DNA of 64,000 nt, taken from contig JAGWMJ010000004.1 in assembly GCA_028871815.1 (NCBI GenBank), forward strand, positions 248,001-312,000, in the 5' to 3' direction. The stretch is from Armatimonadota bacterium. Its GTDB lineage: Bacteria > Armatimonadota > Chthonomonadetes > Chthonomonadales > Chthonomonadaceae. The position numbers and the translations under genes are program-made. Below, piece by piece: positions 1 to 64,000 of this stretch (positions are counted from its first letter, which is position 1; every line of letters starts with the position of its first letter). Under the pieces are notes generated by a model that saw only the letters and a list, made by a program, of their open reading frames with translations, did not search any database and had not been told where the DNA came from.

Positions 1-1300
1 GCGCTGTTCCGAGCGTGCGTAGCTCTCCGGGCCCGGGAGCGCGAGCCTGGAGCGTGTCCCTCCAAACGGGGAGCCACCGTTGGTTGAACCGTTTTAAACT
101 CGCGGCGTCGTGGGGCTCATCCGCGGCGAGGAGCGCACGCGCTTCGGCAATTCGCGCCGCGGTGTATTCGGCCGGCCCGGCGGCATCGGCTGGCATTCCG
201 TTAGGGAAAACCCGGAGTTCGGCGAGCGGAGGCATCGTATATGGCGGTTCGATGTACGAGTCTGCCTTCGGCCGGTGCAGCAGCCACTTGCCGAAGAAGC
301 GATCTACTGCCGTTCGACTCTCTCGATTGATGTTATGCGGCGCGTCGACGATGGTGGTAGCGAGCCGGTCGGCGTGGTGATAGAGTTGGTATATGCTTCG
401 CACGGCCGGACCTTCCACCGTCATCATGGTGCGCGTCCAATCGCCAGTGGCGCCAACCATGATCTGTGGTTTCGGTGCCGCGCATGCCGCCAACTCCATG
501 TTCGAGAACCGAATTCGAAGTTCCGGACCATTTTCACAGAGGCAGCCGCCTTGCATCGTATGCGACACCATGACGCATGGCGCAACCGCTGCAAGGCGGT
601 CATCCACGGCGGTGAGGAGCATCGTTTGCGAACCGCCGCCGCTCTCACCGGTAATGGCCAGCCGGTTGCCATCAACCTCAGGAAGCGCTTTCAGAAAGTC
701 GAGGCACCGGATACTGTTCCACGTCTGCAGCCCGATGAGCGTGACGCCCCACAACCAGTGTTCACGGTCATCGCCAAAGGAGTGATCCAGCTGGCGCGTG
801 TCGTTATAGCCAACCATATCGTAACTGAACGCCACGCAGCCCATTCTGGCGAAGGTAATGCAGCGGGCCGGAATGGAACCGATGTCGCTGTTCTGGAGCC
901 GGCCATCGGCCCAGTGCCCGTGGGCTACCAGAATTCCCGGCCATTTGCCGTGCGGCGGCTGCCCGAGCGGTGTGTACAGGTTTCCGGCCAGGTAGAAGTG
1001 CGGGTAAGTCTCAATGGCTACTTTAGCGACACGATATCCCGGGTGGTCGGTCCAGTCGAAGACTTTCGCGTTCAGCCGAGTCCGTCGGGGCAGTGGGTAC
1101 AATCCGCACGAAACCAGGACCTGACGCCGAATAGCAGCGCGCCGTCTGCGCCACGCAGCCAGCGTCGTCACCACCGGGAAGGTGCGCGGTGTGTTGAGCG
1201 TTACCGGTGGCTGCACGAGCCGTAAGTCGCTCTGGGGCAGCGTCGGTGGTGTGGTGGCGGCCATTGTAGCAGCAATCAGAAATGGCAGATGAAGCGGCAT
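1..1300 (-). CDS. Acetyl-xylan-esterase-like alpha/beta hydrolase, C-terminus cut by window edge
   Basis: The minus-strand frame is open from an ATG at 1300 to the window edge, about 433 codons with no stop, so the gene continues outside. A weak signal peptide (MPLHLPFLIAATMAA) suggests export. The nucleophile elbow reads GESGGGSQT, typical of serine alpha/beta hydrolases of the acetyl xylan esterase / dienelactone hydrolase clan. It is preceded by LVAHGHW (oxyanion region) and CLDFLKALPEVD; VDAPHNINRES may carry the catalytic His. It is probably a secreted or periplasmic carbohydrate esterase, but the substrate cannot be told. It is divergent from the oxidoreductase at 1410. Confidence 0.75.
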   Translation of the reverse strand, partial: MPLHLPFLIAATMAATTPPTLPQSDLRLVQPPVTLNTPRTFPVVTTLAAWRRRRAAIRRQVLVSCGLYPLPRRTRLNAKVFDWTDHPGYRVAKVAIETYPHFYLAGNLYTPLGQPPHGKWPGILVAHGHWADGRLQNSDIGSIPARCITFARMGCVAFSYDMVGYNDTRQLDHSFGDDREHWLWGVTLIGLQTWNSIRCLDFLKALPEVDGNRLAITGESGGGSQTMLLTAVDDRLAAVAPCVMVSHTMQGGCLCENGPELRIRFSNMELAACAAPKPQIMVGATGDWTRTMMTVEGPAVRSIYQLYHHADRLATTIVDAPHNINRESRTAVDRFFGKWLLHRPKADSYIEPPYTMPPLAELRVFPNGMPADAAGPAEYTAARIAEARALLAADEPHDAASLKRFNQRWLPVWRDTLQARAPGPGELRTLGTA

Positions 1301-1409
1301 AGGTTAGGCCAGGAATGGTGCGTGGCGCAGGGCGTTTCCAGATTTCGGCATCGGTTGCGTGCGAACCTGCGCATGTCCGGTTTGGATCGGCCAGTACGGA
1401 GCAGGCAGA

Positions 1410-2609
1410 ATGCAAGAGTCCGGCGTCGGTGTCATCGGCTTTGGCTTTATCGGACGCGTTCACGCGCACGCACACTTAAGCCTCCCACTGTTTTATGATC
1501 CTTTACCGCTTCGAACGCGTTTGACAGCGGTTTGCGCGCCGTCGGAATCGTCACGCCGGCGTGCGCTTCTGCAGGCGCCATTCGTTGCTGCCGAAAAAGA
1601 GGTCTCCACTCTGCTGGCGCGCGACGATGTGCAGCTGGTGCACATCTGTACGCCCAACGATTCGCATGCGGATGTAGCGATACAGGCCCTTGCGGCCGGC
1701 AAGCATGTTTACTGCGACAAGCCGTTGGCCCGAACATTGGCGGAGGCGGAGAGCATTGCCGCAGCGGCTGCGGCCAGTGACCGGGTTTTTCAGTTGACGT
1801 ATAACTACCGTTTCCTGCCGGCGACAATGCGCGCGCGCGAGCTTGTAGAGGACGGGATTCTTGGTCGCTTGCTGTCGTTTCGCGTGGCATATCTTCATGC
1901 CGGCTATGTTTCCAGGGATCGGCCCTGGACATGGCGAACGTCGTTTGCCCGGAGTGGAGGTGGCGCCTGTATGGACCTCGGCACGCACGCTGTGGATCTG
2001 CTCCGGTATTTGACCGGGACCGAAACAGCCCTAGAAGGCGGCGGAGAAATCGAGGCCGTCACCGCTGTGATGGCCACGCACACAACGACGCGACGGGACG
2101 CAGATGGAGAGCAACATAGCGTGGACGTGGACGACCTGACGCTGGCAACTCTGCGCCTGGAGGGCGGCGCGGTTGGATCGGTGGAAGCTTCGCGGATCGC
2201 TACGGGCGCACAGGATGAGCTGCGCCTGGAGCTGCACGGGGAGGCTGGAGCAATTCGCTTCAACCTCATGGAACCTGGTTGGCTGGACGTTTACGACAAC
2301 CGACTGCCGGAAGCGCCGGGTGGCGGGGATCGCGGGTTTAAGAGACTTGAGGCCGCAATGCGTTTCCCTCCGCCGTATCAGCTTGGGGCTACCAAGAACC
2401 CGATCGGCTGGCTAAACAGTCACATTCACTCCGTTTATCGATTTGTAGAGAACGTGGCGCGAAGCGAGAACGGCTTACCGGTAACGGCTGGTACTCCCAC
2501 CGTATGGGACGGCCTTGCCGCCCAGCGCGTCATCGACGCCTGTCTCCGCTCTGCCGCGGAAGGAGGGGTGTGGGTGAGCACTGGGTCCGACGCAGGTCGG
2601 CCGTGGTAA
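1410..2609 (+). CDS. Gfo/Idh/MocA family NAD(P)-dependent oxidoreductase
   Basis: A 399-residue protein with the two-domain layout of the Gfo/Idh/MocA family. The N-terminal Rossmann fold has the glycine motif GFGFIG at about residues 9-14, and the family Lys-Pro motif is present as CDKPLA at 102-107. GGACMDLGTHAVDLLRYL in the second half is the usual C-terminal-domain helix with its conserved His. Members oxidise or reduce sugars, inositols or similar polyols. I chose the ATG at 1410 because it sits just before the Rossmann strand (GVGVIGFGFIG) and follows GGAG; the frame is open 17 codons further upstream. The substrate is not evident, but neighbouring esterase and glycosidase genes fit carbohydrate catabolism. 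Confidence 0.9.
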   Translation: MQESGVGVIGFGFIGRVHAHAHLSLPLFYDPLPLRTRLTAVCAPSESSRRRALLQAPFVAAEKEVSTLLARDDVQLVHICTPNDSHADVAIQALAAGKHVYCDKPLARTLAEAESIAAAAAASDRVFQLTYNYRFLPATMRARELVEDGILGRLLSFRVAYLHAGYVSRDRPWTWRTSFARSGGGACMDLGTHAVDLLRYLTGTETALEGGGEIEAVTAVMATHTTTRRDADGEQHSVDVDDLTLATLRLEGGAVGSVEASRIATGAQDELRLELHGEAGAIRFNLMEPGWLDVYDNRLPEAPGGGDRGFKRLEAAMRFPPPYQLGATKNPIGWLNSHIHSVYRFVENVARSENGLPVTAGTPTVWDGLAAQRVIDACLRSAAEGGVWVSTGSDAGRPW

Positions 2610-2631
2610 CTACCGGCCTGGCTTGCGCCGA

Positions 2632-3669
2632 CTAGGCTGGTACCTCAAGCTCTCGGAGAGCAGCTTCGCGTACCGGCGCCGCTTCATCTTCGGTCAGCCG
2701 TTTCAGAGCTGCCCGGCAAGAGTCGCCACCACGCCTGGCGAGCGCTGCGGCCGTAGCGGCCCTGACCGGACTGCGCTCGTGTGACGATAGCTCCAGAAGC
2801 GCCTTACCGGCGTTGTCGCTGCGATGTCCCACAAGGCCAAGAACGGCTGCTGCAAGCGGCGCTCCGGTGAGTCGGTTCGCAGATGCCACGATCAGTTCCG
2901 GCGCGTCGGCGAGCTGGGCATTCGCCATTGTGATCAAGGCGCACGCGGCAAGGCCGTCGTCGTGGCCCTGCAGGTATGGCACCAATACTCGCTGCAGGTG
3001 CTCGGCTTCCAGTTGGGCTAGTGAGGTCATGCACTCCATAAGCACGTCGGGGTCCGGCTCAAGCGCTGGGAGGCGCAGCTTCACGACCAACGGTGTAATT
3101 GCCGATGCATCGCACATTCGGCCCAATGCAGTGGCGGCTGCCTTGCGCACACCATTTGCCATCGCGATTATCTGGAACAGCAGAACAGCAATGTCAGGAA
3201 TCGACCACACATCCCGGTATTCCGACAAAGACAAGGCACAGGTTCCCCGCAGGTGAGCGGCGGTATCGTACGGCTGACCGCCAATCGGTTCGATCTGGAC
3301 GATAGTCAGCGACGAGCGGAGCGCGTCGACCGCAGCGGTATGGCGCAGTCTTCCGAAGCATATGGCCAGGCTGTTCCGAATGTGGCAGCCAGGGTCGCGT
3401 TTCAGACCGTCTGCCATGAGCCAGAGGTACGTTTCGAGGAGTCTGTCGCCCTCCTCTAGCCCGGCGCTCTCTTCAAGATAATGTGCCGCCAGCGCTGCAA
3501 CATAGGTCGACCTGTCGCGCAGCAGCTTGAGAAGTATCTCGCGCTGCCGCGGTACATCCAGGCGACGGGCACGGTGGCAGGCACGGATCCTTTCTGCGGC
3601 ATCCTTCGACGCGAGCATGCGATCGAAGTCATCCACCGCATGCTGGAATGCGCCCGTGCCTCCCGTCAA
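2632..3669 (-). CDS. HEAT-repeat protein
   Basis: About 345 residues of repeated helical hairpins (for example VRKAAATALGRM, VRAATAAALARRGG, VREAALRELE), the signature of HEAT/PBS-lyase-type alpha-solenoids. Such proteins act as protein-protein scaffolds; no catalytic motif is visible. The start is uncertain. A TTG at 3669 overlaps the TGA of the upstream gene (TTGA), which suggests translational coupling. A GTG at 3636 and an ATG at 3618 are alternatives, and none has a good ribosome-binding site. It is the last gene of a leftward run from 7219. Confidence 0.75.
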   Translation of the reverse strand: MTGGTGAFQHAVDDFDRMLASKDAAERIRACHRARRLDVPRQREILLKLLRDRSTYVAALAAHYLEESAGLEEGDRLLETYLWLMADGLKRDPGCHIRNSLAICFGRLRHTAAVDALRSSLTIVQIEPIGGQPYDTAAHLRGTCALSLSEYRDVWSIPDIAVLLFQIIAMANGVRKAAATALGRMCDASAITPLVVKLRLPALEPDPDVLMECMTSLAQLEAEHLQRVLVPYLQGHDDGLAACALITMANAQLADAPELIVASANRLTGAPLAAAVLGLVGHRSDNAGKALLELSSHERSPVRAATAAALARRGGDSCRAALKRLTEDEAAPVREAALRELEVPA

Positions 3670-4487
3670 TCGGTGAGCGAAATAACGGGCGCCGGCACGA
3701 GTATGGAGCCGGGATTCGGCCAGGCTCGCACGGCAGTGCCTATCGAGAAGAACTCGATCACATGGCTGCCCCACGCATAGTTGGATTCCTGTACGCGCTG
3801 CCCGATGATGCCGTCGGCATTCCGTGCCTCGGCTTCTGCTTGAATACGCGAAAGCGCCAACTCACGAGCGTCGTAGAGCGCCTGCGTGTAGTTATCCATC
3901 TCCACGTTGCGACCCATCTGCTTCAGCGCCTTGAGGACCCCCTGGTAGGCTACAAAGTAAACGCAGGCGCCCATCACCAACGCCAGTGGACGGTAGCCCG
4001 TCCGAAGGAGTGTCCAGAAGTCCTGGCCACTCAGATCCGAGGTGAACGGCTTGCCGTCGTCGCAGCGAAACGACTGTCCGTCGCTCCGCTTGATCGCGGT
4101 TCCGATCGCCATGAACTCCGCCAGACCCTCGCCCCATGCCGACTGGTTCACCACCAGGCGCACGCCAACCACGCCGTCGGCGCCGAGGAGGGATGCCTCT
4201 TCCTCCATCCGTGTCATCGCCAGTTCGCGCGCCTGATACATCGCCTGCGTCAGTACCGAAAGCTCCTGACTCTGAAAGATTCCGGTCATCTGGAAGCCGA
4301 TGTGATAGATAGAGCTGCCCATAACCAGCCCGAGCGGTTCAAATCCAGACTCCCGAACCAGGGTCAGCTCGTTCACCGAGAGATCGCTCGTGAACAGTCC
4401 CTTTTTGGTTGCGCTGGGCAGCATCTCGCCCAGGCGGCGCAGTGCGGCCTCCGGCAATCCTGCGGTTGACATCGGTTCGTTCGACAT
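3666..4487 (-). CDS. Tandem YbjQ/UPF0145-type heavy-metal-binding-domain protein
   Basis: A 273-residue protein with two copies of a YbjQ-like domain. Each copy begins FTSDLS, continues GFEPLGLVMGSSIYHIG or GYRPLALVMGACVYFV, and contains a helix rich in ALYDARELALSR plus a GADGVVG or NADGIIG strand. Single-domain YbjQ proteins are about 105 residues and form pentamers; their function is unsettled. The ATG at 4493 lies only one base after GAGGAG, so the in-frame ATG at 4487, seven bases from it, is the better start. The 3' end overlaps the HEAT gene. Confidence 0.75.
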   Translation of the reverse strand: MSNEPMSTAGLPEAALRRLGEMLPSATKKGLFTSDLSVNELTLVRESGFEPLGLVMGSSIYHIGFQMTGIFQSQELSVLTQAMYQARELAMTRMEEEASLLGADGVVGVRLVVNQSAWGEGLAEFMAIGTAIKRSDGQSFRCDDGKPFTSDLSGQDFWTLLRTGYRPLALVMGACVYFVAYQGVLKALKQMGRNVEMDNYTQALYDARELALSRIQAEAEARNADGIIGQRVQESNYAWGSHVIEFFSIGTAVRAWPNPGSILVPAPVISLTD

Positions 4488-4502
4488 GGACATGCTCCTC
4501 GA

Positions 4503-4907
4503 TTATCCGTTAATGAATGTGTTTAGCGCATCACGTGCCTGTGTGCTCAGTTTTGCCTGTTCTTCCAGAGCGCGCGACACCTCTTCCAACCAATCCTCCA
4601 CGCTTAAAGGCGCTGTCTTGATGGCGATTCCACGCACCACGTGCGTCCGCTCAGCGACGAGTGGCCCCCGCGATGGGCTGCGCAGCGTGTAAACGAGCTC
4701 GCCCACGCTTAGCGATACGGCCACGGGCCGCTTCTCTCCAAACAGCGATCCACGCCTTTCAACGCGCGCCGAGCCGACCGGCAGCCGCTCAAACAGATCT
4801 GTCAACTGCTGCATAAACGTTGCCTGATCGGCACGAACCGCTGCCTGCAGAGCGGCAGCTACGCCTGTTCGCAACCAACCTGCCTCGTCCGATCCGTTAT
4901 TGGGCAT
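4503..4907 (-). CDS. Hypothetical protein, 134 aa
   Basis: I do not recognise this soluble, mostly mixed alpha/beta 134-residue protein. It lies 15 bases upstream of the tandem YbjQ-type gene in the same direction, and its middle part (SVGELVYTLRSPSRGPLVAERTHVVRG) reads like beta strands followed by a C-terminal helix (LEEVSRALEEQAKLS). The spacing suggests co-transcription with, and perhaps a link to, the YbjQ-type protein. No signal peptide or catalytic motif is seen. Confidence 0.6.
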   Translation of the reverse strand: MPNNGSDEAGWLRTGVAAALQAAVRADQATFMQQLTDLFERLPVGSARVERRGSLFGEKRPVAVSLSVGELVYTLRSPSRGPLVAERTHVVRGIAIKTAPLSVEDWLEEVSRALEEQAKLSTQARDALNTFING

Positions 4908-4930
4908 TGGGTCTCACTTTACCTTCCCGC

Positions 4931-5932
4931 CTACCTTCGCGACGTGAGAGTCAACACCGTTCGGTCGTGCACCGGTGTTATCTCAACCAGGTAGGTCTCG
5001 GTGCCCGTCCTTTGCAGATCCGCCTCCACCGCAGCCTCCTTGCCGCCCGCTTCACGCACGAACAGCCGGAGGCGGCGACCCCCAGCCGGAGCGCGAATCT
5101 GGAGCCTCACAGCGATGCACGCCGCATTCCAAACTTCCCATGAGGTACTCACGTGCTTCCGCGGCCCCGGATGCTGCGTCGTTATCGAAACCTCCGCCGC
5201 GGTCGGCATGCCAATTGGACTTCGCGAGGTTACCGTAAGCGACGAGCGGGCGCCCAGCTTCGCTCCGACGTCACCAATCTCGATCGGCGGGTGTGCCCAT
5301 CCCCAGGGACATTCCGTAGCACCGGTTCTAACAGCCCACGCAGAATCGCCATAGGAGTAGTGCCAGTATTCGTCGCGGCAGTTTGAGAATCCCGCCGAAA
5401 GCATTGCGTCAACGAGCAGCCCCCGATTGCGGCGAGCGGCGGAAGATAGCCCCCGAACTGCCGTTTGCGCGGCCGCCCAGCCCTCCAGAGGAGTGGAAAC
5501 GTCCAACGCCTTTCCATCTGCGTCAACCAGCTGTACGTCTACCGCACCGCCCGTGCAGTGACCCGGTGGCGCCTTCTGATCGTATGGCGCGAAAAAGCGG
5601 TTCGTTGCCCTGCACAGGGCAGAGAGCGGCCAATGAGGGTGGGCGCTTTTCATCTGCGCGAAGTACGCGTCCCAACCGGCCATCTGCATCCGCCGTGTTC
5701 TAACTGCAGACATCACGCGCAGTCGCAGACCGGTGGGAAGACGCGACTCCGCCGTCACGAGCATCTCCACCGCGGTGGGACGAAGCCACGGGCACACCCA
5801 ATCAGCCAGCAGTATGTGTGGTGCGGCTCGATAGAGAGGCACCAGATGCTCCCGTCTATCGTACGGAACACCGTACTCCATAATCGTTACGCGGTTCAAT
5901 GCGGCGATTGGCTCCGCGGCGCCAGGTCGCAT
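4931..5932 (-). CDS. VanX/DdpX-like D-alanyl-D-alanine dipeptidase family protein (M15D)
   Basis: A 333-residue protein. Residues about 75-215 carry the M15 zinc peptidase motifs: HCTGGAVDVQ (zinc-binding His and Asp) and DEYWHYSYGD (catalytic Glu and the third zinc-binding His). VanX-type enzymes of about 200 residues split D-Ala-D-Ala. Here roughly 110 extra residues follow, beta-rich (ARSSLTVTSRSPIG to the end), perhaps an Ig-like binding module. No signal peptide is seen, so it may act in the cytoplasm, recycling wall dipeptides. It begins three bases after the stop of the upstream gene. Confidence 0.75.
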   Translation of the reverse strand: MRPGAAEPIAALNRVTIMEYGVPYDRREHLVPLYRAAPHILLADWVCPWLRPTAVEMLVTAESRLPTGLRLRVMSAVRTRRMQMAGWDAYFAQMKSAHPHWPLSALCRATNRFFAPYDQKAPPGHCTGGAVDVQLVDADGKALDVSTPLEGWAAAQTAVRGLSSAARRNRGLLVDAMLSAGFSNCRDEYWHYSYGDSAWAVRTGATECPWGWAHPPIEIGDVGAKLGARSSLTVTSRSPIGMPTAAEVSITTQHPGPRKHVSTSWEVWNAACIAVRLQIRAPAGGRRLRLFVREAGGKEAAVEADLQRTGTETYLVEITPVHDRTVLTLTSRR

Positions 5933-5935
5933 GCG

Positions 5936-6271
5936 CTACTCTTCTCGCTCTGCGTCGTCGTCCTCAATATCCTCGGAGGCGCCGCTGCAATCGGTATAGC
6001 GGCTGATCTGCGCCGCGCGAAACACGTGCGCCACGAAATCCTCGCGATCGAATCGTGCAAGGTAGCTGGAGACGATATCGTCGTCGATCTGTGCCAGCAG
6101 CAGTTGCTCGTCATCCACTGAAAAATCGACCTCGAAAATCACGGTGGCGTGGATAGTATCGAGCGCAAAGTGAACGTCAACCTGGCCAACGCGCTTCTCG
6201 CCATCCCAAATCAGGTGAATCTCGGACGAGTTTGTGCGCACGAGACGGGTTAACTTATAGTGCGTGTCCAC
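5936..6271 (-). CDS. Hypothetical protein, 111 aa
   Basis: A small acidic protein not recognised. It starts at a GTG at 6271 preceded by AGGAG six bases away. Alternating hydrophobic strands (VDVHFALDTIHATVIFEVDFSV) are followed by a helix and a very acidic tail (SEDIEDDDAEREE). The 3' end nearly abuts the VanX-like gene, so the two are probably translated from one message. Confidence 0.6.
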   Translation of the reverse strand: MDTHYKLTRLVRTNSSEIHLIWDGEKRVGQVDVHFALDTIHATVIFEVDFSVDDEQLLLAQIDDDIVSSYLARFDREDFVAHVFRAAQISRYTDCSGASEDIEDDDAEREE

Positions 6272-6316
6272 ATAGGTCTCCTGCCGATTGTGCAGTCACA
6301 TGACGCGCCGTCATCG

Positions 6317-7219
6317 TCACGCCGCCGATCGCAGCCATCTGGCAAACCAATGGAGAGTACGTTCCCACGACAGGTGCGCTGCCTCGGGGCGGTACATGGG
6401 CCGCGTATCGTTGTTGAAGGCGTGGCCAGCTCCCGCGTATTCGTACAACTCGAAGCTCTTATGGGCGGCTTTCAGTGCATCGCGCAGCCTGCCGACGTCG
6501 GCCACGGGAATTGACGTATCTTCCGCACCGAAATGGCCGATGAGCGGGGCATGCATGCTCGCGACCACATCGAGCGGAGCCATCTTCTGGTCGCCACCTC
6601 CGGCCGCGATTCGACCGTACCACGCCGCGGCGGCGTTGACCAGCGGGCACTCAGCGGCTGAAAGCATGGCGAATCTACCGCCATAGCAAAAGCCGGCGAC
6701 ACCGATCCTCCCGCTCGAATTCGAAAGGCTATTGAGATACGCGGCAGCAGAGTCGATATCGCCCAGCACCTGTTTATCAGGAATACGGTTTACGAATTCC
6801 ATCAGGGGCTGAAAGCCGCCGGCCGCATCCGGCGGCGCGCCTTTGCGTGAGAAGAAATCCGGCGCGACCGCCGTATAGCCGGCCTCCGCGAACCTGCACG
6901 CGATGCTCTTTATGTGATCCGTAACGCCGAATATCTCGTGAATGACGATCACGCCTGCCCGCTTGCCCTTGCGGTGCGGCTCGGCCAGGAAGCCGTTGAT
7001 GGTGGCGCGGTCAGAAGCAGACGGGCCGGGAGGTATCGCGCAATTAGCATGTGCAATTGAGGAATCGGCGAGAGCACGCTCCGTCGGTGTCATTTCCCTG
7101 TCGGTCTGGCCGCTGCCGGCTCGCACCAGCACGGAAGCCGCCGCACCAGCGAGGAGGTCCCGCCGCGTTGCCGTGGTCTCCGCACTATCCGCCTTCTTGT
7201 CGTTGTTGTGAGACGTCAT
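6317..7219 (-). CDS. Dienelactone hydrolase family protein with Tat-like leader
   Basis: A 300-residue alpha/beta hydrolase. The leader contains a twin-arginine-like motif (ATRRDLLAGAAAS), suggesting export by Tat. The core shows IHEIFGVTDHIKSIA (conserved Glu), the cysteine nucleophile elbow GFCYGG, FGAEDTSIP (Asp) and GAGHAFNND (His), which together form the Cys-His-Asp triad of carboxymethylenebutenolidases. These enzymes open dienelactones or other small lactones and esters; the real substrate here is unknown. It is the first gene of the leftward run and divergent from the large glycosidase gene at 7314. Confidence 0.85.
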   Translation of the reverse strand: MTSHNNDKKADSAETTATRRDLLAGAAASVLVRAGSGQTDREMTPTERALADSSIAHANCAIPPGPSASDRATINGFLAEPHRKGKRAGVIVIHEIFGVTDHIKSIACRFAEAGYTAVAPDFFSRKGAPPDAAGGFQPLMEFVNRIPDKQVLGDIDSAAAYLNSLSNSSGRIGVAGFCYGGRFAMLSAAECPLVNAAAAWYGRIAAGGGDQKMAPLDVVASMHAPLIGHFGAEDTSIPVADVGRLRDALKAAHKSFELYEYAGAGHAFNNDTRPMYRPEAAHLSWERTLHWFARWLRSAA

Positions 7220-7313
7220 TCTAAAACCCCCCGCCCAGCAACCGGGCTAACAGCACGCATGGCTTCCTGTCTCCTGCAGGATTCGCAGGTACTTCGGCCG
7301 AAAAAGCCCGTGT

Positions 7314-10300
7314 ATGCGCATCTGGGTACCTATCGCTCTCTCCGCGGTCTGCATCTCGGCTTACCTGTTTGATCAACACACTGCAGCGGCCGTGGTTCCG
7401 CAAGGCGCGAATCCCCCATCAGGCTGGAGCTGGATTTGGGCCGCAGGTAAAGGCCCTTCACCAGATACCATTTTCTGTCGCACCCATTTCAGGGTACCGC
7501 AACAGATACACTCTGTGCGCCTCCTGATTACCGCCGACAGCACCTATACAGCGTGGATAGATGGCGCCAGCCAGCCGGCCGCAAGCGGCCATGACTGGTC
7601 GCTGGTTAACCGGTACGATATCACCGCCAGCGTCCGCCCAGGTGACAACCTGCTCTGCGTGGAGGCGACCTCGGGTCGTACGCAGGGTGGCTTGATATTC
7701 GCCATAACCGGGTCGATTCATGGTAGCAGAGTGACGCTGGCCGCATCCGGCGACACCGTCCGGGCCAGCCGCAGAGTACCAGCGATATGGCGGGCGGTGC
7801 AAACGGACGACTCGCAGTGGCCGGTGGCGGCTGTTGTGGCGCCGGCCGGTGGGGGACCGTGGAAAACGCTGCAGGCGGCGCCGGCGACCGACTATACGCA
7901 CCTGGCTCCGGTATGGGATATACGTAACGGCGACAAACCCGGCGTCGATCCGTATTCAGCCGATCGAACCGACGGGCAGCGGATGCTATTGAGCGCCAGT
8001 GTTGCGCCGGTGCCCGAGATGCAACTGCTTGCGGCGGTTGGCTTCACCCTCTTTCAGAGCGACTCGGATCATCTCTCCACCGAAGAGACCTCCCCCGGCC
8101 ACTGGGATTGGCAAAGACAGCTTGCCGAAAGCCGGGCAGCACATGGCCTCGGGCTTGACTGGGCGTACTTCGAGCACGAGGCGTTTCCGCCGCCTTGGGC
8201 CAGGAATGCGCCCGGCTTCGTTCCGATATCGTGTCTGGAGCATAATCAGCCCGTCGAGGCTTGGTCCCCGTGGGCGCCGGCGTGGGCCGACTTCATCGAC
8301 CGAGGTTACACGGCGCTTGGCGCGGCGTTTACCGGCCCAACGGCGCCGGCGACTAGCCGTAAGCCTACGCTAAACGCGTTGTGCGTGGGGATACACGGTG
8401 ACTATGGCGAGGCCGGCTTTTTCACCGGCGCGCGCGTGTCAGTGCCAATCCAGCGCGATGACTGGTTGAAGCGCTTCGGAAACCTGCATGATCATCTTGG
8501 ATGGTGGTGCAACGATCCGGACGCCCGTGCCGACTTTCAGAAGTCGATGATCGCAAAATATGCCGGGATCAAGAGTCTGGACGCTGCATGGAAACGCGAC
8601 TGGACGGCGCCGGCACAGATCGCGTATCCCGTGGGAGAAAAGGCGGTCACCAACCGCGAATGGCTCGACTTTACCGGCTGGTACAGCGAAGCGATAATCC
8701 ATGCGATCGATCTGAACGTGGCAGCGGCGCGGCGCGCCTTCCCTCATACGCTGCTCATGGTGCCCGCCGGCCTGGCCGACGAGAACCCGCGTGGCGGGGC
8801 TGATCTCAGTCAGATTGTCAAGGAGGCGTCCACACTGGGCGTTACGGTGCGCTCAACGCACGGCGGATTCCGCCCGTTTGCTGAGAATGCCTCAACGATG
8901 TTTGGCCGCCTCGGTAGTGCTTGCCGCTTCTACGGCGTACCGTTTTGGTCGGAGCCGCCCGGCATTATAAGTCCGCGCCACGAAGTCGCGCGTATCTTCG
9001 AGGCGCTTTCGCAAGGGTGCACCGGCTATTTTGACTGGAGTTCGAACGCCGTAGCCGCCAGCGAGGTCTACTACCGCTACGGGAGCCTGTTGACGATTGA
9101 CAAGCCGGTGGTGGACGTGGCGATGTTCTATCCTGCCGAAGCGCAGCGGACTCGGCCGGACGAGGGGTATGCACCGCTGTTTGCCCGTGCCTGCGCGTTC
9201 CTGCGCGATGCGGCCAATTTCGATCTCGTTGACGACCGGATGGTGGACGATGGCTGTCTGAGTAAATACCGCATCCTGGTTCTCTGGCAGGGCACGCGCT
9301 GCGGTGACGCCACACTCCTGCGTATTCGAGACTGGGTCAACCAGGGTGGGGTGCTGATGGCTTATGACTTCGGCAAGATCGAGGACTTTGACGGCAGCAC
9401 CAAATGGTTTCACGATCTATTCGGCTACGTTCAGCAGTTGGCTCCGGCGCATGTGACCGACGTCTACTCCGGCGCTGTTCCCGACCAATACCGCATCGCG
9501 GTTGCCGATGGAGCGATGAGTCCGTATCTCAGCGGCAACTGGATGGCGCCTGAGACGGTGGAGGGCATGAGCCGCCGCTGGATCTCATCCGGAGCAACGG
9601 TGAGGGTGCCGGTGGTTCCGGAACAGAAGTATATCATTGCCATAAGGGCGTGGGTGCCACCCAGCGCCGCGACCCTCAAGCGCCAGCTGCTCATCAACGG
9701 TCGCATCATCGGCGATTTGGAAGCCACCGGCGATGTTACTTATCGGTTCCTGGTCTCGAGCGACGCGCTGGTCGATCATCCGCTCACCGACGTCACATTC
9801 CGATGCGAGACGTTTGCCCGGCCAGGTGGTATGCCGGGAGCGCCTGCCGAGAACGTGAGCATGGCGATTGCCTGGGTGCAGATGATCCGGTTCGGCACCG
9901 CCGAAACAGTCGACTCCGGACCGCCGCCCGGCAGCATCGTTCGCGAACTGGATATGCAACGGCTGGCCACCGACTGGGCGCAGCGATACGGCAAGGGTCT
10001 AACAATCTACTTTCCAGCAAATCGCGATAATATTGATGGGTTTATCGAGGTGGTTCGTCACGTGATCTACCACCTCAGCGCCTTGCTGCCCGGTTCCCGC
10101 GACGCGCTGCCGTTCGACACCGGCTATGATGGCGTGTATGCTACGCTGTTCCCGGATCGTGTCCTCTTCTATAACTCGACTGCCGAGCCGGTATCACGTA
10201 CCGTCACTGTGCCGCGCGCGCTCTTTGCGCAGTGGCGTGGTGTGGTACAGACGCCGGACACCGACAGTTGGAAGCTGGATATCGCACCGTACGGCCTCGC

Positions 10301-10742
10301 AGCGATCTACTTTTCGCCGACGCCGGTTCAGTTGCTTTTCGAGTGCGAGCAGTTTCTACATCTTGGCCACGCCAGGGCATCTGCAAATCCGCTCTGCAGC
10401 CCAGGTACCGGTGCAACGTGTGTCCGCCTGAAACCTGGCGATGCCATCTCCACATCGGTAAGCGTGGATCAAGCCGGCCTCTACCGCGTGTTCACGCGTT
10501 GCATCCGTAACGGCCAGCCTGTCGCTGTAGACGTATCCATTGATGGCTCGCCGCTGCAGCCACTCAATCGGCTTGCCGGCGCCACCATGCTCAGCGGTAT
10601 GCTCAAATTGACGCGTGGCCCACACACCATCACGGTTCGGCCTTACGCCGGAAAGCAGGTGCTGGCGGACTTTGTTGCCCTGAGCGATGACGCGAACGTG
10701 GCTGGTTACGCGTTTGCACTCCGGACACCACCGTTAGATTAG
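7314..10742 (+). CDS. Large exported GH42-like glycoside hydrolase
   Basis: A 1142-residue protein with an N-terminal signal peptide (WVPIALSAVCISAYLF). It reads as a beta-sandwich (about 30-200), a TIM-barrel-like region (about 220-590), and a domain beginning VDVAMFYPAEAQ at residue 601 that resembles the glutamine-amidotransferase-like trimerisation domain of GH42 beta-galactosidases (ILVLWQGTRC, WVNQGGVLMAYDFG). A C-terminal sandwich (FECEQFLHLGHARAS onward) looks like a CBM6/35-type binding module. GDYGEAGFF near residue 363 may hold an acidic catalytic residue, but I cannot assign the pair. It may degrade plant or microbial polysaccharide. It converges with the GHL15-like gene 14 bases away. 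Confidence 0.65.
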   Translation: MRIWVPIALSAVCISAYLFDQHTAAAVVPQGANPPSGWSWIWAAGKGPSPDTIFCRTHFRVPQQIHSVRLLITADSTYTAWIDGASQPAASGHDWSLVNRYDITASVRPGDNLLCVEATSGRTQGGLIFAITGSIHGSRVTLAASGDTVRASRRVPAIWRAVQTDDSQWPVAAVVAPAGGGPWKTLQAAPATDYTHLAPVWDIRNGDKPGVDPYSADRTDGQRMLLSASVAPVPEMQLLAAVGFTLFQSDSDHLSTEETSPGHWDWQRQLAESRAAHGLGLDWAYFEHEAFPPPWARNAPGFVPISCLEHNQPVEAWSPWAPAWADFIDRGYTALGAAFTGPTAPATSRKPTLNALCVGIHGDYGEAGFFTGARVSVPIQRDDWLKRFGNLHDHLGWWCNDPDARADFQKSMIAKYAGIKSLDAAWKRDWTAPAQIAYPVGEKAVTNREWLDFTGWYSEAIIHAIDLNVAAARRAFPHTLLMVPAGLADENPRGGADLSQIVKEASTLGVTVRSTHGGFRPFAENASTMFGRLGSACRFYGVPFWSEPPGIISPRHEVARIFEALSQGCTGYFDWSSNAVAASEVYYRYGSLLTIDKPVVDVAMFYPAEAQRTRPDEGYAPLFARACAFLRDAANFDLVDDRMVDDGCLSKYRILVLWQGTRCGDATLLRIRDWVNQGGVLMAYDFGKIEDFDGSTKWFHDLFGYVQQLAPAHVTDVYSGAVPDQYRIAVADGAMSPYLSGNWMAPETVEGMSRRWISSGATVRVPVVPEQKYIIAIRAWVPPSAATLKRQLLINGRIIGDLEATGDVTYRFLVSSDALVDHPLTDVTFRCETFARPGGMPGAPAENVSMAIAWVQMIRFGTAETVDSGPPPGSIVRELDMQRLATDWAQRYGKGLTIYFPANRDNIDGFIEVVRHVIYHLSALLPGSRDALPFDTGYDGVYATLFPDRVLFYNSTAEPVSRTVTVPRALFAQWRGVVQTPDTDSWKLDIAPYGLAAIYFSPTPVQLLFECEQFLHLGHARASANPLCSPGTGATCVRLKPGDAISTSVSVDQAGLYRVFTRCIRNGQPVAVDVSIDGSPLQPLNRLAGATMLSGMLKLTRGPHTITVRPYAGKQVLADFVALSDDANVAGYAFALRTPPLD

Positions 10743-10756
10743 CGCCAGCCGCATGC

Positions 10757-12085
10757 TTACGGGCGCTTCTCGGGCTTAGGCGCCTGCGGAATGAAGAGCA
10801 GAATCGCGCCGGAATGGGGAGGAAGCACAACCTGATGGACTACCGGCCCGGTCGGTAGGCGCATGCCGCCGGCCAGGTCCACCGTCACGGTTCGGCCGTC
10901 GCTCGAGTTTACGTAGACTGCGCCAAACTCGAAGGCACGGCGCCAAACACCGCCACCGATACCGATCACCTGGTGTCGCTCCTGAATCGCGGCGCCAAGC
11001 GGGGCGTTAAACCAGGCTGAGTTGCGCTTGATTTCGTTTTGAAACACGCTGAGGTCGAGACCGGCGTCCACAGCCTGGCCCGGGGCTAGCGGCATTGGCT
11101 GAAACACAAAGCGTGAGCTCCTGCGGGCAACCAGCAGGTAACTGGCAAGTGCATACACAAGTTCGCGTGTGTTGCGATAGGCGGCGTCGGCGATGAATAC
11201 CTGGCCGCTCTTGGCAGCCCGGTCGGCTGCCTCCATCTCCACCTCCCAGTCAGCTTCCGGCAGCGGTGCGTTGGCCCAGTACGGCCGAACCCATCCTTCG
11301 GCCCAACAGCCGTCCATCTCAGGATAGAACTCGTCCCATAAGCGCCCGCGCAGGTTTCGCTCCGATGCCGCGCCGGCAATCGGCAGGGTTGCCTGGCCCA
11401 CCAACAAGTCGAATCCGGCGGAGGATGGCGCCAGAAGGTAGTATCCGCGATCATAAGTCGCTCGTAGAAAGTCTGCTGTCGCGCGGATGAGATCGGCGCG
11501 ACCATCGTAGTGCAGCAGGTGAGACGGCACGTAAGTATTGCCGATCGGCAGATCGGCTGCGACCACGCCCTGCGCGCCGGTCTGCTGCATGAGCCGGATC
11601 GCGCGTGCCTTCCAGAACGCTTCCCAAGCCGGGAGCGTGTAGTCCATCCAATGACCCTTTGGGGCAAGGTACGGTACGGGTTTACCGTTCTGCCCAAGCA
11701 ACTGCCACTTCTTCATCGCCGGCTGCCAGTCGCCGACCATACCCATGGCCGACGAGTCCTCGCTGTTCGAACTGGCATGCAGGTAGAGCAGCGGCGTAAA
11801 CGCCGGGTGCGCCCGTACCGCTGGTGCGAATGCCCCGGGCGGGAGCAGCTGCGGTGGAATCGCGATAACATCACAATTATTCGCCAGCCATGTCAGCTTT
11901 GTGGCGGAGAGCAGACGGTCAAACGGTTGATCGCCGAGGCCGTGCAAGAAAACGCCGCCGAGGCGCACTGGGCTGTCTGGCCGTACCAACTCCGTGATGT
12001 GGAGGGGAGGCGAGGAGGGTTTGGGCGCTTGAGCAGCGGCGCGTTGAGCGCCGGCGAACGCAGCAAGGAGCAGGGCTATTGCCAG
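10757..12085 (-). CDS. Putative GHL15-type glycoside hydrolase, non-canonical start
   Basis: About 440 residues with a signal-peptide-like stretch (LAIALLLAAFAGAQRAAAQ). The rest resembles the hypothetical glycosyl hydrolase family 15 (GHL15) TIM barrels: VFLHGLGDQPFDRLL, GAQGVVAADLPIGNTY, and DEFYPEMDGCWAEGW with acidic residues. It probably hydrolyses an extracellular sugar chain; the assignment rests on remembered family features. No ATG, GTG or TTG precedes the signal peptide closely. A CTG at 12085, or an ATA at 12079 overlapping the upstream TAG, are the nearest candidates, and an ATG lies far upstream within the neighbouring gene. It follows two DUF6785-type genes and is likely in their operon. 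Confidence 0.6.
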   Translation of the reverse strand: MAIALLLAAFAGAQRAAAQAPKPSSPPLHITELVRPDSPVRLGGVFLHGLGDQPFDRLLSATKLTWLANNCDVIAIPPQLLPPGAFAPAVRAHPAFTPLLYLHASSNSEDSSAMGMVGDWQPAMKKWQLLGQNGKPVPYLAPKGHWMDYTLPAWEAFWKARAIRLMQQTGAQGVVAADLPIGNTYVPSHLLHYDGRADLIRATADFLRATYDRGYYLLAPSSAGFDLLVGQATLPIAGAASERNLRGRLWDEFYPEMDGCWAEGWVRPYWANAPLPEADWEVEMEAADRAAKSGQVFIADAAYRNTRELVYALASYLLVARRSSRFVFQPMPLAPGQAVDAGLDLSVFQNEIKRNSAWFNAPLGAAIQERHQVIGIGGGVWRRAFEFGAVYVNSSDGRTVTVDLAGGMRLPTGPVVHQVVLPPHSGAILLFIPQAPKPEKRP

Positions 12086-14103
12086 AACTGGTACGTTGGC
12101 AGTCCGCGAATGATGCCGAAAATGTTCAACAGGCTGCCGACCGTAAACTGACCCAGCATCAGGCCCACGAAGAATGGAAGCGCCCGATGAAACCCGCGTC
12201 TGCCACCGTAACGCAAGATCAGCGACTTGAATATCCAGGCCAGGAATAGCGGTCCCCATACCAGGTTGATCTCCCACGAAGAGGTTACGGCAAAAGCCAG
12301 CGGATGCAGTGGCCACCACGGAAATCGCGTACGGAGCCACTGCAGCAGAAACGCGATACCGAAACCAACGCAGATCGCCATGAACTGCTGGAAGTTTCCG
12401 TGAGCGGGTGTGTTGAGCCAGCCCTGCAACTGATCATACGACTCGGATCCAAAGGTAAGTTTGGACTTAGCCTCAGCTCCGTAGTGATACATCAAGAAAA
12501 GCATTGCCCAGAATGCGATGAAAATGGCTAACGTACTTAAGACGACCATAGCGATATGCCACCGCCGATAGTCACTTCGCGTCTGCTCGGCCATCTTGTA
12601 CGCTTCCAGCTGCTGCGGCATGGCGTGGCCGCGATAGGCGCGGTTAAACCAGAAGTAGAGTGACATTACCGTCAGGTTAGAGGTACTGAATACTTTTGTG
12701 CCGCCGACGCGTGTCAGCACCTGGTCAGGGCCCGTAAAGTGCAGATCGTGAATTGGCGTGCCGAGCTCCGCCCGCATTCGTGTAATCGCGACGGCAAGCG
12801 CGAAGTACATCACGAAGAAGGCAATTGCAAGCCACCATGACATGCCGAGGATCATTGAGTAGATCACGAGACCACTGAAGCCAATCACGATTCCGACAAT
12901 TGCCCACCGGTAACGCATGGGCTCCAGCGAGTCGTCCAGTGGCGACGGTCGGCCCAGGGCACATAGAACCACATCCCGCAAGTACCGGCGGCTGATCCAG
13001 ATCGCGAAGAAGCAAAACGACATGTAGGCGCCGAACGACTGGCTTTGCGTATACGGAAAAAGCGGGTCGTGATCCAGGGCCAGAGCTACAGCCGCCACAT
13101 CCTCCATCTTCCACATCCAGTAGAAGAACACGCACGAGAAGAGAAAGTCGAGTGGCATAAACATGCCCAGGCCGATCATGAACGGATAAAACGATATCGG
13201 CGTCCATCCGATGGCGTTCCACGGCTTGCTGGTTACAAACTGCCCAATGTCGGTGAAGCTCTGGCCAAAGCCGGGCGTCAGCACCGTTGGAACCGACGGA
13301 TAGTAGTAGTTGATGCTGTTGATAATGTCGATGCCGGCCGCTATAGCGAAGCCGATCCAGAAAAGCCGATTTCGAAACAGGCCGCCAGTCTGAAATGCCG
13401 CGGGGTTGGTAATAATCAACGGCACCTGTACGATTGGGTAGGTCAGTCGTTCATGATCCGTCCACTGCTTCCGCAGAATAGCGTTGATGCAGATAAACAC
13501 CCATAGCAGGAGTGCCACGAAGCCGGTCCAGATAAGAACTACCGGCAGCCATGCGCGCACATATTTGACCCGCCAAATCGTGTCGTTTCCGGTGTAGTAG
13601 GTCTTATAGATCGCCGGATTGGTAACGAAAAAGTGGGGGTTGAGATGCGGGATAATGAGGTGCAGCCAGTTGTTTGAGGCACTCGCATGCTTGTAGGGCC
13701 AACTGAGCATTGGGACGAGAATCTCGAGGAAGTCGTGGCCGCCGACGCATGAGCCGATGCAAAGGATGGCGTACACCAAAAGCAGCTCTGCGCGCGTAAG
13801 TGGGGTCAGGCGCGTTTTGCATGCCACCAGCTGGTTCAGGCAAGTGAACACGAAGAGCAGAAAGACGGTATTGAAGAGAATGGAGATGGTGGTGGGATGG
13901 GCGGAGTACCGCACGACCTCCATCTGCATGACCCAATAGGAGTTGAGAGGCAGCAGAACAACACAGATTGCAGCCGAGCGCCACGTCAGCGCGCGGGTAA
14001 ACCGTCGAGGCGCCGATGGCGTGGCGCCGGCTGTAACCGGGCTTTCCGTCCAATTCGAGCCGGTCTCTTGGCGATGTACGGTCATACGGTACGCAGGATC
14101 CAA
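12076..14103 (-). CDS. DUF6785-type polytopic membrane protein (copy B)
   Basis: A 675-residue integral membrane protein with at least a dozen hydrophobic segments. A short polar N-terminus precedes the first membrane helix (AAICVVLLPLNSYWVMQME). Internal phrases such as NAILRKQWTDHERLTYPI and RMRAELGTP recur almost identically in the next gene upstream, so the two are paralogues. The family is known from Armatimonadota and Planctomycetota genomes near glycosidases, without a proven role; transport of sugars or glycan handling is only a guess. The stop overlaps the putative start of the GHL15-like gene. Confidence 0.7.
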   Translation of the reverse strand: MDPAYRMTVHRQETGSNWTESPVTAGATPSAPRRFTRALTWRSAAICVVLLPLNSYWVMQMEVVRYSAHPTTISILFNTVFLLFVFTCLNQLVACKTRLTPLTRAELLLVYAILCIGSCVGGHDFLEILVPMLSWPYKHASASNNWLHLIIPHLNPHFFVTNPAIYKTYYTGNDTIWRVKYVRAWLPVVLIWTGFVALLLWVFICINAILRKQWTDHERLTYPIVQVPLIITNPAAFQTGGLFRNRLFWIGFAIAAGIDIINSINYYYPSVPTVLTPGFGQSFTDIGQFVTSKPWNAIGWTPISFYPFMIGLGMFMPLDFLFSCVFFYWMWKMEDVAAVALALDHDPLFPYTQSQSFGAYMSFCFFAIWISRRYLRDVVLCALGRPSPLDDSLEPMRYRWAIVGIVIGFSGLVIYSMILGMSWWLAIAFFVMYFALAVAITRMRAELGTPIHDLHFTGPDQVLTRVGGTKVFSTSNLTVMSLYFWFNRAYRGHAMPQQLEAYKMAEQTRSDYRRWHIAMVVLSTLAIFIAFWAMLFLMYHYGAEAKSKLTFGSESYDQLQGWLNTPAHGNFQQFMAICVGFGIAFLLQWLRTRFPWWPLHPLAFAVTSSWEINLVWGPLFLAWIFKSLILRYGGRRGFHRALPFFVGLMLGQFTVGSLLNIFGIIRGLPTYQFWQ

Positions 14104-14163
14104 CGAACCGATGCGCTGACCGAGGCCGCGAAGCCGGTACGTAGGTCGAAACGGAGCTGGTTG

Positions 14164-16212
14164 TTAACCCGGCGCGAAGTCGTACGTCCGGATGTTGATG
14201 TAACGGCCGTGGTTGAGCAAAACCGAGAGCAGGCTCCAGAACGCGCCAACGCCGTATTCACCGAGGATCACCCCGAACATGAATGGCATTACCTTGCGGT
14301 TCAGCTTGTAGCCGCCGTAGCGCAACACAAAGTACTTCACCACGCTTGCGATCAGCAGGCACGACCAGTAGTACTCGGCGCCGAAGTTCAACGATATGGC
14401 ATAACCTGCCGGGTGAAACGGCCACCAATCGTACCGCAGACGCATCAACATCATACCCATAGCCGCCAGAAAGCCGACCCCCAGCCATATCTGGCCCCAA
14501 AAATCGGGTCGCAGCGGGCTGCTGCTCCATGATTTGAGGTACTGGAACTGGGGCCAGTTGTGATCGGTCATCACGTTGACACCCGCTCCGTACTGCAAGT
14601 GCAGCGCGGCCCAAAAACTGGCAATACCGCCGACCAACATTGCCAGCATCATCGCCCCACCCATGCCGCGCATGCTCACACCTGCCTGCCGGCTCATTTT
14701 CATCGCCTCCAACTGGCACGGCATGGCATTACTGCGGTATCCGCGCCCAGAGAACCACCAGAACATGCCCATCATGCTCAGAGCCTGCATACCCACTCCA
14801 CCGGTACCGGCGAACAGAGTGAGCAAGAACGACCCGTTCATGTTGCCGGCCATTTCATGCGCCGGCGGACCTAGCTCTGCCCGCACTCTCGTGATCGCGA
14901 TGGAGAGCAGGAAAAAGAACCCGAAATAGCCCAGGATGATCGGCAGAGACATGCCGGCACGCATGCAAAACCAGGTAAGGAAGAGCCCGCCGGCGGCGAT
15001 ACCAATCAGTGCCGTTCGGTACGATAGCGGCTCGTCATGATCGCTCAGTTGGCTGCTGGCCGGATGCACCGCCTTGACCCATACAGCGTGCAGATGGTGG
15101 CGCGCGGTCCAGAGCGATGCTACCACGATAGCGAACCAGGCGCCAAATGCCTGCTGGCCGAGATACGGAAAGCTGCTGAGTTGACCGGGCTGAGTGCCAA
15201 TTGCCGCCGCCAGCACCAGCAGCGCCTTCTTGAACAGAAAGAAGAACCAGATTGAAAAGGAGAGGTCGAGCGGTAGAAAGTATCCAAGTGCGATCAGAAA
15301 TGGATAGAGTGGCAGTGGCAGCCAGCCGACGGCGTTCCAGGGCGGGGCGGTAAACAGCGCTCCGAGATCCCGGCCCGGTGCGTCGTGGCGGACGACGATG
15401 AGGGGCAGTGTGTGATAGAGAGTCGCGATCCCATTGTAGAGATCGAGACTTGCCGCCAGCGCGATGCCGATCCAAAGCGGGCGATTGCGAAAGAACTCCA
15501 GTCGACCGCCGCCTTCGGACAGCGCCATGGGAAGCTGGATTATCGGATAGGAGAGCCGCTCGTTATCCATCCACTGCTTACGGAGGATGACGTTGAGGCA
15601 GATCATCACGGTGCCGAGCGCCAGGATGAACAGGCACCAGATTGCCACCGGCGCCGCCCAGGCGTCCCATGCGGCGCGCGTGTAGAGAAGCTGTGAACCC
15701 AACCCTTCGTACAACGGCCGCAGCACGTTGATGTCCTTGACCATTGCCCACTTTGGAAAGTACCTGGTGAACGCATCCCAGCCCAGGCTGGGCTGCTCAT
15801 GCTGGAACCAGACTGGAAAGCCCTCCACGGCCGGTATTCCTAACTGAAGCGAGTCATGCCCGGCCAGCGCCGAACCAATCGTCATCATCACGTAGCATGT
15901 GATCAACTCGCCTTGTGTGAAGGCCTTCCGAGGGAAGAATCGCTTGAGTACGAAGATATTCACCAGCACCATGAGCAGGAGAAAGAAGACGGTATTCCAG
16001 AACAGCGACATCGCTGTGGCGTGATTGGTGTGCCAAATACCTTCAACCTCGATGATCCAGTAACAATTCACAAAGATCAGCAGCGTTCCGAGGAGCAAAA
16101 TCCGCGGCGTAACGGCGTCCGCCTGTAAGGGCGCAGTGTCGGAGGGTACGCCGTCTGGCGCCGGCGGCGATTGGGCCGAATGGGGTTGTGGAGGGGTGGC
16201 CGCTGGCTCCAG
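14164..16212 (-). CDS. DUF6785-type polytopic membrane protein (copy A), CTG start
   Basis: A 682-residue membrane protein, paralogue of the gene just downstream (shared NVILRKQWMDNERLSYPI and ITRVRAELGPPAHE). A TTG at 16098 would remove the segment before the first membrane helix. The frame, however, stays open upstream to 16216 and encodes a Pro-rich polar tail like the one in copy B. A perfect AGGAGG lies eight bases before a CTG at 16212, so I take CTG as the start. The function is unknown. Sixty bases separate it from copy B, consistent with one operon with the putative glycosidase. Confidence 0.7.
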   Translation of the reverse strand: MEPAATPPQPHSAQSPPAPDGVPSDTAPLQADAVTPRILLLGTLLIFVNCYWIIEVEGIWHTNHATAMSLFWNTVFFLLLMVLVNIFVLKRFFPRKAFTQGELITCYVMMTIGSALAGHDSLQLGIPAVEGFPVWFQHEQPSLGWDAFTRYFPKWAMVKDINVLRPLYEGLGSQLLYTRAAWDAWAAPVAIWCLFILALGTVMICLNVILRKQWMDNERLSYPIIQLPMALSEGGGRLEFFRNRPLWIGIALAASLDLYNGIATLYHTLPLIVVRHDAPGRDLGALFTAPPWNAVGWLPLPLYPFLIALGYFLPLDLSFSIWFFFLFKKALLVLAAAIGTQPGQLSSFPYLGQQAFGAWFAIVVASLWTARHHLHAVWVKAVHPASSQLSDHDEPLSYRTALIGIAAGGLFLTWFCMRAGMSLPIILGYFGFFFLLSIAITRVRAELGPPAHEMAGNMNGSFLLTLFAGTGGVGMQALSMMGMFWWFSGRGYRSNAMPCQLEAMKMSRQAGVSMRGMGGAMMLAMLVGGIASFWAALHLQYGAGVNVMTDHNWPQFQYLKSWSSSPLRPDFWGQIWLGVGFLAAMGMMLMRLRYDWWPFHPAGYAISLNFGAEYYWSCLLIASVVKYFVLRYGGYKLNRKVMPFMFGVILGEYGVGAFWSLLSVLLNHGRYINIRTYDFAPG

Positions 16213-16226
16213 GGTTCAAGCCTCCT
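16210..16226 (-). promoter_or_regulatory. Strong ribosome-binding site before a CTG start
   Basis: On the minus strand AGGAGG occupies 16226-16221, followed by an eight-base spacer and CTG at 16212-16210. The frame downstream is uninterrupted into the DUF6785-type gene. No ATG, GTG or TTG in that frame lies between here and 16098. Confidence 0.6.
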
Positions 16227-16306
16227 GTGCCGGTATTGGGTTGGAGGAGCAGGCTCCCGGTGGATTCAGCGCGCTCTCGGCATATACCTGCAAGGCAAGC
16301 GCAGCG

Positions 16307-17323
16307 CTAGGATTCCTGTAGACGAATGACGACCTTGCCGAAGTGCGAACCGCTCGCAAAATACTCGAACGCACGAACAGCCTCGTCAAATAGAAAGACC
16401 CTGTCAATACACGGGTGCATCGATGCCGCTTCCATAGCTCGATTGAGGCTCTGGAAATGCTCGCGCGAACCAACCCAAACGCCCTGGATCCGTACAGCCT
16501 TGTTGAGAACCGGTGTTAGATTGACCTCGCCGGTGATACCCGCGAGGGCGCCAATCAGTGAGATTGTGCCCCCGGGCGCCACCGCCTTGAGGGACTGTTC
16601 CAGCGTTCCGGACCCACCCAGTTCTACCACGTGATCAACACCGCCATCGCACATCTTTCTAACGGTCGACCCCCAATTCTCGTCTTCGGAGTAGTTGATC
16701 ACGGCATCCGAACCCAGGGATCGGGCACGGTCCAGTTTGGAACCGCTGCTGCTGGAAACCAGAACTCTTGCGCCGGCTTGGTGGGCCAACTGCAGCGCGA
16801 AAAGACTGACGCCGCCGGTACCCAGCGTTGCCACCCACTCTCCCGGCTGAATACAGCCGGAGCCAAACAACGCATTCCATGCCGTGACAGCCGCGCAGGG
16901 CAGGGCGGCCGTTTCCACGGCGTCCAGATGCGCCGGCGCCCGCACGACGCCGGCTGCCGGCAGCACGGCGTATTCACGGAGCATTCCCGGGAGCGGACCG
17001 CCGAGCGTTGCACGTGACGCCTCATGAGTCATTCGCCCGGAGGTCCATAGCGGCATAAAGCAGCCGGCCACTCTATCGCCAACCGACCAACCGGCGGTAC
17101 CAGGACCAACCGACGCGATGGTACCGGCGCCGTCGGAGAGCGGCACGAGTGGCAGCGGCTGTCTCGGATTGTACGCGCCCTGAACCATCCGCACGTCTCG
17201 GGAGTTCAGGCTGGCAGCCTCAATGCGAACGAGGACCTCGCCATAACCAGGTTCTGGAACGGTGGCTTCGGTGAAGTTGAGATGCTGAAATCCAAATCCG
17301 CCTGCAAGTTCAACCTGCCGCAT
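16307..17323 (-). CDS. Medium-chain (MDR) zinc-type/quinone oxidoreductase-like NAD(P)H dehydrogenase
   Basis: A 338-residue protein of the medium-chain dehydrogenase/reductase superfamily. The N-terminal GroES-like domain includes RIEAASLNSRDVRMVQGAY and LPLVPLSDGAGTIASVG. The cofactor domain has TLGTGGVSLFALQLAHQAGA and INYSEDENW; the residue set favours NADP(H). The structural zinc cysteine cluster of classical alcohol dehydrogenases is missing, so it resembles the quinone-oxidoreductase-like branch. The substrate is unknown. Its first bases overlap the end of the YfhO gene by 14 nt. Confidence 0.85.
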   Translation of the reverse strand: MRQVELAGGFGFQHLNFTEATVPEPGYGEVLVRIEAASLNSRDVRMVQGAYNPRQPLPLVPLSDGAGTIASVGPGTAGWSVGDRVAGCFMPLWTSGRMTHEASRATLGGPLPGMLREYAVLPAAGVVRAPAHLDAVETAALPCAAVTAWNALFGSGCIQPGEWVATLGTGGVSLFALQLAHQAGARVLVSSSSGSKLDRARSLGSDAVINYSEDENWGSTVRKMCDGGVDHVVELGGSGTLEQSLKAVAPGGTISLIGALAGITGEVNLTPVLNKAVRIQGVWVGSREHFQSLNRAMEAASMHPCIDRVFLFDEAVRAFEYFASGSHFGKVVIRLQES

Positions 17324-19781
17324 GGTAATTGCTCCGCCGATACGACCCTATTCCGCACGAGGAAAAGAAGCTTATCAGTGCAAATGCAAGCCCGCTGAGG
17401 TATAGCCCCAGTCTGTAGCTCGCTGGTTGGTACGCAAACCTCACGTTGTGAACACCGGCCGGCACCGCTACCATCCGGAAGATACCGTCGGGTCCAGCCG
17501 GCTCTATGCGCTGCCTTCTACCATCCACCATTGCGCGCCATCCGGGGAAGCGTGCGTCGCGCAGGATCAGCACCGCCTGTTGCGGTGTGGAAACAGATAG
17601 ATCGACGCGCGTTGCGGCGTCCTTAAGCCATGTGCAGCGAGCTCCGGCAACCGCTGGGCCGCGGTCGGTGACGCAGACCGAGGCTCGCGGCAAACCGTCC
17701 ACGTGGTAGATGCTCATTTCACCTTGCGCGCTGAGAGCAGGCGTCGTTCCGACGGAAGGCAGCGCGGACCCTTCGGCGTTGGCCGGAAGCCTAACCATCC
17801 ACCGTACGGCCATCTGCCGGCCCAGCGCGGAGGCAGGGTCTTGAATGAAAACCATATTGCCTACTTCCGCGGGGCTCGAGTCGCGCAACCCTGCACGGTT
17901 CGGCAGCGCCGCGGTATCGGCCGCATGCTTGTATAATCCGCTGAAGAGCGAATCGTACCCCTGAACATCCCGCAAGCCGTAGACGGTACAGGCGTTTGGT
18001 GGAAGTACTGCAGGTGGCGTTTGGTAAAGGCTCCACTGCTGGTTTACCGGCCAGACGCGGCTGTGCCCGGCGTGCTGCTGCAGATACCGAATCGAATCGG
18101 TCACAGGATAAACCGCTCGAGCCGGGCTGGTTGGATTGATACCCCAACCGGCGCGCATCAGCTCCAGCACCACAAGTACGGCAACGGCCATCGGCGCCCG
18201 TGCGGGATGCCGGGATGAGAAGAGCGTAGCGCCGAGTACCGCGATGACCGCGACGGCGACCGCGAGCCAATCTGCGCCCGTATGACCTATTGCCTGGGCC
18301 AGTGATGGCGCCCCCTGTGGGCGCATCGCCAGCTCGCCTACCGTGAGGCGAAGCGCCACGCACAGCGCCAGGACCGCGCCTCCGAAGACAAGGAGCATTT
18401 CGCGTCGCGTAGGCTGCCTTTCGGCAACTGCATCCACGCCGACAGCTGCAAGCAGCGCGATGCCCAGCGTAAAGATAACGAGTACACGTGCCGGTGACCC
18501 GGTGGAGGAGAAGCCGGGCACTACAAAGTAGAACAGCCGGTTGATCGGTGTTCCGAGCGCCATGAGTAGCGCCGTACCACTCAACAAGCTGGCTCCAGCT
18601 GCCAACCATCGTGCGTGATGGCGGCGCAACATCGCCAGTATACCGAAGCCGGCCAGCAGTAGCGGCGCTACGCCAACGTATATCGCCGTTTCGGCCGCGT
18701 TATGGCGCACCGGTAAACTGACACCGGGCGCGATCGACTGTTGGTAGAACCCCCAATATGGCCAGGAACGGTTGGTGTCACTGCCGAAGAACTGCGGCAG
18801 GAAGGCGCCGATCAGCTCGCCCGGCTGCAGGGCATACTCGCTGTAAGCCTGGTATCCGACCCCGGTTGCCGGTGCGGTTCGGTGCGACAGCCGCGCCAGC
18901 TCCATACCAGGTAACACCTGGCACATGCCCAGCAGGGCTCCAACGGATGCAAATCCAACCACGGCGGCCGCGAGTGCCAGGCATCGCCGCGGATTTGTGT
19001 CGCGTGCCGCCCGAACCATCAGCGCCATCAGCCATAACCCGCCTGCCAGAAAGCCGTAGAATGCGATCTGCAGGTGCCCGGCTAGCAGCATGCAACCCGT
19101 GCCCGCGGCAATACAGGCGCCGTGCAGCCAAAAGCTCCCGCGGCGCTGATAGACAGCCAGCATCGCAGCCAGAATGAGCGGTATCCAGCACGAGGTCTCC
19201 AGGAATGTTGGAAGTTGCAGCCACTGCACCTCCCAGGCGCCAAATGCCATTACCGTCCCGGCGGTAAACGCGGCTGCAAAGCTGCATCCGCCTCGGCGTG
19301 CGAGGAGCCACGTAAACCAGCCGCACAATGCAAGGTGAACAAGCGCCGACGCGTTGAATGCCGCTGCCGTGTGGAGAATCCAGAAGAGCGCGTTGAGTGG
19401 GTAGAACACCGCGCTCTGACTGTTTGCAAGAAACGGTGTGCCGCAAAACTGGTAGGGGTTCCAAAGCGGCACAAAGCCGGTATGCAGAGTTCGCGCCGCG
19501 AACAGGCGCCACGGATAGAACTGGGCAACGCTATCCCATCGCAGCGGATTCCACAACTCCGTAGCCGAAGCCGAATGCCACGGGTACATACCGCTCAACA
19601 GGCCCGCGGGAACAAAAACACGGCCCGCAAATGTGCTGCGCCAAAGCAGGCACGCGGCGATTGCGAGATACAGGAAGGCTGCGGTGGCGGACTGGATGCC
19701 GGGCCGTTGCCACTCCGCGCCGCGTAACCAAGGCTTAAGAAATCGTCCGGAGGGCGTCGTGGCGTTATGCCGGTGCGTCAC
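17310..19781 (-). CDS. YfhO-family membrane protein
   Basis: An 823-residue protein with around a dozen membrane helices followed by a soluble C-terminal part. Phrases such as YPWHSASATELWNPL, DSVAQFYPWRLFAARTL, PLWNPYQFCGTPFLAN and WRAMVDGRRQRIEPA with VRFAYQP near the end are characteristic of the YfhO (PF09586) family. YfhO proteins belong to the GT-C-like fold group and are linked to glycosylation of lipoteichoic acid or surface polymers in Firmicutes. Here it would act at the cytoplasmic membrane on an unknown glycan. It overlaps the TPR gene by ATGA. Confidence 0.85.
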   Translation of the reverse strand: MTHRHNATTPSGRFLKPWLRGAEWQRPGIQSATAAFLYLAIAACLLWRSTFAGRVFVPAGLLSGMYPWHSASATELWNPLRWDSVAQFYPWRLFAARTLHTGFVPLWNPYQFCGTPFLANSQSAVFYPLNALFWILHTAAAFNASALVHLALCGWFTWLLARRGGCSFAAAFTAGTVMAFGAWEVQWLQLPTFLETSCWIPLILAAMLAVYQRRGSFWLHGACIAAGTGCMLLAGHLQIAFYGFLAGGLWLMALMVRAARDTNPRRCLALAAAVVGFASVGALLGMCQVLPGMELARLSHRTAPATGVGYQAYSEYALQPGELIGAFLPQFFGSDTNRSWPYWGFYQQSIAPGVSLPVRHNAAETAIYVGVAPLLLAGFGILAMLRRHHARWLAAGASLLSGTALLMALGTPINRLFYFVVPGFSSTGSPARVLVIFTLGIALLAAVGVDAVAERQPTRREMLLVFGGAVLALCVALRLTVGELAMRPQGAPSLAQAIGHTGADWLAVAVAVIAVLGATLFSSRHPARAPMAVAVLVVLELMRAGWGINPTSPARAVYPVTDSIRYLQQHAGHSRVWPVNQQWSLYQTPPAVLPPNACTVYGLRDVQGYDSLFSGLYKHAADTAALPNRAGLRDSSPAEVGNMVFIQDPASALGRQMAVRWMVRLPANAEGSALPSVGTTPALSAQGEMSIYHVDGLPRASVCVTDRGPAVAGARCTWLKDAATRVDLSVSTPQQAVLILRDARFPGWRAMVDGRRQRIEPAGPDGIFRMVAVPAGVHNVRFAYQPASYRLGLYLSGLAFALISFFSSCGIGSYRRSNYHAAG

Positions 19782-20143
19782 GCAAGATCAACGAAATACT
19801 GAAGCTGTTCCTGCGCCTTTGCGTTCGATGGGTCGACGCTGAGAACCTCGTTAAACTCGGCACGCGCTTCATCATACATCCCGAGTGTGGCGTACGTAAG
19901 GCCCAAATCATTGCGGATCTCCACCGCATCTGGAGCCAGATCTCTCGCGTGCTTCAGCGTAGCCAGTGACTCATCAAACATACCGCTGAAGTACTGCACA
20001 AGGCCCATCTGGTGACGAACCTCGGCCCAGTCGGGGTTCTCTACGAGCAGTTCCGTGAGGATTTTGAGCGCCTCCTCGTACTTGCCCGACTGCTTAAGCG
20101 CTACCGCCTGCTCAAGTTGGTCAGATGTCAATCTGGAAGTCAT
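19778..20143 (-). CDS. Small TPR-repeat protein
   Basis: A 121-residue soluble protein of three tetratricopeptide repeats (for example AVALKQSGKYEEALKILTELL, SLATLKHARDLAP, ATLGMYDEARAEFNEVLSVDP). TPRs mediate protein-protein contacts. Its stop overlaps the YfhO start, so it is translated together with YfhO and may be an accessory of that membrane enzyme. A promoter candidate lies about 90 bases upstream. Confidence 0.8.
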   Translation of the reverse strand: MTSRLTSDQLEQAVALKQSGKYEEALKILTELLVENPDWAEVRHQMGLVQYFSGMFDESLATLKHARDLAPDAVEIRNDLGLTYATLGMYDEARAEFNEVLSVDPSNAKAQEQLQYFVDLA

Positions 20144-20238
20144 ATTCAGCAGTGGTGCCTCCCTATGCGCCTAGCCAGCAAATGAGACGCGCAATCGATC
20201 GCCGTGCATTACGATCGGTATGGAGTTCGTGCGCAGGC

Positions 20239-20268
20239 ATTGTATCACGATACGAATCCATAAAGCAA
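20239..20268 (-). promoter_or_regulatory. Sigma-70-type promoter for the TPR-yfhO-MDR operon
   Basis: On the minus strand TTGCTT (20268-20263) and TACAAT (20244-20239) are separated by 18 bases. Transcription would begin near 20232, giving a leader of about 90 bases to the TPR start codon. Confidence 0.5.
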
Positions 20269-20325
20269 GCCGGATGAGGTGCGAGCGCGGGCCGAGTGAT
20301 TCGGCTCCGCAAACATCCGGCGCTG

Positions 20326-21564
20326 TCAGCGACCAGGCTCGTTTGCCGACCCGTTTTGCAGCTCTCGCTCCAATGCCTCTGCGTGCGCGCGCCAGGGCGA
20401 GTGCGGAAATCGCCGTGTGAAGTGCGCCATAAGAATGCGCGCTTCCGGTCTCCGGTGCAACTGATAGGTGTAGAGCGTAATTGCCTTGATCAACGCCGGC
20501 TCAGCGTCGGCGGCATCGCTCCACGACATTGCGCCTTGCTCGAGGATTTGAGCCGCGGCGCTGAACTCTTCGCGCTCTTCCAGTCCAGCCGCCAGAATCT
20601 GCCACTCTCTTGGGGTTAGTATTGCACCCGGATTACGTCGCAACAGCAACTCGCATGCCGGCGTGGAAGCGGCCCACAGTCGCGCCGCTTCGGCGCGACT
20701 GCCACGATCGAGCAGCATCTTCTGCGCTTTCGCCAGCGCTTCCGCTGCGGCGCGCTCATCGCCGAGCGCCAGCCACGCCGGTACCAGCGCGGAGGTTGCC
20801 TGGATGTCGTTGGGAGCTTGTGCGAGCACACGGTCAAGTCGCCGGATTGCCGCCGCCGGCGAACCCGCCGCGAGCGCCTTCTCCGCATCCTCCTGTAAGT
20901 ACGAGTTGCCGGCTTGTTGCTGCAGGTGCAGCATTCTAGCCACGATGAGGCCAATCAGGAAGCCGCCTACATGCGCCCAGTGCGCCACGCCGGTAGCCTG
21001 CTCGCCATGAAGCACGCTGTACAAACCGCCGGCCATCTCCAGGAAGAGGAGCAGGCTGATAACCGAGACGACATGGGGCTTCCAGGGGATACCGATCAGT
21101 GATAACCGCGCCCGGTAGTATCGTAGAGAAAATGCTCCCATGAGCGCGGCGCAGCCGGCCGATGCGCCGACGATAGGCATCCCTCGCTGCTCAGGCGCCA
21201 GGGTCAACGCACCAAAAGCCCACTGGAGTATGCCTCCAGCCGCCCCGCCGATCATGAAGATAGCCAGCATCCGCTTCCAGCCAACAGCATCTTCCACGCC
21301 GGAGCCAAAGACCCATAAATAGAACGCATTTACCAGGAAGTGCGCCAGACCTACGTGGACCAGCATGTACGTCAGCGGCGACCAGGCGTGCGGTGCAACA
21401 GCGGAGATGCCCAGCGCATTCACGATGGCGGTAACCGCGTTGGCGCGCCCTGTGAGCTGCATGGCTTGAAGCACCAGAGCCAGCGCGCCTGTAAGAGCTA
21501 TCAGAATCCACGAAACAACGGGGCGGCCGCGCACCTGCCGATCCGAATCAAAAGGAATAATCAC
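20326..21564 (-). CDS. Rhomboid intramembrane serine protease with C-terminal TPR-like domain
   Basis: A 412-residue protein. About six membrane helices fill the first 210 residues, including HVGLAHFLVNAFYLWVFG (helix with the conserved His and Asn), MPIVGASAGCAALMGAF with the active-site serine, and VAHWAHVGGFLIGLIVARM with the catalytic His. The serine motif is GASAG rather than the usual GASG. The last 190 residues are helical repeats (AIRRLDRVLAQAPNDIQ and later) resembling TPRs and probably recruit substrate or partner proteins on the cytoplasmic side. It lies 35 bases downstream of cysK in the same direction. Confidence 0.85.
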   Translation of the reverse strand: MIIPFDSDRQVRGRPVVSWILIALTGALALVLQAMQLTGRANAVTAIVNALGISAVAPHAWSPLTYMLVHVGLAHFLVNAFYLWVFGSGVEDAVGWKRMLAIFMIGGAAGGILQWAFGALTLAPEQRGMPIVGASAGCAALMGAFSLRYYRARLSLIGIPWKPHVVSVISLLLFLEMAGGLYSVLHGEQATGVAHWAHVGGFLIGLIVARMLHLQQQAGNSYLQEDAEKALAAGSPAAAIRRLDRVLAQAPNDIQATSALVPAWLALGDERAAAEALAKAQKMLLDRGSRAEAARLWAASTPACELLLRRNPGAILTPREWQILAAGLEEREEFSAAAQILEQGAMSWSDAADAEPALIKAITLYTYQLHRRPEARILMAHFTRRFPHSPWRAHAEALERELQNGSANEPGR

Positions 21565-21599
21565 GGAGTGGCTCGCAACCGGTAACTCATCACAGGTGC

Positions 21600-22538
<939 letters not shown>

Positions 22539-22568
22539 AACAGGCCAACCGAGCTCAACTGCCCGGGT

Positions 22569-23021
22569 TCATATTCCATGGCGCATCGTGAGGCGTGCAT
22601 CGCCTCGCTGTTTTTTTGCCGCCAGTGCGGCAATTGTTGTGCTGCGAAGACCCTCGATGACCCGCTGCTGAACATCCTCTTCGAGTCCCTTCAACACCGC
22701 GTTGACGCACTGGCCCGGCACTGCTGAACTGGACTCACCATCACAATGAAACAGGTTCTCGCCTTCAGTAACGGCAGATACCACGTCCAGTACGGTAAGG
22801 CGGTCGCTGGGGGCGGCAAGCACATAACCTCCGCCCGCACCCCGGACACTCCGTACGATGCCGGCCGCCTTGAGCGCTGAGAGGATTTGACCGAGGTAGG
22901 GCGCAGGTATCTGCTGCCGGCGCGATATATCACGGCTCTGGACAGGCCGGTCGCCCGGCTGCATGGCAAGGTCCACCGCAGCTGCGAGGGCGTAACGGAT
23001 TCGTGCGTTGAACAGACCCAT
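22569..23021 (-). CDS. Rrf2-family transcriptional regulator (CymR/IscR-like)
   Basis: A 150-residue winged-helix regulator. RYALAAAVDLAMQPG, DISRRQQIPAPYLGQILSALKAAGIVRSVRGAGGGY and LAAPSDRLTVLDVV are the classic Rrf2 DNA-binding domain and wing. Two cysteines (FHCDGE and GQCVN) are present, not the three-Cys cluster of IscR, so an Fe-S cofactor is uncertain. Position directly before cysK suggests control of cysteine synthesis. Confidence 0.88.
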   Translation of the reverse strand: MGLFNARIRYALAAAVDLAMQPGDRPVQSRDISRRQQIPAPYLGQILSALKAAGIVRSVRGAGGGYVLAAPSDRLTVLDVVSAVTEGENLFHCDGESSSAVPGQCVNAVLKGLEEDVQQRVIEGLRSTTIAALAAKKQRGDARLTMRHGI

Positions 23022-23116
23022 ATTGTTGTCGGAAGTCGGTTTCGGTGACGGCGCTCAGTGGGTGCGGCGCGGTTCACAGCCGGCGAAGTATACGCGCCAT
23101 CGCGCCTGTTGAAAGT

Positions 23117-24670
23117 CTACCCTGCCACCTGACCGGCTCTGTCCGCAGATGTGGACTCAGCCTGCTTCGCCGCGCGCCAGAGCTCGTCCCAGCTCGTCGG
23201 TGAGAGCGCTTCTAGAGCGTCGCCGCGCCGCGCGGCCTCGGCCTCCATCCACCTAAAGCGGCCCGTGAAGCGATGTACCATATCGCGCAGCGCCATTTCC
23301 GCGCTAATGTGCCGCCAGCGGGCAATCTGGATCACGGCGAAGAGGAGATCGCCCAGTTCAGCCGCGGTCTCCTCCTGCGAGCCCAGGTTTACCGCCTCCT
23401 TAAGTTCGGCAAGCTCCTCCTCCACCTTCTCCCAAACGCCCGCTATGTCACTCCATTCGAAGCCGGCGCGCGCCGCCCGCTCGCTCACTTTCTGGGCATG
23501 CTGCAGCGCGGGCAGGCTGGATGCAATGCCGGTCATTACCGACGCCGCAGGTAGATCGGACGCCCGCTTCTCCTCACGTTTGATGCGTGTCCAATTCGTG
23601 AGGACCTCGTCGCTACCGGAAACGGTCAAGGCGCCAAAGACGTGAGGATGCCGGCGCACCAGTTTGGCAACTATCTCAGCCATTACATCATCCAACGTGA
23701 ACCGGCCGGACTCGCTGGCAAGCTGAGCATGGAATACCACCTGCAGGGCAAGGTCGCCGAGTTCTTCCTTCATCGCTTCGGCATCGTCGGAATCTATGGC
23801 GTCCAGGACTTCATACGTCTCCTCGATGAGGTACTCGCGTAGAGAAGCGTGGTCCTGCTCCAGGTCCCATGGGCACCCTTTAGGCGACCGGAGCCGCGCC
23901 ATGACGCCGGCAAGGTCACGGAAGCCCGGTTTACGGTCCTGTGCGATCACCGCCGGCACCAGAACTGCCGTAAGGTGGTCGAACGGGCGCCGATCCAGTT
24001 GGTACAACGGACCCCACTCAACCACCGGGTGGTCGCTAGCGCCTGCACCCTGCAGGACGGCGACGCGGTGGCTGTCGCTATACCACCGCATCAGCGCGAG
24101 CTTGACCTCCGACGCAAGCGCGGTGTCGTACACCTGAAAGATCAGCATTGGGCGAGTGGTGTCGGGGTCGGCGCCAGGCGCCAGTCCGAAGTCATCGGCG
24201 ACGCAGTTCGCCTGCAGAGAATGCGCATCGCGAATATCGCAACCATCTGGAAGGTCGCAGCCGGCCGCCATCAGTGCAGCTTCCCAAAAGCTGCTGGCCG
24301 GCACGATCTCTACCGGGATGCCACGCTCGGCGCTCAGCGCGCGCACCTCCGCCACAGCCACCTCGCCAAGCAAAGGACTACCGGGTACGGCATACGTTAC
24401 GTGGCAGTCGGCGGCTGCCTGCACCAAAGACGCCGATATGGCCCTGTACACCTCCGCAAAGGTGGAGTGCCGCGCATACAACTCGTCAAAGGTCTCGAAA
24501 ACGAGGCCCCAATCGCGAATGAGGCTTACAACCGGATGGCGAGCCGTTCGCAGCAGCAGCTTTCGCCCGGTGGCGCCCGGGTCTCCTGCCAGTCGCAGTG
24601 CCTTCTCGGCGCCGCGGGTCAGCCAATCGCCGGAGCCCGGGCCAAGGCCAACCAGCGTTATCGCCCCCAT
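23117..24670 (-). CDS. mazG: MazG nucleotide pyrophosphohydrolase with N-terminal tetrapyrrole-methylase-like domain
   Basis: A 517-residue fusion like Bacillus YabN. Residues 1-220 match the SAM-dependent tetrapyrrole methylase fold (ITLVGLGPGSGDWLTRGAEKAL, YAVPGSPLLGEVAV). Residues about 245-500 hold two MazG domains: LRSPKGCPWDLEQDHASLREYLIEE with EETYEVLDAID and EELGDLALQVVFHA, then a second set including EEELAELKEA and ELGDLLFAVIQIAR. MazG removes pyrophosphate from abnormal NTPs. The start lies eight bases after the lipoprotein stop, so the two genes are co-transcribed. Confidence 0.92.
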   Translation of the reverse strand: MGAITLVGLGPGSGDWLTRGAEKALRLAGDPGATGRKLLLRTARHPVVSLIRDWGLVFETFDELYARHSTFAEVYRAISASLVQAAADCHVTYAVPGSPLLGEVAVAEVRALSAERGIPVEIVPASSFWEAALMAAGCDLPDGCDIRDAHSLQANCVADDFGLAPGADPDTTRPMLIFQVYDTALASEVKLALMRWYSDSHRVAVLQGAGASDHPVVEWGPLYQLDRRPFDHLTAVLVPAVIAQDRKPGFRDLAGVMARLRSPKGCPWDLEQDHASLREYLIEETYEVLDAIDSDDAEAMKEELGDLALQVVFHAQLASESGRFTLDDVMAEIVAKLVRRHPHVFGALTVSGSDEVLTNWTRIKREEKRASDLPAASVMTGIASSLPALQHAQKVSERAARAGFEWSDIAGVWEKVEEELAELKEAVNLGSQEETAAELGDLLFAVIQIARWRHISAEMALRDMVHRFTGRFRWMEAEAARRGDALEALSPTSWDELWRAAKQAESTSADRAGQVAG

Positions 24671-24678
24671 AGTGTTCT

Positions 24679-25710
24679 CTACTTGTGCGGCACCGCAATC
24701 TGCTTCGGCGGAGCCTGCGGAGCAACGGATACCGCACTGGTTTCCGGTGGGACGATATAGGTGCTAACCAGCGGCTGGTACCGGTCGATATAGATACGGA
24801 TCGTGGAGCTGCGCGCGAAAGTGCCGATTTCGTCCGTTGCGTGCTGCACCCAGTTGGGAAACTTCTGCTGCAGCAACTGCTGGTCTAAAGCCATACTGAC
24901 TTCATCCAACGATGGGATACGCGATGGCGTTGTAGACACCATCTGCGCCAGCACGTACACCGTCTGCGGCGCGCCTCCATTCTGGGCCGGCACCGAGATC
25001 TCGATTGGGGCAGCGGCAAACTGCCCTGGAGTCAAATGCGCCAGCGCTGCCTGCAGGTTTGGCGGTGCGGTGGTGCTATCGATTACGGAGGTCTGACCCA
25101 CCAGGCTGGCAGCGGCGGCAGGCAACCCCGCCGCAGCAGCCGCCGCCTTGAAATCTCCGCTCTGTCTCAGTTGGGGAAGTACCTGGGTTCCGATCGCAAG
25201 GCTGCCGACCGGCATCGTGCGGATCGTCCACATTTCCGGTATGGCCAATTGCGCCGAGTGGCCTTTGTAGTACTGGGCAATCTCGCTGGCATCTACGTGC
25301 GCGCCGTCCGTTCCAATGCCAAGTTGCTCCCACTCGGTCTTGATCTGCCGGTCGAGGCCGGACTGGGATAACTGACCGGTCTTCAATTGGTCCTGAAGGG
25401 TCGGATTGCGACTCGTGAAATACGTGGCGTATTTCGCGATGTCCTCTGCAGAGGGTACGGCATGGCGCTGGGCCGCTAACTGGTCGACCAGCTCGCTTTT
25501 AACAACGTTAATCAGAGCAACGCCACCGGCATCGAGATTGGCGCCGGCGGGGATGGTGCCAACGCGCATGAGCTGTGGCACGTACTCGTCATATGTGATC
25601 GCACGATTGTTCACTCTTGCAATAATCTTCTCGCCCTGACAGCCGGTTAGCGCGGCAAGGGCACTGGCGCACAGCAACGCCGCCGGAATGCGGCTAGATA
25701 GGCGAAACAT
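24679..25710 (-). CDS. SurA/PrsA-like lipoprotein foldase
   Basis: A 343-residue lipoprotein. The start is the ATG at 25710, placed after GAGGAG with a six-base spacer. Its signal peptide (PAALLCASALAALTGCQG) carries the lipobox LTGC. The mature part begins ARVNNRAITYDEYVPQLMR, as in SurA_N/PrsA proteins, with a helical chaperone region (SQSGLDRQIKTEWEQLGI). The following segment (TIRTMPVGS, LTPGQFAAAPIEIS) looks like a parvulin domain, though the catalytic residues are not clear. It probably assists folding of exported proteins. Confidence 0.7.
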   Translation of the reverse strand: MFRLSSRIPAALLCASALAALTGCQGEKIIARVNNRAITYDEYVPQLMRVGTIPAGANLDAGGVALINVVKSELVDQLAAQRHAVPSAEDIAKYATYFTSRNPTLQDQLKTGQLSQSGLDRQIKTEWEQLGIGTDGAHVDASEIAQYYKGHSAQLAIPEMWTIRTMPVGSLAIGTQVLPQLRQSGDFKAAAAAAGLPAAAASLVGQTSVIDSTTAPPNLQAALAHLTPGQFAAAPIEISVPAQNGGAPQTVYVLAQMVSTTPSRIPSLDEVSMALDQQLLQQKFPNWVQHATDEIGTFARSSTIRIYIDRYQPLVSTYIVPPETSAVSVAPQAPPKQIAVPHK

Positions 25711-25749
25711 GCAAACTCCTCGTTTGGATAGTGCCACGCGGGGCAGTGA

Positions 25750-25758
25750 AGTATAGCA
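25750..25758 (-). promoter_or_regulatory. Extended -10 promoter for the lipoprotein-mazG operon
   Basis: On the minus strand TGC immediately precedes TATACT (25755-25750), an extended -10 element. No good -35 is seen. Transcription would start near 25743. It is back to back with the PBP1A promoter. Confidence 0.5.
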
Positions 25759-25803
25759 TACGGCCGCCGCGCCCACTTCGGGCAGTGCTGGTCGGTCGAT
25801 TGC

Positions 25804-25832
25804 TTGACACACGTTGGGTTCGCCCTCATAAT
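25804..25832 (+). promoter_or_regulatory. Consensus sigma-70 promoter of the PBP1A gene
   Basis: TTGACA (25804-25809), 17-base spacer, CATAAT (25827-25832). The predicted transcription start is about 25838-25840, coinciding with the ATG at 25840, so the message appears to have no leader. Confidence 0.65.
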
Positions 25833-25839
25833 GCCGGAT

Positions 25840-28212
25840 ATGACAGTACGGGCGGGCAGCTCCGATGGGCGCATACCGCGGCGTAGAGGCGCTAACCGGC
25901 GGCGGTCTCCAATCCGCACCTTCATTTCCCTCGCGTTTCTAGTAATCGAGGGCGTTGTGGCCGTCGGTGTGGTTGCGTTTTTGGGCATATTCTGGAAGTT
26001 CTCATCGAACCTACCCAGTGTTGCCAACCTCAACATAGATTCCAAGCCGCCGGTGGCGACCACGATATGGTCCAGCGATGGCGTACTGCTCGGTAGCCTC
26101 GAAGTTCAAAACCGCGTGCCCGTCAAGCTCGCCGAAGTGCCACGAAGTGTTCAGCTGGCTACAATAGGAATAGAGGATCACCGCTTCTACGAGCACAAGG
26201 GCATCGATATTATTGGAATCATGCGCGCAATGTGGGCGAACCTGCGCGGTGAGAACCTGACATCACAGGGCGGCAGCACGCTCACACAGCAACTGGTGCG
26301 CCACATCAAGCAGTTTGGTGTTTCACGCCAGAAGCTTTACAGCAGAAAGATCCGCGAGGCGCTTTACGCGATCCGGCTGGAGCAGGTCTACAGCAAGGCC
26401 GAGATTCTCCAGATGTACCTCAATGCTGTGTACTACGGCGGCGGCGCATGGGGCATTCAGGCGGCGGCGGAGACGTACTTCGGTAAGCCGGTCTACCGAT
26501 TGGACCTCGCAGAGGCTGCCCTGCTTGCCGGGCTGCCACAGCGACCGGCTGCGTTTACTCCCTTTGAACATCCAAATGCCGCAATCCAGCGCCGCAACGA
26601 GGTGCTGGACCATATGCATCAGTACGGGTATATCACCGACGAGGAGTGGAGCCAGGCGCGTGCCGAGGTACCTCACTTTGCCCCTCATCGCGCCCATCGT
26701 AACTGGTTGAGCTTCAAGGCGCCGTACTTCGTCACTTACGTACTCAACTACCTTACACGTAAGTACGGCTCCGATTTTGTGTACTCCGGGCTCAAGATCC
26801 AGACGACACTGAACTACAGAATGCAGGTCCTGGCGCAGAAGGCATTTGATGACGGCCTGCGCAGAGCATCGGGATATGGCGCGAACCAGGGCGCACTGGT
26901 GGCAATTGACAATCGCACCGGATTTATCCGGGCGATGATCGGCGGTCGGGCTTTCCGCACCAGCCAATTCAACAACGTGACGCAGGGTATGCGCCAACCA
27001 GGTTCCGCGTTCAAGCTGTTCGATTACGCCGCGGCATTCGATACCGGAGCCGCCACGCTCCGAACTACCTTCGTTGATCGACCCGTGCCATACCCCGGCG
27101 ATCCCAAGCATCGGGTGGTCAAGAACTACGAGAACCGGTACTCATATCATAGTATCAGCTGCCTTAGCGCAATCAAATTCTCCATGAATACGATTGCCGT
27201 GCAGGTGGCGATGCGTACCGGGATTGGGACCACGATCGCATACGCGAAGAACATGGGCATCACCACGCCGCTTGCCCCGGTTCTTCCCACGGCGCTTGGC
27301 GCATCCTCGGTCCGGCCTCTCGATCTCTGCTCCGCCTATTCGGTTGTGGCCGATTCCGGCTCGCGCATGCTGCCGATGGCGCTGAAGAGCGTAACCGATG
27401 CAAGCGGCGACGTCATCGAGGAGCATGCGCCCCATGAAATCACCGGAATCCTTCAGCCTGGCACTGTGGACCAGTTGAACACCGCGTTCGAGGCGGTGGT
27501 GCGCGGCGGTACCGGCACGGCGGCGCGGGGGAACAGCTCCAACGGAATCATCGACCAGGCACGAGGTAAAACCGGCACAACCAGCGACAACCGGGACTCA
27601 TGGTTTGCCGGATATACCCCGGAACTCACCTGTGTGATCTGGCTCGCCAGTGTGCATCACAACAGCAAGGGGTCGGTGGAGTATTTGCCAATGCCGCGGG
27701 CAACGGGTGGCGACATCTGTGCGCCGATCTGGCATGACTTTATGATCCAGGCGTTGCCGATCGAGCAGAAATGGTTGAATACGTTTGCTGCACCGGGCGC
27801 GGCAACTCCCGTGGCTACGCCAAAGTCCGCAACGAATTCGAACGCTAAGGGAGCGGATGTTGATACAGGCGCCGCGAACTCCGCGACGTCGCCATCCGGC
27901 AAATCGTCGACACCCGGGATAATCGTGCCGTCAGACACCCAAACCACGCCGTTTGGAAGCGTACCATCGCCACCATCGCCGGATTCTGGCGCCGCTGACG
28001 CTACGCCGGCGGATACCGGCCTCGCACCGGCACCGGCTCGCCAGCCGGCCAGTACCTCCAGCCAATCCGAACTCGTGCCTGTCAGCATCTGCGTGGAGTC
28101 CGGCAAGCGCGCAACAGAGTGGTGCCCAGTAGTGAAAACGGTGATGATGTCTCGTCGCCGGGCAGCTCGGCTGGGAGTCTGTACGCTCCACAAGGCGCCT
28201 CCTGGCGAGTAG
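25840..28212 (+). CDS. Class A penicillin-binding protein (PBP1A type)
   Basis: A 790-residue bifunctional peptidoglycan synthase anchored by one N-terminal membrane helix (about 30-55). The GT51 glycosyltransferase domain has GIEDHRFYEHKGID (catalytic Glu near 112), QGGSTLTQQLVRHIK and LQMYLNAVYYGGGAWGIQ. The transpeptidase domain has SAFK at 389-392, SMN at 448-450 and KTGTT from 577. A disordered Pro/Ser/Thr tail ends in a short segment with two cysteines (ICVESGKRATEWCP), as in some Gram-positive-like PBPs. I chose ATG 25840 because the upstream TTG at 25804 is the -35 box of the promoter. Confidence 0.93.
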   Translation: MTVRAGSSDGRIPRRRGANRRRSPIRTFISLAFLVIEGVVAVGVVAFLGIFWKFSSNLPSVANLNIDSKPPVATTIWSSDGVLLGSLEVQNRVPVKLAEVPRSVQLATIGIEDHRFYEHKGIDIIGIMRAMWANLRGENLTSQGGSTLTQQLVRHIKQFGVSRQKLYSRKIREALYAIRLEQVYSKAEILQMYLNAVYYGGGAWGIQAAAETYFGKPVYRLDLAEAALLAGLPQRPAAFTPFEHPNAAIQRRNEVLDHMHQYGYITDEEWSQARAEVPHFAPHRAHRNWLSFKAPYFVTYVLNYLTRKYGSDFVYSGLKIQTTLNYRMQVLAQKAFDDGLRRASGYGANQGALVAIDNRTGFIRAMIGGRAFRTSQFNNVTQGMRQPGSAFKLFDYAAAFDTGAATLRTTFVDRPVPYPGDPKHRVVKNYENRYSYHSISCLSAIKFSMNTIAVQVAMRTGIGTTIAYAKNMGITTPLAPVLPTALGASSVRPLDLCSAYSVVADSGSRMLPMALKSVTDASGDVIEEHAPHEITGILQPGTVDQLNTAFEAVVRGGTGTAARGNSSNGIIDQARGKTGTTSDNRDSWFAGYTPELTCVIWLASVHHNSKGSVEYLPMPRATGGDICAPIWHDFMIQALPIEQKWLNTFAAPGAATPVATPKSATNSNAKGADVDTGAANSATSPSGKSSTPGIIVPSDTQTTPFGSVPSPPSPDSGAADATPADTGLAPAPARQPASTSSQSELVPVSICVESGKRATEWCPVVKTVMMSRRRAARLGVCTLHKAPPGE

Positions 28213-28250
28213 AACAAAGCTTTCGCAGCCGTCGCCGGTGCGCGGCGGGC

Positions 28251-28280
28251 TTGACAGGTCTTTGGATAGCGCGATACACT
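28251..28280 (+). promoter_or_regulatory. Promoter candidate for ftsE-ftsX-M23
   Basis: TTGACA (28251-28256) with TACACT (28275-28280) after 18 bases. It lies just past the PBP1A stop and would give a leader of about 80 bases before ftsE. Confidence 0.5.
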
Positions 28281-28368
28281 CATGCCGCAAGCGGCGTTGC
28301 CGCGCCGCCGCCCGTGGCCCCTTACAGGTTTGCTTTGCCGTGTGGAGCGCGCGGGCCGAAACGCCGTT

Positions 28369-29085
28369 ATGATTCAGCTTTGCCACATATCCGTCGGTTA
28401 TCCGAGCGGTGCGATGGCGCTGGACGATGTATCACTCTCCATTGCACCCAACGAGTTTGTCTTCCTGGTAGGGCATACGGGAGCGGGTAAGTCGACACTG
28501 CTCAAGCTGCTTTATGCTGCGCAACACCCCACCTCCGGGCAGGTCCGTGTCGCCGGCCTGGACGTGTCAAGCCTGCGCGATCGCGACGTTCCCTGGCTGC
28601 GGCGCCGGCTTGGCGTGGTTGTTCAGGATTTCGGACTGCTCCCCGATAAAACCGTCTACGAGAATGTGGCATTTGCGCTGCGCGTAACCGGCGCCGGCTG
28701 GCGAGAAGTGCGCAAGCGCGTACCGCAAGTGTTGGAGATGGTTGGCGTGATGCACCGCCCGGACGCGTTTCCTCACCAGCTTTCCGGCGGTGAACAGCAG
28801 CGGGTGGCCATAGCCCGCGCGCTGGTGCACGAGCCGGCTGTACTCCTGGCGGACGAGCCTACCGGCAATCTGGATCCGGCTACCTCTGCGGGAATCATCC
28901 AGCTGCTAGAGTACATCAACAAGCGCAATACCACCGTTGTGGTGGCTACACATGACGCCGCGATCGTGGATATGATGCAGCGCAGGGTTGTGGCGCTGGC
29001 CGGCGGTAAGATCGTTCGCGACGATGCCATGGGCTCGTACCATGAGCAAGCGCCAGACGTGGGCGAGGCGGCAATTTGCGGCTGA
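28369..29085 (+). CDS. ftsE: Cell-division ABC ATPase FtsE
   Basis: A 238-residue ABC ATPase: Walker [11 protein letters not shown]-loop [18 protein letters not shown], signature [15 protein letters not shown], Walker [14 protein letters not shown] and switch His in [27 protein letters not shown] is typical of FtsE. The start ATG at 28369 ([14 protein letters not shown]) matches the family N-terminus; an upstream in-frame ATG at 28282 overlaps the promoter region. FtsE drives FtsX to activate septal murein hydrolases. Confidence 0.93.
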
Positions 29086-29969
29086 ACAGCGTACCATTCT
29101 TGATTGGTGAGTGCCTCCAAAGCGTGCGCCGGAACGGCTTGATGTCGATAGCCGCGCTGGGAACGGTAACCGTAGCGATTACGGTGCTGGGTGCTACGCT
29201 GCTGGCGGCCGGCCGGGTTAAAGCGCTGGCTGACGCACAGCCGGCACGGTTTAACGAAATCAACGTGTTTCTGCATACCAGTGTCGACCGACGCGACGCG
29301 CTCAAGCTGGCAGATGCGCTCCGGCAGCTTCCGCAGGTTAGCGGAGTCCGCTTGCTGAAGCGCGAAGATGCATGGGCCCGTATCCAGCGTCGCGAGCCCT
29401 CCCTCGCGCAGAATGTTGCCGGCAACCCGCTGCCGGACGCACTCGCGATTTCAGCAGTTGAGCCGGGCGAGCTGCCGGCGCTGGCTGGCAAACTGCGAAA
29501 TACGGCGTTATATCCACAAATAGCCAACGTTACCGATGCAAGCAGCGAGGTCCGCGCCATGCTGGGCTTTTCGCGAGTAATTCGGGTTATGGGCAGCCTT
29601 GCTGCGATTGGTCTTTTCATTGCCACACTTTTCATCGTCTACAACACCATCCGCTTGACGTTGATCGCGCGGCAGAAGGAGATCAAGATCATGCAACTGG
29701 TAGGCGCTACTGCCGGATTCATCAGACTGCCGATGGTGCTTGAAGGCGTGCTCTACGGATTCACCGGCGGCCTGATTGCATCGGTAATTCTGCTTTTGGC
29801 AAGTCTGGAGGTTGGGCGCTTTCTGAGCAGCCTGAAGTCGCCGCTGCTCGACTCCGGCGCCGCCGGGCTAACCGGTTCACAAATCACGCTGTTTCTTGTG
29901 GTGCTTGGCGCAAGCATTGGCGCCATCGGTAGCCATCTTGCAATTCGGCGTTTCTTGAGGGTGCTCTAG
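29076..29969 (+). CDS. ftsX: Cell-division permease FtsX
   Basis: A 297-residue membrane protein beginning at a TTG inside the end of ftsE (10-base overlap) after GAGGCGG. It has one N-terminal helix, an extracellular loop of about 130 residues ([32 protein letters not shown]), and three C-terminal helices with [20 protein letters not shown], the FtsX cytoplasmic coupling motif. With FtsE it relays division signals to the M23 protein encoded next. Confidence 0.92.
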
Positions 29970-31129
29970 TGAGGCTCGGCGCTGTATGTGCCTGCGCTTT
30001 CATGTTGAGCCTGGCAGGCGGCGTGCAGGCACAGCGGCCCAGGTCGCACGGTACGGCAAACAAGGAGGCAACCCGCATCAAGCGCGCGGCGCTTGTACGC
30101 AAGCTCCATACCGTCCGGGTGAAAGCGCACGCCGCCCATGCACGCCTGGTTTCCGCCCGAAGCCATGAGGCGATCATTCGCACCGGCCTGCGTCAGGTGC
30201 GCGCTAACATAACGGGCGTAACGGCCCGGCTGAACTTCATCGGTAACCGCTTGAGTGAGCTTGCAGACTCCCACGTGAGGGTGCGCGTTCGAATCGCAGA
30301 CCGCGAGAACGAACTCGCCACCCGGCGCCAACTGCTCGCTGCTCGCATTCGCGAGGAGTATGAGCGCGGCGACACGACGTACACGGAGGTACTGCTGCAG
30401 TCACGCTCACTCAGCGACCTGCTTTCTCGCGGCTACTACGTTCGGCGCATTGTTCACAGTGATACCGCGTTGATGGCGAGCGTTCGCCGCGCACTCGACG
30501 CCATTCAGGCGGATGAGCACACGATCGAAGTGCAGCAGCAGGCCGAACAGCAGTTGGCGGGGCAATACGAGCAGCAGAAGTCCACGCTGGCCGCTGACCT
30601 GCAGCAGCGCGGCGTGCTGCTGAACGCGGCGCACCTAAGGGCTGCGCAAGCGCAGCAGGACTTCGAGGATCTGGAGCAAGAGTCGCGTGAGATGACGGGC
30701 AGGATCCGTGAACTCACCGGCGCGCTGACCGAGTCCGGCATATCGCTGCCGGCGTTTCATGGTCACTTCATCTGGCCATGCGCCGGGCGGATCACTTCGC
30801 CGTTTGGTATGCGGTTCCATCCCATCCTGCATCGCTGGCGAATGCACACCGGTGTGGACATCGGCGCACACTACGGTACACCAATTCACGCTGCTGCCGC
30901 TGGTGTCGTGATTATGGCCGCCTACGAACGCGGTTATGGCAACTGTGTGATCATCGCGCACGGCGGCGGCATGTCAACGTTGTACGGGCACTGCTCGGTG
31001 CTGCTTGTGCACTACCACGAGCAGGTCAGCCAGGGGCAGGTTATTGCCCGGGTTGGCGCCACGGGCATGGCCACAGGCCCGCACCTTCACTTTGAAGTCC
31101 GGCGCAATGGCGTGCCGATTCGACCTTGA
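29969..31129 (+). CDS. EnvC-like murein hydrolase activator / M23 peptidase
   Basis: A 386-residue exported protein. The GTG start shares its first base with the last base of the ftsX stop. A signal peptide ends near GGVQAQ. Residues about 30-245 form long coiled coils rich in Gln, Arg and Glu. Residues about 265-386 are an M23 (LytM) domain with GMRFHPILH, HTGVD and GPHLHFEVR, so the zinc ligands are all present and it may itself be an endopeptidase, unlike the degenerate LytM of E. coli EnvC. The ftsE-ftsX-M23 order implies action at the septum. Confidence 0.92.
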   Translation: MRLGAVCACAFMLSLAGGVQAQRPRSHGTANKEATRIKRAALVRKLHTVRVKAHAAHARLVSARSHEAIIRTGLRQVRANITGVTARLNFIGNRLSELADSHVRVRVRIADRENELATRRQLLAARIREEYERGDTTYTEVLLQSRSLSDLLSRGYYVRRIVHSDTALMASVRRALDAIQADEHTIEVQQQAEQQLAGQYEQQKSTLAADLQQRGVLLNAAHLRAAQAQQDFEDLEQESREMTGRIRELTGALTESGISLPAFHGHFIWPCAGRITSPFGMRFHPILHRWRMHTGVDIGAHYGTPIHAAAAGVVIMAAYERGYGNCVIIAHGGGMSTLYGHCSVLLVHYHEQVSQGQVIARVGATGMATGPHLHFEVRRNGVPIRP

Positions 31130-31139
31130 GCTTGCCGAG

Positions 31140-31703
31140 TCAGGCGCGTTTGCGACCAAGCAGTTCCATAAACTCGGCGCGGGTCCGCTGGCTCTCCCGA
31201 AAGCGGCCAAGCACATGGCTTGTAACCATATCGGTGCTCTGCTTTTCCACTCCACGGGCCATCATGCAAAGATGCTGTGCCTGAAGGACGACAGCAACGC
31301 CGGCCGGCTCAAGCACGGTTTGGATGGCGTCGGCAATCTCAACCGTCAGCCGCTCCTGCACCTGGAGACGACGCGCGTACATGTCGGTGATCCGGGCGAA
31401 TTTTGAGAGTCCCAGGATCTTGCCGTTTGGTATGTAGGCTACGCTGGCGTATCCAAAGAACGGAAAGAGATGATGCTCACACATTGAGAAGAATTCAATG
31501 TCTCGAACGATGACCATGTCGTCCGCTGTTGCTTCGAACACGGCGCCGTTCACAATCTGCTCCAGGCTCTGGCCGTAACCCTGCGTTACATACCGAAGTG
31601 CCCTGGCAGCGCGCTCCGGGGTGCGAACTAGACCCTCGCGCTCCGGGTTCTCCCCAATGTCACGAATTGCTTCCTTCAGCAACTGCTCCAGCTTGTCGCT
31701 CAT
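31140..31703 (-). CDS. folE: GTP cyclohydrolase I
   Basis: A 187-residue enzyme of normal length. Motifs include [23 protein letters not shown] (Cys and His zinc ligands), [27 protein letters not shown] and [16 protein letters not shown] (second zinc Cys). It converts GTP to 7,8-dihydroneopterin triphosphate. The ATG at 31703 overlaps the upstream stop by ATGA, so translation is coupled to the PTPS gene. The genes upstream are a nucleoside-type importer. Confidence 0.95.
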
Positions 31704-32509
31704 TCGGTGGTGCTCTCCTGAATGGTGAACGCATTGCTTCGCGTTTCGTGCAATGTGATCTTGTGGAGGCGAACCGGACTGGGGATCAGCGGCGAGAGTA
31801 CGTCCCACATTCGCTGAACAATGTTTTCCGACGATGGGATCGTATCCTTGAACTCAGGCAGGTCCAGGTTCAGGTTCCGATGATCATAACGATCAACGAC
31901 GGCGGTGTGTACAATGGCGTCGAGCGCGCCAGGCTCAATCACCTTGCCCGTGGCGTCATCCATTGGGCCGGCGACGGTAACATCAAGCACGTAGTTGTGG
32001 CCATGGCCATTAGGATTGTTGCACTTGCCGAACAGCGCTTCATTCTCGTCCGGTGAGAGCTTGGCACTGTACAGCCGGTGGGCGGCCGAGAACTCGTAGG
32101 TGTGCGTAACCAGCAACACGACAGGCTCCTTTGCATATGGATCGTTAGCGGGCAATTCAGCCGTAAATAGAGCACCTGGTGCTTCCAGGATCAGTTCATG
32201 GAGCCTGGCTTTCTGCGGCAGCTCGGTGGTAAGAGCTCGAACCATCCATAGAAGCAGCCGCTCATGTGTAAATCCGCCTGGGGTCGCTCCTGTTCGGGCG
32301 TTGAGTTGCATCCCTGTCAATGGATCAACCACTGCATCGCGCAGACACCGATTCAGATCGGTGATGTTGATCACGAGCCCCGTTCGGGAGTCGACGCGGC
32401 CGGTGACCGAAGCAGCTACCACGAGTCCAGCGCCGAACCACCTCGGCGCCGACGGATCGCCATTGGACCATGCCACGGAGAGCTGCACCCGGCGTACGAG
32501 GCTTATCAT
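31700..32509 (-). CDS. Tandem-domain 6-pyruvoyl-tetrahydropterin synthase / QueD family protein
   Basis: A 269-residue protein, twice the usual 120-140 length. The C-terminal half is a complete domain: [11 protein letters not shown] (zinc His), [12 protein letters not shown] (catalytic Cys plus two zinc His, in the style of eukaryotic PTPS) and HETRSNAF. The N-terminal half resembles the same fold ([32 protein letters not shown]) but lacks these His and Cys residues. It uses the FolE product, for either tetrahydropterin or queuosine precursor synthesis. Start ATG 32509 overlaps the upstream stop (ATGA). Confidence 0.85.
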
Positions 32510-33423
32510 GCTAATCTCCGGAACGGGCGACCGAGATCGGCCGGAGACCGGCTCCAGAGTCCGCCGGCAGCAAGCGCAATGAGCGTTGCAGCATAGGGTA
32601 GGGCGAGGAACAAATCGTAGGGCAGGTGGGCATTGAACGCCTGAAACTGGAACTGCAGCGCATTGGCTGCGCCGAAAACCAGCGCAGCCACCATACAGCC
32701 CCACGGGTTCCAGGCTCCGCTGGTTACCACTGCCAGCACAATAAACCCGCGTCCGGCGGTCATGTTCTCAACAAACGTATTGTTTTCACCAACGGCGAGG
32801 TAGGCGCCGCCCAGCGAGGCCATTGCGCCGCAGAACAGCAGCGCGCCAACACGAATCCGCTGGACCGGCACTCCGGCTGCAGCGGCCGCGAACGCGCTCT
32901 CCCCGCAGGCGCGAAGGAGCAGCCCTGTGCGCGTACGGAACAGGAACCAGGCGATTACCGGCGTGAGAGCGAACGCAAACAAAACCAACGCATCCTGACC
33001 GAAGAGAACGACGCGCAGTTGTGCCGTCTGCAGAAAAGTACCGGTCGCACCAAACATCGAGCGGTAGACGACGCCTGTGACGCCAAGCGCAAGTAGATTT
33101 ACGACCACGCCGACCACAACCTGATCGGCGCTGAGCCAAATGACGAAAATGGCCGTAAATGCGGCGACGAGTATTCCGGTGACGGCGCCGACAAACACGC
33201 CGGTCCATGCGCTGTGGCTGGCACGTGCGGCAATTGCGGCCGCAAAGGCGCCGGAGAGCATCAAGCCTTCTAGCCCAACATTAATCACCCCCGCTCTCTC
33301 GCTGACGACCTCACCGAGCGCAGCGAGCATTAGAGGCGCCGCCATGCTGACCATGGCAGCGATAACACCGAAAAGAATGGTCACCGGAGATTGTGCAGCA
33401 GCTGGTGCGTTATGATGGATCAA
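32506..33423 (-). CDS. BMP-type nucleoside ABC transporter permease (YufQ/BmpD-like)
   Basis: A 305-residue permease of the BPD_transp_2 family with about nine membrane helices. EVVSERAGVINVGLEGLMLSGA is the hallmark N-terminal sequence of the second permease of YufNOPQ/NupABC-type purine nucleoside importers; VVGVVVNLLALGVTGVVYR is the coupling helix region. It pairs with the permease encoded just upstream, which it overlaps by four bases. Confidence 0.9.
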   Translation of the reverse strand: MIHHNAPAAAQSPVTILFGVIAAMVSMAAPLMLAALGEVVSERAGVINVGLEGLMLSGAFAAAIAARASHSAWTGVFVGAVTGILVAAFTAIFVIWLSADQVVVGVVVNLLALGVTGVVYRSMFGATGTFLQTAQLRVVLFGQDALVLFAFALTPVIAWFLFRTRTGLLLRACGESAFAAAAAGVPVQRIRVGALLFCGAMASLGGAYLAVGENNTFVENMTAGRGFIVLAVVTSGAWNPWGCMVAALVFGAANALQFQFQAFNAHLPYDLFLALPYAATLIALAAGGLWSRSPADLGRPFRRLA

Positions 33424-34517
33424 CCCTCCTGCGCTTTACGTCGCTCGTTCCACGCGCGTGCGGCCACGATGGCCAGTACGGCCGCGGCCTGGACCACGTA
33501 GATGATTACGGACGATACATGTGTATTTCGTTCGAGGTTGCCACTGCCGGCCGTCAGCGCGCCAAAGAACAGCGCCGAAGCTGCAATGCCCCCCGGGCTC
33601 AGTCCGCCGAGCAGCGCGACCGGAATCGCAGTATAACCCCAACCCGGTGAAAAAGGCGCATACAACCGCCCGGTGATCCCAAGGAGCTCTACAGATCCGG
33701 CCAGCCCTGCCAGTGCGCCCGAAACCAGCATCGCCTGCATCCGAACGCGTGCAACGCGGATACCGGCCGATCGCGCGGCTTCGGCATTGGCGCCCACAAT
33801 GCGAAGCCGAAGCCCGGGCAGCGTCCACCAGATATAGGTCGCGGTCAGTGGCGCCATGGCAAATGCCAGGAGCACGCCGGTGTGCAGCCTCGTCGCGATT
33901 CCGTTTGTTATTTCGGGCGGAAGCATCCGGGCGAACAGTACGCTATTGGGCAGTGCACGCGATTGCGGCATGTGCCGGCCCGGCTCCTGGAGCGGACCTC
34001 GAACCAGCCAGCTGACAAGGTGGATGGCGAGATAGTTCAGCATTATGGTGCTGATAACTTCCTGAACGCGCCGCCACCTGCGCAGCGCTTCGGCTGCAGC
34101 GCTCCAGAGTGCGCCGGCGAACGCGCCGGCTGCCACCAGCGCGAAACTGCCGGCGGGACCGTGCATGGCACGGCACGAGACGCCGATGGTCGCTGCTGCC
34201 GCTGCTCCAACCAGAAGCTGGCCATCAGCGCCGATCGTAAAGATGCCGCACCGCCAACCGACCATAACGCTCAGGGCGGTCAGCAGGAGCGGCGTCGTTT
34301 CCACCAGCGTCTCGGAGAGGGCGTTCAGATGTCCGCCCGCCGTTCCAAAGGCACCTTCTCCCAACAACCTTAGCCCAACTACCGGCGAAACGCCGAGCGC
34401 GGCCAGTGTCGCTGCGATCAGCGCCAGCAGCCCCATGGCATAAAGAGCGATATTTGCAAGTCGGTATGTGGCGGACAGGATCCGCGACTTCGGCTGATGC
34501 ATCTCTGCCACGGTCAT
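33420..34517 (-). CDS. BMP-type nucleoside ABC transporter permease (YufP-like)
   Basis: A 365-residue permease with about ten membrane helices. MVGWRCGIFTIGADGQLLVGA and VQEVISTIMLNYLAIHLVSWLVRG are typical of the first permease of YufOPQ-like importers. ATGA-type overlaps join it to both neighbours, so the transporter is made from one coupled message. Confidence 0.9.
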   Translation of the reverse strand: MTVAEMHQPKSRILSATYRLANIALYAMGLLALIAATLAALGVSPVVGLRLLGEGAFGTAGGHLNALSETLVETTPLLLTALSVMVGWRCGIFTIGADGQLLVGAAAAATIGVSCRAMHGPAGSFALVAAGAFAGALWSAAAEALRRWRRVQEVISTIMLNYLAIHLVSWLVRGPLQEPGRHMPQSRALPNSVLFARMLPPEITNGIATRLHTGVLLAFAMAPLTATYIWWTLPGLRLRIVGANAEAARSAGIRVARVRMQAMLVSGALAGLAGSVELLGITGRLYAPFSPGWGYTAIPVALLGGLSPGGIAASALFFGALTAGSGNLERNTHVSSVIIYVVQAAAVLAIVAARAWNERRKAQEG

Positions 34518-36079
34518 GCGGTGTCGCTGTGCGTGGAGGAAGCGCCGCCAATCAGCATGCCGAGACCGGCTCCGGTATTCCAGGAGCCCTCTGCGTGCCG
34601 GAGCTCTCCTGCCGCTACAATGGCTAACTGGTCGGCGTACGCGCGCAGTTCGTCCAGGTCGGTTGAGAAGAGGATCACTGCGGCGCCGGCCCTGGCTGCG
34701 GACGCAATGCTATCAAGTACGAACTTGCTGGCGCCGATGTCGAGCCCGCGGGCGGGATTCACCGCGATGAGAAGGTCGGGTCGGGCATGCAACGCGCGCG
34801 CCACCACAATCTTCTGCTGATTGCCGCCGGAGAGCTTTGAGGTGGTGGTATCGATCGATCCGGCGCGTATATCGTAATCCTGCATCATCTGACGCGCCAG
34901 TGCGCGCAGCCGCCCAATGCGCAGCAAACCGCACCGGGCATATTCCGGCTGTGCCGCGGCATCCCACACCAGGTTGATCCAAACCGGCAAATCAACGGCA
35001 AGTCCGGCGTGACGCCGGTCCGGTGGTACGTAGGCGACTCGCGGCGGAGCTTTCGAAGGCTCCAAACCCGACCACGAGAGCGAACCGATTTGCGGCCACC
35101 GTATGCCGGCCAACAGTTCAGCCAGCTCTGCCTGTCCGTTTCCATCCACTCCGCCAATGCCGTAAACCTGCCCACCAGGCGCGGAGAACGAGACGTTCGT
35201 CAGAATGGCGCGTCCGTCTTCGCTCAGTACCGTAAGGTTGGATACGGTGAACTTCCGCGATGATGCACTGTCCGGTTGTGGCGTGATTGTCGCGCCGGCT
35301 GGAGGTGGTGCAGTTCCAACCATAGACGCGGCCAATTCGGAGGTACTCGTCTCCTTCATTCGTCCGCTGAAGACGCGCCGACCTTGCCGCAGTACGGTCA
35401 CGCGGTCGGCTATTGCGGTTATCTCATTCAGCTTGTGCGCGATGAGCAGAACCGAAGCGCCACCATCGCGCAGTTGGCGCAGAACCCGGAATAGCTCGCC
35501 GACCTCGTCGACACTCAGAACTGCAGTCGGTTCGTCAAAAATCACGCATCTGGCGCCAAACGCCAATGCTTTTGCGATCTCAACACGCTGCTGCGTGCCA
35601 ACCGGCAGCGACTCCGTAATCGCTTGTGGCTCCAGCGTCCAACCCAACTCAGCCGCCTTCCGCAGTGCTGGTTTGGCAGCATTGAGCACACCACCGGCGA
35701 CTCGGCGCTCCGGTGCACGGTTTCCGGGTTGGAGCAGCGCATCCAGGCTCAGGTTTTCGGCTACCGTAAACGCCGGAACGAGGGAGAAATGCTGATGCAC
35801 CATGCTGATGCCAAGGCGTCGGGCTGCCCTTGCGGAATCGATCTGCGCCGGAATGCCCGCCAGGCGAATTGCGCCCTCATCCGGCTGGATCAGGCCGGCG
35901 AGTATATGCATCAACGTACTCTTACCGGCGCCGTTCTCGCCGAGGACGGCGTGGATCTCACCCAACCCCGCTTCCAGGTCAACCGCGTCGAGCGCCTGCG
36001 TCTGGCCAAAGCGCTTCGATATGCCCGAGGCCACCAGCCACGGATCGGCGCCACTCGGCTGCGGAGCGACCGCGTTCAC
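34514..36079 (-). CDS. BMP-type nucleoside ABC transporter ATPase, double ABC domain (YufO-like)
   Basis: A 521-residue protein with two ABC domains. The first has Walker A GENGAGKST and Walker B CVIFDEPTAVL with LPVGTQQRVEIAKAL in place of a strict signature. The second has GVDGNGQAE in place of Walker A, LSGGNQQKIVVARAL and LIAVNPARGLDIGA. This pairing, with one degenerate site, is the pattern of sugar and nucleoside importers such as YufO. It powers the two permeases encoded directly downstream. Confidence 0.9.
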   Translation of the reverse strand: MNAVAPQPSGADPWLVASGISKRFGQTQALDAVDLEAGLGEIHAVLGENGAGKSTLMHILAGLIQPDEGAIRLAGIPAQIDSARAARRLGISMVHQHFSLVPAFTVAENLSLDALLQPGNRAPERRVAGGVLNAAKPALRKAAELGWTLEPQAITESLPVGTQQRVEIAKALAFGARCVIFDEPTAVLSVDEVGELFRVLRQLRDGGASVLLIAHKLNEITAIADRVTVLRQGRRVFSGRMKETSTSELAASMVGTAPPPAGATITPQPDSASSRKFTVSNLTVLSEDGRAILTNVSFSAPGGQVYGIGGVDGNGQAELAELLAGIRWPQIGSLSWSGLEPSKAPPRVAYVPPDRRHAGLAVDLPVWINLVWDAAAQPEYARCGLLRIGRLRALARQMMQDYDIRAGSIDTTTSKLSGGNQQKIVVARALHARPDLLIAVNPARGLDIGASKFVLDSIASAARAGAAVILFSTDLDELRAYADQLAIVAAGELRHAEGSWNTGAGLGMLIGGASSTHSDTA

Positions 36080-36116
36080 GTCTGCTCCTGCGCCCCGTAT
36101 TCCCTGCTGACCGTGT

Positions 36117-37151
36117 TCAATTCGCTTGCGGAATCACAAGTTTACCGGTGACAATTGCCTGTTGGGTTGAAGCGAGCCGCGCCTCAAGTCTTGGCGGTAT
36201 TTCGGTTCGCAGTTCGGGGTTAATTACAAATCCGATCACACCGGATGCCATGTCAAATGGCCGTGAATTCGGTTTGAAGGTACCGTTTTTGGTGGCTTGC
36301 GCAATCTGCAGGAAGGCGGCGCCGATATTGATCGGCGCACTTGCCAGAACAACATTGGGCGCCACGCCATTCTGATCACTGTTCGTTCCCAGCGCATAGA
36401 TGCGGTGTGTCGCCGCGTCGCGCTCCTTTACGGCTTGAAAAACGCCGGCGGCCGCCGCATCCAGGTCCTGAATCACCACGTCGGCGCCTTGATCAATGAG
36501 TGCGAGCGTGGCTTGCTTTGCCTTGCCGACATCGTCCCAGTCACCGGTAAAGACAGGTGGCGCCACAATCACGCTCGGGCTGACGGCATGCGCACCGGCC
36601 GCGTAGGCCGAGAATACGCTCTCCAGCGGCACAATCTTCTCGGCGCCTACAGCGCCGATTCGCCCACTTTTCGACATGCCGGCGGCGAGCATCCCTTCGA
36701 GGTAGGCGCCATCCTCCAGCTTCAGTACAATCGGCGTCGTGTTTACTCCAACCCGTCGTCCGGATGAGATAACGAACAGAGTCTTTGGAAATTCCGACTC
36801 CATCCTGATGGCCGCGGACTCGTATTCCGCGCCGTGGCCAATCACAATGTTGTAACCCTGGCTGGCAAAGGCTCGCAGATTCTCCTGTTGAGCTCCCGGC
36901 GTAGGCGCTTCAACATTCTCAACCTGTGCGCCCAGTTTCGACTTCAGGAGTTGAAGGCCGGCATATGCGCCGGCATTCCAGCCGTTGTCGCTTGTGGGTC
37001 CTGAAGTAATAAGGGCTACACGAAACGCGGAGCTAGTCCCGGCTCCGGCCTTACCGCCTCCAATAGCCGACGCCGGCTGACGCCCGCAGCCTGTCGCAGC
37101 AAAAGCCACTGCCGATAGAGTAAACGTAAGGAATAAGCGGCTTGAAGCCAT
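36117..37151 (-). CDS. BMP-family nucleoside-binding lipoprotein
   Basis: A 344-residue substrate-binding lipoprotein. The start ATG at 37151 follows GAGAAGG. The signal peptide (LFLTFTLSAVAFAATGCGR) ends in the lipobox ATGC. The mature protein starts FRVALITSGPTSDNGWNAGAY and holds NIVIGHGAEYESAA, the pattern of the BMP/Med family (PF02608), whose studied members bind purine nucleosides. It heads the transporter-PTPS-FolE gene group. Confidence 0.9.
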   Translation of the reverse strand: MASSRLFLTFTLSAVAFAATGCGRQPASAIGGGKAGAGTSSAFRVALITSGPTSDNGWNAGAYAGLQLLKSKLGAQVENVEAPTPGAQQENLRAFASQGYNIVIGHGAEYESAAIRMESEFPKTLFVISSGRRVGVNTTPIVLKLEDGAYLEGMLAAGMSKSGRIGAVGAEKIVPLESVFSAYAAGAHAVSPSVIVAPPVFTGDWDDVGKAKQATLALIDQGADVVIQDLDAAAAGVFQAVKERDAATHRIYALGTNSDQNGVAPNVVLASAPINIGAAFLQIAQATKNGTFKPNSRPFDMASGVIGFVINPELRTEIPPRLEARLASTQQAIVTGKLVIPQAN

Positions 37152-37260
37152 AACGTCTGACCTTCTCTGCATATCGGGCTGGCCGTCCTCCAGTCTGCGC
37201 CGTATTTGGCGCGTCAAGAGTCTACCAGATTGCAGACGAGCGTTCAGGCAACACCGCACT

Positions 37261-38613
37261 TCACGGAGCGACGGTTCGGTGCGGTATCTGGCCGGCAAGC
37301 GCCAAGCCGCACGCTGTGACGGCGATTGTGATCACCAGCAGAGAGGGAATACCGCCGATTGCCGCATGCTGAAGTCGCCATACGATGACTCCTCCCAGCC
37401 ACGGGAATATGGCGGACGGCACGAACAGAAGACTCAGCATTGCGATGAGGAGTGCCCGATCCTCCTCGGGCGCGTGAACCAGGAGATAGTGGTTGGTCGC
37501 GATCCACAATGCCCAGCCGAGGCTTCCTCCAAGGAGGAAGAAGACGCCGCAGAATAGCCATACCGACAGGCTTCCTGCCAACAAACCAACCGCCGGTGTT
37601 GCCACACATGCCACGGCCACAGCACGGATAGCCGCTGCTGCCCCTCTCCGCTCGGCCAGTACCGTCCAGCAGGGAATCAGCACCATGGCGCCCAAGGCGG
37701 CGGCAGCCTGGAAAACGGCTCCCCAGTCGTCACTCAGGCGGTACCTGCTAGCCGCGTACAGCACGTAAAACGGCGCAGCCGCCATGCCGAAGCTGATGAG
37801 CATCTGCGCAGCGGCAAGTCGCCGAAATGCCTGATCGGTGCGCACGACGCCGAGGATGCGTGAGCGGTACATACGGAGGGACGGTCGGGCCGGAGGCAGG
37901 TGGCCTGATGGTGCGAGCGGCTCGTGGACGAAGGCGATGCCGATCAGCGAGACCATATACATAAAAGCGGCGCCTGCCGCGAGCACCGCGTAGTTTGCAG
38001 CGAATGGCAAACGCGGATTGTGGAGAATAGCGCGTACGACGAGGCCGGCGACCAGTGCAACCACGATCCCCGTCAGAATCTGCGTGCCGGCAAAGAACCT
38101 TCCGCGAGTTTTGTCGGTGAATGCGCGGGCTACGATCTCCATCCAGAAAACGTATCCCAAACCATCGCCTAACGCCCACAAGCTCAATAGAATCACAACC
38201 GCGACCAATGCCTGATGCCGCCCGGAGCTCATGGTCGCCCGCATCAGGGCGAACGGCAACAGCAGCAGTGGGCCGCGCGTAGCAGCGCAGATTGCTATCA
38301 GTGCCGGTTTCTGTCGACGCAGCGACGGGGCAAACCAGGCAACAGCCACCTGGAGTCCATTAAAGCCAAGAAACCGGATCGCCGCGAATGCGCCGATGAC
38401 CACGCCGGAGGCGCCTAGCCGCCGGCAAAGGAGCGGCAGCACGGCATTCTCATCGAGGAATGCCATTCCGATAGCGAACGCGGTCACATCGACCGTCAGC
38501 GCGAAGAGGTTGCGCCGCACAACTGCATTGGTGCGCCAGCCGGCGTGTGCATCGCCAGGCGCGGCATCGGAGCCCGGCACTGCCTGAACGGCCGGAGGTG
38601 CGTCGAATTGCAT
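37261..38613 (-). CDS. MFS transporter
   Basis: A 450-residue protein with about twelve membrane helices (for example LFALTVDVTAFAIGMAFL, VLPLLCRRLGASGVVIGAFAAI, FFLLGGSLGWALWIATNHYLLV). Loops between helices 2 and 3 and after helix 6 are charged, as in the major facilitator superfamily. The substrate is unknown. It is 110 bases upstream of the nucleoside-binding lipoprotein and may or may not share its transcript. Confidence 0.8.
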   Translation of the reverse strand: MQFDAPPAVQAVPGSDAAPGDAHAGWRTNAVVRRNLFALTVDVTAFAIGMAFLDENAVLPLLCRRLGASGVVIGAFAAIRFLGFNGLQVAVAWFAPSLRRQKPALIAICAATRGPLLLLPFALMRATMSSGRHQALVAVVILLSLWALGDGLGYVFWMEIVARAFTDKTRGRFFAGTQILTGIVVALVAGLVVRAILHNPRLPFAANYAVLAAGAAFMYMVSLIGIAFVHEPLAPSGHLPPARPSLRMYRSRILGVVRTDQAFRRLAAAQMLISFGMAAAPFYVLYAASRYRLSDDWGAVFQAAAALGAMVLIPCWTVLAERRGAAAAIRAVAVACVATPAVGLLAGSLSVWLFCGVFFLLGGSLGWALWIATNHYLLVHAPEEDRALLIAMLSLLFVPSAIFPWLGGVIVWRLQHAAIGGIPSLLVITIAVTACGLALAGQIPHRTVAP

Positions 38614-38641
38614 GCGGTAAATGTGACGTCACGCGCTAAGA

Positions 38642-38667
38642 CGGCCCGCCTACGAATAGGCGGGCCG
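38642..38667 (-). terminator. Hairpin after the small membrane ORFs
   Basis: An 11-bp perfect inverted repeat (CGGCCCGCCTA, CGAA, TAGGCGGGCCG). Read leftward it follows the stop at 38694 and is followed by TCTTAG, a weak T run. It may also serve as a bidirectional barrier near the MFS start. Confidence 0.5.
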
Positions 38668-38693
38668 GCAAACCGGGCATAGCAGCTACCGGC

Positions 38694-38792
38694 CTAACCC
38701 ACTATAAGGACCACCCGAACCACGATCCAGAAGATAACGAGCGGCCAGGAAACATGGAACGGGCGTCCAACACGGTTTCCGGCAGGGCGCAC
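38694..38792 (-). CDS. Candidate small membrane protein, 32 aa
   Basis: A GTG-started frame encoding a short polar head and one hydrophobic helix (WPLVIFWIVVRVVLIVG), ending just before a hairpin. The ribosome-binding site is weak. It lies 22 bases after the stop of the other tiny membrane ORF. The helix ends at the stop codon, a pattern seen in small subunits of respiratory complexes, but I recognise no family. Confidence 0.35.
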   Translation of the reverse strand: MRPAGNRVGRPFHVSWPLVIFWIVVRVVLIVG

Positions 38793-38814
38793 CTGCTCGG
38801 TCGAGAGTGGTGTG

Positions 38815-38949
38815 TTATCCCAGAAGTCCGCCGTGCGTCTTGCTGGCCATGCTGATGAACACGCCAAGGGCTACGCAGCCACCAACCAGCAGTACACCAA
38901 TCAGAATGATTATCGCCTCAACCGGGTCGAAACCTTTACTGTCACCCAC
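38815..38949 (-). CDS. Candidate small membrane protein, 44 aa
   Basis: A GTG start at 38949 is preceded by AGGAG eight bases away. The product has a charged head (GDSKGFDP), one long hydrophobic helix (EAIIILIGVLLVGGCVALGV) and a short polar tail. No homologue is recognised. It and the following 32-residue ORF form a compact pair closed by a hairpin, which supports both being real. Confidence 0.5.
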   Translation of the reverse strand: MGDSKGFDPVEAIIILIGVLLVGGCVALGVFISMASKTHGGLLG

Positions 38950-39072
38950 GCGGCGTCTCCTGTTTTGTTAAAGCCGAATAACTTGCGTCCAGCATGCCTT
39001 GCGCCGTTATTATAGCCTGCCCGTGGGCGGACGAGTCAAGGCCGGCATCACACCGTCCGGCTGGATCGGCGG

Positions 39073-39375
39073 TCAGTACTTTCGACCCAGATCTTCGAGG
39101 TTAGAGCGTTTGAGGTCTTCAGGCGTCATGGCTATACGGAACTCGCAGTCCGCCTCAAAGCTGAGAAACCATGGTTCAGCCAGGGCTGGGATCTCCGAGG
39201 CATGATCTACCTGCACCACCAGTACCGCCCCGCGCGATCCGCTGTGCTCGGTAAAATACGCCGCTTCCGGCTTGGTTGCCTCAAGGATTCTCGTGATCGT
39301 TTCGCCGACCGACCCTTCACGCAGCATCGAGTTGAACGGCTCCGGTGGAAGGGTAACGTGCAGCAGCATTCGCAT
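39073..39375 (-). CDS. Hypothetical protein, 100 aa
   Basis: The ATG at 39375 follows GAGG. The protein starts MRMLLHVTLPPEPFN, has a helix (GETITRILEAT), and then strands AAYFTEHSGSRGAVLVVQV and FRIAMTPEDL. The layout resembles small dimeric alpha+beta-barrel proteins (DUF3303/YciI-like), but this is a guess. It is single and stands alone between intergenic stretches. Confidence 0.6.
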   Translation of the reverse strand: MRMLLHVTLPPEPFNSMLREGSVGETITRILEATKPEAAYFTEHSGSRGAVLVVQVDHASEIPALAEPWFLSFEADCEFRIAMTPEDLKRSNLEDLGRKY

Positions 39376-39594
39376 GGTGGACCTCGATGTGGGATGCCTA
39401 CGGGTGACGGCGATCGCCGTCCGGGACATAGATTACCTGCAAACCGTGCGCTGCGTCGCTCGCTGGAAGTGTGGTGAGAATCCGGCCTGTTGGCAGCAGG
39501 TTCTGGCATTAAGGTCAAATCGTACCGCTGCCTCGAGCCACAGCGTCAGCACTTGTCCTATGCCTGGTACGCAGGAGAACGACGCCGAGCCGCC

Positions 39595-39891
39595 TCAGCA
39601 AGGTAACGATGAAGATGCAGCCGCCGGCGAGCGGTTGGCCGTGCGCCTACAGGTCTCGATTCCGTCATCCGGCCTCGTCTCCGCGGAGTGCGACTGTCTG
39701 CACGCCCTCTTCGATGCCGGTACCTGCGGTTTTTCGGCCAAGCTCAGCGCAATAAGCATCTCCTCAAGCGCCTTGCCGCTCACCGTCCCACATCATGCAT
39801 CGCGATGAGCCGTACGTACAGCGTGACGGCCGCCGGCAGCGCTATGACACTTCCCGCAAACCCGTACCGCTTTTGAGCCCTCGGTCAGGTT
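39595..39891 (-). pseudogene. Possible c-type cytochrome relic with in-frame TGA
   Basis: Reading leftward from a TAA at 39894-39892 the frame encodes NLTEGSKAVRVCGKCHSAAGG, with a CxxCH haem motif at 39858-39844. A TGA at 39795-39793 interrupts it, then the frame continues CGTVSGKALEEMLIALSLAEKP. The order CxxCH, a spot for Trp (TGG would differ by one base from TGA), then V....M and LS.AE recalls short cytochrome domains. No signal peptide or start codon precedes it, so a decayed fragment is more likely than a working gene. The reading is tentative. Confidence 0.3.
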
Positions 39892-39936
39892 TTAGTTGAG
39901 CCGACGCGCGCGGCGCCATGTGACGACAAACCCGGG

Positions 39937-39942
39937 TAGAAT
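39937..39942 (+). promoter_or_regulatory. -10 box for tRNA-Arg
   Basis: TAGAAT lies 21 bases upstream of the tRNA's first base; no clear -35 is visible. Confidence 0.35.
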
Positions 39943-39962
39943 GGGGCGCGGCGAAAGCCCGC

Positions 39963-40036
39963 GCGCCCGTAGCTCAGCGGATTAGAGTACCTGACTTCGG
40001 ATCAGGTGGTCGGGGGTTCGAATCCCTCCGGGCGTA
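39963..40036 (+). tRNA. tRNA-Arg, anticodon TCG
   Basis: A full cloverleaf can be drawn. The acceptor stem GCGCCCG pairs with CGGGCGT (G-U at the end pair), followed by discriminator A. The D arm is GCTC/GAGT. The anticodon stem CCTGA/TCAGG encloses CTTCGGA with anticodon TCG, reading CGA and perhaps other CGN arginine codons. The T arm contains GGTTCGAATCC. The CCA end is not encoded. Confidence 0.93.
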
Positions 40037-40185
40037 TACATTCTGGATCGATTGTATGGATCTTGGCTGCTGCCGGCAACCCTGGCGAACCACCGAGCGT
40101 AATCCAAATTGACGGTTCACCCGGTCCACGCCGGTCGGGCCTAAACTCCGGAGGCGATTCGGTTAATTGAGAAGGGAGGCCGCCC

Positions 40186-41457
40186 ATGAAGGCGCTGCCC
40201 AAGGTACTGATTCTGGGAGGCAACTTTGCCGGGCTGACCGCGGCCCGATTCATTCACGAACGATGCGGCGAAAGTGTAGAAGTAACGCTCGTCGATCGCA
40301 AAGCGGATCTGCTCTTCATACCGAATATCGGTATGGAGGTGTTGGAGGATCGCGACCCGGCGGAGACGATGCGTTTCGACATCGTACCGTTTCTTGACCA
40401 TGACGGTACCCGCTTCGTTCGCGCTCAGGTCACCGAGATCGACCTCGCAAAACAGTGCGTCCGGGCGATTCCAACCGAGCGCCCGGGCTCTGCAACCGAG
40501 ACGCTCCGGTACGACTATCTCGTCATCGCGCTTGGGGCAAGATTGGCGTTCGATCATATCGAGGGTTTCGCCGAGTATGGTCACGCAGTAACCGATAGCT
40601 GGTATGGCAACAAGCTCCGAGCCTTTCTCCATGGCGGCAGCTATCGCGGAGGGCCGGTCTTCATTGGGTCGGCGCGCTTCCACCAGGGCACTCGCGGGAA
40701 CCCCGACTGGCTGCCGCTATCCGGCGCCGCCTGCGATGGGCCGCCGCTCGAGACGGCGCTGAGCCTTGCGGCGTGGTTGGAGCACCGTCGCCTCGGCGGT
40801 CCGAAGAACATCACGGTGTTCTCGCCGGCAAACGTAATCGCTGAAGACGCTGGGCAGCCCATCGTCAAGGAGTTTTTGGAGATGGCCGGCGGAATGGGCT
40901 TCCATTATGAGCGCGATACCCCCGACATTGCGTCGGTTGCCGAAGGCGGAATCACGTTCACTAACGGTAAATCGGTGGAAGCCGAACTCAAGATCCTGCT
41001 GCCGGATTGGCGGCCGCACGACTTTATTCGTGACCTGCCGATTGTGGATGAGGCCGGGTTCATCATCACCGATCGGCTGATGAGGAATCCTCAGTACCGT
41101 GAGGTATTCGCACTTGGAGACGCTGCCGCCCTCACTGTCCCGAAACTCGGGGCGCTTGGCCACACACAGGCGGAGATTGTTGCCCGCCAGCTTGCAATGG
41201 AAACCGGCCAGCTGTCGAGCGAAGAGGCGGCCAAGCCATACTGGCCCCAAATTGTGTGCTTTGGTGACATGGGGCGCCATAAGGCATTCTATATCCACTC
41301 CGATGTGTGGTACGGCGGCAGCACCAGCATATTCAAGATGGGGTACATGCTCTACGCGATGAAACTTGCGTTCAAGGAGATGTACTTCCGAACGGGTGGC
41401 AAAGTCCCAGGTTGGGGTCTTCCTGTTAGCGAAGTCTTAGCTGATAGTATCCTGTAG
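40186..41457 (+). CDS. FAD-dependent pyridine nucleotide-disulfide-type oxidoreductase (SQR/NDH-2-like)
   Basis: A 423-residue flavoprotein. The FAD-binding motif LILGGNFAGLTAARFIHE lies at the N-terminus, the second conserved part is YDYLVIALGARL, and FALGDAAALTVPKLGALGHTQAE is the C-terminal FAD site with the quinone-reaction region following. AACDGPPLETALSL near residue 185 carries a cysteine where sulfide:quinone oxidoreductases have one. The cysteine set appears incomplete, so SQR and type II NADH dehydrogenase both remain possible. The C-terminus (MGYMLYAMKLAFKEMYF) could be a membrane-surface helix. GGGAGG precedes the start. Confidence 0.8.
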   Translation: MKALPKVLILGGNFAGLTAARFIHERCGESVEVTLVDRKADLLFIPNIGMEVLEDRDPAETMRFDIVPFLDHDGTRFVRAQVTEIDLAKQCVRAIPTERPGSATETLRYDYLVIALGARLAFDHIEGFAEYGHAVTDSWYGNKLRAFLHGGSYRGGPVFIGSARFHQGTRGNPDWLPLSGAACDGPPLETALSLAAWLEHRRLGGPKNITVFSPANVIAEDAGQPIVKEFLEMAGGMGFHYERDTPDIASVAEGGITFTNGKSVEAELKILLPDWRPHDFIRDLPIVDEAGFIITDRLMRNPQYREVFALGDAAALTVPKLGALGHTQAEIVARQLAMETGQLSSEEAAKPYWPQIVCFGDMGRHKAFYIHSDVWYGGSTSIFKMGYMLYAMKLAFKEMYFRTGGKVPGWGLPVSEVLADSIL

Positions 41458-41566
41458 GCGCTGTAATCGGTCGGAACGGTAAGCGGCAAGTGCGCCAGAT
41501 GTTTGCCGCGATTGTCTCAGCCGTCGACGGGCCTGCAGTTATCGTCGACCAGGGATGTGGAACCGT

Positions 41567-42415
41567 ATGAACCTGTTCATTTCCGTGGATATAGAAGGCA
41601 TAAGCGGTATCGCATCGTTCAGCCAGTGCATGGGTCCGGATGCCGGTCAGGCAGATTGGGCATATGCCCGCAGGATGCTGACGGGCGACGTAAATGCCGC
41701 GATTCGCGGCGCCCGTCGCGGAGGCGCGGATCGTGTGGTTGTCAAGGACTCACACGCCGGATGCCGGAATCTGCTCATCGGTGACCTTGAGCCCGGAACC
41801 GAGCTGATTTCCGGCTGGAAGGGTCCCGTAGACCTGTACATGATGGAGGGCCTGGATCAGGAGTCGTTTGATGGCGTTTTTCTCGTGGGTTACCACGCCA
41901 TGGCGGGCACGCTTGAGGGCGCCATGGAGCATGCCTTGAGCGGCAGCATACATAGCTTCACCGTCAACGACGTGCCGGCGGGTGAGATATACGCAAGCGC
42001 CGCCATGGCTGGAGATCTGCGCATACCCACGTTGCTGGTAACCAGCGATCAGGCGGGCTGCGATGAAGCGGCCGGCTTACTGCGACGCGTTCAAACGGTT
42101 GCTACAAAGCGAGCAATGGCACGCTCGATGAGCTGGCTGCGGCACCCGCATGACACGGTTGCCGAGATTGAAGAGAAGGCGGAGGCGGCAGTGCGCGGGC
42201 GTACAGCAGTCGAGCCATTTTCGGTGGTTGGGGAGGTAAAGCTGGCAGCGCGATTTCGGGGCGTGCAGATGGCGGATACGGCAGCAGCGCTGGAGGGTTC
42301 GGTGCGCAGGGATGCGTATACGATTGAGGTGTTTGGATCAACCTTTACGGAGGCATACCGGCGATTTGGAGCTGTACTGGCTCTTGCGTCGGTAGGCGCC
42401 AAAGTCGGCGACTAG
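41567..42415 (+). CDS. DppA-like D-aminopeptidase (M55)
   Basis: A 282-residue protein matching the M55 family: MNLFISVDIEGISG at the start, RVVVKDSHAG, VFLVGYHAMAGT and EGAMEHALSG contain the zinc-binding Asp, Glu and His residues. DppA forms a decamer with hydrolase activity on D-amino acid peptides. The ATG at 41567 matches the family start; an ATG at 41555 is also in frame. It may serve peptidoglycan peptide turnover along with the VanX-like peptidase gene elsewhere in the window. Confidence 0.9.
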   Translation: MNLFISVDIEGISGIASFSQCMGPDAGQADWAYARRMLTGDVNAAIRGARRGGADRVVVKDSHAGCRNLLIGDLEPGTELISGWKGPVDLYMMEGLDQESFDGVFLVGYHAMAGTLEGAMEHALSGSIHSFTVNDVPAGEIYASAAMAGDLRIPTLLVTSDQAGCDEAAGLLRRVQTVATKRAMARSMSWLRHPHDTVAEIEEKAEAAVRGRTAVEPFSVVGEVKLAARFRGVQMADTAAALEGSVRRDAYTIEVFGSTFTEAYRRFGAVLALASVGAKVGD

Positions 42416-42427
42416 GGCGCCGGATCG

Positions 42428-44122
42428 TCATTCAGCTTCCAGGCGGATCGTGGCGCGGACAACTCCGGCCCGCTGGTGCCGCACGGTTACCTGAACCTCA
42501 CCGGCAGTTTGGCTCTCAACCACCCATTCAATCTTGGCGCGTTCGGTACTGGCATCGGTTGTGAATGGTCCCGGTGCGCTCGTCTTGTACGCCCGTCCTT
42601 CCAGCTGACCACACTCCATGCGAAGTTTGCCGCTGCAAAGCTTTGCGCCCTGAGGCAACTCGATCTCCGCAACCACGTCACGCACAACTGCGTGCTGCAG
42701 CGCGGTTTTTGTAACATAACTGGGTAGCCATCCCGTGTTTTCCACCACGACCTGAACCAGCCACACTCCCGCGCGCAACCGGCGAGCTGTGGCGCTGCGC
42801 AACTCCATCAGCGGTGAGATCAGACAGTGAAAGATTGCCCAGTCTGCCAGCGGCGCGATCTCAGCTTCCAGGCAGCATGGCGGAGGATTGCGAAAAGCGT
42901 ACAGGTAGTCCCATCCGCCAAGCTCGATGTCGCCGAGTTGCGGATGCTTGAAAGGCCGCCAGTCTTGCCATGCTGAGCCGCCCGGCAGTGAATCGGCCCA
43001 GGTCAGCATTTTGATATCGTCCTCTGCTGGATGCTCGCGGTACCACTCGATGAACTTGCGGCCGACTATTCCGGCATGTGCTTGTGGCGCCCAGATCTCG
43101 CACGTCCATGCAAACACACCCACGTGCTCAAACATCCAGTCGTCGAAAACGCCGGTGATCACCTCTTGAGGGTGGTAGCGGAAGTCGTGGTAAACGCTCG
43201 CTGCAGGATAGCCCGTTATCTCTGCCCCGCGTTCACCGATCTTCTGGTAAGTCCAGAGGTCCTCGGCAGGCATCTTCTCGTCCGGCTGGCCGCTGTACGG
43301 CCGCAGCAGAACGCCGCTGTGTGTGTGAAATGATATGGCGCCAGTGATGTTAGGATGGTCGGCAATGAACCGCATCAGATTGTAGACTTCCGGCTCGCTC
43401 CCGGGGAACGGCCCTGCGCCCCCCTGCTCGAACTCCTGCCGCCAGTCTGCGGGAAAGTTACGATTCAGGTCGAGCCGCTCCTTTGGAGGCTTGACCTTCA
43501 GGGTGATACCATCCCAATCGGGTATCAGCCCCTCCGGCATCAGCCGGAAGTACCGGCCACCCGTCTCGGTAGGCTCACGCCGTGTCAAAAGTCGTGGCTC
43601 TAGGGCATTGACCTTCCAGGCGCCATTGGGATCGGGGATGCGCATCTGCACCATCCTCCCATCACCATCAACATCCTGAACTTCCAGCCCTTCCAGCGGC
43701 TCTTCGTCGTACGGCCAGGGGCGCGTGCTGCTGCGGAGCAACCTGGGCCGCTCCGCAAATAGCTGCTCGGCGCCATCCGGGTTCACGCGCGGCACTATAT
43801 AGAAAGCCCGGGTATCCAGGCATCGGGATATGCCGGGGTCGGAACCGTAACCACGGAGCAGCTTCTGCAAAAGATACAAGAGGGCTGATGATGGCGATAC
43901 CTCCGTTGCGTGGATGTTGCCATCGCACCAAAACGCCGGCTTTTCAGATGCGGGGCCGGTAGCACTGTTAGTCACCGTGGCCAGCAATACGTCTCGACCC
44001 TCGTAGCTGCGTCCGATCGAGGCAAGTGAGAGCAGAGCGGGATACTCACGAGCCAGCGCTTTCAGGATGCGTGTAAGCTCGTGGTACTTGTAGTAACAAT
44101 CAAACCGAATCTTTTGCGGCAC
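42428..44122 (-). CDS. M14-family zinc carboxypeptidase
   Basis: A 564-residue protein. Zinc ligands and partners are visible: GNIHATEVSPSSALLYLL (His and Glu), VPRVNPDGAEQLF, AISFHTHSGVLLRP (third His) and FAWTCEIWAPQ (catalytic Glu region). Length exceeds the usual 300 because a beta-rich C-terminal part (about residues 440-564) follows. No signal peptide is seen. M14 enzymes of this type cut C-terminal residues from peptides. It converges with the DppA-like gene 12 bases away, and is transcribed after the peroxiredoxin-like gene. Confidence 0.88.
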   Translation of the reverse strand: MPQKIRFDCYYKYHELTRILKALAREYPALLSLASIGRSYEGRDVLLATVTNSATGPASEKPAFWCDGNIHATEVSPSSALLYLLQKLLRGYGSDPGISRCLDTRAFYIVPRVNPDGAEQLFAERPRLLRSSTRPWPYDEEPLEGLEVQDVDGDGRMVQMRIPDPNGAWKVNALEPRLLTRREPTETGGRYFRLMPEGLIPDWDGITLKVKPPKERLDLNRNFPADWRQEFEQGGAGPFPGSEPEVYNLMRFIADHPNITGAISFHTHSGVLLRPYSGQPDEKMPAEDLWTYQKIGERGAEITGYPAASVYHDFRYHPQEVITGVFDDWMFEHVGVFAWTCEIWAPQAHAGIVGRKFIEWYREHPAEDDIKMLTWADSLPGGSAWQDWRPFKHPQLGDIELGGWDYLYAFRNPPPCCLEAEIAPLADWAIFHCLISPLMELRSATARRLRAGVWLVQVVVENTGWLPSYVTKTALQHAVVRDVVAEIELPQGAKLCSGKLRMECGQLEGRAYKTSAPGPFTTDASTERAKIEWVVESQTAGEVQVTVRHQRAGVVRATIRLEAE

Positions 44123-44366
44123 GGTCGTCCCCCGGCGCAGCCGATGATTGGCAGCTAGCTGGCAAGTTCCGTTCCTGGCGTACCGCTTCCTTCACCGGAC
44201 GGTCAACTGCCGCTGAAGCCGGCTGTTAAAATGTGCCCGGCGAGTCGCACTGAGACGGAGCGCGAGCTGCGGCCGCGACTGCCGCGGTGCTTCCGACACT
44301 CTCGCGCGGTACTGAGTGACAGCCCATCTCCGGTGGCGCTGTGACGGGCGGCGGCGGGAGGACCTC

Positions 44367-45002
44367 CTACGGAGGCGGAACGCCCTCAGGCTCCGACTGT
44401 TCGGTTTTTGCTGGATGCAACTTCCGTTCAATAGATTGCGCCACCGCAATCAGGTCTGATGGGGCCGGCCGTACCCGGTCGTTCGGGTTGATGTATGCGA
44501 ACGCAATACTGGCGTCGCCTCCTACAACAAACGTGGCCGCTCTCAGGACAGTACTGCCGGTATACCGACCCGCATAGAGTTTGGCGGCATCGCCGGTCTT
44601 GTCCGACAGAAAGGTAATCCATTTGAGCTTGTACCGGTCACGCATCTGCTTCTGCGCCGCCGGATCCTCGTTGGATATCGCGAAAACCTGAGCGTGCGTT
44701 TTGAGAATGCCGGATTTGGATAGCCCAACCTGAGCCATCTGCTGATTGCAGTACGGTCACCAGATGCCACGGTAAAAGATCAGGATCACAGGGCGTTTGC
44801 CAAACTGGCGGCCCACAGTTACGCTCTTACCGTCCACCGCGGGCAACGTGAATGAAGCCGCCTTCTTTCCAACGAACCCTTGCGTGTAATCGGGCGGCTT
44901 CGGTGGAGGTTGCGGACTCTGTACGGCGGTCTGGCACGCGGAAGGCATGCATGTGACGAGCAGCGCGGTCGCGGCAAGCGCCATGTTAACCACGCATTTC
45001 AC
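44367..45002 (-). CDS. Peroxiredoxin-like protein, candidate selenoprotein (in-frame TGA at residue 82)
   Basis: The frame runs from GTG 45002 (GGAGG seven bases before) to a stop at 44367, 211 residues if the TGA at 44759-44757 is read through. A hydrophobic leader (NMALAATALLVTCMPSAC) suggests export, perhaps as a lipoprotein. The AhpC/TSA fold follows: AASFTLPAVDGKSVTVG, VILIFYRGIW, then TGA, then PYCNQQMAQVG. Relatives have FYRGxWCPYC, so TGA stands exactly where the peroxidatic Cys belongs, with resolving Cys85 next. The remainder (VFAISNEDP, ITFLSDKTGDAAKLYAGR, ATFVVGGD) is intact. Selenocysteine is likely; a simple TGC-to-TGA nonsense change is the alternative. Confidence 0.6.
44719..44739 (-). 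promoter_or_regulatory. Candidate bacterial SECIS hairpin
   Basis: Beginning 17 bases after the in-frame TGA, GATGGCTC (44739-44732) pairs with GGGCTATC (44726-44719), eight pairs including two G-U, around the loop AGGTT. The loop resembles the AGGUCU loop of the E. coli fdhF SECIS, and the distance fits the bacterial consensus (apical loop roughly 16-37 bases after UGA). Confidence 0.45.
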
Positions 45003-45453
45003 GGCGATTCCTCCATTCTGGACCATAGATTGACCGAACTGTACGGCGGTATTTCGCTGCCCTTGGACCGCTTACCTGCGTGCGCGGCATAGTCAACGCA
45101 AGTAGGGCCGCTGCCAGGTCTCAACTACTGTGCGCCGTCCCCCAGCGCAGCGGGGATCGTGATGGAGCCCGGCTTGGCGCGTCACGCGAAGCCCTTTGAC
45201 TCGTCCATATGACTTGCGGTACAGACCTCCTTTGGAAGCTGAAGTCGCAGGAGCAATCAGCAATAGTGCTCGTTCCCGGCGGCAGCTCAAGCGCCACTGC
45301 CTGTGAATTTGCTCACGATGGCGTACACAGGCGGCCCGAAGTGAAACGATACCGCGCGTGAGTGTGTCTAAGTAGATGTTTCCACCCGGAGCGCTGGGCA
45401 AGTGCCGCCGCAGTAGCGAGGCGGCCTTATACCGGGCAGGAAGGAGATGCGTT
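45003..45453. other. 451-base intergenic region
   Basis: It separates the divergent peroxiredoxin-like gene and the ECF sigma gene. No conserved protein is seen in any frame. It holds a possible ECF-type promoter at 45342-45371. TTGACT on the minus strand at 45096-45091 lacks a good -10 partner. Confidence 0.5.
45342..45371 (+). promoter_or_regulatory. Possible ECF-type promoter of the sigma factor gene
   Basis: TGAAAC (45342-45347), 18 bases, GTCTAA (45366-45371). TGAAAC and GTC-type boxes about 16-18 bases apart are typical of ECF sigma promoters, so the sigma factor may transcribe its own gene. The predicted leader is about 75 bases. Confidence 0.4.
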
Positions 45454-46119
45454 ATGGCGGCGGCGAAATCAGATGGCAGTTCGACGGCAGCGCTCCCACC
45501 GTGCGATCACCGCGAATTCCAGCGACTCATTGAGCGCACTAAGCGCCAAGCCTATAACATGGCATACCGCATGACCGGCAATCGGGAAGATGCAGAGGAC
45601 CTCACGCAGGAGGCCTATTTACGCGCGTATCGCTCCTTTGGCACCTACAACCGACAAATGCCGTTTGAGAGCTGGTTCTTTCGCATCCTCTCCAACCTCT
45701 TTATCGATCTGGTGCGTCGCAAGCCGAAAATCCGACCGCTCTCTCTCGATCAGCCCGTTTCCGATGAGGAATCCGACACGAATCTGATCCTTCAGGTCGC
45801 CGACGAATCGGCAAATCCGGAGCATCAGGTACTGGATGCGATGCTCGATGAGAACCTCCAGGCGGCACTCGACTCGCTGCCGGATCCGTTTCGCATCGCC
45901 GTTCTGATGTGCGATGTGGAGGGAATGAGCTACGAGGCGATCGGGAAAGCAATGCACTCCTCGATCGGGACCGTCCGATCGCGAATCCATCGCGGAAGAA
46001 CGCTGTTGCGGAAGCGTCTTGCGGCGCCTACGCCGGCAAAGCGTGGACTGCGTGCGCGCCTCAAACCGTTGATCCCTACGGACTCGGGAGAGCGATCCGG
46101 AACGCCCGAGCCGGCCTGA
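45454..46119 (+). CDS. ECF-family RNA polymerase sigma factor
   Basis: A 221-residue sigma factor starting at ATG 45454 after AGGAG. Region 2 reads AYRMTGNREDAEDLTQEAYLRAYRSF and SWFFRILSNLFIDLVRRK; region 4 reads LDSLPDPFRIAVLMCDVEGMSYEAIGKAMHSSIGTVRSRIHRGRTLLRKRL. This is the SigE/RpoE-like ECF pattern. No anti-sigma gene follows; TatD is next. A basic C-terminal tail (RARLKPLIPTDSGE) is extra. Its regulon is unknown. Confidence 0.92.
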   Translation: MAAAKSDGSSTAALPPCDHREFQRLIERTKRQAYNMAYRMTGNREDAEDLTQEAYLRAYRSFGTYNRQMPFESWFFRILSNLFIDLVRRKPKIRPLSLDQPVSDEESDTNLILQVADESANPEHQVLDAMLDENLQAALDSLPDPFRIAVLMCDVEGMSYEAIGKAMHSSIGTVRSRIHRGRTLLRKRLAAPTPAKRGLRARLKPLIPTDSGERSGTPEPA

Positions 46120-46247
46120 CTCGTTCACGTCGGCGGACCATTTGTACGTCTCCATGGCCGATCGTGCGTTGGTGCGGGTAACATTCTCCCTGCACTGATA
46201 CGGATGGGCAGCTAGCTTGGCATGCTCGCCGTCCGCAACCACGCACC

Positions 46248-47039
46248 GTGCCAACACGCTTTGTAGATACCCACTGTCACCTGAATGCGCCTGAGTTTAC
46301 GGATGACTGGCCGGAAGTACTGGCACGGGCAGTGGATCTTGGTATGGCGGCCGCCATCGTGGTGGCTTATGACCAGCTTAGCGCTGAGCGCGCACTGGCC
46401 CTGGCAGCTGAACACCCGGAGAGGCTCTGTGCATCGGTGGGCATTCACCCCGACGCCGTTGCAGAGTGGCAGGCGTCAGAGAACTGGGTACGTGGTATCG
46501 CTCGCTCCGGCGCCGTAGTGGCTGTTGGCGAAGTCGGTCTGGATCGTGCTCGTGGCCAGCTGCTGGATAGCCAGTTACCAGTTTTTGAGGCGCAGTTGGC
46601 GATCGCCGAAGCGTGCCAACTGCCGCTAATTGTACACTGCCGCGATGCCTGGGTTGAGCTTCTCGAGGTCATCGAGCGCTGGGAGGGCCGGGTGAGTGGC
46701 GTCTTGCACTGCTTTACAGGCAGTGTGGACGACGCCAGACGCGCCACCAATGCCGGGTGGTATCTCGGTTTCGGCGGGATCGTTACCTACCCAAAAGCCG
46801 AAAACGTTCGCGCGGCGGCTGCTGCAGCGCCCGCGGCACACATCCTGCTGGAGACCGATGCGCCGTGGCTGGCGCCTGTTCCAAATCGCGGCAAGCGCAA
46901 TGAGCCGGCGTACATTCCTGCAGTCGCGGCTGCGTTGGCGGAACTTCGTAACGAACCCCTTGAGCAACTGTATCACTCTACAACCGCAAACGCCGCGGCG
47001 TGTTTTCCAGCAGCTGCACGGATTATGAGCAGCGCATGA
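46248..47039 (+). CDS. TatD-family metal-dependent hydrolase
   Basis: A 263-residue protein from a GTG start. FVDTHCHLN (metal ligands), CASVGIHPD, VGEVGLDRARG, PLIVHCRDA, VLHCFTG and LLETDAPWLAP are the TatD motifs in order. TatD enzymes act as 3'-5' exonucleases or D-amino-acyl-tRNA-type deacylases. The stop overlaps the start of the sulfatase-fold gene (ATGA), so the two are coupled. Confidence 0.93.
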   Translation: MPTRFVDTHCHLNAPEFTDDWPEVLARAVDLGMAAAIVVAYDQLSAERALALAAEHPERLCASVGIHPDAVAEWQASENWVRGIARSGAVVAVGEVGLDRARGQLLDSQLPVFEAQLAIAEACQLPLIVHCRDAWVELLEVIERWEGRVSGVLHCFTGSVDDARRATNAGWYLGFGGIVTYPKAENVRAAAAAAPAAHILLETDAPWLAPVPNRGKRNEPAYIPAVAAALAELRNEPLEQLYHSTTANAAACFPAAARIMSSA

Positions 47040-48322
47040 ACATCCTTCTGATTGTGGTGGATACGCTTCGAGCAAGCCGGTTGGGCTGCTATGGCTACCC
47101 GCTGCCGGTCAGCCCACGTATCGATGCGCTCGCTCGAGAGGGACTTCTGTTCGAGAACTGCATTGCGCCCGGTATACCGACAACACCGGCGCATACCACG
47201 CTGTATACCGGTCTGCATCCAATTGAACACAACATCGTGTCGCACGGTGGAGCGGTGGATCTTGACAGGAAGATCGACGTACTACCGGAACTGCTTCAGC
47301 AGACCGGGGTAACCACCGCCGCTGTGGACAATCTGGTGGATATCAAGCCCTGGCTGGGCCGTGGCTACGAGTTCTACATCAATCCGTCGTTTCGACACAA
47401 GCTGCGCCTGATGATTACGGCCGAAGAAGTCAACGCCCGCGCGATACCGTGGTTGATGAGCCACTCACGCGAGTCGTTCTTCCTGTTTGTCCACTACTGG
47501 GACCCACATACGCCATACGCTCCGCCCACCGGGTACGAGCGGTTCTATCCGAAGAGCCGCGACCGGTTTTCCGCCCAGTTCAACTCCATGGAGCGGTTGA
47601 AGGAGCAGCCCCTGTGGCGTATGTTTGGCGATATCTGGTTCAACAAGCTGGGACCCGTAACCGATGCCGACTACGTGTCATCACTGTACGATGCCGAGAT
47701 ACGGTATGTGGACGACGGCATCGCGGCGCTGTTGGAAGCCCTGGAGGCCAGTGGCGCCGCGGACGACACGATGGTTGTGCTGGTGGGCGACCACGGCGAA
47801 AGCCTGACAGAGCACGATATCTACTTTGATCACCATGGGCTATATGAGGACGTTGTGCGCGTACCGCTCATTATCCGCGCTCCCGGTAGGGTGCGCGCCG
47901 GCAACCGGCATCCAGGAATGGTCTCGCACATCGACGTCGCCCCGACCATAATGGCCGCCGCCGGTGGGCCCGTATCACCGGCGATGAGAGGCAGGGACTT
48001 GTTGGCGGGCTCATTATCACCAGACGAGCCAATCGTATGCTGTGAATGCACCTGGCAGGCAAAGTGGGGTGTTCGTACTTCAAACCGCAAGTACATCGAA
48101 TCGCGCAAACCCGACCACCACAATATGCCGTTGTACGAACTGTACGACCTGGTAGCCGATCCAAACGAACAAGTGAACCTTGCTCCGAACAGGCCGGATG
48201 AGGTGCAGCAATGGCACACGTGGCTGAATGAGTGGATTACACACGCCTTAGAGAGATGCGGGCGGAGTGAGGATCCGCTGGAAGCGCAGGAATTGACCCT
48301 GGGAAAGCGCTGGTACCGATAG
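47036..48322 (+). CDS. Sulfatase-fold (alkaline phosphatase superfamily) hydrolase with Thr at the nucleophile position
   Basis: A 428-residue protein with MNILLIVVDTLRASRLGCYG (metal Asp9), HYWDPHTPY, and VGDHGESLTEH near the centre. The sulfatase signature CxPxR is replaced by TTPAH (T49 onward), so the formylglycine Cys is absent and Arg is His. Thr serves as nucleophile in phosphodiesterase branches of the superfamily, so this may be a phosphatase, phosphodiesterase or phosphoethanolamine-type transferase rather than a sulfatase. No membrane segment is obvious. It converges with pilT five bases away. Confidence 0.85.
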   Translation: MNILLIVVDTLRASRLGCYGYPLPVSPRIDALAREGLLFENCIAPGIPTTPAHTTLYTGLHPIEHNIVSHGGAVDLDRKIDVLPELLQQTGVTTAAVDNLVDIKPWLGRGYEFYINPSFRHKLRLMITAEEVNARAIPWLMSHSRESFFLFVHYWDPHTPYAPPTGYERFYPKSRDRFSAQFNSMERLKEQPLWRMFGDIWFNKLGPVTDADYVSSLYDAEIRYVDDGIAALLEALEASGAADDTMVVLVGDHGESLTEHDIYFDHHGLYEDVVRVPLIIRAPGRVRAGNRHPGMVSHIDVAPTIMAAAGGPVSPAMRGRDLLAGSLSPDEPIVCCECTWQAKWGVRTSNRKYIESRKPDHHNMPLYELYDLVADPNEQVNLAPNRPDEVQQWHTWLNEWITHALERCGRSEDPLEAQELTLGKRWYR

Positions 48323-48327
48323 CCGCG

Positions 48328-49614
48328 TCAGGGGCTTCGCCGAAGCACGAACATACTCTCTTCCACGGGTGCTGCTCCAAACTCCGGTTGCTGTCCCTGC
48401 TCAAGCATTGACTCGCCGCCGCGCTGATGGGAAGCAACTCCAATGGTTGGCTCCGGTACCTGCGATTCCTCGTCCGTGCCTGGTTCCGTTCGGCTGCGGC
48501 TCAACTGCAATTTGCGAAGCATCTGTTTTAGCTCCGCCACGTTCGAGGAACGGGAGATTGCCTCTCCCTCGCTCACGGTGTTCTCCATCACCAACTGGAG
48601 CAGTGCCTGGTTCATCGTGCGCATGCCCCAGTAACCGTCTTCACCATCCTGACGCATCATTCCATAGAGGTCGCCATGTTGGCCATCTGCCAGTAGATGC
48701 TCGATCGTGGGGTTGACTACCAGCATCTCCAGAGCCGCGGCAAGCGCGTGACCCGATAAGCATGGCAGCAGTTTCTGCGAGATGACGCCGCGGAGCGAAA
48801 CGCTGAGCCGCTGCCATAAAAGCGGTCGCTCGGCCGGCGGATACAGGTTCGCCACACGTTCGATGGTCTCGCAGGCGCCGGCCGTGTGCAGCGTTCCAAA
48901 TACAAGGTGCCCGGTCTCTGACGCTTGAAGGGCTACGTCCAGCGTACGCTGGTCGCGCACTTCTCCCATCAGAATCACATTCGGTGTTTGGCGCAGTACC
49001 TGCTTGAGAGCCTCTTCATAGGAGTGTGTGTCAACCCCGACCTCGCGCTGGCTGATCATCGCCAGCTTGTCCTGATAGACATATTCGATCGGGTCTTCCA
49101 GCGTGATGATGTTCACCGCGAAGTGCCGATTGATATGCTCGATCATGGCCGCAAGCGTCGTGGATTTCCCGGATCCGGTCGGACCCGTCACCAGCACGAG
49201 ACCGTCGCGGTATTCCGTCAAGCGCGATACCGCCTCAACCGGTATCCCGACCTCATCCAGAGTGCGCACGGTAAGTGGCACCAATCGGCAGGTGGTTGCC
49301 ACAGAATCGCGCTCAAAGTAGCAGTTCTGGCGGATACGCGCCACACCCGGAACTGTGAACGACAGGTTCATCTCCAGATGCTCGGCAAAGCGCTGTTGCT
49401 GCGCATGCGACATCTGCTCCTCCGCAAGCGCTCGAGTCTGTTCGGGCGTAAGCGCCGCTCCTTCTGACTTCGAGATCTTGCCGTAACACTTGAAGCCCGG
49501 CGGGGAACCGGCTTTTAGGAACAGATCGGACGCGCCCATGCTCGCTGCCTGAGCGATGAGTTCCAGTAGTGTGGGAGATTGCACGTTTGCTGAGTTGTTG
49601 GAGTCCGTTTGCAT
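48328..49614 (-). CDS. pilT: PilT-type twitching motility ATPase
   Basis: A 428-residue hexameric ATPase for type IV pilus retraction. LLELIAQAASMGASDLFLKAGSPP, LVTGPTGSGKSTTLAAMIEHIN (Walker A), IITLEDPIEYVYQDKLAMISQREVGVDT (Asp box) and VILMGEVRDQRTLDVALQASETGHLVFGTLHT (Walker B, His box) are all present. The acidic C-terminal tail (about 70 residues) is longer than in PilT of Pseudomonas. The ATG at 49614 is preferred, although an in-frame ATG at 49668 exists. A pseudopilin gene lies at 59.4 kb. Confidence 0.92.
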   Translation of the reverse strand: MQTDSNNSANVQSPTLLELIAQAASMGASDLFLKAGSPPGFKCYGKISKSEGAALTPEQTRALAEEQMSHAQQQRFAEHLEMNLSFTVPGVARIRQNCYFERDSVATTCRLVPLTVRTLDEVGIPVEAVSRLTEYRDGLVLVTGPTGSGKSTTLAAMIEHINRHFAVNIITLEDPIEYVYQDKLAMISQREVGVDTHSYEEALKQVLRQTPNVILMGEVRDQRTLDVALQASETGHLVFGTLHTAGACETIERVANLYPPAERPLLWQRLSVSLRGVISQKLLPCLSGHALAAALEMLVVNPTIEHLLADGQHGDLYGMMRQDGEDGYWGMRTMNQALLQLVMENTVSEGEAISRSSNVAELKQMLRKLQLSRSRTEPGTDEESQVPEPTIGVASHQRGGESMLEQGQQPEFGAAPVEESMFVLRRSP

Positions 49615-49758
49615 GCTCGGCGTTATCTCTCGGACGCAGCCGCTGGTTGGCTCGTCACGCAGGGTCATTGAGTCCCGACAAACAAGATGTGCATCTGCTG
49701 GCCGGAATGCTCCGCGCCAGAGTACCGTAGTGGCGATAAGCCGAGCGGGAATAGTGCC

Positions 49759-50628
49759 CTAACGTTCGGAATCGGCAGCCGGCGCGTTGGCGCGGCTCAG
49801 CCGCACGCCGGTCAGCTCATCGAGCCTGCGCAGCGCCGAGTACCGGTCGATCAAAGCCGACAGGGAGTACCGTTCCGCCAGCACGTGCACCGTGAGCAGC
49901 ACGAGTACCGCCGCGATGCGAACGGAAACCGGCAGCGTCAGGAACCCGATGCCAATTGCAGCGCCGAGCGAATTGCTCCCCACATCGCCCAGCATCAGTA
50001 ACGCCTTGCGGTCGTAGAACCACTCCAGGAGAGCCGGCACGGCCAACACGGCCAACGGCAGGAGTCTCCCTAGTTGGGTGGGACAAAGCAGCCACACAGC
50101 GACGCCGGTGAAGCACGCCATCCCGATAAATGCCGCGGTGGCGCGACCCGGTCGGACGTCGAGCAGGTTGATAACATTGGCGCTCAATGCGATGAGCAGG
50201 CTGTTCAGAACCCACACGGCCGCCGAAGGCGGCACGAATTGCCGTGCGATCCATAAAGCTGCGGCAAGGCCGCCGACGGCCTTTACAAGGCCGGTTGTTA
50301 TGCGCCGCTCCTGCACCAGCGCGCGCAGGTGGCCGCGGATGCCGCGTGCGCGGCTGTCGCCGAGCCAGTCGTCAATGAGTCCCAGCGTGCCGAACAGCAC
50401 CAGCGCAATGATCCAGAGGGAATATGAGGGGGCAGCGAGACGTGGCCAGTCGGAGAGCGTCGCAAGGATGAGAGAGGCGGTTCCGACCACCACGATTCCT
50501 GCGGCTATCGGTACAGGTTCCCCCACGAAGTTGGGTCGAACGGCTTCTGCATGCAGTGCAGCACGACGGAACGCAGGTAAGCCCGCGATCAAACAGAGGG
50601 CAGCGGCGATCGTCGTAGCCCAGATCAC
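49759..50628 (-). CDS. MraY/WecA-like glycosyl-1-phosphate transferase (GT4)
   Basis: A 289-residue membrane enzyme with about nine helices. GLIDDWLGD, NVINLLDVRPGRA and MLGDVGSNSLGAAIG are the Asp motifs of the PNPT family, which transfers a sugar-1-phosphate to a polyprenyl phosphate. The canonical MraY/WecA Asp-Asp and His motif region seems shortened. The GTG at 50628 overlaps the stop of the GT2 gene (GTGA). With the GT2, it may begin a lipid-linked glycan in the SteA/SteB gene group. Confidence 0.8.
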   Translation of the reverse strand: MIWATTIAAALCLIAGLPAFRRAALHAEAVRPNFVGEPVPIAAGIVVVGTASLILATLSDWPRLAAPSYSLWIIALVLFGTLGLIDDWLGDSRARGIRGHLRALVQERRITTGLVKAVGGLAAALWIARQFVPPSAAVWVLNSLLIALSANVINLLDVRPGRATAAFIGMACFTGVAVWLLCPTQLGRLLPLAVLAVPALLEWFYDRKALLMLGDVGSNSLGAAIGIGFLTLPVSVRIAAVLVLLTVHVLAERYSLSALIDRYSALRRLDELTGVRLSRANAPAADSER

Positions 50629-51368
50629 TGTTTGTTCGCCCCCCGCGAGCGGCGCCGTCTTGGGAGCGCGGCAAGCCCAACCGCGACGGAAACATCGACA
50701 AACTGACGCGCGCGGTGCCTCCAACCGGCGACACTGTTTCCGGTGACGCGATGCGTGAAGTCAGCCTCGACCTCCACAACCCGCGCGCCGCGACGCAAGG
50801 CGTCGATCGTCGCGGCGACTTCAACGCCCCAACCACGCGGCAGGCGCTCCGGCAGCATGCAGCGACGGATCGCACGCTGACCGCTGAGCGGGGCGACTGC
50901 CGTGAAGCCCGTCAGCCGGCGTATACCCCATCGCGCGAGGCGCACCACCATCCCGCGTCCGCGTCTCGGCCCTCCGCTCCCCGGCAAAATCGCGATCGCA
51001 AGATCGGCTTCGCCGGCTTCAATTGGCCGGAGGAGCTCGGCGACCGCCGCGACCGACTTTCCAAGGTCGGCATCTAGAAGGAGCGCCGTGTCCTCGTCGA
51101 TCAACGGGATGCCCGCCATCAGCGCAGCTCCTTTGCCGGCATGACGTATGGATATTACACGCGTGGCGCCGGAGGCGCGGGCCACCTCGACCGTCGAATC
51201 GGTCGAGCCATCATCCACGACCAGAATCTGTGTGATGTTGGCGGTCAGTGCGGCTAGCGCGCGAAGCGTCTCTCCGATCCGCTCCGCTTCGTTCCAGGCC
51301 GCGATCAAGACGGTGACGCGTGGGCCGGCAAACACCTGAACGTCACCGCGATTTGCTTGAGGCGGCAT
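50625..51368 (-). CDS. Family 2 glycosyltransferase
   Basis: A 247-residue GT-A enzyme: VTVLIAAWNEAERIGETL, ILVVDDGSTDST and LLLDADLGK are the nucleotide-sugar motifs. It has no membrane helix but ends in basic residues (ALPRRRRSRGANKQ). It probably adds a sugar to a lipid carrier. It starts five bases after the SteB stop. Confidence 0.85.
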   Translation of the reverse strand: MPPQANRGDVQVFAGPRVTVLIAAWNEAERIGETLRALAALTANITQILVVDDGSTDSTVEVARASGATRVISIRHAGKGAALMAGIPLIDEDTALLLDADLGKSVAAVAELLRPIEAGEADLAIAILPGSGGPRRGRGMVVRLARWGIRRLTGFTAVAPLSGQRAIRRCMLPERLPRGWGVEVAATIDALRRGARVVEVEADFTHRVTGNSVAGWRHRARQFVDVSVAVGLAALPRRRRSRGANKQ

Positions 51369-51373
51369 CAGTA

Positions 51374-52228
51374 CTATGGTGCAGCTGGGTCCGGCATCAG
51401 TTGGTGCGCCGTCGGCTTAACGCCGAAGTCATCGGGATCGCGCTTGAACGAGAGAACCAGCGAGGTTTGACCAATAACCGTATCCACATCGTCCACGGTA
51501 GCCAGCTGGAGGCCCGCCGCATGGTATGCCGCCACGTCCGACACCGTCGCTGACTCCGGCTCGGCCATTGTTACCGTGATGCCTGAATTCTGGAGACCGC
51601 GGACCAAGGGTGCGTCGATTTCGTCGATGCGGCCGGCATCAGCCTCACGACCGCCGCCCACAATCACCGCGTCATGGCAGCCAATCGAAAAATCTGTGTC
51701 CGCATGCGTCGTCACCATCCCGACCGACACGAGGCTCGGCAGCAGCGCTCGCTCTGGATTGTCGCCATGCGCCACGATGTTTGCGAGCGCGGTTACCAAC
51801 TCCTGCCGCGAGGCGGGGGCTTGCGACCCAGCACGGCTGATCGTGGCCAATCGTCGAGCCACGTCCGAATCGTCCCCGGAGGCTCGGGTACCTAGCGTCA
51901 TCACGCCGGTAACCGTGGCGCCCGCCTGCTCAAGTGTATCAGCCACCGAGGCGCCCGTATCCGGGTAGTCACCGGTGATAACAACCGCAATTCGATACCC
52001 GGTGAGTTTGTTGACCAAAAACACCGGCGAAACCCGTGTAGCATAGGTTTTGTATGGTTCCAATTGCGTCGTTTGCTGCGTCAGCGTGCGACCGAGGTCC
52101 GAGATGGCATTCGCCTGCCGTGCGGTAACGGTTGGCGAGCCGTACAGCCCTCCAATCAACAGACCCACCGCAAGTGCGAAGAAGATCGCCGACACGGTGA
52201 TCACGTGATACTTGAATCCAGGTCCCAG
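51374..52228 (-). CDS. SteB/MctB-like (copper transporter-family) protein, CTG start
   Basis: A 284-residue protein with an N-terminal membrane helix (FALAVGLLIGGLYG) and a periplasmic region. PF11382 family members often begin FRYHLVSLVAVFLALAVGI, and the same pattern appears here as FKYHVITVSAIFFALAVGL, but it starts before the GTG at 52204. A CTG at 52228, five bases after GGAGG, includes it. In Actinobacteria such proteins accompany SteA and were linked to cell division. Coiled segments (LTQQTTQLEPYKTY) follow the helix. Confidence 0.75.
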   Translation of the reverse strand: MGPGFKYHVITVSAIFFALAVGLLIGGLYGSPTVTARQANAISDLGRTLTQQTTQLEPYKTYATRVSPVFLVNKLTGYRIAVVITGDYPDTGASVADTLEQAGATVTGVMTLGTRASGDDSDVARRLATISRAGSQAPASRQELVTALANIVAHGDNPERALLPSLVSVGMVTTHADTDFSIGCHDAVIVGGGREADAGRIDEIDAPLVRGLQNSGITVTMAEPESATVSDVAAYHAAGLQLATVDDVDTVIGQTSLVLSFKRDPDDFGVKPTAHQLMPDPAAP

Positions 52229-52238
52229 CTTTGCCTCC
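52226..52238 (-). promoter_or_regulatory. Ribosome-binding site before a CTG start (SteB)
   Basis: GGAGG at 52238-52234, spacer CAAAG, CTG at 52228-52226. The next in-frame normal start, GTG 52204, has no comparable Shine-Dalgarno sequence and would remove conserved residues. Confidence 0.5.
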
Positions 52239-52256
52239 AGAATACGCGGACCGCAC

Positions 52257-53396
52257 CTACCGAGATGATATACGGAGCCACACGGAAAGTGTTTCGAGCA
52301 GGTTGCGGCCCATTGGCGATGTACCCAAAACGGCGAGTACGGCGCTACCGGCAGCTACCACCACAAGCGCCATCTCCCGAAACCGAGGATGATGGTGCGC
52401 CCAAAGTCTTCCGATGCCCTTTGCGTCTACTAACTTGGAGCCGATCCGCAGGCGGGTAAGAAACGTGCTGGCCATTCCCTGACGACCCTTATCCAAAAAA
52501 TCTTCGAGGGAAAAGTGTGTGCCAACCGCGACAATCAGCGTGGCCCCCAACTCGTCGGCAAGCAACATGGCCGCGTCCTCACTTGTTCCTGCCGCGCGCA
52601 TCACGACGGCATTCAGACCCAGGGCAAGCACTCTCGCCATGCCCGGTGCTCCGCGCGGATCACCCTCCTTGTAAGCATGCACCACCAGTTCAGCGCCACA
52701 CTTTAGCGCTTGATCCGAGATACTGTCCATATCGCCGAGGATGATAGAGGGTTTCAGCCTTGCGTTCAGCAGGGCATCTGCTCCGCCATCAACGGCCAGC
52801 AGCACCGGATCGGAGTCGCGCAGGTACTCCTTCAGCATGGCCAGGTCGGCAGCGTGGCCCTCGCCGCGGACCACAATCAGTACGTGTCGGCCCTTTATAC
52901 GTGTCTGGAGCTTCGGCACGCTCAACGCGTCAAACAGCAAGCTTTGCTCGGCGTTCAGAAATCCAAGCGTATTGCGCGCGAAGTGATCAAGCTCACCACG
53001 CAGATTCTCCCGCCCACGCTGCATCAGCTCCTCAATCGACGCCGCGTTAAGCAGGTTCCCGGTCAGCCTTACGCCCGATGCAGTAACCAGTTCGTTGCCG
53101 ACCAGTCCGCCGATGATGCCATCCGGCAGCGCCGTGAATGCCGCGTCGCCCACATTGTCGAGAATCGGGATACCGGCTTCCGAGAGAACTGCCGGGCCTC
53201 GGTTCGGATATCGGCCGGTAATGCTGATGGCGGCATTCACAACCGCCGACGGGTGGCGATCGGCCAGAGCCTGCGCAGCGGTAGCATCCAGGTCTGGGTG
53301 GTTGATGAGAGCAATGTCGCCGGGTTGCAGCCGCAACACCAGATGTTTGGTTCTCGCGTCCTTCCGGATCACCTTACCAACAGCCGCCAGTGTCAT
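52257..53396 (-). CDS. steA: SteA-like cytokinetic ring / thiamin-pyrophosphokinase-fold protein
   Basis: A 379-residue protein. The N-terminal half (TKHLVLRLQPGDIALINHPDLDATAAQAL, GRYPNRGPAVLSEAGIP) is typical of the SteA family. The middle has a thiamin pyrophosphokinase-like part (LLAVDGGADALL, SIILGDMDSISD). One C-terminal membrane helix (MALVVVAAGSAVLAVLGTS) anchors it. In Corynebacterium SteA works with SteB and affects septation. It forms an operon with the SteB-like gene and two glycosyltransferases. Confidence 0.85.
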   Translation of the reverse strand: MTLAAVGKVIRKDARTKHLVLRLQPGDIALINHPDLDATAAQALADRHPSAVVNAAISITGRYPNRGPAVLSEAGIPILDNVGDAAFTALPDGIIGGLVGNELVTASGVRLTGNLLNAASIEELMQRGRENLRGELDHFARNTLGFLNAEQSLLFDALSVPKLQTRIKGRHVLIVVRGEGHAADLAMLKEYLRDSDPVLLAVDGGADALLNARLKPSIILGDMDSISDQALKCGAELVVHAYKEGDPRGAPGMARVLALGLNAVVMRAAGTSEDAAMLLADELGATLIVAVGTHFSLEDFLDKGRQGMASTFLTRLRIGSKLVDAKGIGRLWAHHHPRFREMALVVVAAGSAVLAVLGTSPMGRNLLETLSVWLRISSR

Positions 53397-53441
53397 AGAG
53401 GAGATGCCGCCTCCCGGCGATCGAGCGGAAGTGAACGCGCT

Positions 53442-53470
53442 ATCATAGTGCAACCGGCGCGTGATGTCAA
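53442..53470 (-). promoter_or_regulatory. Consensus sigma-70 promoter of the steA operon
   Basis: On the minus strand TTGACA (53470-53465), a spacer of exactly 17 bases, then TATGAT (53447-53442). Transcription would start near 53435, about 40 bases before the ATG at 53396. Confidence 0.7.
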
Positions 53471-53503
53471 ATACCGCGGCCTCCCGCTCGGGTAGAATAG
53501 GGC

Positions 53504-53899
53504 GTGGGGCACGGAGACCTGTGCAGCTTGGATGCCAGAAGTGATGCAATCCTTATTCAAGGGCTGGAGTTTTACGGATACCACGGCGCATCCGACGAGG
53601 AGCAGGAGGTCGGCCACCGCTTCGTCATCGACGTGGTATTGGAGGTGGATCTTTCGGTAGCCGGGAAGTCGGACGCCCTTGCTGATACGGTGAGTTATGC
53701 CCGTGTCGCCCGGCGACTGGTAGAAGTAGGAACGCACGACAAGTACCGGCTGGTGGAGGCGCTCGCCGAAGGTTTGTGCCAAATGGTGCTGCTGGAATTT
53801 CCGGGCGTAAACGCTCTGGAACTGTGCGTAAGAAAGTCGTATCCTCCGGTAAATATGATCGTATCTTCAGTAGGTGTACGGATTTACCGGTCCCGCTGA
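53504..53899 (+). CDS. folB: Dihydroneopterin aldolase
   Basis: A 131-residue protein of the FolB family: ILIQGLEFYGYHGASDEEQEVGHRFVID contains the conserved Glu, with VSYARVARRLVEV, KYRLVEALAEGLCQMVL and VRKSYPPVNMIVSSVGVRI. It makes 6-hydroxymethyl-7,8-dihydropterin in folate synthesis. TAGAAT at 53493-53498 places the transcription start near the GTG at 53504, so the message may be leaderless; a TTG at 53528 is an alternative start. FolE is encoded 22 kb away. Confidence 0.9.
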   Translation: MGHGDLCSLDARSDAILIQGLEFYGYHGASDEEQEVGHRFVIDVVLEVDLSVAGKSDALADTVSYARVARRLVEVGTHDKYRLVEALAEGLCQMVLLEFPGVNALELCVRKSYPPVNMIVSSVGVRIYRSR

Positions 53900-53968
53900 C
53901 CGGCGCTCCGGTTGGTGGTAAGGTTCGGTTCGGCAACCAGGGAGCAGCATCCCTGACACATATGGGCG

Positions 53969-55159
53969 ATGTCAACATCTCCGTTCTGTCGCGGCCTCCA
54001 GCCGGACGAACTGCTCGCCCTGGAGTTCATTCCCATTATGCTTCAGCTCCCGCTTCCGGCGGAGATCACGGCGCTTGATGCCACAGCGACGTCTGAGCGA
54101 GTTCGGCGCGTTCGCGCTGAGTTGGCCGAGCGCGTGATCATTCTCGGACACCACTATCAACGCGACGAGATCGTTCGATGGGCGGATTATACGGGAGATA
54201 GCCTTAAGCTATCGCAGCTCGCTGCCGCGCATCCGGAGGCTCCGTGGATCGTCTTCTGTGGCGTGCACTTCATGGCGGAGACGGCCGACATCCTCACCAC
54301 CCCAGAGCAGACAGTGATTCTCCCGAATCTGAATGCCGGCTGCTCCATGGCCGATATGGCAGCCGCCGGGCAAGTGGAGGCCTGTTGGCAGACACTCGGC
54401 AACTGGCTGGATGCAGACGGCATTGTGCCGGTTACCTATGTCAACTCCACGGCCGCGATCAAGGCGTTCGTCGGGCGACACGGCGGAGCGTGCTGCACCT
54501 CGTCGAACGCACGGCAGGTTCTGGAGTGGGCACTTGGTCGCGGTGACCGCGTTCTCTTTCTTCCGGACCAACACCTGGGCCGGAACACCGCGGTGGACCT
54601 CGGCCTCAACCCGGAAGGAGAAATGGCCGTGTGGGCGCCTAGTCTTCCGGATGGCGGGTTGACCGCTGCTGACGCACAACGGGCGCGGATCCTTCTGTGG
54701 AAGGGCCATTGCTCGGTTCACGCTCGGTTTACGGTAGAGCAGATTGAGCAGGCGCGTTTGACGAAACCAGGCTGCCGAGTCATCGTGCATCCGGAGTGCC
54801 TTCTTGCGGTGGTTCGCGCAGCCGGGGAATCCGGCTCGACCGAGCGGATCATCGATGCGGTTGCGAGTTCTGCCCCGGGCACCACCTGGGCGATCGGTAC
54901 GGAAATCAATCTCGTCCGGCGGCTCGCTCAGCAGCATCCCGATAAGGAGATCTTCTGCCTCGACCCGGTTGTATGTCCCTGCTCCACTATGTATCGCATT
55001 CATCCGCACTATCTTCTATGGGTGCTGGAGGAACTGGCTGCGCAGCGGGTTGTAAATCCGATCCGCGTGGCCCCGCTGGTGGCAGCCGACGCTCGCGTTG
55101 CGCTGCAGCGCATGTTGAGTTTGAGCCGGCCGTTACCCGAGCTCGCGCTTAGCCGGTGA
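53969..55159 (+). CDS. nadA: Quinolinate synthase NadA
   Basis: A 396-residue 4Fe-4S enzyme. VIILGHHYQRDEIVRWADYTGDSL, VFCGVHFMAETADIL, LNAGCSMADMA (cluster Cys), YVNSTAAIKAF, ACCTSSNARQVL (cluster Cys) and FLPDQHLGRNTA are typical NadA motifs; VVCPCSTMYRIHP near the end holds the last cluster Cys. It joins iminoaspartate and dihydroxyacetone phosphate to make quinolinate for NAD. The 3' end overlaps the convergent rqcH gene by 27 bases. Confidence 0.95.
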   Translation: MSTSPFCRGLQPDELLALEFIPIMLQLPLPAEITALDATATSERVRRVRAELAERVIILGHHYQRDEIVRWADYTGDSLKLSQLAAAHPEAPWIVFCGVHFMAETADILTTPEQTVILPNLNAGCSMADMAAAGQVEACWQTLGNWLDADGIVPVTYVNSTAAIKAFVGRHGGACCTSSNARQVLEWALGRGDRVLFLPDQHLGRNTAVDLGLNPEGEMAVWAPSLPDGGLTAADAQRARILLWKGHCSVHARFTVEQIEQARLTKPGCRVIVHPECLLAVVRAAGESGSTERIIDAVASSAPGTTWAIGTEINLVRRLAQQHPDKEIFCLDPVVCPCSTMYRIHPHYLLWVLEELAAQRVVNPIRVAPLVAADARVALQRMLSLSRPLPELALSR

Positions 55160-56866
55160 TACATGGACGGTGCGCTCACGCGTGATCAGCACCGAGCCTG
55201 CCGGCGCGCCCTTGGGTTTACGAACATACCGACGTTCGGTAATGTCTACGGCTACAAAGGCGGCGTGCTTCTGCTCACTGTGCAGTGCGCACTGAACCGC
55301 CGCAAATTGGATCGTGTCGGCATCGACGCCCTCCGGATGTCCGTTGGTGCGGATAATGACATGCGCGCTGGCTCCGGCGCGCACGTGCAGCCACAAGTCG
55401 GATGGTCGCGCCAGCCGCGTGGTGAGCAAGTCGTTTCCGGTCGCGGAGAGGCCGACCAGTACTTGGTAGCCGCCTGGAGATGTCAGGCTCCGAACTTTGC
55501 CGGGCACCCCGCCTGAGGCGCCCGACGTCGGCGTTGCGCCACGGGCGTCCCGCGCGCTGCCTGGGAGATCGCCGGCCACAAGCAGTTCCTGAGCAGCCGA
55601 TTCCCGTTCTCCGGCGGCTAGACACGCGAGCGCAGACTCCAGTCTTTTAATCCGTGCGGTCAGCTCATCAGAGCGGCTTGCGGCCATGGCGCGTGTTCGC
55701 ACCATTTTGCGCGCCCGATCGAATGCCCGCTTTACGTTCTCGCCTGGCGAGAGCTCTGGGTCCAGCTCGACGCTTCGTACGTTTTCGGTTCCGGACGAAT
55801 AGTCGACGACGCTCACCGCGTCGGAACCCGCTCGAATCTGCCAGAGGTTTGCCGCCAATAGCTCCGCGAGCGCCTGCAACTCGTCCGCCCTTGTGGATTC
55901 CGCAATGTCAAGCTGAGATGCCGCCAGAGCCCGTGTTGAACGCTTCAACGCAGTTTCCAGCACAAAGGCAAACGGCTGCTTCGTCGCCTGCGCTGCTTGT
56001 GCACCAGCGGGCTGTGCGCGTTCGAGAGCCTCGCTGATGGTGGATACTCGCTCCACGATGGCGCCGGCCAGCGGCGCTGGTTCAAAGGCAAAAGCGTGCA
56101 CGACTCCGTCTGGCGCGGACCGTTGTATCCAGCCGTACGTTGGCGAGCCGAGCGCAGCTGAGACGATCCGCGAGATGGCCTCGACGATATCAGGCGACTC
56201 ACATTCCGCGCCGCATCGCCAGGCTGCAGCGTTCGCTGGCGCATCGGCCAAACCAAGCTCACGACAGGCGTTTTGGATTCGTTCAGCAACCGTAGCGCCT
56301 GCTGCCCGGCTGACACAGAGTTGAATACTTTCACCTGTCAGAGCCGGTCGGATGCCTGGGAGAGGTTGATACCGGAGTCCAGGCCAGATTGCCCTGCTGG
56401 ATGGCGCCCGTGCCTGCCGCTTGCGCGCTGCGTCGATGATGGTTCGCTGTTCGGTGACCAGGATCGCATTGCTTCTCGGGCCGGTCATCTCCAATACCAG
56501 TCTCCATGTTCTTCGTTCACCTGAAGTGAGTTCTCCGGAAAAGGCAAACTCAATAATCCGGTCGAAACCCGGCTGTGAAACGGAGGTTAGCTGCCACCCG
56601 TTCAAGCGGTTACGTAACTGCGCGGCGAAGCCCTGTGACCTGGGCCACTCCTTTGCGTGGTCGGCCGGGATCCTGTGCGTGCGACAGGTTGCAGCGTCCA
56701 GCGAGACAAGCACCCACGCCATTGTCCTATCGAGCGCAAGGCCCAGCGCGAAGTTGGTTTCGTTGAGCGATCGTGCTGACTGTACAGCGCCGCCGACCAG
56801 GCTCGACTCGAACTCCTGTGTAACCGCAGCAGCAGTTACATTGTCGAATATTGCAGTGGAATTCAG
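55133..56866 (-). CDS. rqcH: NFACT ribosome-quality-control protein RqcH
   Basis: About 577 residues. The NFACT-N domain starts around FDNVTAAAVTQEFESSLVGG, a middle coiled coil includes LTARIKRLESALACLAAGER, and the C-terminal NFACT-R domain has GYQVLVGLSATGNDLLTTRL, DLWLHVRAGASAHVII and VRKPKGAPAGSVL. RqcH binds split 60S-type subunits and directs alanine tails. An ATG at 56722 would delete the first 48 residues of NFACT-N. The frame stays open upstream to 56902 without ATG, GTG or TTG; CTG 56866 or ATA 56851 are the candidate starts. Confidence 0.85.
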   Translation of the reverse strand: MNSTAIFDNVTAAAVTQEFESSLVGGAVQSARSLNETNFALGLALDRTMAWVLVSLDAATCRTHRIPADHAKEWPRSQGFAAQLRNRLNGWQLTSVSQPGFDRIIEFAFSGELTSGERRTWRLVLEMTGPRSNAILVTEQRTIIDAARKRQARAPSSRAIWPGLRYQPLPGIRPALTGESIQLCVSRAAGATVAERIQNACRELGLADAPANAAAWRCGAECESPDIVEAISRIVSAALGSPTYGWIQRSAPDGVVHAFAFEPAPLAGAIVERVSTISEALERAQPAGAQAAQATKQPFAFVLETALKRSTRALAASQLDIAESTRADELQALAELLAANLWQIRAGSDAVSVVDYSSGTENVRSVELDPELSPGENVKRAFDRARKMVRTRAMAASRSDELTARIKRLESALACLAAGERESAAQELLVAGDLPGSARDARGATPTSGASGGVPGKVRSLTSPGGYQVLVGLSATGNDLLTTRLARPSDLWLHVRAGASAHVIIRTNGHPEGVDADTIQFAAVQCALHSEQKHAAFVAVDITERRYVRKPKGAPAGSVLITRERTVHVSPAKRELG

Positions 56867-56915
56867 GATTGCACCGTTTGGCAGCTTCGTGACCGGGAGT
56901 CACGATACGTGGCTG

Positions 56916-56924
56916 TGCTATAAT
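56916..56924 (+). promoter_or_regulatory. Extended -10 promoter for efp
   Basis: TGC directly before TATAAT (56919-56924) makes an extended -10 element; no -35 is evident. Transcription should start near 56931, giving a leader of about 65 bases. Confidence 0.5.
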
Positions 56925-56994
56925 GCACCCAACCTATTGTGGCTTGCGATACACCGTCGCAACACCCTTTTTGTCGCGTCAGGAGGACCGCCGG

Positions 56995-57561
56995 GTGCCG
57001 AAAATCGATACCGCAGACTTTCGCAATGGTTTGTCGTTTCTGCTGGATGGTGATCTGTACACCGTCGTGTGGTTCCAGCATCACAAACCGGGCAAAGGCG
57101 GCGCGGTAATGCGCTCCAAAATCCGTAATGTACGGACCGGTGCGATTGTGGATAGAACGTTTAATGCCGGCGAGAAGTTTGACCAGGCTATTCTCGAGCG
57201 CCGTACGGTTTCGTACCTTTACCAGGACGGCACCGAGTACGTATTGATGGATCCTGACTCTTACGACCAGATTTCGGTAACGGCAGCCGCGTTCGGCGCC
57301 ACACTGAAGTACCTCAAGGATGGCATGGACCTGACGCTGATTGAACACAATGGTGAGGTCCTGGAGGCCGCGCTTCCGTTCTTTGTTGAGCTCGCCGTAG
57401 CCGAAACGGACCCCGGTGTCAAGGGGGATACGGCGTCGGGAGGGTCCAAGCCGGCAAAGCTGGAGACCGGCGCAGTCGTAAACGTGCCACTGTTCGTCAA
57501 TGTTGGAGATGTCGTAAAGGTAGATACGCGAACCGATACGTATCTGGAGCGCGTGAAGTAG
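56995..57561 (+). CDS. efp: Elongation factor P
   Basis: A 188-residue protein of family length. GTG at 56995 follows AGGAGG by eight bases. VPKIDTADFRNGLSFLLDGDLYTV, HHKPGKGGAVMRSKIRNVRTG (Lys at the modifiable loop position), MDLTLIEHNGEVLEAALP and LFVNVGDVVKVDTRTDTYLERV match EF-P domains 1-3. It relieves ribosome stalling at proline runs. A gene pair efp-accBC is common in many bacteria; here a membrane protein intervenes. Confidence 0.95.
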   Translation: MPKIDTADFRNGLSFLLDGDLYTVVWFQHHKPGKGGAVMRSKIRNVRTGAIVDRTFNAGEKFDQAILERRTVSYLYQDGTEYVLMDPDSYDQISVTAAAFGATLKYLKDGMDLTLIEHNGEVLEAALPFFVELAVAETDPGVKGDTASGGSKPAKLETGAVVNVPLFVNVGDVVKVDTRTDTYLERVK

Positions 57562-57649
57562 TTTTACCGCGAGTTTGGCGGCTTGTTGCAGTCGCAGTGG
57601 GTGGCAGCCGCTGTTTCGCTGCCGACCGGCGCATCCGGAGGGCACTTTC

Positions 57650-58864
57650 GTGCGAGTGACACAGTCGGGCGGCCGCGGCGGCGACAGCGGCCGGATCATG
57701 GAGACGGTGCGCGATCTCTCGGCAAAGGCATTCTCGATTGCCGCCGTCGCCACAATTCTTGTTGCCGGCTACCTCATTTATGGTTTGCTTACCGGCCGGC
57801 TTGCCGAAACGAGCGCCATGTCCCATGCGGACCGCGCGCACCTTATCGAGCTCGTAACCAACATCTCGAATCTCCTGACGATCTGTACGTTGGTAACAGT
57901 GGTTACAGGAGCCGTATCCTTTTGGGATGTTGATGTACTGGCGTACGGATTTCTGGGCGCCGCGGTGTTCCTCGCTTACGGTCTGCAGTACTGTATTGCT
58001 TACCTCAGCCAATCCGGCACGGCTATCCTGCAAGGCGCGGCAGCGCAACTGACGCTGGGCGAAATGCATACGATGGCCCTGGCCCTCGGCGTGCCCGGCC
58101 TGATACTGACAGTGTTCCACCTTGCCGCGCGCATCTGGGACGGAATCGCTCACCGTGACCTGTCTCACGTGGAGTATGGCAGGAACGCCACTCGGGAGGC
58201 GAACCGAAGCGCCGCTATAGGTGCGCTAGCCAACTGTTGGCAGCTCGCGTTTTGCAGGGAGGGCATACGCAAGAACTGTCCGATCTTCCATGCCCGTACC
58301 AAGTGCTGGAAGCAGCGCGTTGGATGTATGTGCGAGGAAAACATTATCCTGCTCTCCATGGGCGGGGGCACACAGACGCCAAAGTCTCTGGAGAACCAAA
58401 CTACCGCGACCGCAACGGGCTTCGTACCGATCGGCGACTTGATTACGGGTAGTACCGAGGAGGCCAGGAAGAACATTCCCACCCGTGTGGGGCCGCGCGG
58501 CATACGCATTCCGGTGAATCCCCACATAACTCCGGCGCAGGCGCGCAATCGCTGTAACAACTGCATCATATACAACGAACATCAACGTCAAAAGTATCAG
58601 TTGCTGTCAGCTCCGGTTACGCTCATCGTGCCGCTGCTGGTGTACTTTCAATTCGACCACCTCCGCCTCATGGTTGAGTGGGCGATGCAGCAGCTGGATA
58701 ACTTGATCGGCCATGTTTCCTTCAGCGCCGGCGTCGATCCGCAGATTGGTGAGAAGTTCGGCTCTCTGCCGATTGAGACGATCATCATCGTATGCCTTTC
58801 GCTGGTGCTCATGACCTGGGCTCACCGCCTGCTTGAATACTGCATGTTCAAAATCAAGATATGA
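57650..58864 (+). CDS. Polytopic membrane protein with two-CW-like cysteine cluster
   Basis: A 404-residue protein. GTG 57650 follows GGAGG by eight bases. Four N-terminal helices (AAVATILVAGYLIYGLL, ISNLLTICTLVTVVTGAVSFW and others) precede a soluble region with six cysteines at about residues 200-232: CWQLAF, CREGIRKN, CPIFHARTK, CWKQRVG, CMC, as in two-CW cysteine domains of some sensor proteins. A CNNC pair occurs near residue 304. Two more membrane helices end the protein. It may bind a metal or Fe-S cofactor. I know no function. Confidence 0.6.
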   Translation: MRVTQSGGRGGDSGRIMETVRDLSAKAFSIAAVATILVAGYLIYGLLTGRLAETSAMSHADRAHLIELVTNISNLLTICTLVTVVTGAVSFWDVDVLAYGFLGAAVFLAYGLQYCIAYLSQSGTAILQGAAAQLTLGEMHTMALALGVPGLILTVFHLAARIWDGIAHRDLSHVEYGRNATREANRSAAIGALANCWQLAFCREGIRKNCPIFHARTKCWKQRVGCMCEENIILLSMGGGTQTPKSLENQTTATATGFVPIGDLITGSTEEARKNIPTRVGPRGIRIPVNPHITPAQARNRCNNCIIYNEHQRQKYQLLSAPVTLIVPLLVYFQFDHLRLMVEWAMQQLDNLIGHVSFSAGVDPQIGEKFGSLPIETIIIVCLSLVLMTWAHRLLEYCMFKIKI

Positions 58865-58901
58865 TGAGCTGTAGATCTCTTCATGATGTGAGCGAGCAAT
58901 A

Positions 58902-59369
58902 ATGGAAAACAACCTGGAAATGACGGAACTGCATGAGCTGGTTCGGCTGGGCCGCGCGAGTGGTATGCGCGAGGTCACGTTAGCACACGGCGATGCTCAA
59001 CTTACCGTGAAGTTTGCGGAGCATGAGGCGCCGGGCGCGACCCACACAACGGCGCGCCCTCGCGCCGGTGAGGTGACCCTCACGTCGATTGACGTCGCCG
59101 TGCCGGACGGTGAGAATGGTCTTGCCGATGGTCTCGCCGAGGTGCGATCTCCCATGGTCGGCGTATTCCGCCAGGGCGTGAAAGCCGTCGGTTCCGGTTC
59201 TCCGGTCGTGCAGGATAAGGAGATTGGCGTTATTGACTCGATGAGCATCCTGAACTCGATTGCAGCGCCGTGCGATGGTGAGATTGTGGATGTGTACGTG
59301 GAGGAGGCGATGCCGGTAGAGTACAATCAACTGCTGTATACGGTTCGGCGAGCAGAAGAGGGGTCGTAA
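58902..59369 (+). CDS. AccB-like biotinyl-domain protein lacking the biotinylated lysine
   Basis: A 155-residue protein like the biotin carboxyl carrier protein. The N-terminal helix (MTELHELVRLGRASGMREV) and the linker are followed by the lipoyl/biotinyl beta-barrel (VRSPMVGVFR, SGSPVVQDKEIGVIDSM, GEIVDVYVEEAMPVEYNQLLY). The carboxylase motif [EA]MKxxN reads DSMSILNSI here: Ser115 replaces the lysine. It could regulate rather than carry, like plant BADC proteins, or be biotinylated nowhere. A true carrier must then be elsewhere. Confidence 0.75.
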   Translation: MENNLEMTELHELVRLGRASGMREVTLAHGDAQLTVKFAEHEAPGATHTTARPRAGEVTLTSIDVAVPDGENGLADGLAEVRSPMVGVFRQGVKAVGSGSPVVQDKEIGVIDSMSILNSIAAPCDGEIVDVYVEEAMPVEYNQLLYTVRRAEEGS

Positions 59370-59407
59370 CCGGCGCACGCTCCGTTTGCACAAACGAGGA
59401 AGGTGCC

Positions 59408-59782
59408 ATGCTGAAGCCCGCTGACAATCGATCGCTGAGCGCATTCTCGCTGATCGAATTGCTGGTAGTCTGCGTCATCCTGGTGGCTCTCGGGGCCGGG
59501 CTTTCGGCCATGCTCATAGGCCATGCCAAACCAGGATCGCATCAGGCGGCCACTCCGATGGACCGTGCTCAAAGCGTTGTGTGTATGAATAATCTCAACC
59601 AGATCCGCGACGCGATCGCGGCCGCCGAGGCCTCGGACCCGAACGGAGCGCCGCCAGCAACGCTTGCTTCCCTGAAGCTGCCCGTGGAGATGACGCAGTG
59701 CCCTCTGGACCATTCGCCTTACAAATACGACCCGGTAACCGGACAGGTCCATTGCACATATCCAGGGCACGAAAAGTACTGA
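59408..59782 (+). CDS. Prepilin-type N-terminal cleavage/methylation domain protein (pseudopilin)
   Basis: A 124-residue protein. The leader SLSA precedes FSLIELLVVCVILVAL, the class III signal with Glu5 after the cleavage point at Ala12-Phe13. The globular part has NNLNQIRDAIAAAEASDP and four Cys (VVCMNN, TQCPLD, HCTYPG and one in the helix). It would be processed by prepilin peptidase and join a type IV pilus or type II secretion fibre. It sits between the AccB-like and AccC-like genes. Confidence 0.85.
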   Translation: MLKPADNRSLSAFSLIELLVVCVILVALGAGLSAMLIGHAKPGSHQAATPMDRAQSVVCMNNLNQIRDAIAAAEASDPNGAPPATLASLKLPVEMTQCPLDHSPYKYDPVTGQVHCTYPGHEKY

Positions 59783-59851
59783 TCGAGGTTGCATTGAGCG
59801 CTCAACCCTGTGCCCACAAATGTAACGGCGGGTTCCCTCCTTTACGCCGTC

Positions 59852-61213
59852 ATGTTTAAGAAGGTCCTGATTGCGAACCGTGGTGAAATCGCGGTTCGCA
59901 TTATTCGTGCCTGTCGCGAACTGAAGATTCGTAGTGTGGCTGTATACAGCACGGCGGATGCAGATTCTCTGGCGGTTTCGATGGCGGATGAGTCGGTTTG
60001 CATTGGGCCGCCGCCCCCGCGTGACAGCTATCTGCATGCTCCGAACATCATCAGTGCAGCGCATATAACCGGCGCCGAAGCCATTCATCCGGGGATCGGG
60101 TTTCTCTCCGAGCGTGCGAGTTTTGCGGAGGCATGCGAAGCCTGCGGCGTGAAGTTCATCGGGCCGCGAGCGCTCGCCATGGAGCGCATGGGCGACAAGG
60201 CCAGCGCGCGTGATGCCATGAAGGCGGCTGACGTACCGGTCGTGCCCGGCACGGGTGCGATATCGACTGAAGCTGAAGCCGTGCAGTTTGCGCAGGTCGC
60301 CGGTTACCCGATTCTGATCAAGGCCGCCATGGGCGGCGGCGGCCGCGGTATCCGGCTGGTACAGAACGACGAGGAGTTACCACGCGCCATTGAGATGGCC
60401 CGGTCGGAAGCCGCCTCAGCATTCGGCAGTCCGGACGTCTATTTGGAGAAGTATGTGGAAGAGCCGCGCCACATTGAGGTGCAGGTCCTCGCCGACGAGC
60501 ACGGTCACATCATCCATCTGGGCGAACGCGAGTGTTCCGTTCAGAACCACCGGCACCAGAAGATTGTAGAAGAGAGCCCGGCGGTGCAGTTGACGCCGGC
60601 GCAGCGCGCCCGGATCGGCGAAGCGGCGGTAAAGGCTGCGCGCGCCGTTGCGTACAGCAACGCGGGCACGGTGGAGTTCCTTATGGATCGGCGTGGCGAT
60701 TTCTACTTCCTCGAGATGAACAAGCGCCTTCAGGTAGAGCACTGCGTCACCGAAGCAATCACCGGTATCGATCTCGTGAAGGAGCAGATCCACATCGCTG
60801 CCGGCGAGCGCTTGAAGTACCGGCAGAAGGATATCCACTTCTCTGGGCACGCCATTGAGTGCCGCGTAAATGCCGAGGACCCGGCGAACGGTTTTGCTCC
60901 GAGCGCAGGCCGTATCCGGTCGTTCCAGATGCCCGGCGGTCCAGGCGTGCGCGTCGACAGCTGCCTTCGCAACAATCTGGAGGTACCGCCATGGTACGAT
61001 CCACTGATCGCCAAGATCATCGTTGTGGATAAAGACCGCCCGCTTGCAATTGCCCGAATGGTGCGATGCCTCGCGGAGGCGCAGGTCGACGGAGTGCATA
61101 CGAATCTGGAATTGCTCAAGACCATAGTCAGTAACGCGTTTTATCGACGGGGCGATATCACCACCGACTTTCTACAGCGGCGGATTCTCAATAACACGGG
61201 AGCGACACATTGA
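59852..61213 (+). CDS. accC: AccC-like biotin carboxylase
   Basis: A 453-residue ATP-grasp enzyme of normal size. MFKKVLIANRGEIAVRIIRA begins it; GYPILIKAAMGGGGRGIRLV binds ATP, and EFLMDRRGDFYFLEMNKRLQVEH carries conserved Glu, Asn, Arg and Gln. The conserved QRRHQK loop reads QNHRHQK (one residue longer, from Q231), and the usual VEHP is VEHC (Cys298). It carboxylates biotin using bicarbonate. ATG 59852 fits the family start; an upstream frame extension exists. TTGA overlap links it to the SGNH gene. Confidence 0.85.
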   Translation: MFKKVLIANRGEIAVRIIRACRELKIRSVAVYSTADADSLAVSMADESVCIGPPPPRDSYLHAPNIISAAHITGAEAIHPGIGFLSERASFAEACEACGVKFIGPRALAMERMGDKASARDAMKAADVPVVPGTGAISTEAEAVQFAQVAGYPILIKAAMGGGGRGIRLVQNDEELPRAIEMARSEAASAFGSPDVYLEKYVEEPRHIEVQVLADEHGHIIHLGERECSVQNHRHQKIVEESPAVQLTPAQRARIGEAAVKAARAVAYSNAGTVEFLMDRRGDFYFLEMNKRLQVEHCVTEAITGIDLVKEQIHIAAGERLKYRQKDIHFSGHAIECRVNAEDPANGFAPSAGRIRSFQMPGGPGVRVDSCLRNNLEVPPWYDPLIAKIIVVDKDRPLAIARMVRCLAEAQVDGVHTNLELLKTIVSNAFYRRGDITTDFLQRRILNNTGATH

Positions 61214-62529
61214 TCGAGACTCTAAAGGGCCGGATCGTTTTTCTCATGGCGGTCGCGACAGCGATAGTGTCGATGGCTGCCACAAAGCCGGCACGCGCCG
61301 ACGGCAAGTTCTATCTGCATAACGGAGACCGCGTGGTCTTCTATGGAGACAGCATCACCGAACAGCGCCTGTACACCACGTATGTGGAGAGCTACTGTGT
61401 TACGCGTTTTCCACACGAGCACTTCACGTTCATCCACAGCGGGTGGGGTGGAGACCGCGTCACCGGCGGTGGTGGCGGGCCAATCGACACTCGCCTGCAG
61501 CGTGACGTGGTGGCATACCATCCAACTGTTGTGACGATTGATCTGGCGATGAACGACGGTGGTTATCAGCCGTTCAACACCGGCCTGTTTCGAGTGTTCG
61601 TTCAGGGATACCGGCACATTATCGACGTTCTGGAACGTGACCTGCCGGGTGTGAGAATCACACTGCTGGAGGCGTCTCCATTCGATGATGTGACTCGAGC
61701 GCCGAGCTTTGCTGGTGGCTACAACGCGGTGCTGGAGGCGTACGGCGATGCGGTCGCCGAGCTGGGCCGCGAGTACCATCTTACGGTGGTGGACCTCAAC
61801 GCACCACTTGTTGGCGCTTTGGCGCGCGCACTGGTCGCCGATCCGAGCGAGTCGCAGCATATCATTCCGGATCGCGTCCATCCGCAGGCCGGAGGCCACG
61901 CGATTATGGCTGCCGCGCTTCTGGAAGGCTGGAACGCACCTGCCCTTGTTGCCAATACGCATATTGACGCGGCATCGGCCCGCGCGATATCCGCCGAAGG
62001 CACGTCGATATACGATGTCTCGTTCCAGAATAACAAGCTCCGGTTTCGTGAATCCGACCATTGCCTGCCCTGGCCGCTGGATACTGCGGCGGGCAATCCC
62101 GACATGGCGCTGGCGATGCAGTGCAGTCCATTTGAACGCGACTTGAATGAATATCGCCTGCAGGTCACCGGCCTGCCGCAATCTGTCGGCTCATGGCAGA
62201 TCGTCGTCGACGGCAAGCCGGCCGGTGAGGTTTCGCGCCAGGACCTGGAGCGTGGCGTTTCGCTCACCAGCTTTCCGGATCTGCCGGCAAACCAGCAGGC
62301 GGCCCAGGTGCTCGCGCTCACGCGCAAGCACAACGACATCCACTGGCAGCGCTGGCGCGTGGTGCAAACGCCACATGCCGTAAACGGCGTGCAGGTGGAT
62401 GCAGCCACTCAGGCTGAGATGGATCGACTGGATGCTCAGGAAAACGACGTTGTGGTTCAACAGCGTGCAGCAGCGCTACCGGTCGGGCATAACGTGACGC
62501 TGCAGCCGGCCCCAGCAGCCGCCGGCTGA
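61210..62529 (+). CDS. Exported SGNH/GDSL-family hydrolase
   Basis: A 439-residue protein with a signal peptide (RIVFLMAVATAIVSMAATKPARA). TTG 61210 overlaps the AccC stop and follows GGGAG by seven bases. Blocks I (FYGDSITEQ), II (SGWGGDRV), III (LAMNDGG) and V (PDRVHPQAGGH) supply the Ser-Asp-His triad and oxyanion residues. The C-terminal 200 residues form an extra beta-rich part (LRFRESDHCLPWPL). Probably an acyl or carbohydrate esterase. Confidence 0.88.
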   Translation: MIETLKGRIVFLMAVATAIVSMAATKPARADGKFYLHNGDRVVFYGDSITEQRLYTTYVESYCVTRFPHEHFTFIHSGWGGDRVTGGGGGPIDTRLQRDVVAYHPTVVTIDLAMNDGGYQPFNTGLFRVFVQGYRHIIDVLERDLPGVRITLLEASPFDDVTRAPSFAGGYNAVLEAYGDAVAELGREYHLTVVDLNAPLVGALARALVADPSESQHIIPDRVHPQAGGHAIMAAALLEGWNAPALVANTHIDAASARAISAEGTSIYDVSFQNNKLRFRESDHCLPWPLDTAAGNPDMALAMQCSPFERDLNEYRLQVTGLPQSVGSWQIVVDGKPAGEVSRQDLERGVSLTSFPDLPANQQAAQVLALTRKHNDIHWQRWRVVQTPHAVNGVQVDAATQAEMDRLDAQENDVVVQQRAAALPVGHNVTLQPAPAAAG

Positions 62530-62685
62530 GCGTCGCAGCGCCTCAATTGGTGAAACCACAGCGGTTGCCGCCAGTCTATAGAGGTGGTTGCCCTGCGCCA
62601 TCGATGCACGTACCGCTGCACGGTGGCGGCTACGCGTGTGCGTGCGCTGCCGTTCGCCAACTTTTTGCCATCAGGTGATCGCTTA

Positions 62686-64000
62686 ATGCCGTTTTATGTA
62701 CTCCGTTCCTCGCTGCTCACCGGGTTGATCCTGCTCGGGTCTACGGCCGCTTTGGCACAGGTGCCCCAGGCGATGCCGCCATCGCCCGCTCCGGGTCCCA
62801 ATCGCGCCGCTCCCACACCGGCCCAAACCAGGTTTGGCCTCACCAGCAACGGGAAGACCGGCGTCGAGTCCGTGGATACATCGCTCTCGTCGCCACTGAC
62901 GCTACAACGGGCTATATCGATTGCGCTGTACCGTCAGAATTCGATTGCCGTCGCCGGGTTCGGCATCGAAAGCGCCCGCCAGGGCGTCACCGTGGCGCGG
63001 TCCGCCTACTATCCGCAGGTGGTGCCAAACTTCCAGTACCAGGCCAATCTCACCCCGCAGCGGGGTGGTTCCTCCAACTCCAGCTCCACCGCGGATGGTA
63101 TCGTTGCCAAGGAGTTGATCCTGGACAGCGGCCAGCGGGAAGCGACGCTCGGGCAGGCACGCCAGTCGCTCTTTGCCCAGCAATATGCTTTTGCCGATAC
63201 GCGGCAGCAGGTGATACTCGCTGTTACCATCGATTACTTCAACCTGCTGCGTGATCGCGCATTGACACAGGTTCAGCAAGAGAACGTCCGCCTGCAGCAG
63301 ACGAATGTTACCAATATCAACACTCAGGTAGCGGCTGGCACCGAAGCTGCCGTGGACAAACTGCAGGGCGTCGCCGACCTGGCGAATGCGCAAGTTGCGC
63401 TTCTCCAGGCGCAAACCACGGCAATACAGGACGAAGCTACGCTGAAGAATGCGATGGGCGTTATCTCAAGCCAGCATCTGGATCTGCCCGCGTCTGAAAC
63501 ACCGGCAGCGCCGGACACAGCGCACACGCCACTACCGTTGGAGGCATGGGTCAACGCGGCCTACTTCAACCGGTACGATGTTCGAGCACAGCAGGATGCT
63601 TTGAATGCCGAGGGCTACAACGTGCGGACAGCAAAACTGAACGCCGGAATCTCGGTTCAAGCCAACATCACCGAGGGATACGAGATCGACCCGATCGCGG
63701 GCGAAGACCGCTCCTTTGTGGTGGCTCTTTCATACCCACTGTTTGACGGCGGACTGACCCGGGCGCAGGTGAAGGCGGCCGAGTCGCAGCAGCAGAGCGA
63801 CCGGCGCAATCTCGATGAACTTGAACAGAACGTGCGCCTTGATGTGGAACTGGCGTACACGGCGCGTGAGCAGGCGCGCCAGCAGCTGGTTGCATCCCAG
63901 GCGGCCGTAGCTGCCGGCGATGCAAACTACACCGCGGCGTCGCAGCGGCTTCGGGAGGGCCAAGGCACCGTTCTCGACGTACTGAATGCCGAAGTGCAGC
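62686..64000 (+). CDS. TolC-type outer-membrane efflux protein, cut by window edge
   Basis: The first 438 residues are present. A signal peptide (SSLLTGLILLGSTAALAQ) and a Pro-rich linker precede TolC repeats: LQRAISIALYRQNSIAV, ARSAYYPQVVPNFQYQ, VTIDYFNLLRDRALTQVQQENVRLQQTN, and in the second half VVALSYPLFDGGLTRAQVKAAE and LDVELAYTAREQARQQL. Such proteins form the outer-membrane channel of efflux or type I secretion, and show that the organism has an outer membrane. The ATG at 62686 follows AGGTGA. Confidence 0.9.
   Translation, partial: MPFYVLRSSLLTGLILLGSTAALAQVPQAMPPSPAPGPNRAAPTPAQTRFGLTSNGKTGVESVDTSLSSPLTLQRAISIALYRQNSIAVAGFGIESARQGVTVARSAYYPQVVPNFQYQANLTPQRGGSSNSSSTADGIVAKELILDSGQREATLGQARQSLFAQQYAFADTRQQVILAVTIDYFNLLRDRALTQVQQENVRLQQTNVTNINTQVAAGTEAAVDKLQGVADLANAQVALLQAQTTAIQDEATLKNAMGVISSQHLDLPASETPAAPDTAHTPLPLEAWVNAAYFNRYDVRAQQDALNAEGYNVRTAKLNAGISVQANITEGYEIDPIAGEDRSFVVALSYPLFDGGLTRAQVKAAESQQQSDRRNLDELEQNVRLDVELAYTAREQARQQLVASQAAVAAGDANYTAASQRLREGQGTVLDVLNAEVQ

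Follow-up and report, generated by a model that had tools for sequence, protein, structure and literature searches.

A very probable UxxC peroxiredoxin-like selenoprotein gene in a genome of the phylum Armatimonadota

In a 64,000-nucleotide stretch of an Armatimonadota genome (the window), one gene on the reverse strand carries an in-frame TGA, which raises the question of whether this codon is translated as selenocysteine (Sec) or marks a dead or misread gene. A preliminary description of this DNA had proposed an exported or lipid-anchored AhpC/TSA-like selenoprotein with Sec in place of the peroxidatic Cys. We examined computationally the reading frame, the codon found at this position in relatives, the Sec-decoding machinery, the RNA downstream of the TGA and the predicted protein fold. 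The features of the locus are as follows.

45002..44367, minus strand: candidate peroxiredoxin (Prx)-like UxxC selenoprotein gene, with a GTG start at 45002 and a TAG stop at 44369-44367 (translation, Pfam, AlphaFold2)
45010..45014, minus strand: Shine-Dalgarno sequence GGAGG, 7 nt 5' of the GTG start (sequence)
44931..45002, minus strand: putative N-terminal export signal (VKCVVNMALAATALLVTCMPSACQ) with a possible weak lipobox (sequence, judged by eye)
44757..44759, minus strand: in-frame TGA, codon 82, candidate Sec in WUPYC (TGA in 13 genomes, Cys elsewhere in the column)
44719..44739, minus strand: predicted SECIS hairpin GAUGGCUCA-GGU-UGGGCUAUC, 9 bp (RNAfold, synonymous-codon shuffles)

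The gene forms a single frame of 211 codons, counting Sec82, and the TGA, flanked as FYRGIW-U-PYCNQQM, is its sole internal stop; a check for other stops or frameshifts revealed none. The preliminary description had noted a good ribosome-binding site, which corresponds to the GGAGG motif, and had assigned both sides of the TGA to one AhpC/TSA-like protein. The latter assignment held: the AhpC-TSA domain (pfam00578), which is characteristic of the Prx-like UxxC family, matched residues 44-167, across the TGA, at 69.3 bits (cut-off 26), and identity to two relatives (L062 and L067) was 53-58% before the TGA and persisted at 47-49% after it. GC contents at the three codon positions were 0.59/0.51/0.70 before the TGA and 0.60/0.47/0.64 after it, resembling those of the adjoining genes. 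The neighbours encode an M14 carboxypeptidase, an ECF sigma factor, an M55 peptidase, a pyridine nucleotide-disulphide oxidoreductase-like protein, TatD and a sulfatase, and none of the genes adjoining the locus suggested a clear redox partner. A tRNA gene at 39963-40036 (plus strand) was the only Rfam match within the window.

We then compared the best 27 family matches from 291 Armatimonadota genomes. Thirteen of them, each from a different genome, have TGA in WUxxC, and the other 14 have Cys. Relatives with Cys read WCPFC or WCPYC at the WUPYC site; in this family a TGA-encoded UxxC is thus matched by homologues that have Cys at the Sec position. The nearest homologues, L021 (46% identity) from a different family of Armatimonadota and L022 (43%) from a different genus of the window's own family, Chthonomonadaceae, both have TGA at the codon-82 column. 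A tree of the family needs at least five Sec/Cys changes, three of which are forced by well-supported branches. A scan of genome contigs with Cys-based peptide patterns returned only distant relatives, with at most 41% identity over a short segment.

About half of these Armatimonadota genomes carry tRNA-Sec (154/291). It was present in 11 of the 13 TGA genomes (p 0.017 against the remaining genomes), and these 11 comprise every TGA genome with a completeness of 80% or more. The two TGA genomes in which tRNA-Sec was not found, G009 and G064, are 72-73% complete. G009 has a SelB fragment above the cut-off (326 bits). A search for SelB in G064 gave only a SelB-like match below the cut-off (179 bits), which we rejected as SelB, a similar match being present in the Cys genome G101.

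The window's own genome (22 contigs, 98% complete) encodes tRNA-Sec with the anticodon tca (69.9 bits, above the Rfam cut-off), as well as SelA (464 bits), SelB (353 bits) and SelD (349 bits), all above the curated cut-offs, with selA and selD adjoining each other; these four components make up the bacterial Sec-decoding trait. The selD gene (L059, G000:C10:75272-76213) itself contains an in-frame TGA, within CAGUAAK at the Cys17 site of SelD, followed by a hairpin. An FdnG-type formate dehydrogenase gene (L094, G000:C18:25936-26658) carries a TGA where such enzymes classically have Sec (ENQARTUHSASVPGLGASFGRGA). These results indicate that the genome is fully equipped for Sec decoding and has three or more selenoprotein genes. 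Together with the intact frame and the TGA in close relatives, the machinery supports the proposal of a selenoprotein.

Downstream of the UGA, the predicted hairpin starts at 17 nt and presents its apical loop, GGU, at 26 nt, in agreement with bacterial SECIS elements, in which a hairpin after the UGA carries a G in a small apical loop. No SECIS family of Rfam matched in the window at gathering scores. Folded alone, the hairpin has a free energy of -10.8 kcal/mol (z -3.0, RNAfold), and in a longer 60-nt fold a different structure is favoured over it. It surpassed synonymous-codon shuffles with p 0.011, which by itself is modestly significant. Across the family, an energy-based test gave weak results gene by gene. 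A contiguous-stem test (stem of at least 6 bp, G within the first two loop bases), which was chosen after the energy-based test had been seen and whose p-values therefore lean towards the hypothesis, found the hairpin in 11 of the 13 TGA members and 1 of the 14 Cys members (p 6e-5), and the combined synonymous-shuffle p was 2e-5 for TGA members and 0.72 for Cys members; since the 13 TGA members are related, their hairpin counts are not independent and these p-values serve as guides only. Covariation, a count independent of the contiguous-stem test save for the choice of register, was examined in six members with the loop at the same place: all 42 of 42 cells pair, four of the seven pairs change on both sides, and the pattern collapses when the pairing partners are slid. 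The hairpin of the present gene, whose centre lies half a base off those of the six, was left out of that count.

One Cys member (L078, G063:C151:7748-8254) has a SECIS-like hairpin, GCAACTG-GGG-CAGTTGC, 21 nt past its Cys codon, and tRNA-Sec was not found in its genome. This gene looks like a recent Sec-to-Cys change, and its hairpin is possibly a fossil SECIS.

To place Sec82 in the active site, we used an AlphaFold2 model of the protein (mean pLDDT 88), in which U82 adjoins a helix of residues 83-94. The closest solved folds in the PDB were PrxQ/Bcp and AhpE. In an alignment with the Aeropyrum Prx (2cx3), U82 lies opposite Ser46 and C85 opposite Cys49, which we take to be the peroxidatic Cys. 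In an alignment with the thioredoxin-family protein 3hdc, U82 lies opposite the first Cys of WCPYC. From these two alignments, Sec82 is assigned to the first, nucleophile position of a thioredoxin-like CxxC, and the peroxidatic column to Cys85, which is kept. The preliminary placement of the TGA at the peroxidatic Cys was thus off by three residues. The strict peroxiredoxin motif PxxxT/SxxC was not found; the corresponding RGIWUPYC has no Pro and bears Sec at the T/S place. Sec-containing peroxiredoxins of the TxxU type share the AhpC/TSA fold and a UGA-encoded Sec with the present protein, but their Sec occupies the peroxidatic position, three residues after that of Sec82 and equivalent to the column of Cys85. 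SelL, which carries UxxU, and SelL-related redox proteins (NF040769) also have a Prx-like fold; the present protein gave a weak match to this profile over residues 47-139, at 41.8 bits against a curated cut-off of 120, which places it outside that group.

Three other explanations of the TGA or of its chemistry were weighed. The preliminary description had allowed for a pseudogene or a sequencing error, the TGA being a Cys codon that was either mutated in a single genome, with loss of the gene's function, or misread. A single base separates TGC or TGT from TGA, but the TGA recurs in independent genomes of several families, the sequence past it is conserved without a second lesion, the genome has the Sec machinery, and the hairpin goes with the TGA members and shows compensatory changes; this explanation is therefore very unlikely. 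We regard as just as improbable that the TGA is decoded as an amino acid other than Sec, through a general change of the code or near-cognate read-through. Such decoding would also leave a TGA within an open frame, but codon 82 is the only TGA of the gene, Cys is the sole alternative in its column, a tRNA-Sec with anticodon tca and the full machinery are encoded in the genome, and two other genes of this genome have TGA precisely at classical Sec sites. Codon 82 is thus very probably a selenocysteine codon, and we are confident that this is a functional selenoprotein gene in which UGA read-through inserts Sec82 into an exported Prx-like protein.

The last alternative departs from this explanation in chemistry only: the selenoprotein could be a true peroxiredoxin, acting as a peroxidase with C85 as the peroxidatic residue and Sec82 as the resolving one. 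The position of C85 opposite Cys49 of the Aeropyrum Prx and the resemblance to PrxQ/Bcp and AhpE speak for it. Against it stand the loss of PxxxT/SxxC, with no Pro and with Sec replacing Thr/Ser, and the description of UxxC proteins of this type as thioredoxin-like (PMC1088965). We consider a true peroxiredoxin unlikely, though clearly less so than the two preceding explanations.

The preferred reading, with Sec82 as the nucleophile, suggests the following course. Translation would start at GTG 45002, and SelB, guided by the downstream hairpin, would bring Sec-tRNA-Sec to the ribosome at UGA 44759-44757, so that residue 82 becomes Sec. The protein would be exported as a thioredoxin-fold, Prx-like domain whose U82-P-Y-C85 redox pair starts the active-site helix. 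Given the UxxC motif and the export signal, we infer that Sec82 would attack an oxidised substrate, either a peroxide or a protein disulfide, that Cys85 would resolve it as a selenenylsulfide, and that a thiol donor of the cell envelope would then reduce the selenenylsulfide.

The proposed export is consistent with the N-terminal signal recognised by eye and with the homologues, which have signal peptides or clear lipoboxes (e.g. LAGC, LSAC, VVGC). Inspection of the present sequence by eye found no clean lipobox, which makes lipid anchoring of this protein doubtful, whereas several relatives have one. Four relatives (L065, L066, L073 and L075), each with TGA (FYKGxWUxxC), group apart as a clade of lipoprotein-like Prx-like proteins.

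Descriptions of UxxC Prx-like selenoproteins go back about 20 years (PMC1088965, PMC1794560), and such proteins have also been found in sequenced genomes (PMC1794560, PMC5029168). A 2026 inventory of 119 selenoprotein families includes this type as the Prx-like (thiol:disulfide oxidoreductase) family, with pfam00578, UxxC/UxxU and the representative WP_010940744.1 (PMC13188914, Table 1); it is the 'Prx-like 1' family of PMC2398784. The present protein shares with this family, as described, the AhpC-TSA domain, UxxC rather than TxxU, Cys homologues and a SECIS-like hairpin, and differs in being apparently exported and in coming from Armatimonadota. The preliminary description knew of no such report in this lineage. 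A search of openly accessible papers, judged by title and abstract, yielded no paper on Sec use in Armatimonadota, Armatimonadetes or Fimbriimonas, and the relevant passages of selenoproteome papers do not name Armatimonadota. That statement therefore stands for the lineage within these sources but not for the kind of protein, and the new part may be the lineage.

On a wider scale, we lean slightly towards the view that Armatimonadota have a widespread, undescribed selenoproteome, including a UxxC Prx-like clade that is located outside the cytoplasm, is often lipid-anchored and has undergone several Sec/Cys exchanges and in which at least one Cys member, L078, keeps a fossil SECIS. With tRNA-Sec in 154 of the 291 genomes, Armatimonadota can be added to the phyla in which the Sec trait is functional. 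The present gene and its relatives also provide a small set of natural Sec/Cys exchanges in an exported redox protein, some accompanied by a SECIS and some lacking one. Ordinary gene callers would either truncate the present gene at its UGA or place the start past that codon, so the annotations of this gene and of its relatives are likely wrong. Matches to the AhpC/TSA family that contain a single internal TGA were also observed in G229, G248, G217, G251, G255 and other genomes, and Armatimonadota seem to hold further Sec peroxiredoxin-type genes.

Follow-up and report, generated by a model that had tools for sequence, protein, structure and literature searches.

A hairpin at positions 44719..44739 on the minus strand of the window, by which we mean the whole 64,000-nucleotide stretch of Armatimonadota DNA that was analysed, is very probably (roughly 0.93) the apical arm of a bacterial SECIS in the mRNA of a presumably exported Prx-like UxxC selenoprotein. 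The gene concerned, of the AhpC/TSA type (44367..45002, minus strand), contains one TGA in an otherwise open frame, encodes 211 aa from the GTG at 45002 when this TGA is read as Sec, and ends with a TAG stop codon at 44369-44367 on the same strand. A probable ribosome binding site, GGAGG, is recognizable in the sequence 7 nt upstream of the GTG (45010..45014, minus strand). The in-frame UGA (44757..44759, minus strand) opens the UxxC motif, which reads W-U-P-Y-C; this Sec is U82 when counted from GTG 45002 and U90 in the longest frame, which starts at ATG 45026. The Cys codon of the motif follows at 44748..44750 on the minus strand (C93 of the longest frame). Standard annotation would split the gene at the TGA into fragments of 89 aa and 123 aa, which the Sec reading corrects.

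Analysis of the translated product, with the TGA taken as Sec, placed it among the peroxiredoxin-like proteins. It matches PF00578 (AhpC/TSA) above the cut-off (E=4.2e-19) and, as a second domain match, PF08534 (Redoxin, E=5e-15), and an alignment profile of the protein found peroxiredoxins in the PDB with a best E of 8.7e-18. The AlphaFold2 model (pLDDT 84.8), numbered by the longest frame from ATG 45026, has the strand and helix order of the Prx/Trx type, with residue 90 (Sec) directly N-terminal to a helix spanning residues 91-102. The TGA aligns with the first Cys of CxxC in homologs. In the alignment with TxxC peroxiredoxins of the phylum, their Thr stands opposite Sec and their peroxidatic Cys opposite the motif Cys, which indicates a thioredoxin-like arrangement and rules out a classical peroxiredoxin selenoprotein (TxxU, with Sec at the peroxidatic position). 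Because the modeled fold is of the Prx/Trx type, Sec immediately precedes the first active-site helix and Cys stands three positions after it, the protein is most likely a thiol:disulfide oxidoreductase or a peroxidase. Its N-terminus is hydrophobic and signal-like, and the protein may therefore be exported. A sigma factor-like ORF, judged by eye to be of the ECF type, lies divergently from the selenoprotein gene at 45376-46119 on the plus strand of the window; a regulatory link between the two is possible from this layout.

The first-pass annotation had described an eight-pair stem with two G-U wobbles, beginning 17 bases after the TGA and free of a bulged U, with a loop AGGUU that is close to AGGUCU of the fdhF SECIS and has the G and the following U that the bacterial SECIS model asks for. 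All of these structural details were reproduced. The stem GAUGGCUC / GGGCUAUC (44739-44732 paired with 44726-44719) has eight pairs, two of them G-U, starts 17 nt after the TGA and encloses AGGUU at 44731-44727. RNAfold closes A44731-U44727 as a ninth pair, leaving the loop GGU at 44730-44728 with an energy of -9.8 kcal/mol. The bacterial SECIS model calls for an apical loop that is small, contains GGU and is separated from the UGA by 16-37 nt, on an upper stem of 4-16 bp with an energy of -7.5 kcal/mol or lower (PMC13188914). The window hairpin agrees with this published model at every point, as the E. coli fdhF SECIS does, with a loop of GGU (or AGGUU), 8-9 bp, -9.4 to -9.8 kcal/mol, and a spacing of 25 nt to AGGUU or 26 nt to GGU. 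Unlike the bacterial SECIS consensus and fdhF, its 9-bp stem has no bulged U. The folding check gave a divided answer. In an isolated 60-mer starting at the TGA another fold wins (-15.6 kcal/mol), a CUGC/GCAG stem with the loop AAUCA, and the pair probability of the hairpin is about 0.13. If the initial 12-18 nt are made unavailable, which a ribosome decoding the UGA would do, the hairpin is the minimum free energy structure with a probability of 0.6-0.7.

How often such a hairpin arises by chance was evaluated in the long ORFs of the window. Under a loose rule that asks for G within the first two bases of the loop and a spacing of 16-37, 3.4% of 6000 codon contexts held a perfect hairpin of at least this strength; stricter loops lowered this figure to 1.6% with G[G/U] and 0.4% with [N]GGU. 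The 383 Cys-codon contexts of the window gave 3.4%, 1.8% and 0 for the same three rules. When the codons of the protein were replaced at random by synonyms, 25 of 400 recoded versions matched or beat the hairpin. With the loose-rule frequency and these recodings taken together, the hairpin alone is only moderately improbable and by itself suggestive, no more.

The genome that contains the window is 98% complete and carries the machinery for Sec. A tRNA-Sec is located on the same contig as the window (69.9 bits, over the cut-off; ARAGORN reports tRNA-SeC(tca)), and SelA (2.9e-139), SelB (1.6e-105) and SelD (2.4e-104, with one internal TGA) were all detected. Other selenoproteins of the genome were sought by family, for SelD and formate dehydrogenase. 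The TGA of the SelD gene (L018, G000:C10) lies at about C10:76183-76181 on the minus strand, within AGUAAKIGAERLAQ, and is followed by a CAGGUU hairpin; SelD of this genome is thus a probable selenoprotein in its own right. The selA gene directly adjoins it. A formate dehydrogenase-like gene (L108:1915-1917, G000:C18) has its TGA in ENQARTUHSASVPGLGASFGRGA and a 7-bp hairpin, GGUGCCC-GGUCU-GGGCGCC, with the loop GGUCU, making it the probable third selenoprotein of the genome. Both TGAs occupy positions at which SelD and FdhA are known to carry Sec. In all three hairpins GGU stands at the apical loop or next to it. The first-pass annotation's comparison with the fdhF loop is a fair one, given the GGUCU loop of the genome's own formate dehydrogenase-like gene. 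That loop sits at the fdhF distance from its UGA, and the window loop 8 nt further from the UGA than that of fdhF.

Orthologs were collected from 291 genomes of the phylum, and the resulting group has 10 members including the window, separated in the search with the alignment by E values of 6.5e-68 or better against 5e-30 for the next sequence. The motif codon is TGA in seven members (window included) and Cys in three, with no other residue. The selA gene is present in six of the seven TGA genomes of the group, the window's included, and in 0/3 of the Cys-ortholog genomes; the exception, in which selA was not found despite the TGA, is a 73% complete genome (G015). One TGA sequence from outside the group (L073, genome G226, selA present), more distantly related and the eighth in all, also has the hairpin, which brings the TGA relatives of the window to seven, with selA in 6/7 of their genomes. 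The close Cys orthologs L064, L065 and L068 (genomes G032, G033 and G080), where selA was not detected, are devoid of the conserved hairpin and are probable Sec-to-Cys replacements accompanied by hairpin loss. On the tree, the Cys members sit at two places inside the group with modest support, which makes two or more separate replacements of Sec by Cys probable. Another TGA-bearing search hit (L028) was not counted as a member, as its motif position is Thr and its TGA lies at the frame end. Four more distant AhpC/TSA homologs from four other genomes of the phylum (L091, L095, L098 and L099) have a TGA inside the matched stretch; a pattern search did not find the active-site motif in them, and they were not counted either.

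Comparison of the eight codon-aligned TGA sequences revealed a common hairpin in which, with the T of TGA numbered 0, bases 18-23 are matched to bases 27-32. In this UGA-proximal family hairpin 87.5% of cells are paired and double changes occur at four pairs; its covariation score was reached by 0/500 shuffles, in a set of eight sequences related by descent, which is few for covariation. In our reading of the alignment, several of the compensatory changes appear to be synonymous, for instance at the third codon base of Gln and the first codon base of Leu. In eight Cys homologs the pairing came to 54%, which did not exceed that of shuffles, and a consensus structure was absent. A model-type hairpin of -7.5 kcal/mol or lower was present in 8/8 TGA sequences versus 4/27 Cys sequences (Mann-Whitney p 5e-5, a value that ignores kinship). 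The first-pass annotation had held that TGA-bearing relatives lacking the hairpin would speak against its reading; a model-fitting hairpin was found in all seven. Structure is therefore kept with the UGA and shows covariation, but it occupies two registers.

The two registers become apparent when the window is set against its relatives. The site of the relatives' proximal hairpin corresponds to 44727..44741 (minus strand) of the window, where only 3 of 6 pairs can form; compared with most family members, the window has its loop displaced by about 5 nt away from the UGA. The nearest homologs, L062 and L063, keep the proximal stem at -4.0 kcal/mol, and their strongest hairpin (-10.7 and -12.7 kcal/mol, loop AGUU) stands 25 nt after the UGA, at exactly the position seen in the window. 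Across the window, L062 and L063, 7/7 pairs of the window stem hold, with one A-U to C-G double change and four one-sided changes. Over the whole TGA set the exact window stem is 52.8% paired, no better than shuffles, and it was rejected as a family-wide conserved element. The compensatory changes anticipated in the first-pass annotation are thus clear in the hairpin about 5 nt nearer the UGA, while the exact stem it had described is kept only in L062 and L063. Since these two homologs share the distal stem with the window and still keep the proximal one, the signal seems to have shifted its place within the coding sequence. We lean slightly towards a move of about 5 nt by the SECIS hairpin within this one family, by way of double formers resembling L062 and L063, with the UGA and the motif unchanged. 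The move could have gone either way, the window being the first branch of the tree (support 91/92).

The presence of two registers also bears on which structure SelB would recognize. The UGA could code Sec while the SelB target is a fold nearer to it, either the CUGC/GCAG stem or what is left of the proximal hairpin that the relatives have. The preference of the isolated 60-mer for the former and the more proximal hairpin of most relatives are consistent with such a target; however, the AAUCA loop has no G and, starting 9 nt after the UGA, is too near for the 16-37 nt spacing of the model (PMC13188914), only half the pairs of the relatives' proximal stem can form in the window, and the strongest hairpin of L062 and L063 stands at the window's own position. 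We regard a proximal target as improbable, at long odds against the distal hairpin.

Readings in which the TGA does not specify Sec are less probable still. A single change turns TGC into TGA, and hairpins as strong as this one turn up by the loose rule in about 3% of coding contexts, so the TGA might be an ordinary stop that arose when a pseudogene or a sequencing error broke a Cys codon, with the hairpin there by chance. Against this, the genome decodes Sec and carries other Sec-site TGAs, and in seven relatives the corresponding codon is likewise TGA, with the frame intact past it. These shared TGAs and the complete Sec machinery were the grounds for rejecting a pseudogene or sequencing error, and we give an ordinary stop hardly any weight. 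The frame open beyond the TGA would equally suit a UGA read as Trp or Cys, or programmed read-through; yet within the orthologous group only Cys or TGA occurs at the motif position, and the genome has the full Sec machinery, tRNA-Sec included, both of which argue against other routes. Such decoding is extremely unlikely, and there is no need for an alternative genetic code. The SECIS reading is in turn supported by the Sec machinery, by two more Sec-site TGAs with GGU-type hairpins, and by the TGA with a hairpin in seven relatives versus Cys orthologs without a conserved one.

From these computed features we infer the following course of events for the distal SECIS hairpin. A ribosome arriving at UGA 44759-44757 would melt the first 12-18 nt downstream, allowing the hairpin to form and display its GGU loop. 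SelB would then bind this hairpin and deliver Sec-tRNA(Sec), so that Sec goes in and termination is avoided. In the putatively exported product, Sec and the Cys three residues on would work via a selenenylsulfide.

Genome surveys, from the earliest onward, have recorded Prx-like UxxC/UxxU thiol:disulfide oxidoreductase selenoproteins of pfam00578 with a bacterial SECIS (PMC1794560, PMC9312934, PMC13188914), and the window case resembles them in its AhpC/TSA domain, UxxC motif, bacterial SECIS and Cys homologs. No named Prx-like subfamily matched the window protein; its best NCBIfam match is NF040769 (SelL-related redox protein), at 41.7 bits versus a cut-off of 120. It shares the superfamily and the motif region with SelL, a UxxU diselenide Prx-like protein, but its second motif position is Cys where SelL has Sec, and with this score and UxxC in place of two Sec it was not assigned to SelL. 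A literature search on Armatimonadota found no paper on the selenoproteins of the phylum. Neither the kind of protein nor the kind of signal is new, and the position of the signal is offset by about 5 bases between relatives.

The window gene adds one member, with several relatives within the phylum, to the Prx-like UxxC family, and the change of register between relatives is the point that may deserve attention. Two SECIS positions and Sec-to-Cys replacements in one orthologous group constitute a small natural series, which bears on the tolerance of SelB for spacing and on the decay of the hairpin after Sec loss. If the proposed move is true, the family would provide a natural case of an in-gene recoding signal sliding without loss of function.
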